A stretch of 64,000 nt of DNA from Lichina pygmaea (lineage: Eukaryota > Ascomycota > Lichinomycetes > Lichinales > Lichinaceae): positions 3,250,914 through 3,314,913 of the forward strand of contig OY730174.1 in NCBI GenBank assembly GCA_963422465.1. The letters are read 5' to 3'. The first letter of the stretch is position 1; every line of letters starts with the position of its first letter. A model generated the notes under the pieces. The model saw nothing but the letters and a program-made list of their open reading frames with translations, searched no databases and was not told the origin of the DNA. Made by a program: the position numbers and the translations under genes. Shown here one piece after another: positions 1 through 64,000 of the stretch.

Positions 1-2947
1 TTCTCTTGTTCTGTCTGACCATCTGTCTCTGGGTGGTGTCCTGAGGATAGTTGTAGCATGACGTCAAGATAGGCATAGAGTGCTTTCCAGAATGAGCTGA
101 CAAACTGACCTCCTCTGTCTGAGACAATGCTCCTGGGCAAGCCATGGGTACAGACAACAAACTGGATGAACATCCGGACAAGATGTGAGGTTGTCATCTC
201 AGCACATGGCACAAAGTGGTGTTCTTTGGTGAGACAGTCAGTGATGACCCAGATGTGCTTGGCACCAGGGAAGCAGGCATCTCTTGACTTGGGCAAGTCA
301 GTAATGAAATCCATAGCCAGATCCTGCCAACATTGCTGAGGCACAGGAAGAGACAGCAGCTCTCCTTGGCAATCACAGGCAGGCTTTGCTCGAGAGCAGA
401 CATGACAATTCCTGATGTACTGCCGTATGATGTTCACCATCTTTGGCCAATAGTACCAACAAGACAGAAGATTGTGGGTCTTGGCAATCCCAGTGTGGCC
501 AGCTATTACTTGGTCATAGGCTTCTTGGAACAGGCGTAGGTGTAGCTCATCGTTCTCAGAGATCCAGAGTCAGTTCTTGTAGAAGAGACAGTCATTTTCC
601 AAGCTGCAGTCTGATAGAGACACTTCTCGACTGTGCCTGACACTATCCCTTAGCATCTGTGACACTGTTGCCACTGGATCACCTTCAGCAAGGTTGTTAT
701 AGGCAGCTTGGATAACATCTGAAAGAGGTGTAGCATCAGGTTCAGTGTCAACTGGTGCAGCTTCTGAACATCTCAGGATCTGGATGGGCTTGACTTGAAC
801 CTCTGAATGTGCAAGATTCTTGGGCTTGAGGATGACTTACTCCATGAAGTCTTGACAGGGATCACTGTCTGACAGGAGGTCTTGGGAATGTTGAGTGAGG
901 GCGTCAGCCTTGCACTGACTGCCTGGACAGTAGCTGATCTTGAAATTGAAGTGTGACAAGAACTTGCTCCAACAGACTTGACAGCAGGAAAGACACTTTG
1001 ACGACATGAAGTACTCCAAGTTCTTGTGATCAGAGATCACTTTGACAGGTTCTGGAGATCCTTCAAGCTCTGCTCACCATTCTTCAAAGGCACAGACAAT
1101 TGCCAGCAACTCTTTGTTGTAGATTTTGTAGTTGCATTCTGCCGGCAGGTGGCGGTGTGACAAGAAGGCAACAGGGCGTAGAACTCCTTCATGGTCTGGC
1201 TGTGACAGGACAGCACCAGAGATGTAGTCAGAAGTGTCAGTCTTAACAACACACTCCTTCTCCAGATCAAAGTGCTGCAGGATAGGTGCAGTGCTGAACA
1301 CCTTCTTGATACTTTCAAACAAGCACTGCTCTGGGGTTTCCCACTTGAAGGCAACATTCTTCTTGGTCAGAGCTGTGAGCGGGGATGCAAGCTTGGCAAA
1401 GTCTTTGATGAACCGGTGGTAGAAGTTTGCAAAGGCAATAAAGCTCTGCACTTCCTTGAGACTGGCAGGAGGCTTCCACTCCTTGATGGTGTCAGTCTTG
1501 GCTGGGTCCATACTCACAGATCCAGGTCGGCCATGTTTAGTGGCAGACTGAATGATGAGGCCAAGGTACTTGACTTGATGGACTTCAAAGTTACACTTAG
1601 AGATGTCAACTTGCAGGCTTGCATCTTGTAGTCAACTGAGAACAAGCTTGACATGCTTCCGGTGTTCCTTGAGTGTCTGACTGTAGATAAGGATGTCATC
1701 CACATAGGCAGTGCCAAAGACGTCAAGGATGTCAGGTCCCAAAACATTATTGATGTAGTTCTGGAATGTGCTTGGAGCATTAGCAAGACCAAAGGGCATG
1801 ACAAGGTATTCGTAGAGGCCTGAGCGTGTGCGGAACACAGTCTTCCATTCTTCACCTTCCTTCATCCAGATACAGTTGAAGGCACCAACAATGTCAAGCT
1901 TGGTGTACCACACAGCTTTGCAAAGCTGGTCCAACATCTCCCGGATCAGTGGTAGGGGGTAACAGTTCTTGATGGTGATAGTGTTGAGTGCTCTGTAGTC
2001 TACACAGAAACACAATCCACCTCCTGGCTTCTTGACAAAGAGGACTGGTGCAGCAGCAGGTGATGAAGATGCTTGAATGAAGCTCTTGTTCAGGTTCTCT
2101 GTCAGGTATTTCTTGAGAACTTCAAGTTCTTCTCTGCTCATGCTGTACAGAGGTCCAGAGGGTGCCTGGGTTCCTGGTTCCATCTTGATCTTGTGGTCAA
2201 CTCCTGGATGTAGAGGAGGAAGCTTGTCAGCGTCATCCTTGCTGAAGACGTCCAGGAACTTGTGGTACTGAGCAGGGAGAAGTGTGGCAGGGTCCACACA
2301 CTTCTTTGGCTTCAACACCTGCTCAATGTCTCTCAGAGAAACACTGAACACCTGGTGATTTGGCTTGGCAGCAAGGAGAGAAAATACGGCAGCATTGATG
2401 GGGATTGGCGTGGCAGAAAGAGGCTTGGGATCCTGAGGCTTTCCAGCAGACGTCTTGGCTTCAAGATCCAAAGAGATTGGATAGCCATTGTTTGACTTGA
2501 GGCATGCGGATCAGCAGTGATCTGACTTGAACATGATTGAGGTGTTTGCCCAATCAATGTGTGGCCTGTGCTTCTGGAGCCATGGCATCCCCAGAATCAC
2601 ATCATAGTGAAGACCAGGAGACACAAAGAGAGAGACTTCTTCCTGGTGCACACCATGTGCTGTGGTCATGATTATCTTGGCGAGATGCGTGGTTTGTGAT
2701 GTCTTGCCATTGAACAATCGCAATGTGCGTGGGTAGGGGAGAGGTTCTTGGTGAAGAGATTGTGCAAAGGAAGCACCAATGCAGCCAAATGCTGAACAGC
2801 CAGAGTCAATAAGAGTATTGCACTTGAATTTCCCATCTAGGATACAAGGAAGAAACAAGCACTTGCTGTCCAATTGCTGGTCTGGAGACAGATAGCCAAC
2901 ATGGAGATCCTTTTCATGTCCTTGGGTGCGACGATGACCAAGGACTA
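1..2947 (-). pseudogene. pol: A1 pol (protease-RT-RNase H-integrase), partial, broken
   Basis: Pol polyprotein of a chromovirus. Read from the right, the protease D-S-G lies near 2800 with a G-M-P-W-L motif near 2585, the RT (1632-2471) ends in an A-Y-V-D-D catalytic box, RNase H occupies about 840-1517, and the core of integrase reaches base 1. It starts in the -1 frame relative to gag. Nonsense codons interrupt it, including a TGA after E-E-W at about 1075 (A2 and A3 have it too) and one after F-Y-K-N near 578, all at positions where CGA is likely ancestral. Unlike A2, A3 and A4, it keeps CGA at 2718-2720. The integrase C-terminus and chromodomain are outside the window. The family is certain; activity is not expected. 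Confidence 0.9.
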
Positions 2948-3901
2948 CTTGTTTTCCGACTCTGGAGTAGTCTCAACAGTGGCAGACTTGGTGGTGGTTG
3001 TGGTGGTGGCAACAACAGGCATGCTTTTCACTGGACAGAAGGTTGAGATGTGACCTTGGTTCCTACAGTAGAAGCAGAGGCCTTTGCTTCAGCAATGTTC
3101 TTACTCTTCTGGCGTCAGCTTAGAGTGGCTGAGATCCATAGTAGGACTTGGTGGCTGTGGCGTGAAGGCTGGCTTGATGAACCCTGGACGCAGAACTGAA
3201 GCTCCTGACCGTGGAACTGAGGCTTGGGTGGGAGGTGCTTGATGTGGACGGCGAGAGTTGGCAGAAGTGGCACACAATTGGTTGTCCTGCAGCTGGCATT
3301 CCTCAACAAGCTTCTGATAGCTGATGTCCTTGAGGTTGATGCTGACAAGCTGCTTGGCAAGCTCTTCAGAGACAGTGCATCAAAGATGGCACTTCAAGGC
3401 CTTGTTGTTGAAGCCTGTATGTGGAGCATACTGATTGAACTCTGTGAAGAACTCAGCAAAGGAACAGTTGGTCTGATGTAAGGTGATAAGCTTCCTCTGA
3501 GCTAGAAACTCTGGGTCTGGGTCGGAGAAGGCATTCCGGAGATCTTGGATGATGTCGTGCCAGTCAATGTACTGGCCAGCCGTGATCTTAGCTGAGATGT
3601 AGGACTACGCAGTGCCAGTCGTGCGTGAAAAGACGTACGCAATCCACGATGTTTCCGTGGGGTACCAGTCAGTGTTGAGTGTCATCTTGAGTGACAGTGA
3701 CATGATGAAGCTCTCAAGCTTCTCATGCGTGATTTCCGTGTTTCCGCCATCACCACTGAAGATCTCTGGGTCAGCAGTGCGTTCAGACTTGGACTTGGGA
3801 GTAGTGTTAGTAGCTTGAATTCACATGAACTCTGCAAACATGTTGCGAAGGAACTTGTTATTTCCAGCAACTGGCATGGCTTGGTCTGGTTGTTGAGACA
3901 T
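2945..3901 (-). pseudogene. gag: A1 gag
   Basis: Nucleocapsid/capsid precursor, 957 nt from ATG at 3901 to TAG at 2945, the same length as in A2, A3 and A4. The C-terminal part carries one CCHC knuckle (C-x2-C-x4-H-x4-C, 3045-3090) followed by a Thr-rich tail. A few in-frame stops are present, including the TGA just before the knuckle that all four A copies share at an ancestral CGA. Pol follows in the -1 frame and overlaps the TAG. The start is chosen because A3 has the same ATG followed by an almost clean frame. Confidence 0.85.
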
Positions 3902-3959
3902 GACAAGGACATGAACATGGCTTGGTGAAGTGTGTTATGGTTGGGTAGGTTTTTCGTAG

Positions 3960-4230
3960 TGTGACAAGGCAATGGCAGAGCAGAACTCAAGTCTAACTGA
4001 TTTAGTAACCTTGACCTGACTTGGCTTGAGACTTGAGACTTGGATTGATGTACAAGACGAAAGACGAGGAAGGAAAAGAGAAAAGAAGAGAAGAAGCTGG
4101 GGGAGCAGGAGAAGTTCTTATAGGCAGGGGATCAGGCAACAGCGGAGCAAACAGGCAAACAGTGCAGATGGGACTTCCCGGCAAGGTGCGTGGCTTGTGC
4201 CAGATATGCAACTGGGCCAGAACCGTGACA
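3960..4230 (-). repeat. A1 5' LTR (271 bp)
   Basis: Bounded by TGTGACAAGG at 3960 and ...CGTGACA at 4230 (reverse complement of TGTCAC...TTGTCACA). It is the same length as the six other complete A LTRs. The sense strand carries a CTATAAG TATA-like box in its middle. Confidence 0.95.
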
Positions 4231-5061
4231 CCATATAGCTATGCACCCATGGAACTGGATACAGTCCACCACAAGGGAAGGTTCACGAAAGGAAGGAATA
4301 ACAAAAAGGGGAAAGTACTGAAGTGCTATGCCTGTGGCAAGCTAGGCCACATGGTGAAAGACTGTTGTTCAAAGAACAAGGTGCACTGACAGCAACTTAA
4401 TACACTTGACGGAGACTGGAATGTCATCAAGCCAGAGGACTCACCAGGAGAGGCTCAGCTATCCCTCAAACAATAGGACAACTACAATCAGATATTGGAA
4501 GCAGCCCACCAACTGGCAACATCAGAAGGCAAGGACCTACCAGAACAGACAGGTCAGGACAAGGGACAGGAGCCCTTAACCACCTCTGATGGGGACTGAG
4601 ACAAACCTGTGTCTATCAAAGAAGAAATACCACAAGGAAGCTATGCTTACAGCATGGACCCACAGAACCTACAGCACAGTGAACTACAGTGGAGGTTTTG
4701 CACAAAACACTACTGCACCTACCACAAACAACTACAAAGGTATGGAGGACATTCACCCTACCACACCACCTGCCACAAACATTGGGTCAATTGCAAGGAG
4801 GATATGTGTGAAACCCATCTCTGGGACAAACGCCAACACACCACATTCCCCAGGCACACACATGATTGGCACAAACACCTCATGTTTCTACAGCAAGGCA
4901 ACAACCACAACTGCTATGTTAACAATTAGCAGTACTGCCTTAAGCCTGGATGTGACAAGCATCAGCAAGACAAATTTATGAACAGATTCCTCAGAACTGA
5001 TGGGAATGGCTGGACCCATTGCCCAGTCAGTGGAAAAACACTTCAATCAGGAAAAGACTGA
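4231..5061 (+). pseudogene. gag: B1 gag, 3' portion
   Basis: C-terminal half of family B Gag, in frame with the intact-length gene of B3. It keeps the CCHC knuckle (C-Y-A-C-G-K-L-G-H then C four residues on, 4321-4365) and the downstream Cys/His-rich domain with C-x4-C-x2-H repeats (about 4690-4960). The frame has several stops, including a TAG at 4476-4478 that all four B copies share, and ends at TGA 5059-5061. The 5' half was separated by A1. It is a defective copy of a nucleic-acid-binding structural protein. Confidence 0.85.
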
Positions 5062-5099
5062 ACTCCCTTGTCAAGGGGTGACATCAGGAGCTCAACAAC

Positions 5100-8000
5100 A
5101 TGACCCCTAGCAACACAAAGCACCTGCGATTGCCTGTGTCACTACACGCCAACACGCCAATACAGACATACACACTTGTTGACTCTGGAGCCAGTGGGAA
5201 CTACATCTCAAGACAACTTTACGATACCCTCAGTACTGGAAAGAGACGCAAGCGACAGCCCTATCAGCTCATGATAGCAAATGGACAGACAGAGCTAGTC
5301 TGCCATGAGACACAGCCAATGGAAATAGTTACCAGACACCATGCTGAAAGGATCCACCTTGATATCATCAAGTTGGCCACTCAGGATATCTATTTGGGGA
5401 TGCCTTGGCTAAAGAAGCACAACCCAGTTGTTAACTGGAAGACAGGAGTACTCATGTTTAGGAACTGCACTAACAACACAGCTCGGACCTGTTACCAGCC
5501 GCAGAAGGTGTGGACAGATGAGGGAAGGAGTCCTTAGTGGAACCTCACTGACAGAAAGGACAACTCTCAAAAGAAGAGTTCCATCTTGATAGGCACACCC
5601 TGGAACCAGGTGGCCAAACAGTCAGAGATGAAGAGAGGAAGTTGTTAACCCTCTGGAGATCTCTGAAGAGTACTGACCTGGGTATGATAACCTCTTTCAG
5701 GAAGAGACAACAACAGCAGTGTTGCCTAAGCACTAACCTTGGGATCATGAGATCAAGTTGCAACCAGGGACAGAGCCAGAATTTGGACTAATTTACCAGT
5801 TATCAGAGAAAGAGCTCTAAGTACTTCGTGAGTACCTGGAGGAAAACCTGAAAAAGAGTTTCATTCGAGAATCTCAATCGCCAGCAGGATACCTGATACT
5901 ATTAGCACCAAAGAAAGATGGAAGTCTTCAACTTTGTGTGGATTACAGGAAACTCAACAACATTACCATCAAGAACTGATATCTGTTGCCAAATGCAAAC
6001 AAATTGCGAGACAGGATCAGCCAAGCCACAATCTTTACCAAGCTGGACTTGAAAGGAGTATACAACCTGATACACATGAAAGAAGGAGAAGAATGGAAAA
6101 CAGTCTTCAGAACCTGATACAGACACTACAAGTATCTGGTTATGCTATTCAGACTCACAAACACACCAGCAACATGTCAGGCATTGATCAACAACATTAT
6201 CAGAGTACACCTGGACCAAACAGCTATTGCCTACTTGGACAATATTCTTGTCTACTCAAACACGCAACAGGAACATACCAAACATGTGAAGGATGTTCTA
6301 CGATGCCTACAAAAGGTAGGGCTTAAGCTCAACCTGAAGAAATACAACTTCAACAAACCAGAAGTTGAATTCCTCAGATACATTATAGGAATTGAAGGGA
6401 TCAAGATCAACCCTGAGAAAATCAAAGTGATTCAGCAATAGCTAACACTGACATCAGTTAAGGAAGTACAAGCCTTCCTAGGATTTGCCAACTTCAACTG
6501 ACAGTTCATCAAGAACTACTCACAGATAGCAACACCACTGACAGAACTCATGAAGAAGGACGTGGAGTACTGGTGGATGGAGAGACAACAAAAAGTATTC
6601 CAGTAGCTCAAGGATGCTTGTGCCAAAGAACCAGTTCTCCTCAACTTCAAGACAGGCCAACCAACACAAATCAAGACAGATGCTTCAGATCAGGCAGTAG
6701 GAGTATGTCTATGCCAACAGGCAGACAGCAAGTGGCACCCAGTTACCTACTACTCACAAAAAATAACACAAGTGGAGTGAAACTATGATATCCACAACAA
6801 AGAGCTACTGGCAGTTGTCAACGCACTCAAACACTGGAGAGTGTACGTGGAAAGCAGTTCTGAACTCACTGTTCTCACAGACTACAAGAATCTGACAATG
6901 TTCACGACAACCAAGAAGCTGAACAGACAGCAAGTCAGATAGGCTGAACTCCTAGGGCAACACAAGTTCAAGATCTTGTACACCCCTGGACAAGACAACA
7001 AAAGAGTAGACACACTAAGCTGACAAAAAAACTACATGGAAGATGATGAACACCAAGGAATGATCTTACAGCAGGACCAGCAAGAAAACCTGGTGCCTTG
7101 ACTACAGATCAACAAGCTCACAGTAAAAGACACTGAAGAATTAATAAGGAACTACCATGACAACCCAGCACATGGTCACCCAGGAATTACCAAGACCACA
7201 GATCTTATCCAACAGGCAAGGAACAATGTCATCAACCTCTGACAACATGTCACAAGCTACATCAGCAAATGTCTACTGTACCAGAAAAACAAACACAGAA
7301 GACATAAGCTATATGGAGAAGGACACCCAAACATGATACTGACAGGCCCATGGGAAGATATGTCAATGGACTTCATCACAAAACTACCCAAGTCCAAAGA
7401 CCCAGTCACAGGAATCACCTACAACTTGATTATGGTGATAGTGGACAGATTCACAAAATATCTAATAGTGGTACTATTCAAGGAAACCCACACAGCAGAA
7501 CAGTTGGGATACCTCTTACTGGACAGATTGGTCAGAGACCACAGAGTTCCAATCATGATCATTACAGACAGAGACAAACTCTTCACATCCAACTACTGGA
7601 AGACAATCAGTGCAGCCATGGGAACAAAACCCAAAATATCTACAGCCTATCACCCACAAACTGACAGCCAGACAGAGTAAGCAAACCAAGTCCTGGAGAC
7701 TTACTTACAGTATTGTATCAACCAGACCCACAGCAATTAGGCACAGGTATTACCAGTGGCACAGCTGGCAATCAACCAGCACAGATCAGACTCAACAAAG
7801 GAATCACCATTCTTTGCCAATTTTGGACAACACGTGAACATCAGAATGCCAGGCAGAGTGTCACCAAACACGGAGAAAGTACTCCAACATGACAAGCTGC
7901 TATGACAAACACACACAATGATGAGGCATTACCTTCAGGAGACCTCAGAAAAGATGTGACACCAAATGGACAAAAAATTGAAAATGGCACCTCAGCTGAA

Positions 8001-8298
8001 GAAGGGGGATAAAGTCTACCTCCTCACGAAAAATTGGAAAGTCAAGAAACCAAGAACAAAGAAACTGGACCATGTCAAGGAAACATTCCATTACCAACCA
8101 GAGGAAGAACAGGAATTCAAGGTCGAACAGATCTTGAAGAAAAAAAGTCAGTGATACCTTGTCAAGTGGAAAAACTACCCAGACTCAGAAAATACCTGGG
8201 AACCACTCAAGAACCTTGCGAACTACCAGCTCCTCCTGCAGCAGTTCTGGCAGGAGCAGGACTGAACAGCTTGGCCTGCAGCGCAGACATGTCAATGA
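5100..8298 (+). pseudogene. pol: B1 pol, broken
   Basis: Pol of a chromovirus: protease (D-S-G-A-S-G, about 5180), RT, RNase H, integrase and a chromodomain that ends at TGA 8296-8298. It is riddled with stops, mostly TGA at ancestral CGA codons (after N-F-N, after K-N before the RT core, after F-R-T). The RT box reads Y-L-D-N instead of Y-L-D-D, which abolishes catalysis. Near 8075, about 350 bp of the integrase C-terminal region is missing compared with B3, the cut falling between GG dinucleotides. The chromodomain (V-E-Q-I-L to W-E-P-L) survives. The start is the conserved ATG 38 bases after the gag stop, in the -1 frame. Confidence 0.85.
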
Positions 8299-8707
8299 CT
8301 GTTGCTGACAAGTCTTCACCATCCACCTCCATCTCAGCAACCAGGCACTGCAGCTTCTTCTTGGCACAACCCTCAGCACCTTCAAGGACCTTCCACTTTC
8401 AGGACACACAAGCCTGCAGCTTGGCAAGCTGCTCAACAAGAGTATTCCTCTTGGCCTTGTCAACAGCCAAATCCTCGCAGAGGTTATCTCGGGTCATGTT
8501 CAGTGACTCCCAAGAAAGTGACACACAGGATTTCCCATGACAAGTGCACTCAGCACACTTCAACTTATTGTTGTTGTCAGACATTCGGAAGCAGAGCTTG
8601 TGGTTCAAAACACAGAAGTCACATAGAGCCAGTGACACAAAGTTATGATCACAGATCTGGGCTGCCAGTTGTCTTCAGTAAGCAGAGGCATGTGATTTCG
8701 CAGACAT
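8207..8707 (-). pseudogene. B1 antisense zinc-cluster/coiled-coil gene
   Basis: Opposite-strand reading frame of 501 nt, the same length as in B3, from ATG at 8707 to TGA at 8207-8209 inside the pol chromodomain. It has a Zn2Cys6-type spacing C-x2-C-x6-C-x11-C-x2-C-x6-C (about 8515-8610), then S-W-E-S-L-N-M and a helical, charged segment, and ends G-S-S-Q-G-S. Two in-frame TGA codons break it, after A-S-A-Y and after A-C-V-S. It is alignable with B3 over its whole length without gaps although the nucleotides differ, which suggests past coding constraint. The loop between the second and third Cys (V-L-N-H-K-L) differs from the R-G-containing loop of the other B copies. Function unknown; a DNA-binding role is inferred from the cluster only. 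Confidence 0.75.
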
Positions 8708-8751
8708 ACTCAAGAATTCATCAGGATGATGAATAAAGGAGAGGAGAGTAG

Positions 8752-9403
8752 TGTTACAACCCTGGGACAGGAGACACTTATTTATAGGCCATCAGGCCAC
8801 GGGCCAGGCAAGAGGAACACCATGGAAGTCAAGTGACCAACCAACAAGGGGTTATGTGACTGTCAAGACACATACAGGTGGCTCGACACAGCATGCATGA
8901 AGTATCAAGACAATCTCACCTGTCTTGACACAGGATGCAGGAAGCATCAAGACAGCCTCACCAGTCTTGACACAGCATGCATGAAGTATCAAGACAATCT
9001 CACCCATCTCAACACAGGATGCATAACATGGTGGGACTGTCAAGACAATCTCACCTGTCTTGACGCAGGGTGCATAACATGGTGGGACTGTCAAGACAAT
9101 CTCACCCATCTTGATGTCAAGACTGTCAAGACAATCTTGATTGTCTTGACTAGTCAGCACTATATAGTCTGGTGATAGTTCCCTTATGGAACAATCATCT
9201 TCAACTTATGTTGTGATCCAGACAACTAGATCTACTTTAATACAATCCTTTTGTACAAAGCCATTGATCAGGTGTCACCACCACCACATTCCACCAAACC
9301 CCTTCACACTCCTTGACACTCCTCTCCTGTGAGAACCAACCCGCCTTCCACCTCTCACCCTAATCCTATACTCGGATAGAACAGTACAGTACAGACTGCA
9401 ACA
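8752..9403 (+). repeat. B1 3' LTR (652 bp, type-1 repeats)
   Basis: TGTTACAACCC...TGCAACA. Its U3 has tandem units (about 8881-9135) built on TCAAGAC...GTCTTGA inverted words, not the GTGAGC/GCTCAC words of B3 and B4. A sense TATA (CACTATATAG) lies near 9160 and a TATAAATA on the minus strand near 8790 faces the antisense gene. It follows a purine tract (8735-8751). Confidence 0.93.
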
Positions 9404-10306
9404 AGAGGATACAGCCACCCCACATGGCATGTGAGCAACCACTACAAGCTGCCTAACAAGGCACCACCACATAACCCATATAACTATGCACCCATGGAAC
9501 TGGATGCAGTCCACCACAAGGGAAGGTTCACAAAGGGAAGGAACAACAAGAAGAGGAAAGTAGTGAAGTGCTATGCCTGTGGCAAGCTAGGCCACATGGC
9601 AAGAGACTGTCGTTCAAAGAACAAGGTGCACTGACAGCAACTTAATACACTTGACGGAGACTGGAATATCATCAAGTCAGAGGACTCACCAGGAGAGACT
9701 CAGCTATCCCTCAAACAATAGGATAACTACAATCAGACATTGGAAGCAGTCCACCAACTGGCAACATCAGGAGGCAAGGACCTACCAGAACAGACAGGTC
9801 AGAACAAGAGACAGGAGCCCTTAACCACCTCTGATGGGGACTGAGACAAACCCATGTCTATCAAAGAAGAAATACCATGAGGAAGCTATACTTACAGCAT
9901 GGACTCACAAAACCTACAGCACAGCAAACTACAGTGGAGGTTTTGCACAAAGCACTACTGCACCTACCACAAACAACTACAAAGGTACAGAGGACATTCA
10001 CCCTACCGCGCCACCTGCCACAAACATTAGGTCAATTGCAAGAAGGATGTGTGTGAAACCTATCTCTGGGACAAACACCAACACACCACATTCCCTGGGC
10101 ACACACATGATTGGCACGAACACCTCATGTTCCTACAGCAAGGCAACAACCACAACTGCTACATCAACAATTGGCAGTACTGCCTCAAGCCTGGATGTGA
10201 CAAGCATCAGCAAGACAAATTCATGAACAGATTCCTCAGAACTGATGGGAATGGCTGGACCTATTGCCCAGTCAGTGGAAAGACACTTCAATCAGGAAAA
10301 GATTGA
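9404..10306 (+). pseudogene. gag: B2 gag, 3' portion
   Basis: Starts where B1 inserted and runs to TGA 10304-10306. It contains the CCHC knuckle (9570-9615) and the three C-x4-C-x2-H repeats of the family B Gag tail (about 9930-10210). Several in-frame stops and the near absence of CpG mark it as decayed. The gag-pol junction that follows carries the SINE insertion, so the -1 overlap is physically split. Confidence 0.83.
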
Positions 10307-10333
10307 ACTCCCTTGTCAAGGGGTGACATCAGG

Positions 10334-10770
10334 GTGGCATGGTGTAGTGGGAAGCTGGTGAGAGTTTCCCACTACGTGGCATCTATGACCCAGAACTAGT
10401 GGTGTCAGGCCTGGAGAACCTGACTAAACTAGTTGTCAGTTTGAATCTGACCCACCCCACATTCTGCCACAAAAACCCCCAAGATTCATAGAACTTGTCT
10501 AAGATGTACTCCTCGCAAGATGTATGAAAACCCCCAAGAAATAGCTCACCCAATATCTGTCAAGATCCACAAAACCCTCATTACTGTGGTTTTCCTATTT
10601 CCCCTACAGGGTTTGGGGTTTTCCCACAGTACGTACACTACAAACCACGGGGTGTACAGTAAATGCGTAAGATCCCCAAGTCAAGTCTACCAGAGACAAA
10701 AATCCTTCAAGAAGTTCTGCATGGCTTAACAGCCAAATCAGTGTAAGAATCAAATCAAATCAAATCAAAT
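10334..10770 (+). mobile_element. tRNA-like SINE with LINE-type 3' end
   Basis: 437-bp insertion flanked by a 17-bp direct repeat (CAAGGGGTGACATCAGG at 10317-10333 and 10771-10787); removing it restores the uninterrupted B sequence seen in B1 and B3. The head has RNA polymerase III-like boxes: TGGTGTAGTGG (10340-10350) matches the A box, and AGTTTGAATCT (10438-10448) is one or two CpG decays from a B box. The middle shows no coding potential. The 3' end (10710-10750) matches the LINE-1 3' end (32091-32131) at 38 of 41 positions and finishes in a (TCAAA)n tail. This is the design of a tRNA-derived SINE mobilised by a LINE. The tRNA species is not identified; the boxes are about 98 bp apart with a strong hairpin between them. 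Confidence 0.85.
10340..10448 (+). promoter_or_regulatory. SINE internal pol III promoter (A and B boxes)
   Basis: A box TGGTGTAGTGG at 10340-10350 fits the TRGYNNARNNG consensus. B box AGTTTGAATCT at 10438-10448 fits GGTTCGANTCC after CpG loss. The spacing is longer than in ordinary tRNA genes; a stem with ACTAGT and GTCAGG arms (about 10396-10435) lies between and may derive from a variable arm. Confidence 0.6.
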
Positions 10771-11539
10771 CAAGGGGTGACATCAGGAGCTCAACAACAT
10801 GACCCCTAGCAACGCAAAGCACCTGCGATTGCCTGTGTCACTACACACCAACACGCCAGTACAGACATACGCACTTGTTGACTCTGGAGCCAGTGGAAAC
10901 TACATTTCAAGACAACTTTACAACACCCTCAGCACTGGAAGGAGACACAAGCGGCAGCTCTATCAGCTCACAATGGCAAATGGACAGACAGAGCTAGTCT
11001 GCCATAAGATGCAGCCAATGGAAATAGTTACCAGACACCATGCTGAAAGAATCCACCTTAATATTGTCAAGTTGGCCACTCAGGATATCTATTTGGGGAT
11101 GCCTTGGCTAAAGAAGCACAACCCAGTTGTTAACTGGAGGATAGGAGTACTCATGTTTAGGAACTGCACTAACAATACAGCTTGGACCTGTTACCAGCCG
11201 TAGAAAGTGTGGACAGATGAGAGAAGAAGTCCTCAGTGGAACCTCACTGACAGAAAGAACAACTCTCAAGAGAAGAGGTCTACCTTGACAGGTATACCCC
11301 AGAACCAGGTGGCCAAACAGTCAGAGATGAAGAGAGAGGAAGTTGTTAACCCTCTGGAGATCCCTGAAGAGTACTGACCTGGGTATGATAACCTCTTTCA
11401 GGAAGAGACAACAACAGCAGTGTTGTCTAAGCACTAACCTTGGGATCATGAGATCAAGTTGCAACCAGGGACAGAGCCAGGATTTAGACTAATTTACCAG
11501 TTATCAGAGAAACAGCTCCAAGTACTTTGTGAGTACCTG

Positions 11540-12195
11540 TGTTACGACCCCTGGGACAGGAGCCACTCATTTATAGGCAATCAGGCCACAGGCCAGGCAC
11601 AAGGACACCATGGAAGTCAAGTGACCAACCAACAAGGGGTCACGTGACTGTCGAGACACACACAGGTAGCTTGACGCAGCATGTATGAAGTATTGAGACA
11701 ATCTCACCAGTCTTGATGCAGGATGCAGGAAGCATCAAGTCAGCCTCACCAGTCTTGACACAGCATGCATGAAGCATCAAGACAATCTCACCTGTCATTG
11801 ACACAGGATGCATAACATGGTGGGACTGTCAAGACAATCTCACCCATCTTGACGCAGAGTGCATAACATGGTGGGACTGTCAAGACAATCTCACCTGTCT
11901 TGATGTCGAGACTGTCAAGACAATCTTGATTTTGTCTTGACTGGCCAGCACTATATAGTCTGGTGATAGTTCCCCTATGGAACAATTGTCTTCAACTCAT
12001 GTTGTGATCCAGACAACTAGATCTACTTCAATACAATCCTTTTGTACAAAGCTATTGATCAGGTGTCACCACCACTATGTTCCACCAAACCCCTTCACAC
12101 TCCTTGACACTTCTCTCCTGCGAGAACCAACCTGCCTTCCACATCTCCCTCTTAATTCTATACTCGGTTAGGACAGCACGGTACAGACTGCAACA
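11540..12195 (+). repeat. Solo family B LTR (656 bp, type-1 repeats)
   Basis: TGTTACGACCC...TGCAACA flanked by ACCTG at 11535-11539 and 12196-12200. The surrounding B2 RT sequence joins perfectly when the LTR is removed. A solo LTR with an intact TSD results from LTR-LTR recombination of a former full element. It carries the TCAAGAC/GTCTTGA-type tandem units (about 11650-11935), like the B1 LTR. Confidence 0.93.
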
Positions 12196-14263
12196 ACCTG
12201 GAGGAAAACCTGAAAAAGAGTTTCATTCAAGAATCTCAATCGCCAGCAGGATACCCAATACTATTTGCACCAAAGAAAGATGGAAGTCTTTGACTTTATG
12301 TGGATTACAGGAAACTTAACAATATTACTATCAAAAACTGATATCTGTTGCCAAATGCAAACAAATTGCAAGACAGGATCAGCCAAGCTACAATCTTTAC
12401 CAAGCTAGACTTGAAAAGAGCATACAACCTGATACACATGAAAGAAGGAGAAGAATGGAAGACAGCCTTCAGAACCCAATACAGACACTACAAGTATCTG
12501 GTTATGCTATTCAGACTCACAAATGCACCAGCAACATGTCAAGCATTGATCAACAACATCATCAGAGCACACCTGGACCAAACAGCTATTGCCTACTTGG
12601 ACAACATTCTTGTCTACTTGAACACATAACAGGAACATACGAAACATGTGAAGGATATTCTACAATACCTACAAAAGGCAGAGCTCAAGCTCAACCCAAA
12701 GAAATACAAGTTCAACAAACTGGAAGTTGAATTCCTCAGATACATCATAGGAATTGAAGGGATCAAGATTGACTCTGAGAAAATCAAAGTGATTCAACAA
12801 TGGCCAACACTGACATCAGTTAAGGAAGTACAAGCTTTCCTAGGATTTGCCAACTTCAACTGACAGTTCATCAAGAACTACTCACAGACAGCAACACCAC
12901 TGACAGAACTCACAAAGAAGGACATGGAGTACTGGTGGACGGAGAGATAACAAAAAGCATTCCAGCAGCTCAAGGACACTTGCACCAAGAAACCAGTTCT
13001 CCTCAACTTCAAGACAGGCCAACTGACAAAAATCAAGACAGACACTTTAGATCAGGCAGTGGGAGCATGTTTATGCCAACAGCCAGACAGCAAGTGGCAC
13101 CCAGTTGCCTACTACTCACAAAAAATAACACAAGTGGAACAGAACTATAATATCTACAACAAAGAGCTACTGGCAGTCGTCAACATACTCAAGCACTGGA
13201 GAGTGTACACAGAAAGTAGTTCTGAACTCACTGTTCTCACAGACCACAAGAATCTGACAATGTTCACGACAACCAAGAAGCTGAACAGACAATAAGTCAG
13301 ATAGGCTGAACTCCTAGGGCAACACAAGTTCAAGATCTTGTACACCCCTGGACAAGACAACAGGAGAGCAGACACACTAAGCTGATGAAAAAACCACATG
13401 GAAGATGATGAAGACCAAGGAATAATCTTACAGCAGGACCAGCAAGGAAACCTGGTACCTTGACCACAGATCAACAAGCTTACGGTAGAAGACACTGAAG
13501 AATTAATAAGGAACTACCATGACAACCCAGCACATGGTCACCCAGGAATCACCAAGACCACAGACCTTATCCAATAGGCAGAGAACAATATCTTCAACCT
13601 CTGACAACATGTCACAAGCTACATCAGCAAATGTCTACTGTGCCAGAAAAACAAACACAGAAGACATAAGCTATATGGAGAAGGACACCCAAACACAATA
13701 CCAAGAAGCCTGTGGGAAGATGTGTCAATAGACTTCATCATGAAGCTACCCAAGTCTAAAGACCCAGTCACAGGAATCACCTACAACTTGATTATAGTGA
13801 TAGTGGACAGATTCACAAAATATCTGATAGTGGTACTATTCAAGGAGACCCACACAGCAGAACAGTTGGGACACCTCTTACTGGACAGATTGGCCTGCAA
13901 CAACTCGAACCTCCATGTGGTGCAGGCTGGGAACCTCGGGGCAGTCGATGGCGGGCAGCTTCCCAGACTGCTCGTAGTCGCTGCACCGAGAGCTAATCAA
14001 GTCACCGGTCAAGCTGCTGGTGTTGCGGAGCGACAGGCCACTGGAGGTGTCGCGCAGGCACCCTGGACGCCCCTGTGAAACAGCTACAGCAGAACAGAGG
14101 ACTGCGACCAAGCTTGGGAGATGAAAACCACCTGACAGACGACTACCGTGTACACTACAGCCCGAAGCCAGCCCCACAGCTGGTGGATGTGAAGTCTAGG
14201 TGTCTGATAGGGCACCTCTGGAGTAGTCGAGAGGAGTTCTCATCATGTCACCCTCCTAGCAGA

Positions 14264-14757
14264 TGTTACGACCCAGGAGGAACACGGTCTTTATATACTC
14301 ACAGAAAGCAGCAGACAGGATACTGGACAGAAGTACCAGACAGCGTGACACGGGAACCGGTCACGTGACTGGCGAGACAAACCAGGGGGTGCTTGCCGCA
14401 GCATGCATATGCACAAACAAGTGAGCAAAGTGAGCAGAGCTCACCCAGCTCACCGCAGCGTGCATGAAAAGTGAGCAAAGTGAGCAGAGCTCACTCTGCT
14501 CACAAACTGGGCACTATATAGCCAGGCGATAGTTCCCCTATGGAACGATCGTCTTCAACTCATGTTGTGATCCAGACAACTAGATCTACTTCAACACAAT
14601 CCTTTTGTACGAAGCTGTTGATCAGGTGTCACCACCACCACATTCCACCAAACCCCTTCGCACTCCTTGACACTCCTCTCCTGCGAGAACCAACCCGCCT
14701 TCCACCTCTCGCCCTAATCCTATACTCGGATAGGACGGTACAGTACAGACCGCAACA
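14264..14757 (+). repeat. B3 5' LTR (494 bp)
   Basis: TGTTACGACCC...CCGCAACA. It has two GTGAGCAAAGTGAGC-type dyad units (about 14421-14502), a sense TATA at 14515-14520 followed by the conserved TAGTTCCCCTATGGAAC segment near the expected start site, and an antisense TTTATATA near 14290. Confidence 0.95.
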
Positions 14758-14775
14758 CTTTGAAGACCCTCAAGG

Positions 14776-16275
14776 ATGAGTACCTCAGGAGCAACCAACC
14801 CCAACTTCCCAGATGGAAAGATTAGTGTCGCCAAGCCAGACCTGTTCTACGGTGAAAGAAACAAGGTTGACGACTGGCTCATGCAACTCCAAGTCTACTT
14901 TCAATTCCAACCAGAGACAAGGCTGCCTAAGGAAAAGTGGCCCCTCTTTGCAACCACTTACATGAGAGGCAATGCCTATCGATGGATCAAGCCCTACGTC
15001 AACAAACATCTCTCAGGAAACAGAGACCACGACGGCACAACAGAATGGATGACAAAATGGACGTGATTCAAGGACAAGATCAAAAGGATCCTTGGACCAT
15101 CTAACAAAGACAAAGTGGCTATACGAATGATCCAGCACATCAAACAACAACACTCAGCCGCAGAGTACACCACGCAGTTCAAACAATACTCAGTACTGAC
15201 TGACTGGGACGACAACACCCTGATGGTCATGTACTGACATGGACTCAAGGAAAACGTGAAGGATGAAATCACCTTCGACAGACAAGCAGTCAACACACTG
15301 GACGAACTGATCGCACAAGCAATCAACATTGATGACAAACTATTCGAGCGAGTGATGGAGAAACACCACGACAGAGGATACAGCCACCCCGCATGGCATG
15401 TGAGCAACCACTACAAGCCGCCTAACAAGGCACCGCCACATGACCTATATGGCTATGCACCCATGGAACTGGATGCAGTCCACCACAAGGGAAGGTTCAC
15501 GAAGGGAAGGAACAACAAAAAAGGGAAAGCACTGAAGTGCTATGCCTGTGGCAAGCTAGGCCACATGGCGAAAGACTGTTGTTCAAAGAACAAGGTGCAC
15601 CGACAGCAACTTAATACGCTTGACGGAGACTGGAATGTCATCAAGCCAGAGGACCCACCAGGAGAGGCTCAGCTATCCCTCGAACAATAGGACGACTACG
15701 ATCAGATATTGGAAGCAGCCCACCAACTGGCAACATCAGGAGGCAAGGACCTACCAGAACTAACAGGTCAGGACAAGGGACAGGAGCCCTTAACCACCTC
15801 TGATGGGGACCGAGACAAACCCGAGTCTATCAAAGAAGAAATACCACGAGGAAGCTATGCTTACAGCATGGACCCACGAAATCTACGGCATGGTGAACTA
15901 CAGTGGAGGTTTTGCACAAGGCACTACTGCACCTACCACAAACAACTACGAAGGTACGGAGGACATTCACCCTACCACACCACCTGCCACAAGCATTGGG
16001 TCAATTGCGAGAAGGATGTGTGTGAGATCCATCTTTGGGACAAACGCCAACACACCGCATTCCCCGGGCACACACATGATTGGCACGAACACCTCATGTT
16101 CCTACAGCAAGGCAACAACTACAACTGCTACGTCGACAATTGGCAGTACTGCCTCAAGCCTGGATGTGACAAGCATCAGCAAGACAAATTCATGAACAGA
16201 TTCCTCAGAACTGATGGGAATGGCTGGACCCATTGCCCAGTCAGTGGTAAGACACTTCGATCAGGAAAAGACTGA
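14776..16275 (+). pseudogene. gag: B3 gag
   Basis: 500-codon Gag frame from ATG 14776 (18 bases after the LTR) to TGA 16273-16275; B4 has exactly the same length. The N-terminal half resembles retrotransposon capsid regions. The knuckle C-x2-C-x4-H-x4-C lies at about 15537-15580. A Cys/His-rich tail (about 15910-16185) has three C-x4-C-x2-H repeats. Three internal stops occur: TGA 15064-15066 (CAA in B4, so ancestral CGA), TGA near 15237 (also in B4) and TAG near 15688 (in all B copies). Pol lies in the -1 frame, so a frameshift or reinitiation would be needed to make Gag-Pol. Confidence 0.88.
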
Positions 16276-16313
16276 ACTCCCTTGTCAAGGGGCAACATTG
16301 GGAGCTCAACAAC

Positions 16314-19300
16314 ATGACCCCTAGCAACGCAAAGCACCTGCGATTGCCTGTGTCACTATACGCCAACACGCTGATACGGACATACACACTTGTTGACTCT
16401 GGAGCCAGTGGGAACTACATTTCAAGACAACTCTACGATACCCTCAGCACTGGAAGGAGACGCAAGCAGCAGCCCTATCAGCTCGCGATGGCAAATGGAC
16501 AGACAGAGCTAGTCTGCCATGAGACGCAGCCAATGGAAATAGTTACCGGACACCATGCTGAAAGGATCCACCTTGATATTGTCAAGTTGGCCACTCAGGA
16601 TATCTACTTGGGGATGCCTTGGCTAAAGAAGCACAACCCAGTTGTTAACTGGAAGACAGGAGTACTCACGTTTAGGAACTGCACTAACAACACAGCTCAG
16701 ACCTGTTACCAGCCGCAGAAGGCGTGGACAGATGAGGGAAGGAGTCCTCAGTGGAACCTCACCGACAGAAAGGACAACTCTCAAAAGAAGAGGTCCACCT
16801 TGACAGGCACACCCTGGAACCAGGTGGCCAAACAGTCAGAGATGAAGAGAGAGGAAGTTGTTAACCCTCTGGAGATCCCTGAAGAGTACCGACCTGGGTA
16901 TGATAACCTCTTTCAGGAAGAGACAACAACAGCAGTGTTGCCTAAGCACCAACCTTGGGATCATGAGATCAAGTTGCAACCAGGGACAGAGCCAGGATTT
17001 GGACCAATTTACCAGTTATCAGAGAAAGAGCTCCAAGTACTTCACGAGTACCTGGAGGAAAACCTGAAAAAGAGTTTCATTCGAGAATCTCAATCACCAG
17101 CAGGATACCCGATACTATTTGCACCAAAGAAAGACAGAAGTCTTCAACTTTGTGTGGACTACAGGAAACTCAACGACATTACCATCAAGAACTGATATCT
17201 GTTGCCAAATGTGAACGAATTGCAAGACAGGATCAGCCAAGCTACAATCTTTACCAAGCTGGACTTGAAAGGAGCATACAACCTGATACGCATGAAAGAA
17301 GGAGAAGAATGGAAGACAGCCTTCAGAACCTGATACGGACACTACAAGTATCTGGTTATGCTATTCGGACTCACAAACACACCAGCAACATGTCAAGCAT
17401 TGATCAACAACATCATCAGAGCACACCTGGACCAAACAGCTATCGTCTACCTGGACGACATTCTTGTCTACTCGAACACGCAACAAGAACATACCAAACA
17501 TGTGAAGGATGTTCTACGATACCTACAAGAGGCAGGGCTCAAGCTCAACCTGAAGAAATGCGAGTTCAACAAACCGGAAGTTGAATTCCTCAGATACATC
17601 ATAGGGATCGAAGGGATCAAGATTGACCCTGAGAAAATCAAAGCGATTCAGCAATGGCCAACACCGACATCAGTTAAGGAAGTACAAGCCTTCCTAGGAT
17701 TTGCCAACTTCAACTGACAGTTCATCAAGAACTACTCACAGATGGCAACACCACTGACAGAACTCACGAAGAAGGACATGGAGTACTGGTGGACAGAGAG
17801 ACAACAAAAAGCATTCCAACAGCTCAAGGACGCTTGCGCCAAGGAACCAGTTCTCCTCAACTTCAAGACAGGCCAACCGACACAAATCAAGACGGACGCT
17901 TCAGATCAAGCAGTGGGAGCATGTCTATGCTAACAGGCAGACGGCAAGTGGCACCCAGTTGCCTACTACTCACGAAAGATGACACAAGTGGAACAAAACT
18001 ATGATATCCACGATAAAGAGCTACTGGCAGTCGTCAACACACTCGAACACTGGAGAGTGTACGCGGAAAGCAGTTCTGAACTCACCATTCTCACAGACCA
18101 CAAGAATCTGACAACGTTCACGACAACCAAGAAGCTGAACAGACGGCAAGTCAGATGGGCTGAACTCCTAGGGCAACACAAGTTCAAGATCTTGTACACC
18201 CCTGGACAAGACAATGGGAGAGCAGACGCACTAAGCCGACGAAAAGACCACATGGAAGATGATGAACGCCAAGGAACAATCTTACAGCAGGACCAGCAAG
18301 GAAACCTGGTGCCCCAGCCACAGATCAACAAGCTCACGGCAGAAGACACTGAAGAACTAATAAGGAACTACCACGACAATCCAGCACATGGTCACCCAGG
18401 AATCTCCAAAACCACAGACCTTATCCAACGGGCAGGGAACAATGTTATTAACCTCTGACAACATGTCACAAACTACATCAGCAAGTGTCTACTATACCAG
18501 AAAAACAAATATGGGAGACACAAGCCATACGGAGAAGGACACCCGAACACAATACCGAGAGGCCTGTGGGAAGACGTGTCAATGGACTTTATCACAAAGC
18601 TACCCAAGTCCAAAGACCCAGTCACAGGAATCACCTACGACTTGATTATGGTGATAGTGGACAGATTCACAAAATATCTAATAACAGTACCATTCAAGGA
18701 GACCCACATAGCAGAACAGTTAGGACACCTCTTACTGGACAGACTAGTCAGAGACCACGGAGTTCCAATCATGATCATTACAGACAGAGATAAACTCTTC
18801 ACATCCAACTACTGGAAGACAATCAGTGCAGCCATGGGAACAAAACCCAAAATGTCTACAGCCTATCACCCATAAACTGACGGCCAGACAGAGTGAGCGA
18901 ACCAAGTCCTGGAGACTTACCTACGGCATTACATCAACAAAACCTACAGCAATTGGGTACAGTTATTACCGGTGGCACAGCTGGCAATCAACCAGCACAG
19001 ATCAGACTCAACAAAGGGATCACTATTTTTTGCCAATTTTGGACAACATGCAAACATCAGGATGCCAAGCAGAGCTTCACCAAACACGGAGAAAGCACTC
19101 CAACATGACAAGCTCCTACGACAAACGCACACAATGATGAGGCACTACCTTCAAGAGACCTCAGAAAAAATGCAACGTCAGATGGACAAGAAATTGAAAA
19201 TAGCACCTCAGCTAAAGAAGGGGGATAAAGTCTACCTCCTCACAAGAAATTGGAAAATGAAGAAACCAAGAACAAAGAAACTGGACCATGTTAAGGTCAG

Positions 19301-19646
19301 ACTATTTTCAGTCGAAGAAAGAACCGGACCAGTCAACGTCAGACTGCGACTACCAAGGGATGCCAGAGTCTATCCAAACTTTCATATATCAATGATTGAA
19401 CCAGCCGACCAGAGCACACCCTTGCAGGAAACATTCCATTACCAACCTGAAGAAGAACAAGAGTTTGAGGTTGAACAGATCCTGGCTAGGAAAGGTCAGC
19501 AATACCTTGTCAAGTGGAAAGGATACCCAGACTCAGAAAATACCTGGGAACCACTCAAGAACCTTGCGAACTGCCAGCTTCTTCTGCGACAGTTTCGGCA
19601 GGAGCAGGACCGAACAGCTCGGCCTGCAGGAGGGACGTGTCAATGA
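16314..19646 (+). pseudogene. pol: B3 pol
   Basis: Best preserved family B Pol. Protease D-S-G-A-S-G-N-Y near 16395 and G-M-P-W-L near 16612. RT core with Y-L-D-D at about 17450. RNase H with T-D-A-S-D near 17893 and T-D-H-K-N near 18095. Integrase core (F-I-T-K-L-P to T-A-Y-H-P, 18585-18872). GPY-type module, then the chromodomain (V-E-Q-I-L... Y-L-V-K-W-K-G-Y, 19470-19600). About six nonsense codons remain, e.g. TGA 17331-17333, TGA after N-F-N near 17717, TAA near 17931 and TGA after Q-T-E near 18895. It ends four bases short of an antisense TGA codon and overlaps the longer antisense frame by 92 nt. Confidence 0.9.
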
Positions 19647-20055
19647 CTGATCAAGTCAAATCCTCGCCATCTGACTCCATCTCTTTCACCAAGCACTGAA
19701 GCTTCTGCCTCGCACAGACCTCGGCGCCCTCCAACACCTTTCGCTTCCGAGACAGACGAGCCTGCACTGTGGCAAGTTGTTCAAAGAGTGCATCATGTGT
19801 TGCCTCGTCAGTGGCAACATCCTCACGGAGGTTGTCCCGGGACATGTTCAAAGATTCCCAGGACACAGAGACACAAGACCTTCCGCGCCAAGTGCACGCA
19901 GCACATTTCAACTTATCGTCTTCTCCCGGCATCTGGAAGCACGGACGACCACGGAGAACACAAAAGTCGCAGGGCGTACGCGAAACAAAACCCCGATCGC
20001 GGATTTGAGCAGCCAGCTGAGTTCAGCTAATAGTCGCACGTGACTTTGGAGGCAT
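19555..20055 (-). pseudogene. B3 antisense zinc-cluster/coiled-coil gene
   Basis: Frame of 501 nt on the strand opposite pol, from ATG 20055 to TGA 19555-19557. Order: short N-terminus, zinc cluster C-x2-C-x6-C-x11-C-x2-C-x6-C (about 19880-19975), S-W-E-S-L-N-M, a 60-residue charged helical stretch with a likely coiled coil (19660-19860), and an acidic Ala-rich tail ending G-S-S-Q-G-S. Two in-frame TGA codons (20023-20025, 19651-19653) sit where CGA is plausible. The cluster spacing equals that of fungal Zn2Cys6 DNA-binding domains. A TATATAAA box on the same strand (20125-20132) and the LTR edge lie just upstream. Likely role: DNA- or RNA-binding regulator of the element; this is inference. 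Confidence 0.78.
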
Positions 20056-20098
20056 GACCAGATTTCATCAAGATGATGAAAGATGGAGAGGAGGATAG

Positions 20099-20678
20099 TG
20101 TTACGACCCAGGAGGAACACAGTCTTTATATACTCACAGAAAGCAGCAGACAGGATACTGGACAGAAGTACCAGACAGCGTGACACGGGAACCGGTCACG
20201 TGACTGGCGAGACAAACCAGGGGGTGCTCGCCGCAGCATGCATATGCACAAACAAGTGAGCAAAGTGAGCAGAGCTCACCCAGCTCACCGCAGCATGCAT
20301 GAAAAGTGAGCAAAGTGAGCAGAGCTCACCCAGCTTGCCGCAGCGTGCATGAAAAGTGAGCAAAGTGAGCAGAGCTCACTTATCTCACTGAGTGAGCAAA
20401 GTGAGCAGAGCTCACTCTGCTCACGAACTGGGCACTATATAGCCAGGTGATAGTTCCCCTATGGAACGATCATCTTCAACTCATGTTGTGATCCAGACAA
20501 CTAGATCTACTTCAACACAATCCTTTTGTACGAAGCCGTTGATCAGGTGTCACCACCACCACGTTCCACCAAACCCCTTCGCGCTCCTTGACACTCCTCT
20601 CCTGTGAGAACCAACCCGCCTTCCACCTCTCGCCCTAATCCTATACTCGGATAGGACGGTACGGTACAGACCGCAACA
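20099..20678 (+). repeat. B3 3' LTR (580 bp)
   Basis: Same ends as the 5' LTR but four dyad units (about 20257-20415) instead of two, explaining the 86-bp length difference. Preceded by the purine tract GATGGAGAGGAGGATAG. Sense TATA near 20435. Confidence 0.95.
20125..20132 (-). promoter_or_regulatory. Antisense TATA box in family B 3' LTR
   Basis: TATATAAA read on the minus strand, 70 bases upstream of the antisense zinc-cluster ATG (20055). The same box is at 47338-47345 in B4, 54 bases before its first ATG. The type-1 LTR of B1 has TATAAATA at the equivalent place. Confidence 0.6.
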
Positions 20679-21147
20679 GCAGAGTCTCCAGCTAACACGT
20701 GAGGATCTGCTAGGGGGGGAGTGGCCTTGGCACTGTGGTGTTGTTAATCGAACACAGACCACCTGTTAAAGAAGGAGAGTGGTCGTATAAGGAGACATCA
20801 CCGCTCCAGTGTCTAAGGGCTGTGTGATAGCCAAAGTGCTGGCTTGATGGTTTTGCCTAAGGTCTTCCCACAAAGTCTCTTCGTACAATCCACAATCTGG
20901 GGCCAGGGGACTGGGTTATCCAGTGGGCCAACAGGTGCAACCAGAGCTCCACAGGCAACAGCAGACCAAGGAGAACTCCTCCCTACTTGGTTAGTGGGCT
21001 GGAAAGGCAGCCCTGCAGGTGCTGGCACAGCCTGCAGGGTCTGTAAGGCCTGCGAGGCATGGTCGGCCTTTGTACAAGAGATCTGCGAAGGTAACATGAA
21101 ACAGTTAACAACTGCGAGGTGTGGCATATAATGGCAGTGACAGAGGT

Positions 21148-21418
21148 TGTCATAGTTCTGGCCCAGTTGCATATCTGGCACAAGCCATGCACCTTGCCGG
21201 GAAGTCCCATCTGCACTGTTTGCCTGTTTGCTCCGCTGTTGCCTGATCCCCTGCCTATAAGAACTTCTCCTGCTCCCCCAGCTTCTTCTCTTCTTTTCTC
21301 TTTTCCTTCCTCGTCTTTCGCCTTGTACATCAATCCAAGTCTCAAGTCTCAAGCCAAGTCAGGTCAAGGTTACCAAATCAGTTAGACTTGAGTTCTGCTC
21401 TGCTATTGCCTTGTCACA
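21148..21418 (+). repeat. A2 5' LTR (271 bp)
   Basis: TGTCATAG...CTTGTCACA, with CCTATAAGAAC as probable core promoter. The internal region begins CTGCGAAAGACC; no TGG-type tRNA primer site is evident. Confidence 0.95.
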
Positions 21419-21476
21419 CTGCGAAAGACCTACCCAACCATAACACACTTCACCAAGCCACATTCACGTCCTTGTC

Positions 21477-22433
21477 ATATCTCAACAACCAGACCAAGCC
21501 ATGCCAGTTGCTGGAAATAACAAGTTCCTTCACAACATGTTTGCAGAGTTCATGTGAATTCAAGCTACTAACACTACTCCCAAGTCCAAGTCTGAACGCA
21601 CTGCTGACCCAGAGATCTTCAGTGGTGATGGCGGAAACACGGAAATCACGCATGAGAAGCTTGAGAGCTTCATCACGTCACTGTCACTCAAGATGACACT
21701 CAACACTGACTGGTACCCCACGGAAACATCGCGGATTGCGTACGTCTTTTCACACACGACTGGCACTGCGCAGTCCTACATCTCAGCTAAGATCACGGCT
21801 GGCCAGTACATTGACTGGCACGACATCGTCCAAGATCTCCGGAACACCTTCTCTGACCCAGACCCAGAGTTCCTAGCTCAGAGAAAGCTCATCACCTTAT
21901 GTCAGGCCAACTGTTTCTTTGCCGAGTTCTTCACAGAGTTCAATCAGTATGCTCCATGCACAGGCTTCAACAACAAGGCCTTGAAGTGCCATCTTTGATG
22001 TGCTGTCTCTGAAGAGCTTGCCAAGCAGCTTGTCAGCATCAACCTCAAGGACATCAGCTATCAGAAGCTTGTTGAGGAATGCCAGCTGCAGGACAACCAG
22101 TTGCGTGCCACTTCTGCCAACTCTCACCGTCCACGTCAAGCACCTCCCACCCAAGCCTCAGTTCCACAGTCAGGAGCTTCAGTTCTGTGTCCAGGGTTCA
22201 TCAAGCCAGCCTTCACACCACAGCCACCAAGTCCTACTATGGATCTCAGCCACTCTAAGCTGACGCCAGAAGAGCGAGAACATCACTGAAGCAAAGGCCT
22301 CTGCTTCTACTGTGGGAACCAAGGTCATGTCTCAACCTTCTGTCCAGTGAAAAGCATGCCTGTTGTTGCCACCACCACGACCACCACCAAGTCTGCCACT
22401 GTTGAGACTACTCCAGAGTCGGAAAACAAGTAG
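21477..22433 (+). pseudogene. gag: A2 gag
   Basis: 957-nt frame homologous to A3 gag. The start codon is ATA (21477-21479) where A3 has ATG. A TGA early in the frame (near 21556) and TGA codons near 21996 and 22287 interrupt it. The CCHC knuckle (C-F-Y-C-G-N-Q-G-H) lies at about 22300-22345. It ends at TAG 22431-22433. The pol frame (-1) is already open across this stop. The Cys/His-rich tail seen in families B and C is absent. Confidence 0.85.
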
Positions 22434-25400
22434 TCCTTGGTCATCATCACACCCAAGGACATGAAAAGGATCTCCATGTTGGCTATCTGTCTCCAGACCA
22501 GCAATTAGACAGCAAGTGCTTGTTTCTTCCTTGTATCCTAGATGGGAAATTCAAGTGCAATACTCTTATTGACTCTGGCTGTTCAGCATTTGGCTGCATT
22601 GGTGCTTCCTTTGCGCAATCTCTTCACCAAGAACCTCTCCCCTACCCACGCACATTGTGATTGTTCGATGGCAAGATGTCACAAACCACACATCTCACCA
22701 AGACAATCATGACCACAGCACATGGTGTGCACCAGGAAGAAGTCTCTCTCTTTGTGTCTCCTGGTCTTCACTATGATGTGATTCTGGGGATGCCATGGCT
22801 CCAGAAGCACAGGCCACACATTGATTGGGCAAACACCTCAATCATGTTCAAGTCAGATCACTGCTGATCTGCATGCCTCAAGTCAAATAATAGCTATCCA
22901 ATCTCTTTGGATCTTGAAGCCAAGATGTCTGCTGGAAAGCCTCAGGATCCCAAGCCTCTTTCTGCCACGCCAATCCCCATCAATGCTGCCACATTTTCTC
23001 TCCTTGCTGCCAAGCCAGATCACCAGATGTTCAGTGTTTCTCTGAGAGACATTGAGCAGGCGTTGAAGCCAAAGAAGTGTGTGGACCCTGCCACACTTCT
23101 CCCTGCTCAGTACCACAAGTTCCTGGACGTCTTCAGCAAGGATGACGCTGACAAGCTTCCTCCTCTACGCCCAGGAGTTGACCACAAGATCAAGATGGAA
23201 CCAGGAACCCAGGCACTCTCTGGACCTCTGTACGGCATGAGCAGAGAAGAACTTGAAGTTCTCAAGAAATACCTGACAGAGAACCTGAACAAGGGCTTCA
23301 TTCAAGCATCTTCATCACCTGCTGCTGCACCAGTCCTCTTTGTCAAGAAGCCAGGAGGTGGATTGCGTTTCTGTGTAGACTACAGAGTACTCAACACTAT
23401 CACCATCAAGAACTGTTACCCCCTACCACTGATCCAGGAGATGTTGGACCAGCTTTGCAAAGCTGTGTGGTACACCAAGCTTGACATTGTTGGTGCCTTC
23501 AACTGTATCCAGATGAAGGAAGGTGAAGAATGGAAGACTGCGTTCCGCACACACTCAGGCCTCTACGAATACCTTGTCATGCCCTTTGGTCTTGCCAATG
23601 CTCCAAGCACGTTCCAGAACTACATCAATGATGTTTTGGGACCTGACATCCTTGATGTCTTTGGCACTGCCTATGTAGATGACATCCTTATCTACAGTCA
23701 GACACTCAAGGAACACCGGAAGCATGTCAAGCTTGTTCTCAGTCGACTACAAGATGCAAGCCTGCAAGTTGACATCTCCAAGTGTGACTTTGAAGTCCAT
23801 CAAGTCAAGTACCTTGGCCTCATCATTCAGTCTGCCACTGAAGACGGCCGACCTGGATCTGTGAGTATGGACCCAGCCAAGACTGATGCCATCAAGGAGT
23901 GGAAGCCTCCTGCCAGTCTCAAGGAAGTGCAGAGCTTCATTGCCTTTGCAAACTTCTACTGCCAGTTCATCAAAGACTTTGCCAAGCTTGCATCCCCACT
24001 CACAGCTCTGACCAAGAAGAATGTTGCCTTCAAGTGGGAAACCCCAGAGCAGCACTTGTTTGAAAGCATCAAGAAGGCATTCAGCACTGCACCCATCCTG
24101 CAGCACTTTGATCTGGAGAAGGAGTGTGTTGTTGAGACTGACACTTCTGACTACGTCTCTGGTGCTGTCCTGTCACAGCCAGACCATGAAGGAGTTCTAC
24201 GCCCTGTTGCCTTCTTGTCACACCGCCACCTGCCAGCAGAATGCAACTACAAAATCTACAACAAAGAGTTGCTGGCAATTGTCCATGCCTTTGAAGAATG
24301 GTGAGCAGAGCTTGAAGGATCTCCAGAACCTGTCAAAGTGATCTCTGATCATAAGAACTTGGAGTACTTCATGTTGTCAAAGCGCCTTTCCCACTGTCAA
24401 GCCTGTTGGAGCGAGTTCTTGTCACACTTCAATTTCAAGATCAGCTACTGTCCAGGCAGTCAGTGCAAGGCTGACGCCCTCACTCAATATTCCCAAGACC
24501 TCCTGTCAGACAGTGATCCCTGTCAAGACTTCATGGAGCAAGTCATCCTCAAGCCCAAGAATCTTGCACATTCAGAGGTTCAAGTCAAGCCCATCCAGAT
24601 CCTGAGACATTCAGAAGCTGCACCAGTTGACACTGAACCTGATGCTACACCTCTTTCAGACGTTATCCAAGCTGCCTATAACAACCTTGCTGAAGATGAT
24701 CCAGTGGCAACAGTGTCACAGATGCTAAGGGATGGTGTCAGGCACAGTCAAGAAGTGTCTCTCTCAGACTGCAGCTTGGAAAATAACTGTCTCTTCTACA
24801 AGAACTGACTCTGGATCCCTGAGAACGATGAGCTACACCTACACCTGTTCCAAGAAGCCCATGACCAAGCAATGGCTGGCCACACTGGGATTGCCAAGAC
24901 CCATAATCTTCTGTCTTGTTGGTACTATTGGCCAAAGATGGTGAACATCATACAGCAGTACATCAAGAATTGTCATGTCTGCTCTCGAGCAAAGCCTGCC
25001 TGTGATCGCCAAGGAGAGCTGCTGTCTCTTCCTGTGCCTCAGCAACGTTGGCAGGATCTGGCTATGGATTTCATTACTGACTTGCCCAAGTCAAGAGATG
25101 CCTGCTTCCCTGGTGCCAAGCACATCTGGGTCATCACTGACTGTCTCACCAAAGAACACCACTTTGTGCCATGTGCTGAGATAACAACCTCGCATCTTGT
25201 CCGGATGTTCATCCAGTTTGTTGTCTGTACCCATGGCTTACCCAGGAGCATTGTCTCAGACAGAGGAGGTCAGTTTGTCAGCTTATTCTGGAAAGCACTC
25301 TGTGCCCATCTTGACATCATGCTACGACTATCCTCAGGACACCACCCAGAGACAGATGGTCAGACAGAACAAGAGAATCAGGAGCTTGAACGCTACCTGA

Positions 25401-26194
25401 GATTCTATGTCAACTATCTCCAAGATGACTGGGTCCAATAGCTTCCTCTGGCAGAGTTCACGCAGAACAACTCCCAGTCTGATTCCTCTGGCATGTCACT
25501 GTTCTTTGCCAACAAAGGGTTCCATCCACAGCTCAGCATCACACCCATGGGTGAAGCCTGCAACCAAGATGCTATGGAAATCTCTGGAGAAATGACGCAG
25601 ATTCTGGAACAGTTGCAAGCTGAACTCCGACTATCCCAGGAAGCTCAAGCTCACGCCGCCAATTTGCATCAAGTCCCGTCACCATCCTATCAAACTGGAG
25701 ATCTTGTTTGGCTGAATACCAAGAACATCAGGACACGCCACCCATACAAAAAGCTTGACGACAAGTGGATTGGACCATTCAAGGTGTTGAAGACAGTCGG
25801 AAGCTGTGCCTGCCATCTGGAGCTTCCACACACTCTCAAGATCCACCCTGTCTTTCATGTTTCCCTTCTACGTCTGACACCTGCTAATCCTATCCCTGGC
25901 CAATCAAATGAACACCCTGGCCCTGTCATTGGTCAAGACACAGATGAAGAGTTCCAGGTTGAAGAAATCCTTGACTCCAAGCCAGCAACATCTTGACAGA
26001 AGTTCAAGTACCTGGTCAAATAGTCTGGATGGCCAATCGAAGATACCACTGAAGAGCCTATTGAGCATCTTGACAACACCAAAGACGCCATCTACAACTT
26101 CCATGAGAAATACCCAAGGAAACCACAGCCACGGAACTACACCCACGAGCGGCCTGAGGCTCACAGGAGTTCACCATGTGAAGGAGGGGGGTAA
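22430..26194 (+). pseudogene. pol: A2 pol
   Basis: Chromovirus Pol in the -1 frame after gag, ending at TAA 26192-26194 directly against the 3' LTR. Protease D-S-G near 22570. A long uninterrupted stretch 22907-24304 covers RT (A-Y-V-D-D near 23675) and the start of RNase H. RNase H continues to 24808. Integrase occupies 24872-25900 (zinc-binding C-x2-C near 24975, core with I-T-D-L-P-K-S to G-H-H-P-E-T-D-G-Q). A chromodomain follows at about 25945-26120, with TGA and TAG replacing R and W codons. Stops at 22658-22660, 24302, 24805 and 25439-25441 also interrupt it. Dead but well preserved. Confidence 0.9.
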
Positions 26195-26465
26195 TGTCAC
26201 AGTTCTGGCCCAGTTGCATATCTGGCACAAGCCACGCACCTTGCTGGGAAGTCCCATCTGCACTGTTTGCCTGTTTGCTCCGCCGTTGCCTGATCCCCTG
26301 CCTATAAGAACTTCTCCTGCTTCCCCAGCTTCTTCTCTTCTTTTCTCTTTTCCTTCCTTGTCTTTCGCCTTGTACATCAATCCAAGTCTCAAGTCTCAAG
26401 CCAAGTCAGGTCAAGGTTACCAAATCAGTTAGGCTTGAGTTCTGCTCTGCCATTGCCTTGTCACA
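26195..26465 (+). repeat. A2 3' LTR (271 bp)
   Basis: TGTCACAG...CTTGTCACA, preceded by the purine tract GAAGGAGGGGGG (26180-26191) and the pol stop TAA. Confidence 0.95.
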
Positions 26466-26755
26466 GAGGTAGGGCCTGGGCCTACTACGAGACTGTCTAT
26501 ATGGCCTGAGAGGACAGATGCGTATGCCGGTTCGTACAGAGTGCAGGCTTAGGCTGCAAACAACAAGCTCAGAGAGCAAACTACAGTTGGAGTGTGGGCT
26601 CTGGGCTGGTGACCCAGCGCTCCGAAGCAGGATCCCAGGGGTGAGCATGTACAGCGGAGTGCAAGAGATCTCGGGACTGTGGGAAAGCGTGGTAGAGACC
26701 CTGTGGGGGGGTGCCAACTCTACACTATGTTCTGGCATAGTACGACTGTAGCCCT

Positions 26756-27267
26756 CAAACCACCAAAACCTTAAGGTGAAAACCCATCACTTTGGAAAAC
26801 TCAAAGTGTTTGTCAAAAGTTGTGATCCCAGACTCTACGATCTTCAACTTCAACAAGCAACAGACTACCAATAACAAGAGAGAGAGAGACCAGTGGTTTG
26901 CTGGACAACTGGGGACAGGCCCCAATTACCTAGGAACACTCAGTCTTGGGGTGTGGTCCCAGGATTGAGTAAGTACTCCCAGTTCAAGAGGAAAACAGAG
27001 AGTGGAAAAGTGGAATGACTTGAGCTCTACTCTTGGCTGGCAGAATCTAAGAATTCAAGGAAAGTCTAGATAGGGAGTCTGGTCCCTAGTCTAGGTGAAT
27101 ACTCCCAGACCTAACCCAGAGCTTAGAAGGAAGAAGCTGCCCAGGAAAGTCTAGCTCTGAGGTCTGGACTCAGGGCTAGATCACTACTGCTGGGAAGTCA
27201 GGGTACTCTTCTCTTTCCCTCAACTCTCTCAACTCTCTAAAGGTATCACTACTGGAAACCCAGAGCT
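26756..27267 (+). other. LINE-1 5' untranslated region next to ORF1
   Basis: 512 bases without a gene. The part from CCTTAAGGTGAAAACCC (26770) on is homologous to the LINE-2 5' region (53490-53600 reverse complement), so this is true LINE sequence, unlike the module before 26755. It contains several TCTAGACTTTCC-like short repeats. The ORF1 frame is open from 27127. Confidence 0.7.
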
Positions 27268-28722
27268 ATAGCTTCAAAAAAGAAAAAACCCAGTCATCTC
27301 CAACACAACTCTAGATTACCAATCTCTATACTGGCTCCCAGATCCCCCAACATCCAATCCAGCTCTTCTTCTTTATCTACTCCCCCAGAGCCAAGCCAAC
27401 AAGATACCTCTCTGGAAACACCAGACCAACAAGCTGGAGAAAACACACTGCCAGTATCCCAGATTGTTGAAGTCTGGCTAAACCAGTCTAAAGCTCCCTC
27501 AAAGGTACAGACAGCATGGAAGAAAATCACCACCCAGCTAGCAAGCTATATAGCCACACCTTCCACCACTGGACAAGAGATCCAGAAAGTTCTCCAGAGA
27601 CTGGACAGAATTGAGAAAAATATGCAAACACCAGCATCTAATCTCTCCTATGCTCAAGCAGTCCAGAAAGCTACAGCTCAGGAAATTCCAGTTCCCCAGA
27701 GAATCTTCAGTGAGATTACTATCAGACCTGGAGTCCAAACAGCACAGACAGGAAACAGAACACCCTCCCAGCTTGTGCAGGCTATCAAGAACAAAGTCCC
27801 TACATCTTGCCAGAAAGACATCAGAGCAGTCAGAAAGCTCCCTTCTGGGGATATTATCATCTCTCTAGAATCTCCCTCAGCCAAGACCCAATTAGAACAG
27901 AACAAAGACTGGATCTCTGCAGTGTTCTCTGAAGAAGCTAAGATCTCTTCCAGAATCTTCCCAGTGATAGTTCATGGAGTTCAAACAAAGGACTTTAACT
28001 CAGATAATCTGGAAGAGACAACTAAGACTATCTTCAGACAAAACCCTGGTATGGAAAACCAGGTCAAAATCCTGAGAACCTACTGGACCAGAAAGTCCAA
28101 ACTTCTTAAGAAATCTGTGACATCTCTGCACATAGATCTTGCAACACCTGAGCAAGCTAATCTACTAATCAAGAGAGGAGTTGTACTTGGCCACATGATC
28201 CATGAAGTAGAGCCAGCACTTCTGGATACATCAGTGGTCCAATGCTACAAATGCTCAAAGTTTGGACACCAGGCAAGAACCTGCCAAGCTCAAGCACAGT
28301 GCCTGGCATGTGGAGGAAAACATGCCAGAAGAGATTGCCCAATTCCTCAAGAAAAGCTAGTTCCTAAATGTGCTAACTGTGGAGGGAAGCACTCTGCTTG
28401 GGAAAAAGTCTGCCCTAAAAAGCAGGAAGCTACACAGAAAGCTAGAGAATCCTGGCTTACCAGACCTGGAAGATACACCACTCCAGAAAACATCTCTTCC
28501 ACTTTTATCTTCTCTCCAAGCCAGACCACTAATACTGGAAGTGGCCCTAATCTATCTGATAGAGAGGATAGGAAGAAAAGAAAACAGGGAGAGCTGGTGA
28601 GAACTAGATCAAGTGCAAGACTTAGCTCTCAAGCAACCTCTCTGCAAAACCTGAAGACTACCACTAATCTTCCAAAACAAAACTCTTTTGAGATACTTGT
28701 GGATTCTAACCCAGAGGTTTGA
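27268..28722 (+). CDS. LINE-1 ORF1 (nucleic-acid-binding protein), no AUG start
   Basis: Open for 485 codons from ATA 27268 to TGA 28720-28722, and open even further back to 27127. The first in-frame ATG is at 27622, 118 codons in, although upstream residues are homologous to LINE-2 ORF1. I place the start at ATA because both LINEs have ATA-GCT followed by a Lys-rich K-K-K-K-P segment there. A conserved S-Y-A-Q-A-V-Q-K lies near residue 130. Three knuckles occur at the C-terminal half: C-x2-C-x4-H-x4-C (28242-28285), C-x2-C-x3-H-x4-C and C-x2-C-x3-H-x6-C. This is the RNA-binding ORF1 of Tad/I-like LINEs. The stop overlaps the ORF2 start as TGATG. Confidence 0.8.
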   Translation: MASKKKKPSHLQHNSRLPISILAPRSPNIQSSSSSLSTPPEPSQQDTSLETPDQQAGENTLPVSQIVEVWLNQSKAPSKVQTAWKKITTQLASYIATPSTTGQEIQKVLQRLDRIEKNMQTPASNLSYAQAVQKATAQEIPVPQRIFSEITIRPGVQTAQTGNRTPSQLVQAIKNKVPTSCQKDIRAVRKLPSGDIIISLESPSAKTQLEQNKDWISAVFSEEAKISSRIFPVIVHGVQTKDFNSDNLEETTKTIFRQNPGMENQVKILRTYWTRKSKLLKKSVTSLHIDLATPEQANLLIKRGVVLGHMIHEVEPALLDTSVVQCYKCSKFGHQARTCQAQAQCLACGGKHARRDCPIPQEKLVPKCANCGGKHSAWEKVCPKKQEATQKARESWLTRPGRYTTPENISSTFIFSPSQTTNTGSGPNLSDREDRKKRKQGELVRTRSSARLSSQATSLQNLKTTTNLPKQNSFEILVDSNPEV

Positions 28723-31700
28723 TGAGTACACCAACTCTCAACCTTCTCCAGTATAATGTGCAGAAAAGCCAGACATGTCAAGATCTTCTACTAGCTAACC
28801 CCAGACTCCAGGAAGTGGATCTGATTGCATTTCAAGAACCTTGGAGAAATCTATACCAGAAAACAAGTACCTCAACAGTCTTCTCAGCCTTCTACCCTCT
28901 TCAAGACCAAGTGTTAGGGAGAACTCTGGTTCTAATCAATAGAAGAATACAGAGGTCAGCTATAACCCCTGTGTTCTGGAGCAAGGATTTAACATCACTG
29001 GAGATAAGAGTGCAAGCAAAAGTGTTCTGGGTACATAACCTGTACTTCACATCTACAAACCAGGAAAACTACAGAGCATCAGCAGAAGCTCTACTGGATG
29101 TACTGGCCCAGGCACTGGAGAAAGAAGGAGAACATATTCTTCTGACTGACTCAAACCTCCACCACCCATCCTGGTCAAAATCTTCCCAACTCTACTCTGA
29201 ACTAGCTACTAAGTTCAAAGAACTCACAGATGATCAAGGACTAGAGCTGGCAATAGCACCTTTCACACCAACAAGAGCAAGAACACTGGCAGAGCCTCCC
29301 TCCTCTGCTATTGACTTATCTTTTATTTCTATGTCACTTCTTAATTCCTTTATTTCTTCCCAGATTAACCTAGACTTCCACACAGGTTCAGACCACAGAC
29401 CAGTTCAGACAATCCTAAGTCTGGAAACACCAAAGAAAGCCAGAACCCACCAAAGAAACTGGAGAACACTAGATCTGGACCAAGTCAAGAAAGAAGCTAA
29501 GAATGTTCCCTCTATTCCACCACTACTTAACAGAGAGGAAGTGGACAACTATCTGGAGAACCTGGACAAAGCTCTTCAAGAACTGGCTGACAAGACAGCA
29601 AGACCTCTGAGAGACTCAAAGTACACTGTTCCCTGGTGGAACCAAGAGATTAAAGAGAAAATTAAAGAGGAAAGAAAACTAAGAAGAAAAGTCTTCCAAA
29701 ACCAAGAACCAGTCTACAAACTTGAAAAGGTAATAAAGGAAAAGAAACACCTGATCAAGAATGCTAAAAGAAAGATATTCAGAGAACAACTCCAGAACTT
29801 GGCTGAAACACAAAAGCACTGGAAAATAGCCAAGTGGGGGAAAGAAAAAGCTGGCAAACCACCAGAACTTCCAATTGTTCCAGAGCTCACAAAGCAAGAT
29901 GGAGAAACTGCCAGAACTTTCACAGAAAAGGTAGAAGTATTCAAAACCCAGTTCTTCCCTCTACCTCTCCAGCCAGTACCAGAATCCCAGGACCAGCCAG
30001 CCAACCACCAACAACACCAGCTATCTCAGGAAATCTCCAAAGAAGATATACACAATATTTTGAAAAAGAAAAAACCTTTTACAGCTCCTGGGAAAGACAC
30101 TCTACCCAACAGATTTCTAAAGGTATTAGGAGACTCTTTCAATGAAAAGATAGCCAAAGTTCTGGAAGCCTGCTGGAAGCTAGAATATTTCCCTGACAGA
30201 TACAAAGCAGCCAGAACAATATGCTTGAGAAAGCCTAGCAAAGGATCCTATTGCTATGCCAAAGCTTGGAGGCCAATAGCACTTCTCAACACAATTGGGA
30301 AGCTGATGGAAGCTCTGGCAGCCACAAAGCTAAGTGAACTGGCTGAGAAAGAAAACCTGCTACCAGAAATCCAGATGGGCTTCAGAAAAGAAAGATCAAC
30401 TGAGTCTGCACTATTTCTACTCACTTCCCAAGTTGAAAAAGTCTGGAAGAAAGGAATGGTAGCCAGTCTTCTTTCTCTGGATATCTCAGGAGCTTATGAT
30501 AGAGTTCTGCCAGAAATTCTCAAGACAATCCTGGAGAGAAAAGGAATCCCCAGCTGGTTTGTTAACTGGATCTTTTCTTTCACTACCCAAAGAAAAACCT
30601 CTCTTGTTTTTGATGATTCAGAGTCTTCTTTGTTTCCAGTACACTGTGGAGTCCCTCAAGGTTCACCTCTCTCTCCTATTTTATTTCTTTTCTATATTTC
30701 AGATCTTCATAATATTGTTCATACACTAGAGAAAGGAGTATCAGCTCTGGGCTTTGCAGATGACACAAACCTTCTGGCATTTTCCCCTTCTCTTAAAAGC
30801 AATCTCCTGAAGCTAAAGTCTACTCACTCCAAGTGTTTAGACTGGGCAAGAAAACATAGAATGAAGTTTGCACCTGAAAAGTATAAACTTCTCCATTTTT
30901 CTAGAAGAAGAACAGATAATCTTCAGCTCAGTCTAAGACTTGGAGAAGTGATACTACAGCCTAAGGAAGAAGTGCGTATTCTGGGACTACACTATGATTC
31001 CAAGCTTCTCTGGAAAAAACACCAGAAAATCATGTTACAGAAAGCTTCCAAGTTTTTCTCAGCACTTTCCAGAACTACTTTTTCTACATGGAGTCTACCT
31101 GTTCTCTCTGCTAGACTTGTCTACACTGCAATACTGAGATCACTTCTCAGCTATGCAGTAGGAGTCTGGTTCAATCCCCACAAAAAACCTTCTAATATTT
31201 CTTCTCTAAATCTTTTCCAGACTAAATCTCTAAAAACTATAGGAGGTGTCTTCAAAGCTACTCCTACATTTCTTATTGAAGAAGAACTATTCCTACCACC
31301 TCTTGATCTTTATTTCAAATTCAGAACAGCAACTTTCCTACAATCTTTCTATTTTTCTAATACTTCTTCTAATCCTCTCTCCTCACTTCTCTATAAGCTC
31401 TTTTCCCAGATCACTGTTTTTGTTTCTACTCTGAGAACACCTCCAAAGTCTCTGTCTACTGTCACACCTAACTGGAAAGCAAGATGGCTAGAAGAACTAA
31501 TCACTAACCAAGATTACTCTAAGAAACAATTTCAAGAAGTGTTTCAGAAAGAGTGGGAAGCCAGATGGCAGGCAAACAGACAGAAGTGTTCTCCAGTCTG
31601 GGAGCTATTTTGCAGACTACCCCAAAGAAAAAATCTCAAAGTTTTCAAAGACTTGAGAAAAGCTGAAGCTAGTCTTTACTTGCAGATTCTATCAGCAAGG

Positions 31701-31982
31701 ATAGGACTAGCCAGCTTTCTTTTCAGAGCAAATGTTCCAGACTTCCAATCCTCTCTATGTTCCTGTGGTTTTGGAGAAGAGACTGCTCAACATATCACTT
31801 TCTCTTGTAACAAGTTTCTTACTCAAAGACAGCAAGCCACTTTTCTTTCCTACAGTTTCTCTACTTTACTTCAAAAGCCTAAAGTGCTTAAAGAATTTCT
31901 TCTCTGGTTTATGTCTTTGAAAAGACTAGACCAGTTTAACTTAGCACACCAACTCTTACCAGAAAACCTACCATCTCTGTGA
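28722..31982 (+). CDS. LINE-1 ORF2: endonuclease-reverse transcriptase
   Basis: Uninterrupted 1086-codon frame from ATG 28722 (overlapping the ORF1 stop) to TGA 31980-31982. The N-terminal APE-type endonuclease has L-L-Q-Y-N-V-Q, F-Q-E-P-W, D-S-N-L-H-H-P and S-D-H-R-P-V motifs (28740-29405). RT follows at about 30060-30790 with P-I-A-L-L-N, G-F-R-K, D-I-S-G-A-Y-D, G-V-P-Q-G-S-P and the F-A-D-D catalytic box at about 30756-30767. After a long linker comes a C-terminal C-x-C-x8-H-x4-C finger (31755-31810). No RNase H motifs were seen. It makes and inserts cDNA by target-primed reverse transcription. The whole gene is nearly free of CpG, with Arg encoded almost only by AGA/AGG. It may be functional, but its 5' region is broken. 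Confidence 0.92.
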   Translation: MSTPTLNLLQYNVQKSQTCQDLLLANPRLQEVDLIAFQEPWRNLYQKTSTSTVFSAFYPLQDQVLGRTLVLINRRIQRSAITPVFWSKDLTSLEIRVQAKVFWVHNLYFTSTNQENYRASAEALLDVLAQALEKEGEHILLTDSNLHHPSWSKSSQLYSELATKFKELTDDQGLELAIAPFTPTRARTLAEPPSSAIDLSFISMSLLNSFISSQINLDFHTGSDHRPVQTILSLETPKKARTHQRNWRTLDLDQVKKEAKNVPSIPPLLNREEVDNYLENLDKALQELADKTARPLRDSKYTVPWWNQEIKEKIKEERKLRRKVFQNQEPVYKLEKVIKEKKHLIKNAKRKIFREQLQNLAETQKHWKIAKWGKEKAGKPPELPIVPELTKQDGETARTFTEKVEVFKTQFFPLPLQPVPESQDQPANHQQHQLSQEISKEDIHNILKKKKPFTAPGKDTLPNRFLKVLGDSFNEKIAKVLEACWKLEYFPDRYKAARTICLRKPSKGSYCYAKAWRPIALLNTIGKLMEALAATKLSELAEKENLLPEIQMGFRKERSTESALFLLTSQVEKVWKKGMVASLLSLDISGAYDRVLPEILKTILERKGIPSWFVNWIFSFTTQRKTSLVFDDSESSLFPVHCGVPQGSPLSPILFLFYISDLHNIVHTLEKGVSALGFADDTNLLAFSPSLKSNLLKLKSTHSKCLDWARKHRMKFAPEKYKLLHFSRRRTDNLQLSLRLGEVILQPKEEVRILGLHYDSKLLWKKHQKIMLQKASKFFSALSRTTFSTWSLPVLSARLVYTAILRSLLSYAVGVWFNPHKKPSNISSLNLFQTKSLKTIGGVFKATPTFLIEEELFLPPLDLYFKFRTATFLQSFYFSNTSSNPLSSLLYKLFSQITVFVSTLRTPPKSLSTVTPNWKARWLEELITNQDYSKKQFQEVFQKEWEARWQANRQKCSPVWELFCRLPQRKNLKVFKDLRKAEASLYLQILSARIGLASFLFRANVPDFQSSLCSCGFGEETAQHITFSCNKFLTQRQQATFLSYSFSTLLQKPKVLKEFLLWFMSLKRLDQFNLAHQLLPENLPSL

Positions 31983-32152
31983 TTTTATTTTCTCCAGACA
32001 CTGTATATTCTCCCAGATAATTCCCTAGTCTTACCCAAGTCTCAGTTTTTATTCCTCCAAAGGTTTTCTGGGAAAAAAAAGTATGTATCTAGAAGTTCTG
32101 CATGGCTCACCAGCCAAATCAGAGTAAGAATAAAATAAAATAAAAAATAAAA
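31983..32152 (+). other. LINE-1 3' UTR and A-rich tail
   Basis: 170 bases ending in TAAAATAAAATAAAAAATAAAA. Bases 32091-32131 are 38/41 identical to the SINE 3' end at 10710-10750, so this is the probable template-recognition segment for the ORF2 protein. Confidence 0.85.
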
Positions 32153-33365
32153 ACTGGACAGATTGGTCAGAGACCACAGAGTTCCAATCATGATCATTAC
32201 TGACAGAGACAAACTCTTCACATCCAACTACTGGAAGATGATCAGTGCAGCCATGGGAACAAAACCCAAAATGTCTACAGTCTATCACCCACAAACTGAC
32301 AGCCAGACAGAGTGAGCAAACCAAGTCCTGGAGACTTATTTGTAGCATTACATCAACCAGACCCACAGCAATTGGGTACAGTTATTACCAGTGGCACAGC
32401 TGGCAATCAACCAGCACAGATCAGACTCAACAAAGGAATCACCATTCTTTGCCAATTTTGGATAACATGCGAACATCAGAATGCCAAGCAGAGCTTCACC
32501 AAACACAGAGAAAGCACTCCAACATGACAAGCTTCTACAACAAACACACACAATAATAAGGCACTACCTTTAAGAGACCTCAGAAAAAATGCAGTGTCAA
32601 ATAGACAAAAAATTGAAAATGGCACCTCAGCTAAAGAAGGGGGATAAAGTCTACCTCCTCACAAAAAATTGGAAAACAAAAAAGCCAAAGACAAAGAAAC
32701 TTGACAATATCAAGGTCAGACTATTTTCAGTCGAAGAGAAAACAGGACTAGTCAACATCAAGATACAACTACCAAGGGATGCCAGAGTCCATCCAAACTT
32801 TCATATATTGATGATTGAACCAGCTGACCAGAGCACACCCTTGCAGGAAACATTTCATTATCAACCTGAAGAAGAACAAGAGTTTGAAGTCAAACAGATC
32901 CTGGCTAGGAAAGGTCAGCAATACCTTGTCAAGTGGAAAGGATACCCAGACTCAGAAAATACCTGGGAACCACTCAAGAACCTCATGAACTGCCAGCTTC
33001 TTCTGTGACAGTTTCAGCAGAAGTAGGACTGAACAGCTCGGCCTGCAGGAGGGATGTGTCAATGACTGATCAAGTCAAATCCTCACCATCTGACTCTATC
33101 TCTTTCACCAGACACTGAAGCTTCTGCCTCGCACAGACCTTGGCACCTTCCAATACCTTTCACTTCCAAGACAGACAAACTTGCACCACAGCAAGTTGTT
33201 TGAAGAGTGTGTCGCATGTTACCTCTTCAGTGGCCACATCCTCACAAAGGTTGTCCCAGGATATGTTCAGAGATTCCCAGGACACAGAGACACAAGACCT
33301 TCCGTGCTGAGTGCACGCAGTATATTTCAACTTATCGTCTTCCCCCAGCATCTGGAAGTACAGAC

Positions 33366-33636
33366 TGTGACAAGGCAATGGCAGAGCAGAACTCAAGCCT
33401 AACTGATTTGGTAACCTTGACCTGACTTGGCTTGAGACTTGAGACTTGGATTGATGTACAAGGCGAAAGACGAGGAAGGAAAAGAGAAAAGAAGAGAAGA
33501 AGCTGGGGGAGCAGGAGAAGTTCTTATAGGCAGGGGATCAGGCAACGGCGGAGCAAACAGGCAAACAGTGCAGATGGGACTTCCCGGCAAGGTGCGTGGC
33601 TTGTGCCAGATATGCAACTGGGCCAGAACTGTGACA
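33366..33636 (-). repeat. A3 3' LTR (271 bp)
   Basis: Begins TGTGACAAGG, ends CTGTGACA; adjoins the pol stop (TAA, 33637-33639) and the purine tract on the minus strand. Confidence 0.95.
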
Positions 33637-36332
33637 TTACCCCCCTCCTTCACATGGTGAACTCCTGTGAGCCTCAGGCCGCTTGTGGGTGTAGTTCCGT
33701 GGCTGTGGTTTCCTTGGGTATTTCTCATGGAAGTTGTAGATGGCGTCTTTGGTGTTGTCAAGATGCTCAATAGGCTCTTCAGTAGTATCTTCGATTGGCT
33801 ATCCAGACTATTTGACCAGGTACTTGAACTTCTGTCAAGATGTTGCTGGCTTGGAGTCAAGGATTTCTTCAACCTGGAACTCTTCATCTGTGTCTTGACC
33901 AATGACAGGGCCAGGGTGTTCATTTGATTGGCCAGGGATAGAATTAGCAGGTGTCAGATGTAGAAGGGAAACATGAAAGACAGGGTGGATCTTGAGAGTG
34001 TGTGGAAGCTCCAGATGGCAGGCACAGCTTCTGACTGTCTTCAACACCTTGAATAGTCCAATCCACTTGTCGTCAAGCTTTTTGCATGGGCGGTGTGTCC
34101 TGATGTTCTTGGTATTCAGCCAAACAAGATCTCCAGTTCGATAGGATGGTGACGGGACTCAATGCAAATTAGTAGTGTGAGCTTGAGCTTCCTGGGATAG
34201 TCGGAGTTCAGCTTGCAACTGTTCTAGAATCTGCGTCATTTCTCCAGAGATTTCCATAACATCTTGGTTGCAGGCTTCACCCATGGGTGTGATGCTGAGC
34301 CGTGGATGGAACCCTTTGTTGGCAAAGAACAGTGACATGCCAGAGGAATCAGACTGGGAGTTGTTCTGTGTGAACTCTGCCAGAGGAAGCCATTGGACCC
34401 AGTCATCTTGGAGATAGTTGACATAGGATCTCAGGTAGCGTTCAAGCTCCTGATTCTCTTGTTCTGTCTGACCATCTGTCTCTGGGTAGTGTCCTGAGGA
34501 TAGTCGTAGCATGACGTCAAGATGGGCACAGAGTGCTTTCCAGAATAAGCTGACAAACTGACCTCCTCTGTCTGAGACAATGCTCCTGGGCAAGCCATGG
34601 GTACAGACAACAAACTGGATGAACATCCGGACAAGATGTGAGGTTGTCATCTCAGCACATAGCACAAAGTGGTGTTCTTTGGTGAGACAGTCAGTGATGA
34701 CCCAGATGTGCTTGGCACCAGGGAAGCAGGCATCTCTTGACTTGGGCAAGTCAGTAATGAAATCCATAGCCAGATCCTGCCAACATTGCTGAGGCATGGG
34801 AAGAGACAGCAGCTCTCCTTGGCGATCACGGGCAGGCTTTGCTCAAGAGCAGACATGACAATTCCTGATGTACTGCTGTATGATGTTCACCATCTTTGGC
34901 CAATAGTACCAACAAGACAGAAGATTGTGGGTCTTGGCAATCCCAGTGTGGCCAGCCATTGCTTGGTCATGGACTTCTTGGAACAGGTGTAGGTGTAGCT
35001 CATTGTTCTCAGGGATCCAGAGTCAGTTCTTGTAGAAGAGACAGTCATTTTCCAAGCTGCAGTCTGAGAGAGACACTTCTCGACTGTGCCTGACACCATC
35101 CCTTAGCATCTGTGACACTGTTGCCACTGGATCACCTTCAGCAAGGTTGTTATAGGCAGCTTGGATAATGTCTGAAAGAGGTGTAGCATCAGGTTCAGTG
35201 TCAACTGGTGCAGCTTCTGAACATCTCAGGATCTGGATGGACTTGACTTGAACCTCTGAATGTGTAAGATTCTTGGGCTTGAGGATGACTTGCTCCATGA
35301 AGTCTTGACAGGGATCACTGTCTGACAGGAGGTCTTGGGAACGTTGAGTGAGGGTGTCAGCCTTGCACTGACTGCCTGGACAGTAGCTGATCTTGAAATT
35401 GAAGTGTGACAAGAACTCGCTCCAACAGGCTTGACAGTGGGAAAGGTACTTTGACGACATGAAGTACTCCAAGTTCTTGTGATCAGAGATCACTTTGACA
35501 GGTTCTGGAGATCCTTCAAGCTCTACTCACCATTCTTCAAAGACACAGACAATTGCCAGCAACTCTTTGTCGTAGATTTCGTAGTTGCATTCTGCCAGCA
35601 GGTGGCGGTGTGACAAGAAAGCAACAGGGCGTAGAACTCCTTCATGGTCTGGCTGTGACAGGACAGCACCAGAGATGTAGTCAGAAGTGTCAGTCTCAAC
35701 AACACACTCCTTCTCCGGATCAAAGTGCTGCAGGATGGGTGCAGTGCTGAACACCTTCTTGATGCTTTCAAACAAGCGCTGCTCTGGGGTTTCCCACTTG
35801 AAGGCAACATTCTTCTTGGTCAGAGCTGTGAGCGGGGATGCAAGCTTGGCAAAGTCTTTGATAAACTGGTGGTAGAAGTTTGCAAAGGCAATGAAGCTCT
35901 GCACTTCCTTGAGACTGGCAGGAGGCTTCCACTCCTTGATGGCGTCAGTCTTGGCTGGGTCCATACTCACAGATCCAGGTCAGCTGTCTTCAGTGGCAGA
36001 CTGAATGATGAGGCCAAGGTACTTGACTTGATGGACTTCAAAGTTACACTTGGAGATGTCAACTTGCAGGCTTGCATCTCGTAGTCGACTGAGAACAAGC
36101 TTGACATGCTTCCGGTGTTCCTTGAGTGTCTGACTGTAGATAAGGATGTCATCCACATTTTTTATTTTATTTTATTTGATTCTTACACTGGTAGTAGCTT
36201 TACAGCCATGCAGATCTTCTAGCTAATAGTGAACTCCTTCAGAAAACCTTTGAAGAGATAAAAACTGAAGGCAGGGTGTGACTAGGGAATGTAACAAAAG
36301 GAATCTTGAAGTTTCTGGTAAGAGAAGAGAAT

Positions 36333-37455
36333 CTAGGTATTGGATTGGGAATAGTGGAGTTTGAAAGCTAGATTAAACTGGTTTAGTCTTTTCAAAGACA
36401 TAAACCAGTACAAGAACTTCTGTAGTAGCTCTGGGTTTGAAATAATAGTGGTGAAGTCTTGGGGATTAAAAGAGACTTGTTGTCTTTGTCTTGAATAAAG
36501 AGAGCATGAAGAGGTGATATGTTTTGCAGTTTCTTCTGCTTGGCCACACACACATAGTGGGGTAGGGAAGTCAGGAGCTCCAGCTCTGAAAAGAAAACTT
36601 GCCAGACCAATTCTTCCAGTCCTGATTTGCAGTAGCAGACTTGCCTCAGCTTTCTGTAACTCTTTGTAGAGCTTCAGATTGTTTTTGTGTGGCTTTTGAC
36701 AGAAAGTCTGCCAGCCTGGATAGCTTCTTCTTTTCTTCTCTTCCCATTGGTCTTCCCACTCTTTAGTAAAGAGCTTTTGTAGTTCTTTCTTTGAACTAGC
36801 CTGGTTAGTAGTTATTTGACTTAACCAAGTGAATTTCCACTTAGGAGAGATAGTTGAGGATTCCTTTAAAGGTTTCTTCAAGAGAGAGGCATAGCTGGAA
36901 ATAGTGGAAAAGATACTGTCAAGAAAGTATTTGAGAGGGGAGTTTTGAATAGAAGAAAGAAAACAGGCAGTGCGAAATTTAAAGTATAGGTCTAGAGGTA
37001 GAAGAAAAAGCTCACTCTCTAATAGAAAAGAAGGAGTGGCTTTGAAGGCACCCCCAATAAGTCTTAGGCATCTGTTTTGAAATGAAACAAGAGAAGAGAT
37101 ATTGGAGGATTTTCTTAGAGGGTTAAACCAGATCTCCACTGCATAGCTCAGTAGAGATCTCAGTATAGCAGTGTACACCAGACGTGATGTGTGAACTGGA
37201 AAGCCCCAAGTAGAATAGGAAGTTCTAGAAAGAGAAGAGAGTGCTTTCTGTGCTTTTTGAAGAATAATCCTCTGGTGTTTGTGCCAGTGGAGCTTTGCAT
37301 CTAGGTACACTCCAAGTACTCGCACTTCTTCTTTTGGTTTGAGAATCACATTCCCCAGTCTGAGCTTGAGCTGAAGATTGTCTGATCTTCTTCTGGAAAA
37401 ATGAAGTATTTCATATTTCTCAGGAGAGAAGACTATTCCATGTCTTGCAGCCCAG
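36333..37455 (-). pseudogene. LINE-2-type ORF2 3' fragment in the chimera
   Basis: Open frame of about 370 codons with no start, corresponding to the region after RT (thumb, linker and the C-terminal C-x-C-x8-H-x4-C finger at about 36500-36560). It ends at the normal stop 36333-36335, extending 16 codons beyond LINE-2 where a CAG became TAG. Lacking endonuclease and RT motifs it cannot act alone; mobilisation would have been in trans. Confidence 0.85.
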
Positions 37456-38575
37456 GATCCACAGTCATACTATGCCAGAACATAGTGTAGAGTTGGCACC
37501 CCCCCACAGGGTCTCTACCACACTTTCCCACAGTCCTGAGGTCTCTTGCACTCCGCCGTACGTGCCCACCCCTGGGATCCTGCTTCGGAGCACTGGGTCA
37601 CCAGCCCAGAGCCCACGCTCCAACTGTAGTTTGCTCTCTGAGCTTGTTGTTTGCAGCCTAAGCCTGCACTCCGTACAAACCGGCATGCGCATCCGTCCTC
37701 TCGGGCTATATAGACAGTCTTGTAGTAGGCCCAGGCCCTACCTCCGTCACTGCCATTATATGCCACACCTCGCAGTTGTTAACTGTTTCGTGTTACCTTC
37801 GCAGATCTCTCGTACAAAGGCCGACCATGCCTCGCAGGCCTTACAGACCCTGCAGGCCGTGCCAGCACCTGCAGGGCCACTTTTCCAGCCCACTAACCAA
37901 GTAGGGAGGAGTTCTCCTTGGTCCGCTGTTGTCTGTGGGGCCCCGGTTGCACCTGTTGGCCCACTGGATAACTCAGTCCCCTGGCCCCAGATTGTGGATT
38001 GTATGAAGAGACTTTGTGGCAAGGCCTTAGGCAAAACCATCAAGCCAGCACTTTGGCTATCACACAGCCCTTAGGCACTGGAGTGGCGACGTCTCCTCGT
38101 ACGACCACTCTCCTTCTTTAACAGGTGGTCTGCGTTCGATTAACAACACCACAGTGCCGAGGCCACTCCCCCCCTAGCAGATCCTCACGTGTTAGCTGGA
38201 GACTCTGCTAGAAGGGTGACGTGACGAGAACTCCTCTCGACTACTCCAGAGGTGCCCTATCAGACGTCTAGACTTCACATCCACCAGCTGTGGGGCTGGC
38301 TTCGGGCTGTAGCGCACACGGTAGTCGTCTGTCGGGTGGTTTTCATCTCCCAAGCTTGGTCGCAGTTCTCTGTTCTGCTGTAGCTGTTTCACAGGGGTGT
38401 CCAGGGTGCCTGCGCGACACCTCCGGTGGCCTGTCACTCCGCAACACCAGCAGCTCGACTGGTGACTTGATTAGCTCTCAGTGCAGCGACTACAAGCAGC
38501 CTGGGAAGCCGCCCGCCATCGACTGCCCTGAGGTTCCCAGCCTGCACCACGTGGAGGTTCGAGTCGTTGCAGACT
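37456..38575 (-). other. CpG-rich 5' module, uninterrupted copy
   Basis: 1.12 kb collinear with the three LINE-1 pieces ending at 26755 and showing the empty sites of B3 (CTAGCAGAGTCTCC near 38208) and A2 (GGAGGTAGGG near 37740). Many CpGs. It contains an imperfect inverted repeat, CTAGCAGA...TCTGCTAG, at 38173-38211. An antisense frame is open across most of it, but differences between the two copies are mostly amino-acid changing, so I do not call a gene. Confidence 0.75.
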
Positions 38576-39827
38576 ATGTCATCCACATAGGCAGTGCCAA
38601 AGACGTCAAGGATGTCAGGTCCCAAAACATCATTGATGTAGTTCTGGAACATGCTTGGAGTATTGGCAAGACCAAAGGGCATGACAAGGTATTCGTAGAG
38701 GCCTGAGCGTGTGCGGAACGCAGTCTTCCATTCTTCACCTTCCTTCATCCAGATATGGTTGAAGGCACCAACAATGTCAAGCTTGGTGTACCACACAGCT
38801 TTGCAAAGCTGGTCCAATATCTCCCAGATCAGTGGTAGGGGGTAACAGTTCTTGATGGTGATGGTGTTGAGTGCTCTGTAGTCTACACAGAAACACAATC
38901 CACCTTCTGGCTTCTTGACAAAAAGGACTGGTGCAGCAGCAGGTGATGAAGATGCTTGAATGAAGCCCTTGTTCAGGTTCTCTGTCAGGTATTTCTTGAG
39001 AACTTCAAGTTCTTCTCTGCTCATGCTGTACAGAGGTCCAGAGAGTGCCTGGGTTCCTGGTTCCATCTTGATCTCGTGGTCAACTCCTGGGCGTAGAGGA
39101 GGAAGCTTGTCAGTGTCATCCTTGCTGAAGACGTCCAGGAACTTGTGGTACTGAGCAGGGAGAAGTGTGGCAGAGTCCACACACTTCTTTGGCTTCAACA
39201 CCTGCTCAATGTCTCTCAGAGAAACACTGAACACCTGGTGATCTGGCTTGGCAGCAAGGAGAGAAAATACAGCAGCATTGATGGGGATTGGCGTGGCAGA
39301 AAGAGGCTTGGGATCCTGAGGCTTTCCAGCAGACATCTTGGCTTCAAGATCCAAAGAGATTGGATAGCTATTGTTTGACTTGAGGCATGCGGATCAGCAG
39401 TGATCTGACTTGAACATGATTGAGGTGTTTGCCCAATCAATGTGTGGCCTGTGCTTCTGGAGCCATGGCATCCCCAGAATCACATTATAGTGAAGACCAG
39501 GAGACACAAAGAGAGAGACTTCTTCCTGGTGCACACCATGTGCTGTGGTCATGATTGTCTTGGTGAGATGCGTGGTTTGTGATGTCTTGCCATCAAACAA
39601 TCACAATGTGCGTGGGTAGGGGAGAGGTTCTTGGTGAAGAGATTGCGCAAAGGAAGCACCAATGCAGCCAAATGCTGAACAGCCAGAGTCAATAAGAGTA
39701 TTGCACTTGAATTTCCCATCTAGGATACAAGGAAGAAACAAGCACTTGCTGTCCAATTGCTGGTCTGGAGACAGATAGCCAACATGGAGATCCTTTTCAT
39801 GTCCTTGGGTGTGACGATAACCAAGGA

Positions 39828-40784
39828 CTACTTGTTTTCCGACTCTGGAGTAGTCTCAACAGTGGCAGACTTGGTGGTGGTTGTGGTGGTGGCAACAACA
39901 GGCATGCTTTTCACTGGACAGAAGGTTGAGATATGACCTTGGTTCCCACAGTAGAAGCAGAGACCTTTGCTTCAGCGATGTTCTCACTCTTCTGGCGTCA
40001 GCTTAGAGTGGCTGAGATCCATAGTAGGACTTGGTGGCTGTGGTGTGAAGACTGGCTTGATGAACCCTGGACACAGAACTGAAGCTCCTGACTGTGGAAC
40101 TGAGGCTTGGGTGGGAGGTGCTTGACGTGGACAGCGAGAGTTGGCAGAAGTGGCACGCAACTGGTTGTCCTGCAGCTGGCATTCCTCAACAAGCTTCTGA
40201 TAGCTGATGTCCTTGAGGTTGATGCTGACAAGCTGCTTGGCAAGCTCTTCAGAGACAGCACATCGAAGATGGCACTTCAAGGCCTTGTCGTTGAAGCCTG
40301 TGTGTGGAGCATACTGATTGAACTCTGTGAAGAACTCGGCAAAGGAACAGTTGGCCTGACGTAAGGTGATAAGCTTTCTCTGAGCTAGGAACTCTGGGTC
40401 TGGGTTGGAGAAGGTGTTCCGGAGATCTTGGACAATGTTGTGCCAGTCAATGTACTGGCCAGCTGTGATCTTAGCTGAGATGTAGGACTGCGCAGTGCCA
40501 GTCGTGCGTGAAAAGATGTACGCAATCCGCGATGTTTCCGTGGGGTACCGGTCAGCGTTGAGCGTCATCTTGAGTGACAGTGACATGATGAAGCTCTCAA
40601 GCTTCTCATGCGTGATTTCCGTGTTTCCGCCATCACCACTGAAGATCTCTGGGTCAGCAGTGTGTTCAGACTTGGACTTGGGAGTAGTGTTAGTAGCTTG
40701 AATTTGCATGAACTCTGCAAACATGTTGTGAAGGAACTTGTTATTTCCAGCAACTGGCATGGCTTGGTCTGGTTGTTGAGACAT
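39828..40784 (-). pseudogene. gag: A3 gag
   Basis: Best preserved family A Gag: ATG 40784, open for 266 codons to a TGA at 39984, with a second TGA close by at a likely CGA codon, then the CCHC knuckle (39935-39975) and TAG 39828-39830. The N-terminal half has the capsid-like helical region typical of Ty3 Gag. Total 957 nt. Pol overlaps in the -1 frame. It has no Cys/His tail, unlike B and C. Confidence 0.87.
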
Positions 40785-40842
40785 GACAAGGACGTGAACA
40801 TGGCTTGGTGAAGTGTGTTATAGTTGGGTAGGTCTTTCGCAG

Positions 40843-41113
40843 TGTGACAAGGCAATGGCAGAGCAGAACTCAAGCCTAACTGATTTGGTAACCTTGACCT
40901 GACTTGGCTTGAGACTTGAGACTTGGATTGATGTACAAGGCGAAAGACGAGGAAGGAAAAGAGAAAAGAAGAGAAGAAGCTGGGGGAGCAGAAGAAGTTC
41001 TTATAGGCAGGGGATCAGGCAACAGCGGAGCAAACAGGCAAACAGTGCAGATGGGACTTCCCGGCAAGGTGTGTGGCTTGTGCCAGATATGCAATTGGGC
41101 CAGAACCGTGACA
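40843..41113 (-). repeat. A3 5' LTR (271 bp)
   Basis: TGTGACAAGG...CCGTGACA, next to the CAGAC duplication. Confidence 0.95.
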
Positions 41114-41270
41114 CAGACAACCACAGAGAACACAAAAGTCACAGGGCGTACACAAAACAAAACCCTGATCACAGATTTGAGCAGTAAGCTGAGTTCAGCT
41201 AACAGTCACACATGACTTTGGAGACATGACTAGGTTTCATCAAGATGATGAAAGATGGAGAGAAGGATAG

Positions 41271-41718
41271 TGTTACAACCCAGGAGGAACACAGTCTTTA
41301 TACTCACAGAAAGCAGCAGACAGGATACTGGACAGAAGTACCAGGTGGCATAACACGGGAAACAGTCACGTGACCGGTGAGACTGACCAGGGGGTGCTTG
41401 CTGTAGCATGCATATACGTGAGCCAAGTGAGCAGAGCTTGCCCAGCTTGCCGCAGCATGCATGAACAGTGAGCAAAGTGAGCAGAGCTCACTGAGCTCAC
41501 AGACTGAGCACTATATAGTCTGGTGATAGTTCCCTTATGGAATGATTATCTTCAACTCATGTTGTGATCCAGACAACTAGATCTACTTCAATACAATCCT
41601 TTTGTACGAAGCCATTGATCAGGTGTCACCACCACCACATTCCACCAAACCCCTTCGCACTTCTTGACACTCCTCTCCTGCGAGAACCAACCCGCCTTCT
41701 GCATCTCGCCCTAATCCT
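41271..41718 (+). repeat. B2 3' LTR, left part
   Basis: Starts TGTTACAACCC after the purine tract AGATGGAGAGAAGGATAG. It has two dyad units of the GTGAGC/GCTCAC type (about 41418-41500) and a TATA at 41512-41518. Interrupted at 41718 by LINE-2 (TSD GCCCTAATCCT); the last 36 bases are at 53688-53723. Confidence 0.92.
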
Positions 41719-41937
41719 TTTTTATTTTTATTTATCTGATTCTTACACTGGTAATAGCTTTACAGCCATGCAGATCTTCTAGCTAATAGTGAACTCCTTC
41801 AGAAAACCTTTGAAGAGATAAAAACTGAAGGCAGGGTGTGACTAGGGAATGTAACAAAAGGAATCTTGAAGTTTCTGGTAAGAGAAGAGAATCTAGGTAT
41901 TGGATTGGGAATAGTGGAGTTTGAAAGCTAGATTAAA

Positions 41938-44900
41938 CTAGTTTAGTTTTTTCAAAGACATAAACCAGTACAAGAACTTCTGTAGTAGCTCTGGGTTTGA
42001 AATAATAGTGGTGAAGTCTTGGGGATTAAAAGAGACTTGTTGTCTTTGTCTTGAATAAAGAGAGTATGAAGAGGTGATATGTTTTGCAGTTTCTTCTGCT
42101 TGGCCACACACACATAGTGGGGTAGGGAAGTCAGGAACTCCAGCTCTGAAAAGAAAACTTGCCAGACCAATTCTTCCAGTCCTGATTTGCAGTAGCAGAC
42201 TTGCCTCAGCTTTCTGTAACTCTTTGTAGAGCTTCAGATTGTTTTTGTGTGGCTTTTGACAGAAAGTCTGCCAGCCTGGATAGCTTCTTCTTTTCTTCTC
42301 TTCCCATTGGTCTTCCCACTCTTTAGTAAAGAGCTTTTGTAGTTCTTTCTTTGAACTAGCCTGGTTAGTAGTTATTTGACTTAACCAAGTGAATTTCCAC
42401 TTAGGAGAGATAGTTGAGGATTCCTTTAAAGGTTTCTTCAAGAGAGAGGCATAGCTGGAAATAGTGGAAAAGATACTGTCAAGAAAGTATTTGAGAGGGG
42501 AGTTTTGAATAGAAGAAAGAAAACAGGCAGTGCGAAATTTAAAGTATAGGTCTAGAGGTAGAAGAAAAAGCTCACTCTCTAATAGAAAAGAAGGAGTGGC
42601 TTTGAAGGCACCCCCAATAAGTCTTAGGCATCTGTTTTGAAATGAAACAAGAGAAGAGATATTGGAGGATTTTCTTAGAGGGTTAAACCAGATCCCCACT
42701 GCATAGCTTAGTAGAGATCTCAGTATAGCAGTGTACACCAGACATGATGTGTGAACTGGAAAGCCCCAAGTAGAATAGGAAGTTCTAGAAAGAGAAGAGA
42801 GTGCTTTCTGTCTTTTTTGAAGAATAATCCTCTGGTGTTTGTGCCAGTGGAGCTTTGCATCTAGGTACACTCCAAGTACTCGCACTTCTTCTTTTGGTTT
42901 GAGAATCACATTCCCCAGTCTGAGCTTGAGCTGAAGATTGTCTGATCTTCTTCTGGAAAAATGAAGTATTTCATATTTCTCATGAGAGAAGACCATTCCA
43001 TGTCTTGCAGCCCATGATAGACATTTGAGGTGTGTGTTCTTTAACTTCAGAAGGTTACTTTTCAAGAAGTGACCAAAAGCAAGCAGATTTGTATCATCTG
43101 CAAACCCCAGGGCAGATACACCAGAAGAGGGAGTATGCACAGTCTCATGCAATTCAGAAATGTAGAATAGAAAAAGAATAGGGGATAATGGAGAACCTTG
43201 AGGAACTCCACAATGAATAGGAATAGAACAAGACTCAGAATCATCAAAGACAAGAGTGGTAGAGCACTTATCACAGAAGGAGTAGATCCAGGAAGCTAGC
43301 CAGGCAGGTATTCCTTTTCTTTTCAGAATTTGCTGTAGTATCTTGGGGAGAACTCTGTCATAGGCTCCTGAGATATCCAGTGAGAGTAGGGATGCAACCA
43401 TGCCTTCCTTCCAGACTTTTTCCACTTGGGAGGTTAGAAGGAAAAGTGCTGCTTCTGTGGATCTTCCTTTCCTAAAGCCCATCTGGATATCTGGCAATAG
43501 TCCAGCTTCTTCTGCTATCTTGCTTAGTCTGGCTGCAGCAATAGCTTCCATCAGCTTGCCTGTTGTGTTTAGCAGAGCTATAGGGTGCCAGGCTTTAGCT
43601 TGATTGTAGGTTCCCTTGCCAGGTTTCCTCAAGCAGACTGTTTTTGCACTCTTAAATCTTTCAGGGAAGTACTCCAGTTTCCAGCATGTTGAAGTCAGAA
43701 TAGCTAGAGCTTGGCAGAACCTAGACCCCAGAGCTCTCAGAAATCCATTTGGCAGCTTATCTCTCCCTCCTGCTGTGAAAGGTTTCTTCTTGGCCAGAAT
43801 TTGCTCCACTTCTTCACATGTTACTTCCTGGGAGAGCTGTATCTCAGAGATAGTCTGGGAGCTTTCTGAGCCTGGTTCTGGAACTAGAGCTTTTGGAAAG
43901 AACTGCTGTGAGAAGGCTTTAGTCTTTTCCTCAAAGGTTTTGGCTATTCCTTCCTGTGTTTCCAGGTCAGGAACCAGAGGAAGATCAGGAGTCTTGTTGG
44001 CTTTGGACTTTCCCCACTTTGCAAGCTTCCAGAACTTTGAAGAGCTGGCCAGCTCATGGATTTGGTGTCTGAAAGTGTTCTGTTTTCCATCTCTGACTGC
44101 CTTTTTCTTGAGCTTAGTTGCTTGCTCAAGTTCCTCTTGACTTGCTTGCCTTTTTTGCACTTTTCTTCTTACTCTTCTTTCCTCTTTAACCTTGTTTTGG
44201 ATCTCTTGATTCCACCAGGGAACTGAGTGGCCAGATTGCTTCTGGAGCTGTGTGGATTTGCTTGCTATTTCTTGGAGAAAGTTGTCAAGATACTCCAAGT
44301 ACTCATCCACTTCATATTTGTCTTGGAAGTGGAAGGGCAGGTGTAGCTTTTCACACTCTACTCTTGCAAGCTTTGAGTCCAGTGTTCTCCAGTTTCTTTC
44401 TGGTTTCCAGATTTTCCTTGGAGGATCCAGGTCCAGGCAGGTTAGTACAGGTCTGTGGTCAGACCCATGAAAGAACTGAAAAGCCACTTTAGAGAAAATC
44501 AGAGAGTTAGAAAGAGAAGAAGAAATAAAAAACAGATCAATAGCAGAACATGGTTTTTCTGAAAGAGATCTTGCTCTGGTAGGGGTGAAAGGTGCAATAG
44601 CTAAATCCAGATTTAAATCTTTCATTAGGTCTTGAAACTTGTTTGCAGTCTCAGAGTACAGTCTTCTTTTCTTTGACCAGTCTGGGTGGTGAAGATTTGA
44701 GTCTGAGAAGAATATGTTGTCCTTGTTCTTGTAAAGCATTTTGGAGTAAACAGAGAAGAGCTTCTGATGCCTCTGTGTAGTTTTCTTGACTTGATGGGGT
44801 GAAGTAGAGATTATGTACCCAAAGAGAAGTAGGAGAGTTTTCCAAGTAGATTTCAAGAGAAACAAAGTCTTTATTCCAGAAGGTAGGATGAAGAGAAGAG

Positions 44901-45133
44901 AGTTTCAGATTTTTATTAATAAGAAAAAGTGTTCTGCCAATCTCTGAACAGTAGAGAGAAAGAAAGGAAGAGAAAACAGTTGAAGTGCTTGTTTCTAGGT
45001 GAGAGTTTTTCCAGGGCTCTTGAAGTGCAATAATGTCCACCTCTTGGAGAGCTGAGGTTGCTAGCAGTAGCTCTTGGACTGATTGGCTTTTTTGCACATT
45101 ATACTGGAGAAGTGTCAGCTTTGTGTCTTTCAT
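41938..45133 (-). pseudogene. LINE-2 ORF2: endonuclease-reverse transcriptase, frameshifted
   Basis: Starts at ATG 45133 (L-L-Q-Y-N-V-Q endonuclease motif). A small indel near 44700-44707, just before D-S-N-L-H-H-P, shifts the frame; LINE-1 shows the unbroken sequence. After it the frame is open for over 900 codons: S-D-H-R-P-V (about 44460), G-F-R-K, D-I-S-G-A-Y-D, G-V-P-Q-G-S-P, F-A-D-D (about 43095) and the C-terminal finger (about 42110-42165). A TAG at 41938-41940 removes the last residues. CpG is almost absent. A recently active copy with very few lesions. Confidence 0.9.
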
Positions 45134-46521
45134 GCAGACATCTCAGTATCAAAGATCTTGGAGGAGTTAGCTGGTAGCTTTCCTCCAGAGTTGGCTGATC
45201 TTGAAGAAAGAATTTGCACTTCTGGGAGTGCACCTCTGAGTCACTCTGAGCTTCTGCTTGGCTCAGCTGTTTTATGTTTTTTCCCTCCTGGTAGAGACTG
45301 AGAGAGAGGGAAAGACATAACTGGGGGGGGTTGTAGAGCTGGAACAGAGGTAGCTGTTGGGATCTCATATTTTCCTGGGTGTGTGTTCCATGCTTCTCTT
45401 GCCTTCTTGGCTGCTTCCTGGTGTACTGGACAGACACTGGCCCAGGCTGGGTGAGCTCCTCTGCAGTTGCAGCATTTTGGCTTGAGAAGCTGTTCAGGAA
45501 CTTGGCAGGCTCTCCTTTCATGCTGGCCTCCACAGGCACCACACACAGCTTTGTTCTTGCAGAAGCGTGCTTGGTGCCCATAGCCAAAGCACTTGAAACA
45601 TTGTGCAATAACTGTGTCTGCCAGGAAAGGTTCTGCTTCATGCATCCTGTGCCCCAGCACTAGCCCACTCTCAATCAAAAGATTGGCTTGTTCAGGGGTA
45701 GCCAGATCCAGGTGGAGAGAGGTAACTGGCTTCTTTTGAGCTATAGCCTTCTTAGACCAGTAGGCTCTCAGGATGGTGATTTGTTTGCTCAGAGATGGGT
45801 TGCTGTTCTGGATTATCTGGCAGGTTTTCTCCAGGTCTTCAGGTTGGATATCTTCTGTTCTGACTCCATGGATCAGGACTGGGAATCTCTTGGGCTGGAT
45901 GGTTGCTTCCTTTGTGAAGATAGCTGATACCCAGGCAGGGTTTTTCTCTAGGAAGACTTTAGTCTCTTGGCTTTCTGTGTTAATAAGGATATCCTCTGAA
46001 GGAAGTTTCCTTACTGCTCTGACCTGCTTGTTGTAGGGGCTGGGTAGTCTGTCTTGAAGAGTCTGGAAAAGCTGGATGTGAGTTCTACTAGCCATGTCAG
46101 GTGGCTGGATACCAGGATGTACAAGAACTTCTTTGAGAATTCTTGCAGGTAGAGGGATTTGTGCTGGAATAGATTTTTGGACAGCCTGGGCATATGATGG
46201 CTTGGCTTCTTGTTTGTCCAGCCACTTGTTGATATTCTCCAGCTCCTGGAAGATTCTGTTGGTGAGGCCAGTAGAGCTAGACTGGGCTTCTGTAGAGAAG
46301 GAGTTCTTTTTGATATTTTCCCAGCTTTTCAGAATAGATTCTGGGACTGGTTGGGTTTTGATCCAGGAGTCTACTAGTTTGTAGTCATTCTGGGGAGCTG
46401 GTTGGAGGGTAGGAGAGCTGGGCTGGGTGCTAGGCAGACTGGAAGCTGGTTGGGAGAGTATAGCTGGTGTAGCTCTGGTGTTACTTTCTGAAGAGGTGGG
46501 TTTTTTCTTCTTGGGAGCTAT
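45130..46521 (-). pseudogene. LINE-2 ORF1, no AUG at the conserved start, one stop
   Basis: 464-codon frame from ATA 46519-46521 to TGA 45130-45132, which overlaps the ORF2 ATG as ATGA. One internal TGA at 45241-45243. No ATG occurs in frame before 46095, yet the upstream 142 codons are fully open and homologous to LINE-1 ORF1 (Lys-rich start, S-Y-A-Q-A-V-Q-K). CCHC-type knuckles: C-F-K-C...H...C near 45590 and two more to 45440. Role: RNA-binding partner of ORF2. Starting at ATA or another non-AUG codon is inferred from the conservation of the upstream frame. Confidence 0.8.
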
Positions 46522-46689
46522 GTTAGAGATTGTTTGGCACTGGTTGGGTGTTTTCTGTCTGCAGAGTACTGCCAGAAAGAAGAGTCACCTGGTTTCCCAG
46601 CAGTAATAATCTAGTCCTGGGACCGATCCCCAAGACTAGACTTTCCTGGGCAGCTTTTTCCAACTAAGCTCTGGGCAAAGCTAGAAGTA

Positions 46690-47371
46690 TGTTGCGGTCT
46701 GTACCGTACTGTCCTATCCGGGTATAGGATTAGGGCGAGAGGTGGAAGGCAGGTTGGTTCTCGCAGGAGAGGAGTGTCAAGGAGTGCGAAGAGGTTTGGT
46801 GGAACATGGTGGTGGTGACACCTGATCAACAGCTTTGTACAAAAGGATTGTATTGAAGTAGATCTAGTTGTCTGGATCACAACATGAGTTGAAGATGATC
46901 ATTCCATAAGGGAACTATCACTGGACTATATAGTGCCCAGTTTGTGAGCACAGTGAGCTCTGCTCACTTTGCTCACTCGGTGAGATCAGTGAGCTCTGCT
47001 CACTTTGCTCACAGTTTATACACACTGCGGCAAGCTGGGTGAGCTCTGCTCACTTTGCTCACTTGTTCATGCACACTGCGGTGAGCTGGGTGAGCTCTGC
47101 TCACTTTGCTCACTTGTTCATGCACACTGCAGTGAGCTGGGTGAGCTCTGCTCACTTTGCTCACTTTTCATGCACGCTGCGGTGAGCAGGGTGAGCTCTG
47201 CTCACTTTGCTCACTTGTTCGTGCATATGCATGCTGCGGTGAGCACCCTCTGGTTTGTCTCACCGGTCACATGACTGGTTCCCGTGTCATGCTGCCTGGT
47301 ACTTCTGTCCAGTATCCTGTCTGCTGCTTTCTGTGAGTATATAAAGACTGTGTTCCTCCTGGGTTGTAACA
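46690..47371 (-). repeat. B4 3' LTR (682 bp, six dyad units)
   Basis: TGTTGCGGTCTGTACC...GGGTTGTAACA. Six GTGAGCTCTGCTCACTTTGC-type units at about 46950-47215. The plus-strand TATATAAA (47338-47345) near its inner edge points at the zinc-cluster gene. Confidence 0.95.
47338..47345 (+). promoter_or_regulatory. Antisense TATA box in B4 3' LTR
   Basis: TATATAAA 54 bases before the first in-frame ATG (47399) of the antisense gene. Same position as in B3. Confidence 0.6.
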
Positions 47372-47398
47372 CTATCCTCCTCTCTATCTTTCATCATC

Positions 47399-47857
47399 TT
47401 GATGAAATCTAGTCATGCCTCCAAAGTCACGTGCGAGCCCTGCGACTTTTGTGTTCTTCGTGGTCATCTGTGCTTCCAGATGTCAGGAGAAGACAATAAG
47501 TTGAAATGTGCTGCGTGCACTCAGCGTGGAAAGTCTTGTGTCTCTGTGTCCTGGGAATCTCTGAACATGTCCCGGGACAACCTCCGTGAGGATGTGGCCA
47601 CTGACAAGGCAACACACGACGCACTCTTTGAACAACTTGCTATAGTGCAGGCTTGTCTGTCTCAGAAGTGAAAGGTGTTGGAGGGCGCTGAGGTCTGTGC
47701 GAGGCAGAAGCTTCAGTGCTTGGTGAAAGAGATAGAGTCAGATGGCGAGGATTTGACTTGATCAGTCATTGACACATCCCTCCTGCAGGCTGAGCTGTTC
47801 AGTCCTGCTCCTGCCAAAACTGTCACAGAAGAAGCTGGTAGTTCACAAGGTTCTTGA
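47399..47857 (+). pseudogene. B4 antisense zinc-cluster/coiled-coil gene (58-bp deletion variant)
   Basis: 153-codon frame, opposite to pol, ATG 47399 to TGA 47855-47857, with in-frame TGA at 47669-47671 and 47759-47761. Compared with B3, 58 bp near 47436 are missing; this changes the frame, but an upstream ATG brings the zinc cluster back into frame. C-x2-C-x6-C-x11-C-x2-C-x6-C at about 47447-47535, an extra C-x2-C just before it, then S-W-E-S-L-N-M and the charged helix. Both stops fall at likely CGA codons. The tail overlaps the pol chromodomain on the other strand. A truncated product of 90 residues containing the whole cluster is still possible. Confidence 0.75.
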
Positions 47858-50800
47858 GTGGTTTCCAGGTATTTTCCGAGTCTGGGTATCCTTTCCACTT
47901 GACAAGGTATTGCTGACCTTTCCTAGCCAGGATCTGTTCAACTTCAAACTCTTGTTCTTCTTCAGGTTGATAATAGAATGTTTCCTGCAAGGGTGTGCTC
48001 TGGTCAGCTGGTTCAATCATCAATATATGAAAGTTTGGATGGACTCTGGCATCCCTTGGTAGTCGTATCTTGATGTTGACTGGTCCTGTTTTTTCTTCGA
48101 CTGAAAATAGTCTGACCTTGATGTTGTCAAGTTTCTTTGTCTTTGGTTTCTTTGTTTTCCAATTTCTTGTGAGGAGGTGGACTTTATCCCCCTTCTTTAG
48201 CTGAGGTGCCATTTTTGATTTCTTGTCCATTTGACATTGTATTCTTTCTGAGGTCTCTTGAAGGTAGTGCCTTATCATCATGTGTGTTTGTCGTAGGAGC
48301 TTGTCATGTTGGAGTGCTTTCTCTGTGTTTGGTGAAGCTCTGCTTGGTATCCCGATGTTTGCATGTCATCCAAAATTGGCAAAAAATAGTGATTCCTTTG
48401 TTGAGTCTGATCTGTGCTGGTTGATTGCCAGCTGTGCCACTGGTAATAACTGTACCCAATTGCTATGGGTCTGGTTGATGTAATGCTGTAAGTAAGTCTC
48501 CAGGACTTGGTTTGCTCACTCTGTCTGGCTGTCAGTTCATGGGTGATAGGCTGTAGACATTTTGGGTTTTGTTCCCATAGCTGCACTGATTGTCTTCCAG
48601 TAGTTGGATGTGAAGAGTTTATCTCTGTCTGTAATAATCATGATTGGAACTCCGTGGTCTCTGACCAATCTCTCCAGTAAGAGGTATCCCAACTGTTCTG
48701 CTGTGTGGGTCTCCTTGAATGGTACCACTATTAGATATTTTGTGAATCTGTCCACTATCACTATAATCAAGTTGTAGGTGATTCCTGTGACTGGGTCTTT
48801 GGACTTGGGTAGCTTTGTGATGAAGTCTATTGACACATCTTCCCATAGGCCTCTCGGTATTGTGTTCGGATGTCCATCTCTGTATGGCTTATGTCTTCCA
48901 TGTTTGTTTTTCTGGCATAGTAGACACTTGCTGATGTAGTTTGTGACATGTTGTCAGAGGTTAATGACATTGTTCCCTGCCTGTTGGATAAGGTCTGTGG
49001 TCTTGGAGATTCCTGGGTGACCATGTGCTGGATTATCGTGGTAGTTCCTTATTAGTTCTTCAGTGTCTTCTGCCATAAGCTTATTGATCTGTGGTTGAGG
49101 TACCAGGTTTCCTTGCTGGTCCTGCTGTAAGATTGTTCCTTGGTGTTCATCATCTTCCATGTGGTCTTTTTGTCAGCTTAGTGTGTCTGCTCTCCTATTG
49201 TCTTGTCCAGGGGTGTACAAGATCTTGAACTTGTGTTACTCTAGGAGTTCAGCCTATCTGACTTGCTGTCTGTTCAGCTTCTCGGTTGTTGTGAATGTTG
49301 TCAGATTCTTGTGGTCTGTGAGAACAGTGAGTTCAGAACTGCTTTCCACGTACACTCTCCAGTGTTCAAGTGCGTTGACGACTGCCAGTAGCTCTTTGTC
49401 ATAGATATCATAGTTTTGTTCTGCTTGTGTTATTTTTTGTGAGTAGTAGGCAACTGGGTGCCACTTGCTGTCTGCCTGTTAGCATAGACATGCTCCCACT
49501 GCCTGATCTGAAATGTCTGTCTTGATTTGTGTCAGTTGGCCTGTCTTGAAGTTGAGGAGAACTGGTTCCTTGGTGCAAGTGTCCTTGAGCTGTTGGAATA
49601 CTTTTTGTTGTCTCTCTGTCCACCAGTACTCCACATCCTTCTTCGTGAGTTCTGTCAGTGGTGTTGCCATCTGTGAGTAGTTCTTAATGAACTGTCAGTT
49701 GAAGTTGGCAAATCCTAGAAAGGCTTGTACTTCCTTAACTGATGTCAGTGTTGGCCATTGCTGAATCACTTTGATTTTCTCAGGGTCAATCTTGATCCCT
49801 TCAATCCCTATGATGTATCCAAGGAATTCAACTTCCAGTTTGTTGAACTCGCATTTCTTTGGGTTGAGCTTGAGCCCTGCCTGTTGTAGGCATCGTAGAA
49901 CATCCTTCACATGTTTGGTATGTTCCTGTTGCGTGTTCGAGTAGACAAGAATGTTGTCCAGGTAGGTGATAGCTCTTTGGTCCAGGTGTGCTCTGATAAC
50001 ATTGTTGATCAATGCTTGACATGTTGCTGGTGTGTTCGTGAGTCTGAATGGCATAACCAGATACTTGTAGTGTCTGTATCAGGTTCTGAAGACTGTCTTC
50101 CATTCTTCTCCTTCTTTCATGCGTATCAGGTTGTATGCTCCTTTCAAGTCCAGCTTGGTAAAGATTGTAGCTTGGCTGATCCTGTCTCACAATTTGTTCA
50201 CATTTGGCAACAGATATCAGTTCTTGATGGTAATGTTGTTGAGTTTCCTGTAATCCACACAAAGTCGAAGACTTCTGTCTTTCTTTGGTGCAAATAGTAT
50301 CAGGTATCCTGCTGGCAATTGAGATTCTCGAATGAAACTCTTTTTCAGGTTTTCCTCCAGGTACTCGTGAAGTACTTGGAGCTCTTTCTCTGATAACTGG
50401 TAAATTGGTCCAAATCCTGGCTCTGTCCCTGGTTGCAACTTGATCTCATAATCCCAAGGTTGGTGCTTAGGCAACACTGCTATTGTTGTCTCTTCCTGAA
50501 AGAGGTTATCATACCCAGGTCAGTACTCTTCAGAGATCTCCAGAGGGTTAACAACTTCCTCTCTCTTCATCTCTGACTGTTTGGCCACCTGGTTCTGGGG
50601 TATGCCTGTCAAGGCAGACCTCTTCTCTTGAGAGTTGTCCTTTCTGTCAGTGAGGTTCCACTGAGGACTCCTTCCCTCATCTGTCCACACCTTCTGCGGC
50701 TGGTAACAGGTCCGAGCTGTGTTGTTAGTGCAGTTCCTAAACATGAGTACTCCTGTCCTCCAGTTAACAACTGGGTTGTGCTTCTTTAGCCAAGGCATCC

Positions 50801-51098
50801 CCAAATAGATATCCTGAGTGGCCAACTTGACAATATCAAGGTGGATCCTTTCAGCATGGTGTCTGGTAACTATTTCCATTGGCTGCATCTTATGGCAGAC
50901 TAGCTCTGTCTGTCTATTTGCCATCGCGAGCTGATAGGGCTGCTGCTTGCGTCTCCTTCCAGTGCTGAGGGTGTCGTAAAGTTGTCTTGAAATGTAGTTT
51001 CCACTGGCTCCAGAGTCAACAAGTGTGTATGTCTGTACTGGCGTGTTGGCGTGTAGTGACACAGGCAATCGCAGGTGCTTTGCATTGCTAGCGGTCAT
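47766..51098 (-). pseudogene. pol: B4 pol
   Basis: Complete-length Pol (same span as B3) on the minus strand: protease D-S-G-A-S-G near 51015, RT with Y-L-D-N near 49960 (dead box), RNase H around 49130-49600, integrase 48540-48840 and beyond, chromodomain 47840-47960. Stops at the codons shared with other B copies (before the RT core near 50217, after F-R-T, N-F-N near 49697, I-N-L near 48958, Q-T-E near 48518). The ATG 39 bases after the gag stop is conserved in all B copies. Confidence 0.88.
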
Positions 51099-51136
51099 GT
51101 TGTTGAGCTCCCAATGTCACCCCTTGACAAGGGAGT

Positions 51137-52636
51137 TCAGTCTTTTCCTGATTGAAGTGTTTTTCCACTGACTGGACAATAGGTCCAGCCATTCCCATCA
51201 GTTCTGAGGAATCTGTTCATGAATTTGTCTTGCTGATGCTTGTCACATCCAGGCTTGAGGCAGTACTGCCAATTGTTGACGTAGCAGTTGTGGTTGTTGC
51301 CTTGCTGTAGGAACATGAGGTGTTCATGCTAATCATGTGTGTGCCCGGGGAATACAGTGTGTTGGTGTTTGTCTCAAAGATGGATCTCACACACATCCTT
51401 CTTGCAATTGACCCAATGCTTGTGGCAGGTGGCGTGGTAGGGTGAATGTCCTCTGTACCTTCGTAGTTGTTTGTGGTAGGTGCAGTAGTGCTTTGTGCAA
51501 AACCTCCACTGTAGTTCACCGTGCTGTAGATTTCGCGGGTCCATGCTGTAAGCATAGCTTCCTTGTGGTATTTCTTCTTTGATAGACGTGGGTTTGTCTC
51601 AGTCCCCATCAGAGGTGGTTAAGGGCTCCTGTCTCTTGTCCTGACCTATCTGTTCTGGTAGGTCCTTGCCTCCTGATGTTGCCAGTTGGTGGGCTGCTTC
51701 TAATGTCTGATCATAGTTGTCCTATTGTTCGAGGGATAGCTGAGTCTCTCCTGGTGGGTTCTCTGGCTTGATGACATTCCAGTCTCTGTCAAGTGTATTA
51801 AGTTGCTGTTGGTGCACCTTGTTCTTTGAACAACAGTCTTTCACCATGTGGTCTAGCTTGCCACAGGCATAGCACTTCAGTGCTTTCCCCTTTTTGTTGT
51901 TCCTTCCCTTTGTGAACCTTCCCTTGTGGTGGACTGCATCCAGTTCCATGGGTGCATAGCCATATGGGTCATGTGGTGGTGCCTTGTTAGGCAGCTTGTA
52001 GTGGTTGCTCACATGCCATGTGGGGTGGCTGTATCCTCTGTTGTGGTGTTTCTCCATCACTCACTCAAATAGTTTGTCATCAATGTTGATTGCTTGTGCG
52101 ATGAGTTTGTCCAGTGTGTTGACCACTTGTCCATTGAAGGTGATTTCATCCTTCATGTTTTCCTTGAGTCCACGTCAGTTCATGACCATCAGAGTGTTGT
52201 TGTCCCAGTCAGTCAGTACTGAGTATTGTTTGAACTGTGTGGTGTACTCTGCAGCTGAGCGTTGTTATTTGATGTGCTGGATCATTTGTATAGCCACTTT
52301 GTCTTTGTTAGATAGTCCAAGGATCCTTTTGATCTTGTCCTTGAATTGTGTCCATTTTGTCATCCATTCTGTTATACCATCGTGGTCTCTGTTTCCTGAG
52401 AGATGTTTGTTGACGTAGGGCTTGATCCATCAATAAGTATTACCTCTTATGTAAGTGGTTGCAAAGAGGGGCTACTTTTCCTTAGGCAGCTTTGTCTCTG
52501 GTTGGAATTAAAAGTAGACTTGGAGTTGCATGAGCCAGTCGTCGACCTTGTTTCTTTTGCCGTAGAACAGGTCTGGCTTGGCGACACTAATCTTTCCATC
52601 TGGGAAGTTGGGGTTGGTTGCTTCTGAGGTACTCAT
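51137..52636 (-). pseudogene. gag: B4 gag
   Basis: 1500-nt frame from ATG 52634-52636 to TGA 51137-51139. CCHC knuckle at about 51835-51875 (decayed G-K-L-D-H). Cys/His tail with C-x4-C-x2-H repeats at about 51230-51500. At 52346-52348 the codon is CAA where B3 has TGA, so the ancestor was probably CGA. Shared TGA near 52176 and TAG near 51722. A non-functional copy of the structural protein. Confidence 0.86.
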
Positions 52637-52654
52637 CCTTGAGGGTCTTCAAAG

Positions 52655-53334
52655 TGTTGCGGTCTGTACCGTACTGTCCTATCCGGGTATAGGATTAGGG
52701 CAAGAGGTGGAAGGCGGGTTGGTTCTCGCAGGAGAGGAGTGTCAAGGAGTGTGAAGGGGTTTGGTGGAATGTGGTGGTAGTGACACCTGATCAACAGCTT
52801 CGTACAAAAGGATTGTATTGAAGTAGATCTAGTTGTCTGGATCACAACATGAGTTGAAGACGATTGTTCCATAAGAGAACTATCGCCAGACTATATAGTG
52901 CCCAGTTTGTGAGCACAGTGAGCTCTGCTCACTTTGCTCACTTGGTGAGATCAGTGAGCTCTGCTCACTTTGCTTACAGTTTATGCACGCTGTGGTGAGC
53001 TGGGTGAGCTCTGCTCACTTTGCTCACTTGTTCATGCACACTGCGGTGAGCTGGGTGAGCTCTGCTCACTTTGCTCACTTGTTCATGCACGCTGCAGCAA
53101 GCTGGGTGAGCTCTGCTCACTTTGCTCACTTTTCATGCACGCTGTGGTGAGCGGGGTGAGCTCTGCTCACTTTGCTCACTTGTTCGTGTATATGCATACT
53201 GTGGCGAGCACCCTCTGGTTTGTCTCACCGGTCACGTGACTGGTTCCCGTGTCACACTGCCTGGTACTTCTGTCCAGTATCCTGTCTGCTGCTTTCTGTG
53301 AGTATATAAAGACTGTTCCTCCTGGGTCGTAACA
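52655..53334 (-). repeat. B4 5' LTR (680 bp, six dyad units)
   Basis: Same ends and unit number as the 3' LTR; sense TATA (CTATATAG) near 52890. Inner side begins CTTTGAAGACCCTCAAGG on the minus strand, where a primer site is expected but no TGG is present. Confidence 0.95.
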
Positions 53335-53339
53335 AAGTA

Positions 53340-53676
53340 TTAACCTAGACTAGGGACCAGACCCCCTATCTAGACTTTCCTTGAGCCAAAGTCTCTGCTA
53401 GCTCCAGAGTCAGTCAGACTCTAACCATTCCTCTTATCCTGAGACTCTCTCTCTGGTTGTGGGTAGATTGCTGGTTGTTGAAGAAGAAGATCATGGATTC
53501 AAGATCACAACTTTTGACAAACAGGCATGGTTCTCAAAGGTGATGGGTTTTCACCTTAAGGTTTGAGTGGTTTCAGAGAGGAACTCAGCTGTTTTCCAGA
53601 ATATATGACAAAATGTGGCGTTTGTCAAGAATGATGGTCCTTGAAGGACGTGGTTCTGGGAAGAGTTGTAAACCTG
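53340..53676 (-). other. LINE-2 5' end beyond B4
   Basis: 337 bases without a gene. The part at 53490-53600 matches LINE-1 near 26760-26830 (CTTAAGGTGAAAACCC core); the outermost ~100 bases are specific to LINE-2. Confidence 0.75.
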
Positions 53677-53687
53677 GCCCTAATCCT

Positions 53688-53723
53688 ATACTCGGATAGG
53701 ACAGTACAGTACAGACCGCAATA
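53688..53723 (+). repeat. B2 3' LTR, last 36 bases
   Basis: Continues the LTR cut at 41718 (after the 11-bp TSD) with ATACTCGGATAGG...CCGCAATA; the terminal CAACA has become CAATA. Confidence 0.9.
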
Positions 53724-54290
53724 TTCTTTGGTGAGACAGTCAGTGATAACCCAGATGTGCTTGGCACCAGGGAAGCAGGTATCTCTTGACTTAGGCAAGT
53801 TAGTAATAAAATCTATAGCCAGATCCTGCCAATGTTGCTGAGGCACAGGAAGAGATAGCAGCTCTCCTTGGTGATCACAGGCAGGCTTTGCTCAAGAGCA
53901 GACATAACAATTCCTGATGTACTACTGTATGATGTTCACTATCTTTAGCCAATAGTACCAACAAGACAGAAGATTGTAGGTCTTGGCAATCCCAGTGTGG
54001 CCAGCTATTGCTTGGTCATGGGCTTCTTGGAACAGGTGTAGGTGTAGCTCATCATTCTCAGAGATCCAGAGTCAGTTCTTGTAGAAGAGATAGTTATTTT
54101 CCAAGCTGTAGTCTGAGAGAGACACTTCTTGACTGTGCCTGACACTATCCCTTAGCATCTGTGACACTGTTACTACTGGATCACCTTCAGCAAGGTTATT
54201 ATAGGTAGCTTGGATAATGTCTGAAAAAGGTGTAGCACCAGGTTCAGTGTCAACTGGTGCAGCTTCTGAACATCTCAGGATCTGGATGGG

Positions 54291-54643
54291 TGTTAAAGGC
54301 CAGTCCACGTTCACACAGAATGTGGGTGGTCCTGTCTTCGACCGAGGAGGGCAGGGACTCAATAGATGAATAGCAAGTGGGGTAACTCTCTTGCTATTGT
54401 CGCTCGTAATGTGCGTTCAGCCTGGAGAGCTATTCTCTCCGGCTATCTGGGTTCTTATATACAGGAGCCTGAGGGGGGGGGGGTCCTCCCGAGGGGTATC
54501 AGCTTTCTGCGTGGACGAGCTCCTCGCTTAGCTCCTGCTCGTCCACCGGACGAGCTCCTCGCTTAGCTCCTGCTCGTCCACCGGACGAGCTCCTCGCTTA
54601 GCTCTTGCTCGTCCACTGGGCTGTTCTGGCCTAGGCCTTAACA
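54291..54643 (-). repeat. C 3' LTR (353 bp)
   Basis: TGTTAAAGGCC...GGCCTTAACA; an 11-G run near 54472-54483 versus 10 in the other LTR. On the minus (sense) strand TATATAAG is at 54454-54461. Confidence 0.96.
54511..54616. repeat. Triple 35-bp dyad in C 3' LTR
   Basis: Three head-to-tail copies, each an inverted repeat with GGACGAGC at one end and GCTCGTCC at the other and CGG at the unit borders. An identical array lies at 60446-60551 in the 5' LTR. It is upstream of the TATA on the sense strand. Confidence 0.92.
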
Positions 54644-54704
54644 CTATCCCCTCCCTCCAAGGGTTCTGTCCCCAGATCCTTTTTGTTCCTGCTCCTCTTT
54701 TGCC

Positions 54705-55277
54705 ATGAACCAAAGCCAGACAACTCGAACTTGTCGCCGTGGTTTTCTCTCTTGTCGTGTTGGCAAAATGGGCAAGGAATCAAAGATCGCATGCGGTGCT
54801 TGTCGTCGCGACCACGCCAAGTGTGTCGTGAGTTCCGCATCGTCTTTTTGTTGTCGGTGCATCGAGAAGGGTTGTCGCTGTGACCTTCATCTCTCGGAAT
54901 CAGAATGGAAGAAGATGGAGCTTGAGCGCGAGCAGCTCGAGGCTCAGCTGCGGGAGACCGATGACCAACTGTCAAAACTGCTTCCCCGGCAGCTCCGCCT
55001 CCGCCGGCAGCTGGGTCGTCTCTCACAGAAGGAGGCCGATGCCATCCATTGTGAGCTGTCAGCTATCGAGGATCAAGAGTCCCTTGATGCTCAGGAACAA
55101 GAGGCCCTCCGTGTTATCCGCGAACGGGAGGCCCGTCAAGCTGCTGCTCCACCGTCCTTTGAGGACGTCTTCTCTTCGGAGGCTTTGGCTTCTCTCGAGC
55201 TGTTGTCTCCGTCGGACCTGGTCGCTGCGGATTTGCTCGGTGGTAATCCACCAGTTTCTGGTTCATCGCAGAGCTGA
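54705..55277 (+). CDS. Family C antisense Zn2Cys6-like/coiled-coil protein
   Basis: Intact 190-residue frame on the strand opposite gag-pol, starting 61 bases inside the 3' LTR and overlapping the end of pol by 164 nt. Residues about 30-57 form C-x2-C-x6-C-x8-C-x2-C-x6-C, with R after the second Cys and K before the third as in fungal Zn2Cys6 domains. Residues 62-140 are charged, heptad-like and probably a coiled coil. The tail is Ser/acidic and ends S-G-S-S-Q-S. The family B genes have the same order and nearly the same C-terminal end. Spacing, coiled coil and a LTR with dyads suggest a dimeric DNA-binding regulator of the element; an RNA-binding or silencing-related role is possible. No stop or frameshift in the best preserved element. 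Confidence 0.82.
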   Translation: MNQSQTTRTCRRGFLSCRVGKMGKESKIACGACRRDHAKCVVSSASSFCCRCIEKGCRCDLHLSESEWKKMELEREQLEAQLRETDDQLSKLLPRQLRLRRQLGRLSQKEADAIHCELSAIEDQESLDAQEQEALRVIREREARQAAAPPSFEDVFSSEALASLELLSPSDLVAADLLGGNPPVSGSSQS

Positions 55278-58200
55278 AGTTCTCGGTTGGTTCCCACGAA
55301 TTCTCCTCTTCGTCAAATCCTAACCACTTCACCAGGTACTCGATTTTCCGTCCGCTTCTCCGACTGTCTAGGATCCTTTCGACATCGTACTCTTCTTCAT
55401 CGTCCTCGAAGTGCCATTCTGTTTCGATTGCTGCGTCGCTGGGTGCTGGCTCGAGCAGCGAGACATGGAATACTCGGTGTATCCGTGCCTTTTTTGGCAG
55501 TCTCAGTCGGTAGTTGACTTCTCCAGTGCGCTTCTCAATCTCAAACAGTCCGATTCGTACATGATCCAGCTTTTTGCTCGGTCGCTTCGAGCGCAGGTTT
55601 TTTGTTGACAAATAGACCTTATCCCCCCTCTCCAGGGTTGGTCCCTTCAACCTTTTGCTGTTTAGGCAGTGGCTTGTTGTCTTTTGTGTGGATTCAATTG
55701 CAGTCTTCATTTCCTCATGCATAGCAGTGAGTTTTTCGATGTTCGTTGAAGTGCCACTTCCAGCCGCCATCGCTTCCCAGTGGGGGTTTCTGCCGTAGTT
55801 CGCAAAGAACGGCGTCATGCCCGTCACGCTGTGTTGCTGATCATTGTACGCAAACTGAGCCATTGGTAGCAGTTCTACCCAATCGTCCTGTCGGTGGTTG
55901 ACGTAGTGGCGTAGGTACTGTTCCATCGTCTGGTTTGTTCTCTCAGTTTGTCCGTCTGTTTGTGGATGGTAGGCAGTAGACATCCTCGTGTCTATCCCTA
56001 GCTGTCTTGTCCACGTGTTCCAGAATTTCGAGGTGAAGAGTTTGTCTCGATCCGAGATAATCTTCGTGGGTAGCCCTCGCTGGCTAACCAATTCTTTGAG
56101 CAGGACATTGGCGAGTTCGCTCACTGTTCCTGTCTCTCGCCACGGGATCAGGTGAGCGTATTTGGTGAGTTTGTCAACAACCACCAAGATACTGTCATAT
56201 TTCACCTTTGTTACCGGGTCCTCTGACCTCGGCAGCTTCACCACAAAATCCATTGTGATAGTATCCCAAGCCACTTCTGGGAGGTCCATTTGTAGACTCT
56301 CTCCATAGGGTTTGTGGCGTGACAGTTTGTTTTTCGCACACTCTTCGCAGTTGCGAATAAATTCCGTCACTTTCCACTTTATTCCGTTGAAGTGGTAACG
56401 TCTCCGGATCTTTTCCAGGGTCTTGTCTCGCCCAGGATGTCTGTGTAGAGGTCCATCGTGATGTTGTCGAATCACGTCCTCTTGTGCGCTCTCTGGCACT
56501 TCTTCCTTGTTCGTGGCCGCAACGTTGTGGCCTAGGGTCAGGAGTGCACCCATTTCTTCAGTTCTCGCTAACTGAGGTTGAGCATAGACCAGAGTTTGTC
56601 CTTTTGTCACTAGGATTGGGCGCTCTTCTGTCGTGTCGTCTGTCGTCATATCAGGCCGTCTGCTAAGCGCGTCCGCTCGTGCGTTTTCTGATCCTTTTCG
56701 ATAGAAGATCTGGAAGTCGTATGAAGCTAAAAGCTCCGCCCATCGGACTTGTCGTCTGTTTAGCTTCTTCGTTGTCGTGAAGTAAGCCAAATTCTTGTGG
56801 TCTGAGTACACGTCCACTGTGTACTTTGCTCCTTCCAGGTAAGGTCTCCACTCCTGGAATGCGTCGACAATCGCTAACAACTCCTTGTCGTGAACATCGT
56901 ACCTGAGTTCTGGGCCAGAGAACTTTCTTGATCAGTATGCAACAGGGTGTAGGCGGTTTTCGGCGTCTGGTTGACACAAGCAAGATCCAAGTGCTTGGTC
57001 CGAGGCATCTGTCTCCATGATGATCCGCCGTCCGGGATCAAATGATGCCAGTATGGGTGCGGAGGTGAACTTCTCTTTCAGCTCCTGGAACACTCTTTCT
57101 TGGCTGTTCCCCCATGTGAAGGTTTCTTCCTTCTTTGTTAGTTCAGTCAAGGGTGCTGCTGTCCTCGAGTACTCCTTGATGAATCGTCGGTAGAAGTTTG
57201 CAAATCCCAGGAAGGATTGGACTTCTTTGAGGTTTTTGGGTGTTGGCCAGTCTCGTACTGCCGTAGTTTTTGTATCGTCCATACGGATTCCTTCTGTCGT
57301 CAGGATCAATCCCAAATATTCCACTTCTTTCACGTGGAAGACGCTCTTATCAAGGCGTAACCTCATTCCTGCTTCTTGGAGCGCATGTAGGATCTTCTTG
57401 ACATGCTGTTTGTGCTCCTCCAGGGTTCCATTGGTGTAAACCAAGACATCGTCGATATAAGCGGTAACAAATATATCCAGGTATTGTCGGAGGATGGTGT
57501 TAATGAGTGATTGGAACGTCGCCGGTGCATTCGTAAGGCCGAATGGCATAACGGTATACTCGTAATGCCCGTACCTCGTACGAAAGGCTGTCTTCCATTC
57601 TTCGCCATCTTTCATCCTAACCAGGTTGAAAGTGCCTTGGATGTCGAATTTGGTAAACCACTTGGCTCCTTGGATTCAGTCCTGGATTTCCGATATTAAC
57701 GGTAGCGGGTAGTGATTCTTAATCGTGATCGCATTGAGCTGCCGGTAGTCGACACACAGTCGTAATTTGCTGTCTTTCTTTGGCACAAACAATATCGGGT
57801 ATCCGGCCGGTGATGTTGAAGGTCTTATGAACCCTTTCGCTAGGTTCTCGTCCAGGTAATCTCTTAAGGCCTCAAGCTCCTTTGCTGATAGAGCGTAAAT
57901 AGGGCCATGTGTGGGTTTCTTTCCGTCTTCCAGCGGAATTTCGTGATCCCACTCTTGGTGTTCTGGTAGCGTCGCGACCGCTTCCTCACCAAACATCTCC
58001 TGGTAGTCTTTATACTCACTTGGCAGCTGCGGTGCCTGAGTCTCGCCCACGGCGTCATGCGTGGTGCAAAGTTGATGGTTTCGGGGCTTCATCCAAGCCA
58101 CATAGGCTCGCCCTCGCCGGTGGTGCTTCTTCCACCCTGCATATAAGATCTCTTTGATTCTCACTTTCTCTGGCTCTGCTCGAGTTGCCAGACTCCTCTT

Positions 58201-58701
58201 CGGAAAGACTAGGTGCCTTCTTTTCCAGTCGATCCTTGGGTTTTGACTTTCCAACCACGGAAGACCCAATATAACTTCATGTGGTATCTGGACCAAGTCG
58301 AATTCTTCTGATCTGATTGTCGTACTGTCGACACACAGTCGTAGGTTCTTGGTCTCCTTCGTCACTCGTCCTTGGTCGTTGGAGAGTGGTGTCCCGTCCA
58401 CTACCGTTAGTTGGTATGGATTCCTCTTTTCCTGAGTCGGGATCTTGTGCTTCCTGGCGAAACTTTCTGACATGAAGTTGCCAGTAGCTCCAGAGTCGAT
58501 CATGGCGTTTGTCAGATGCCCGTTGACTCTCATCCTGATGCGAAAATGCGGACTGCAGGCTGTCGCGTCGAGGCTCTGCTCGACCCCTTCTCTCCGGAGT
58601 GTTGTCTTGCCTGCTCTTCCGACTCCGGATTTGAAGAGCACTGCTAGTTTTTTGAACAACCAAGGCCCTGAGCCTGGCGTTCTGCCGCGTGTCTTTCGCA
58701 T
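55114..58701 (-). pseudogene. pol: C pol (two TGA codons)
   Basis: Pol in the -1 frame, overlapping the gag end by 58 nt. Protease I-D-S-G-A-T-G near 58500 and G-L-P-W-L near 58270. RT interrupted by TGA 57676-57678 (before I-Q-G-A-K), catalytic Y-I-D-D near 57455. RNase H with T-D-A-S-D near 57010. TGA 56932-56934 after V-A-Y. Then open for 588 codons: H-x-H/C-x2-C near 56345, integrase core with T-A-Y-H-P-Q-T-D, GPY-like module, chromodomain (V-E-R-I-L... Y-L-V-K-W-L-G-F, 55270-55420). Stop TAA 55114-55116. Both TGA codons are consistent with CGA ancestors. Confidence 0.92.
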
Positions 58702-60188
58702 TTTTCAGTGAAGCATAGCTCCCATGCGTCTTCTCCGCAATCATCGCGTTCTTTCCCTTGCTGGCTTAGCTGGTGCTTGATGCTCCAGGCTTTCTTGTGG
58801 TATTCTGGGCCAGGGAAGTAGTGCCTTCTTCTTTTCTCTAGGAGATGTTCCTTGCAGTGGTGGTCCTCACATCCTTTCCAATAAGGACGTCTGCAGGCTG
58901 GTGTTGTAGCCTGGTGATAGTCCACTTGCGCTGCGATGTCTCGGGGCTGTGAGATGCTGATGGTGTCGTCCACCCATCGCGTCACTCTTGCTTCGCCGTC
59001 CTCCGACAAGGTCGCATCCTGTTGTCGGAGTAGTGGTGTCTCGGGAACTGGTGGCATGCCGGTTATGTCAATCTCGTAGTCTGTTGTGTTGAATTCGGAG
59101 ATCAGGTCATCCTCCCAATGAACCTTATCGATCTGGTCTTGGATTGTGTGCAGGTCCTCCAGTGACCTCTGCAGATCGTTCTCCAGTCTTTCGATGTGCT
59201 GTCTGAGATTGTCCTCCTGTCCGAGGAGTGTTGCTTCTGACCGGTTCATGGGTAGCGTGCCTCTGGGGGCCCTCGGTGGCTCCTGAATACCCTTGCCTTT
59301 CCAGGCACCGGTGGCATTCAACTGCTTACCCTTGCCTTCTTTCTTCTTCTTGCTTTGGCAGTTGGCTGCGAGGTGTCCTACCTTCTGGCAATTGTAACAC
59401 TTCCGTGTTTCTTTCTTCTTTGTTGCCTGTGGTGTTGTTGCATCGATCTCCATGGGTGTCAAGCTGTACTTGTCTTGTGCTGGCGCTGTCTTTTTGCCCC
59501 ATGGCCTTGCATGCTTGCCTCGCTTCTCGAGTTCTTGTTCGAATTGTCGGTCGTCGATGCGTACCGCTGTGTCGATCATATCCTCGAGGTCGGTGGGTCG
59601 GTCTCCTTGTGCGATGTCATCCTTGACTCGTTCCTTGAGAGCTTGGTAGAATAGTGCCGTCAAGGCACTGTCTCCCCATTGTGTCCTCACTGACAACTGT
59701 TGGAACTTCGCCGTGAAGTCTGATGCTGACCCTGTCTGCCGTAGTGCTTGGAGCTTTCGTTCCGCATCTTGTTCTTCATCAATGACCCCGAAGGTCTTCT
59801 TCATCTAGGTCTTGAAGGTAGAGAATCTCCCAATGATCTGCCGTGTCATGGTCTCCATGCTAGAGGGATCTTCCTTGTTGTCGAGGAAGTCTCGTAGGTA
59901 GACATTAAACCAGGCAAATGTCGGTCTGTCCAGGTAGGAAGCTGCGAACAGCACCTTCTCCTGTTCCGTAGGGAATTGTGCGGTGTTGAATCTGTAGTAA
60001 AGCTCAAGCTGAGAGAAGAATAATTCCAATCCCCCTTGTGATCCATCGTACCTCTTCGGCGTACCTACCTTCAACAGCTTTGGAGGTAAGGTGAGGGTGG
60101 TAGGGACAGGTGGTTCCTGGGCTTGCGCCTGAGGTGCAGCCCGGGCTTGGCCTGCCTGCGAAGGGGTAGGGCTGCGTGGATCTGCCAT
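58644..60188 (-). pseudogene. gag: C gag (one TAG)
   Basis: 514 codons from ATG 60188 to TGA 58644, with one TAG at 59805-59807. Pro/Gln/Ala-rich N-terminus, capsid-like region (60030-59500), one CCHC knuckle C-x2-C-x4-H-x4-C (59358-59402), a coiled stretch, and a C-terminal Cys/His region (58700-58890) with two C-x4-C-x2-H motifs that line up with those of family B Gag. Forms the particle and packages RNA. The start lies 38 nt from the LTR. Confidence 0.92.
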
Positions 60189-60226
60189 CGTATTGAGCCG
60201 GTGTCCTATGTGTTAGAGGCTGAAAC

Positions 60227-60578
60227 TGTTAAAGGCCAGTCCACGTTCACACAGAATGTGGGTGGTCCTGTCTTCGACCGAGGAGGGCAGGGACTCAATA
60301 GATGAATAGCAAGTGGGGTAACTCTCTTGCTATTGTCGCTCGTAATGTGCGTTCAGCCTGGAGAGCTATTCTCTCCGGCTATCTGGGTTCTTATATACAG
60401 GAGCCTGAGGGGGGGGGGTCCTCCCGAGGGGTATCAGCTTTCTGCGTGGACGAGCTCCTCGCTTAGCTCCTGCTCGTCCACCGGACGAGCTCCTCGCTTA
60501 GCTCCTGCTCGTCCACCGGACGAGCTCCTCGCTTAGCTCTTGCTCGTCCACTGGGCTGTTCTGGCCTAGGCCTTAACA
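60227..60578 (-). repeat. C 5' LTR (352 bp)
   Basis: Identical by eye to the 3' LTR apart from one G. Sense TATATAAG at 60390-60397; dyad array 60446-60551. The internal region starts GTTTCAGCCTCTAAC, with no TGG primer site. Confidence 0.96.
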
Positions 60579-62739
60579 ATGGGCTTGACTTGAACCTCTG
60601 AATATGCAAGATTCTTGGGCTTGAGGATGACTTGCTCCATGAAGTCTTGACAGGGATCACTGTCTGACAGGAGGTCTTGGGAACATCAAGTGAGGGTGTC
60701 AGCCTTGCACTGACTGTCTGGACAGTAGGTGATCTTGAAATTGAAGCATGATAAGAACTTGCTCCAACAGGCTTAACAGCAGGAAAGATGCTTTGACAAC
60801 ATGAAGTACTCCAAGTTCTTATGATCAGAGATCACTTTGACAGGTTCTGGAGATTCTTTAAGCTCTGCTCACCATTCTTCAAAGACATGGACAATTGCCA
60901 GCAACTCTTTGTTGTAGATCTTGTAGTTGCATTCTGCTGGCAGGTGGTGGTGTGACAAGAAGGCAACAGGGTGTAGAACTCCTTCATGATCTGGCTGTGA
61001 CAGGACAGCACCAGAGACATAGTCAGAAGTGTCAGTCTCAACAACACACTTCTTCTCCAGATCAAAGTACTGCAGGATAGGTGCAGTGCTGAACACCTTC
61101 TTGATACTTTCAAACAAGCACTGCTCTGGGGTTTCCCACTTGAAGGCAATATTCTTCTTGGTCAGAGCTGTGAGCAGAGATGTAAGCTTGGCAAAGTCTT
61201 TAATAAACTGGTGGTAGAAGTTTACAAAAGTAATGAAGCTCTGCACTTCCTTGAGACTGGCAGGAGGCTTCCACTCCTTGATGGCGTCAGTCTTGGCTGG
61301 GTCTATACTCACAGATCTGGGTTGGCTGTCTTCAGTGGCAGACTGAATGATGAGGCCAAGGTACTTGACTTGATAGACTTCAAAGTCACACTTGGAGATG
61401 TCAACTTGCAGGCTTGCATCTCGTAGTCAACTGAGAACAAGCTTGACGTGCTTCTGGTGTTTCTTGAGTGTCTGACTGTAGACAAGGATGTCATCCACAT
61501 AGGCAGTGCCAAAGACGTCAAGGATGTCAGATCCCAAAACATCATTGATGTAGTTCTAGAACATGCTTGGAGTATTGGCAAGACCAAAGGGCATGACAAG
61601 GTATTCGTAGAGGCCTGAGCGTGTGCGGAACGCAGTCTTCCATTCTTCACCTTCCTTCATCCAGATACAGTTGAAGGCACCAACAATGTCAAGCTTGGTG
61701 TACCACACAGCTTTGCAAAGCTGGTCCAACATCTCCCGGATCAGTGGCAGGGGGTAACAGTTCTTGATGGTGATGGTGTTGAGTGCTCTGTAGTCTACAC
61801 AGAAACACAATCTACCTTCTGGCTTCTTGACAAAAAAGACTGGTGCAGCAGCAGGTGATGAAGATACTTGAATAAAGCTCTTGTTCAGGTTCTCTGTCAG
61901 GTACTTCTTGAGAACTTCAAGTTCTTCTCTGCTCATGCTGTACAGAGGTCCAGAGAGTGCCTGGGTTCCTGGTTCCATCTTGATCTTGTGGTCAACTCCT
62001 GGGTGTAGAGAAGGAAGCTTGTCAGTGTTATCCTTGCTGAAGATGTCCAGGAACTTGTGGTATTGAGCAGGGAGAAGTGTGGCAGGATCCACACACTTCT
62101 TTGGCTTCAACACCTGCTCAACATCTCTCAGAGAAACACTGAACACCTGGTGATCTGGCTTGGCAGCAAGAAGAGAAAATGTGGCAGCATTGATGGAGAT
62201 TGGTATGGCAGAAAGAGGCTTGGGATCCTGAGGCTTTCCAGCAGACATCTTGGCTTCAAGATCCAAAGAGATTGGATAGCTATTGTTTAACTTAAGGCAT
62301 GCAGATCGGCAGTGATCTGACTTGAACATGATTAAGGTGTTTGTCCAATCAATATGTGGCCTGTGCTTCTGGAGCTATGGCATCTCCAGAATCACATTAT
62401 AGTGAAGACCAGGAGACACAAAGAGAGAGACTTCTTCCTGATGCACACCATGTGCTGTGGTCATGATTATCTTGGCAAGATGTGTGGTTTGTGACATCTT
62501 GCCATCAAACAATCACAATGTGCGTGGGTAGGGGAGAGGTTCTTGGTGAAGAGATTGCGCAAAGAAAGCACTAATGCAGCCAAATACTGAACAGCCAGAG
62601 TCAATAAGAGTATTGCACTTGAATTTCCCATCTAGAATACAAGAAAGAAACAAGCACTTGCTGTCCAATTGCTGGTCTGGAGACAGATAGCCAACATGGA
62701 GATCCTTTTCATGTTCTTGGGTGTGACAATAACCAAGGA

Positions 62740-63696
62740 CTACTTGTTTTCTGACTCTGGAGTAGTCTCAACAGTGGCAGACTTGGTGGTGGTTGTGGTG
62801 GTGGCAACAACAGGCATGCTTTTCACTGGACAGAAGGTTGAGACATGACCTTGGTTCCCACAGTAGAAGCAGAGGCCTTTGCTTCAGTGATGTTCTCACT
62901 CTTCTGGTGTCAGCTTAGAGTGGCTGAGATCCATGGTAGGATTTGGTGGCTGTGGTGTGAAGACTGGCTTGATAAACCCTGGATGCAGAACTGAAGCTCC
63001 TGACTGTGGAACTGAGGCTTGGGTGGAAGGTGCTTGACATGGACAGCAAGAGTTGGCAGAAGTGGCACACAACTAGTTGTCCTGTAGCTGGCATTCCTCA
63101 ACAAGCTTCTGATAGCTGATGTCCTTGAGGTTGATGCTGACAAGCTGCTTGGCAAGCTCTTCAGAGACAGCACATTGAAGATGGCACTTCAAGGCCTTGT
63201 TGTTGAAGCCTGTGTGTGGAGTATACTGATTGGACTCTGTGAAGAACTTGGCAAAGGAACAGTTGGCCTGACACAAGACGATGAGCTTTCTCTGAGCTAG
63301 GAACTCTGAGTCTGAGTCAGAGAAGATGTTCTGGAGATCTTGGATGATTTTGTGCCAGTCAATGTACTGGCCAGCTGTGATCTTAGCTGAGATGTAGGAC
63401 TGTGCAGTGCCAGTCATGTGTGAAAAAATGTACACAATCCACAATGTTTCCGTGGGGTACCAGTCAGTGTTGAGTGTCATCTTGAGTGACAGTGATGTGA
63501 TGAAGCTCTCAAGCTTCTCATACATGATTTCCATGTTTCTGCCATCACCACTGAAGATCTCTGGGTTAGCAGTGTGTTCGGACTTGGACTTGGGAGTAGT
63601 GTTAGTAGCTTGAATTCACATGAACTCTGCAAACATGTTGCAAAGGAACTTGTTATTTCCAGCAACTGGCATGGCTTGGTCTGGTTGTTAAGACAT
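62740..63696 (-). pseudogene. gag: A4 gag
   Basis: 957-nt frame from ATG 63694-63696 to TAG 62740-62742, same length as A1-A3. The third codon is TAA, and later TGA codons include the one shared by all A copies before the knuckle (62885). The CCHC knuckle is at about 62840-62885. Dead. Confidence 0.84.
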
Positions 63697-63754
63697 GACA
63701 AGGACGTGAACATGGCTTGGTGAAATGTGTTATGGTTGGGTAGGTCTTTTGTAG

Positions 63755-64000
63755 TGTGACAAGGCAATGGCAGAGCAGAACTCAAGCCTAACTGATTCAG
63801 TAACCTTGACCTGACTTGACTTGAGACTTGAGACTTGGATTGATGTACAAGATGAAAGACAAGGAAGGAAGAAAAAAAGAAAAGAAGAAAAGAAGCTGGG
63901 GGAGCAGGAGAAGTTCTTATAGGCAGGGGATCAGGCAACAGCAGAGCAAACAGGCAACAGTGCAGATGGAACTTCCCAGCAAGGTGTGTGCAGATGGAAC
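63755..64000 (-). repeat. A4 5' LTR (cut by window end)
   Basis: Begins TGTGACAAGG at 63755 and follows the A LTR to about 63990, where CAGATGGAAC repeats bases 63963-63972 in place of the expected GCTTGTGCC; a tandem duplication or another junction starts here. Confidence 0.85.

Follow-up and report, generated by a model that had tools for sequence, protein, structure and literature searches.

Both plant and fungal retrotransposons are known to carry antisense genes between pol and the 3′ LTR. The first-pass annotation had assumed that Ty3/gypsy elements normally encode only Gag-Pol. This needs correcting, since such genes are described for plants and for the fungal element Boty in excerpts of PMC7264820, which present the antisense genes beside the 3′ LTR as lacking a known function. 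Boty-like elements occur in Botrytis cinerea and Sclerotinia and carry brtn as an additional antisense gene (excerpts of PMC7264820, PMC8365987, PMC4227169 and PMC5987419; brtn is from Zhao et al. 2011, as cited in PMC7264820). The plant elements Retand, Grande and RIRE2 are described with antisense ORFs, gene23 and a TRP28 domain (excerpts of PMC7264820 and PMC11963269). HBZ/APH of HTLV, an antisense protein, is expressed from the 3′ LTR and acts on sense transcription; HBZ dimerises via a leucine zipper (PMC10186651, in part). VANC of the Arabidopsis VANDAL elements is a transposon-encoded protein whose targets are often tandem repeats in its own element, and the repeats vary between related elements (PMC5735166, in part). 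A survey of fungal chromoviruses mentions in a figure legend an additional ORF to which it assigns no function (PMC2864245, in part).

We analysed a 64,000-nt stretch of Lichina pygmaea DNA (the window) that contains such a gene in an element of family C. Like this ORF, brtn belongs to a fungal chromodomain Ty3/gypsy element, where it is antisense and lies between pol and the 3′ LTR. The two were compared by description only, and the excerpted accounts of brtn contain nothing linking BRTN to Zn2Cys6 or to U3 arrays. Retand, Grande and RIRE2 differ in their TRP28 domain (PF04195), in much longer regions and in repeats between pol and the LTR; their excerpted accounts do not mention joint exchange with U3. 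HBZ is a bZIP protein rather than a zinc cluster and acts through host bZIP partners. VANC resembles the proteins as proposed here in being a transposon protein with variable tandem target repeats, which is a comparison of how they would work only; VANDAL is a plant DNA transposon with unrelated domains (DUF1985/DUF287). Pfam scans of the antisense proteins gave no match to TRP28 (PF04195), DUF1985, DUF287 or any bZIP family. The c-Jun zipper region gave weak PDB matches (E 0.65–0.83) within the long helix described below, with no basic region evident. No report of a Zn2Cys6-type antisense gene or of U3 coupling was found in the open-licence literature searched. Antisense genes at the 3′ LTR are known; the Zn2Cys6-like type and its coupling to the U3 array appear to be new.

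Element C is a Ty3/gypsy element on the minus strand of the window. Its 3′ LTR (54291..54643, minus) is 99.7% identical by blastn to its 5′ LTR (60227..60578, minus), and the insertion is therefore young. A pyrimidine run read on the plus strand (54644..54661) adjoins the 3′ LTR and is presumably the polypurine tract of the minus-strand element. The C-terminal part of pol occupies 55114..56880 (minus) and encodes what we take to be RNase H, integrase and chromodomain. The antisense ORF (54705..55277, plus) encodes 190 aa without internal stops. It overlaps pol by 164 nt, and its start is 61 nt away from the inner edge of the 3′ LTR. Thus the intact 190-codon ORF that had been noticed between pol and the 3′ LTR, antisense to gag-pol, stands in both position and open frame. 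An alternative start is Met22 at 54768.

We searched the element's own genome (32.5 Mb, 8 contigs). A mitochondrial L4-like protein matches the Neurospora mitoribosome entry 6ywe best (229 bits, versus 108 bits for the next entry, from yeast), so the host is probably a filamentous ascomycete; a search for 5.8S rRNA gave no match. The C query gave 279 first-look candidates, of which 150 were scored, and a B-type query gave 502, of which 150 were again scored. A sister family, D, encodes a protein 64–69% identical to that of C. The D query found 61 copies at 85–100% identity, of which 53 are free of stops where they match; C and D query counts overlap and are not additive. The start lies 61 nt from the LTR edge in 30/30 C loci, and the ATG is intact in 29 of them. 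The pol stop falls at ORF nt 410 in 21 of the 30 loci and elsewhere in 4; in the other 5 its motif was not found. Many C copies have an early TGA, and a start at Met22 was therefore considered. Across the 30 C loci, however, this TGA turned out to be the decay of a single CGA codon for Arg8. As D has a similar N-terminal part, both starts are possible.

Selection on the ORF was measured by setting 30 C copies against 30 D copies, counted from Met22. The dN/dS was 0.14 (range 0.10–0.22) outside the pol overlap, 0.42 within it and 0.22 over the whole length; for the zinc part alone a mean dS could not be computed, being saturated in some pairs. Since dS generally approaches saturation, we additionally compared raw proportions, using 106 codons. 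In the ORF frame pN/pS was 0.27, and in the other five frames it ranged from 0.48 to 2.05. The ORF frame was free of stops in 29/30 C loci and 29/30 D loci, although these 60 loci are the best-scoring ones and intactness is biased upward. Within families, over the non-overlap part and the whole length, the ratio was 0.24–0.30 for C and 0.47–0.50 for D; in the zinc part of D it rose as high as 0.67. Higher ratios within a family are to be expected when copies decay once they have inserted.

Family B provides an independent test of coding. Between its two types, B1 and B2, dN/dS was 0.08–0.11 over codons 1–130 (two loci each, three of them with one stop). In the frame control (locus L061 against L064) the ratio was 0.24 in the ORF frame versus 0.35–1.95 in the others. 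A dN/dS near 1 between copies had been named as the result that would speak against a gene, and outside the pol overlap neither comparison comes near it. The antisense ORF is a real protein-coding gene under purifying selection.

A chance ORF, or a shadow of gag-pol on the other strand, is barely credible. The 164-nt overlap with pol could feed such a shadow, and one minus-strand frame is also stop-free in 13/30 C loci (0/30 in D; the remaining frames in none). However, selection is stronger outside the overlap than inside it (0.14 versus 0.42), which excludes a shadow of pol coding, and no other frame has a pN/pS this low. Chance is excluded by the six-frame comparison together with the shuffles described below, and homologs from other assemblies keep both frame and cysteines. 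It is also very improbable that the antisense RNA is what matters, as a dsRNA or silencing trigger, with the ORF incidental. Antisense LTR transcripts do have non-coding roles (PMC10186651 and PMC7264820, in part), but the strong synonymous bias falls in exactly the ORF frame in two independent comparisons.

The window holds three antisense ORFs of family B with the cysteine pattern. One B1 copy, broken by stops, lies at 19558..20055 (minus; cysteine pattern 19873–19971). A second broken B1 copy lies at 47399..47857 (plus; pattern 47441–47539), with the array of its 3′ LTR at 46944–47225. The B2 remnant is at 8207..8707 (minus; pattern 8525–8623), with its array at 8885–9114. The U3 tandem array beside the first B1 copy, of GTGAGC/GCTCAC type, was located by TRF at 20254..20424; B1 units match at 20239–20388 and B2 units match there not once. 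Each of the three ORFs stands beside an array of its own type (3/3). The B copies in the window carry stops, and stop-free B1 copies exist elsewhere in the genome (L061). The C-terminal G-S-S-Q noted earlier for family B is present, as GSSQGS or GSSRGS. Family B had also been said to carry a homologous-looking gene. The same place and a shared architecture bear this out, but sequence homology to C does not follow from hhalign, which gave a probability of 10% and then 84% over 27 columns in a half-cluster register.

B-type homologs occur in other assemblies and keep frame and cysteines. A profile search found 177 B-type proteins at E≤1 among 1540 candidates, and the best 120 of the 177 reach down to 20–35% identity. 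The Zn2Cys6 spacing is kept in 27/31 B-type proteins of at least 140 aa. One of them, P0074, had no match above 64% in the genome of the window (150 scored of 506 candidates).

The cysteine cluster occupies residues 30–59 (54792..54881, plus) and was located by regular expression and shuffles, by weak PF00172 matches in relatives and by the structure model. Zn2Cys6 proteins (PF00172) follow the spacing C-X2-C-X6-C-X5-16-C-X2-C-X6-8-C. The antisense proteins conform to it, and the window protein reads C-X2-C-X6-C-X8-C-X2-C-X6-C, so the six cysteines were correctly reported as having the exact spacing of the fungal binuclear zinc cluster. Extra cysteines of the window ORF are arginines in less decayed copies. 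In 200,000 shuffles per protein, the pattern arose by chance 11 times for the window protein, 0 times for family D and once for B1. The window has 423 stop-to-stop frames that reach 60 codons or more, and six of these contained the pattern: the ORF of C, the three family B ORFs and two U3-array artefacts. These last are the B1 U3 array read as protein (47047–47130 and 53012–53095), which mimics Zn2Cys6 spacing and is a source of error for pattern scans.

The window protein had no match to the PF00172 profile, and no scanned relative passed the curated cut-off, the best being P0006 (E 7.6e-4, 20.0 versus 21 bits). PF00172 is nonetheless the commonest weak Pfam match of the C/D proteins (10/21 members at E≤1), followed by a bacterial DNA polymerase III finger model (7/21). 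As PF00172 remains below cut-off, we call the protein Zn2Cys6-like and claim no family membership. In the model of the C protein, helices within the cluster are at residues 31–35 and 50–55. Foldseek matched this model to 19 PDB entries, all Zn2Cys6 DNA-binding domains and each weak; in VIA, 12/12 entries listed were Zn2Cys6 domains. For the B model, long-helix chains rank above zinc clusters in VIA. Six of 21 rows cover the cysteine region, and those six are of the Zn2Cys6 class, counting 6gys, which we take to be CBF3 of that class. A zinc cluster, proposed earlier for checking by profile or structure, is in line with the (weak) fold matches and reaches the PF00172 cut-off in no scanned protein.

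The cluster is followed by a long coiled-coil-like helix predicted by AlphaFold2 at residues 65–147 (54897..55145, plus), with block-mean pLDDT of 86–98 from residue 71. The prediction agrees with the coiled-coil-like helix that had been suspected after the cluster. GAL4, PUT3, LEU3 and HAP1 share with the ORF protein the cysteine spacing, the order of cluster then helix and the (weak) fold matches. GAL4-type activators have a large regulatory region, which is absent from the 157–190-codon retrotransposon ORFs, and the latter have weak sequence scores.

The C and D loci show what travels with the gene. R-U5 and pol are common to both and nearly identical; U3 and the ORF differ. The array nearest the ORF is of the ORF's type in 60/60 C/D loci. 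Two D loci have a C array additionally, further out, which most likely belongs to a neighbouring element. The ORF and the adjacent U3, with its cassette-specific tandem array, form one cassette and are exchanged together.

To follow the exchange along one element, we compared the window copy (L001) with a D element on backbone alpha (L042) and a C element on backbone beta (L026). Over the first 113 aligned LTR positions (R-U5), identity was 100% to alpha-D and 70% to beta-C. Over the U3 array and ORF it was 75% and 94% (784 and 778 positions), in a switch zone of 150 positions 95% and 90%, and in pol beyond the switch 98% and 78%. Another C copy, L012, is the same mosaic with an earlier left switch: over the next 73 positions it has 79% and 86%, versus 100% and 72% in L001. 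Alpha-C elements are therefore recombinants, in which the alpha backbone carries a U3 array and an ORF that belong to a second backbone, beta. The window element has gag-pol and R-U5 from alpha, and its U3 array and ORF from beta.

Backbone beta carries 6/30 C loci. Of 12 further, low-ranking C loci, all are closer to beta in pol; 11 have the C array and one has neither an array nor an R-U5 match. Eight older D-like loci were also compared: in pol, seven resemble alpha more closely, and the match of the eighth is too short to tell; a D array is recognisable in four and a C array in none. The older C copies fit a beta origin of the C cassette. B1 and B2 repeat this pattern. They are 92–100% identical in R-U5 and 38–71% in U3. 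Their ORFs are 55–80% identical up to the pol overlap and 88–92% within it; in pol, the next 240 columns are at 72–92% and the remainder at 87–100%.

A Ty3/gypsy element of family A (33366–41113, 271-bp LTRs) served as negative control. The one element examined lacks a U3 array, and the cysteine pattern is absent from its antisense strand, which holds only an unrelated 86-codon frame. A 338-aa ORF inside it (36333–37349, minus) presumably resembles the C-terminal portion of the reverse transcriptase from a non-LTR retrotransposon.

The U3 arrays were then compared as candidate binding sites. The C array (54513..54616, found by TRF) consists of 3 × 35 bp and recurs in the 5′ LTR at 60448–60551. 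Each unit has 8-bp inverted arms, GGACGAGC/GCTCGTCC. Beside the array, a putative sense TATA-like box, TATATAAG, was read at 54454..54461 (minus). Array units measure 35 bp in C, 69 bp in D, 50 bp in B1 and 42 bp in B2. The inverted half-site GGACGAG/CTCGTCC is common to the C and D arrays. The 8-bp arms of C (P = 0.007) and the 9-bp arms of D (P = 0.016) exceed those of dinucleotide shuffles, and B1 (P 0.20) and B2 (P 0.12) showed no significant excess over such shuffles. By eye, the B1 and B2 arrays look related, with both palindrome arms differing together (GAGC/GCTC versus GAGAC/GTCTC), as expected if the specificity of a dimer had shifted.

In B1 and B2, an antisense-oriented TATA lies 34–35 bp inside the LTR edge, the ATG follows 43–44 nt beyond that edge, and a second TATATA stands at the far side of the array (4/4 loci in all). 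Read from the motifs, this TATA-array-TATA arrangement has the layout of a putative bidirectional promoter. No antisense TATA of the kind found in B was seen in C or D (one locus each).

Coiled-coil Zn2Cys6 proteins bind inverted repeats as dimers. As the array is at the position of an upstream activating sequence, both for the sense promoter in the 5′ LTR and for a putative antisense promoter in the 3′ LTR, we propose that the ORF encodes the element's own transcription factor. The protein would be small, homodimeric and DNA-binding, its Zn2Cys6-type cluster at the N-terminus followed by a long coiled coil and then a short tail that is acidic or serine-rich. Antisense transcription of the ORF would proceed from the U3 of the 3′ LTR, with a product that may bind the tandem inverted-repeat array in U3. 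As this array is just upstream of the sense TATA in the 5′ LTR, the protein would most likely activate or de-silence the transcription of the element; through the array of the 3′ LTR, it would drive its own gene too. We infer zinc and DNA binding, the dimer, the target, antisense transcription and the sign of the effect, of which the last (activation) is the weakest step. Whether the element encodes a factor that is expressed from its 3′ LTR, binds the U3 array of that same element and activates or de-silences its transcription seems to us evenly balanced.

The same protein could bind the same target as a repressor, for control of copy number or latency. Such a role is unlikely, though not far-fetched: HBZ of HTLV-1 damps sense transcription (PMC10186651, in part), self-restraint can benefit a parasite, and an array adjoining the sense TATA is also where a repressor could act. 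Against this, the elements are at high copy number (150 scored of 279 candidates with the C query and of 502 with the B query). In addition, most Zn2Cys6 proteins are activators.

Alternatively, the product may be a zinc/coiled-coil accessory protein that does not bind U3 and instead helps Gag or integrase, nuclear entry or chromatin targeting, with a host factor acting on the arrays and joint travel due to linkage only. Adjacency alone yields co-transfer, the binding of U3 is deduced rather than observed, and nuclear localisation and an accessory role have been discussed for plant antisense ORFs (PMC7264820, in part). The fold matches, however, are specifically to DNA-binding domains, and the arrays differ from cassette to cassette even though C and D scarcely differ in R-U5 and pol. 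Family A moreover has neither array nor ORF. We consider the accessory role improbable, at about the level of the repressor.

For a factor that activates its own element, the location of its gene agrees with how reverse transcription works, since both new LTRs receive their U3 from the 3′ end of the RNA. Thus a single template switch in pol would move the factor and its cognate sites together. Co-transfer of ORF and array follows from linkage and does not by itself prove co-selection. The swapping of the ORF and U3 motifs as a unit suggests that elements bring their own switch. A tentative extension, which falls slightly short of even, is an exchangeable module for self-recognition in fungal LTR retrotransposons: an antisense Zn2Cys6 factor and its U3 array would diversify in specificity and be moved by template switching from one gag-pol backbone to another, and an element would thereby activate (or de-silence) its own kind rather than its rivals.

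One of the antisense genes beside the 3′ LTR thereby gains a plausible biochemical identity and a plausible target in the same element. The natural swaps in the genome predict which factor should recognise which array, and together these make the question of function testable with few proteins and four short DNA arrays. A reason is also offered for the odd location of the gene, namely that reverse transcription would keep it with the U3 of both LTRs.

Two further observations concern relatives and decay. Six remote, apparently decayed relatives on short contigs (P0094, P0170, P0176, P0185, P0187 and P0188), at 20–30% identity, keep a SWESL-like motif after the cluster; the family is thus old and present in other genomes. 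The 30 C copies (L001–L030) depart from the majority base of a column in 570 cases, of which 411 are C>T or G>A and 337 fall at CpG. These look like signs of a CpG-directed mutation or methylation process in an ascomycete-like host. The gag-pol of the window copy (55114–60188, minus) reads as several ORFs, despite the 99.7% LTR identity and the open antisense ORF.
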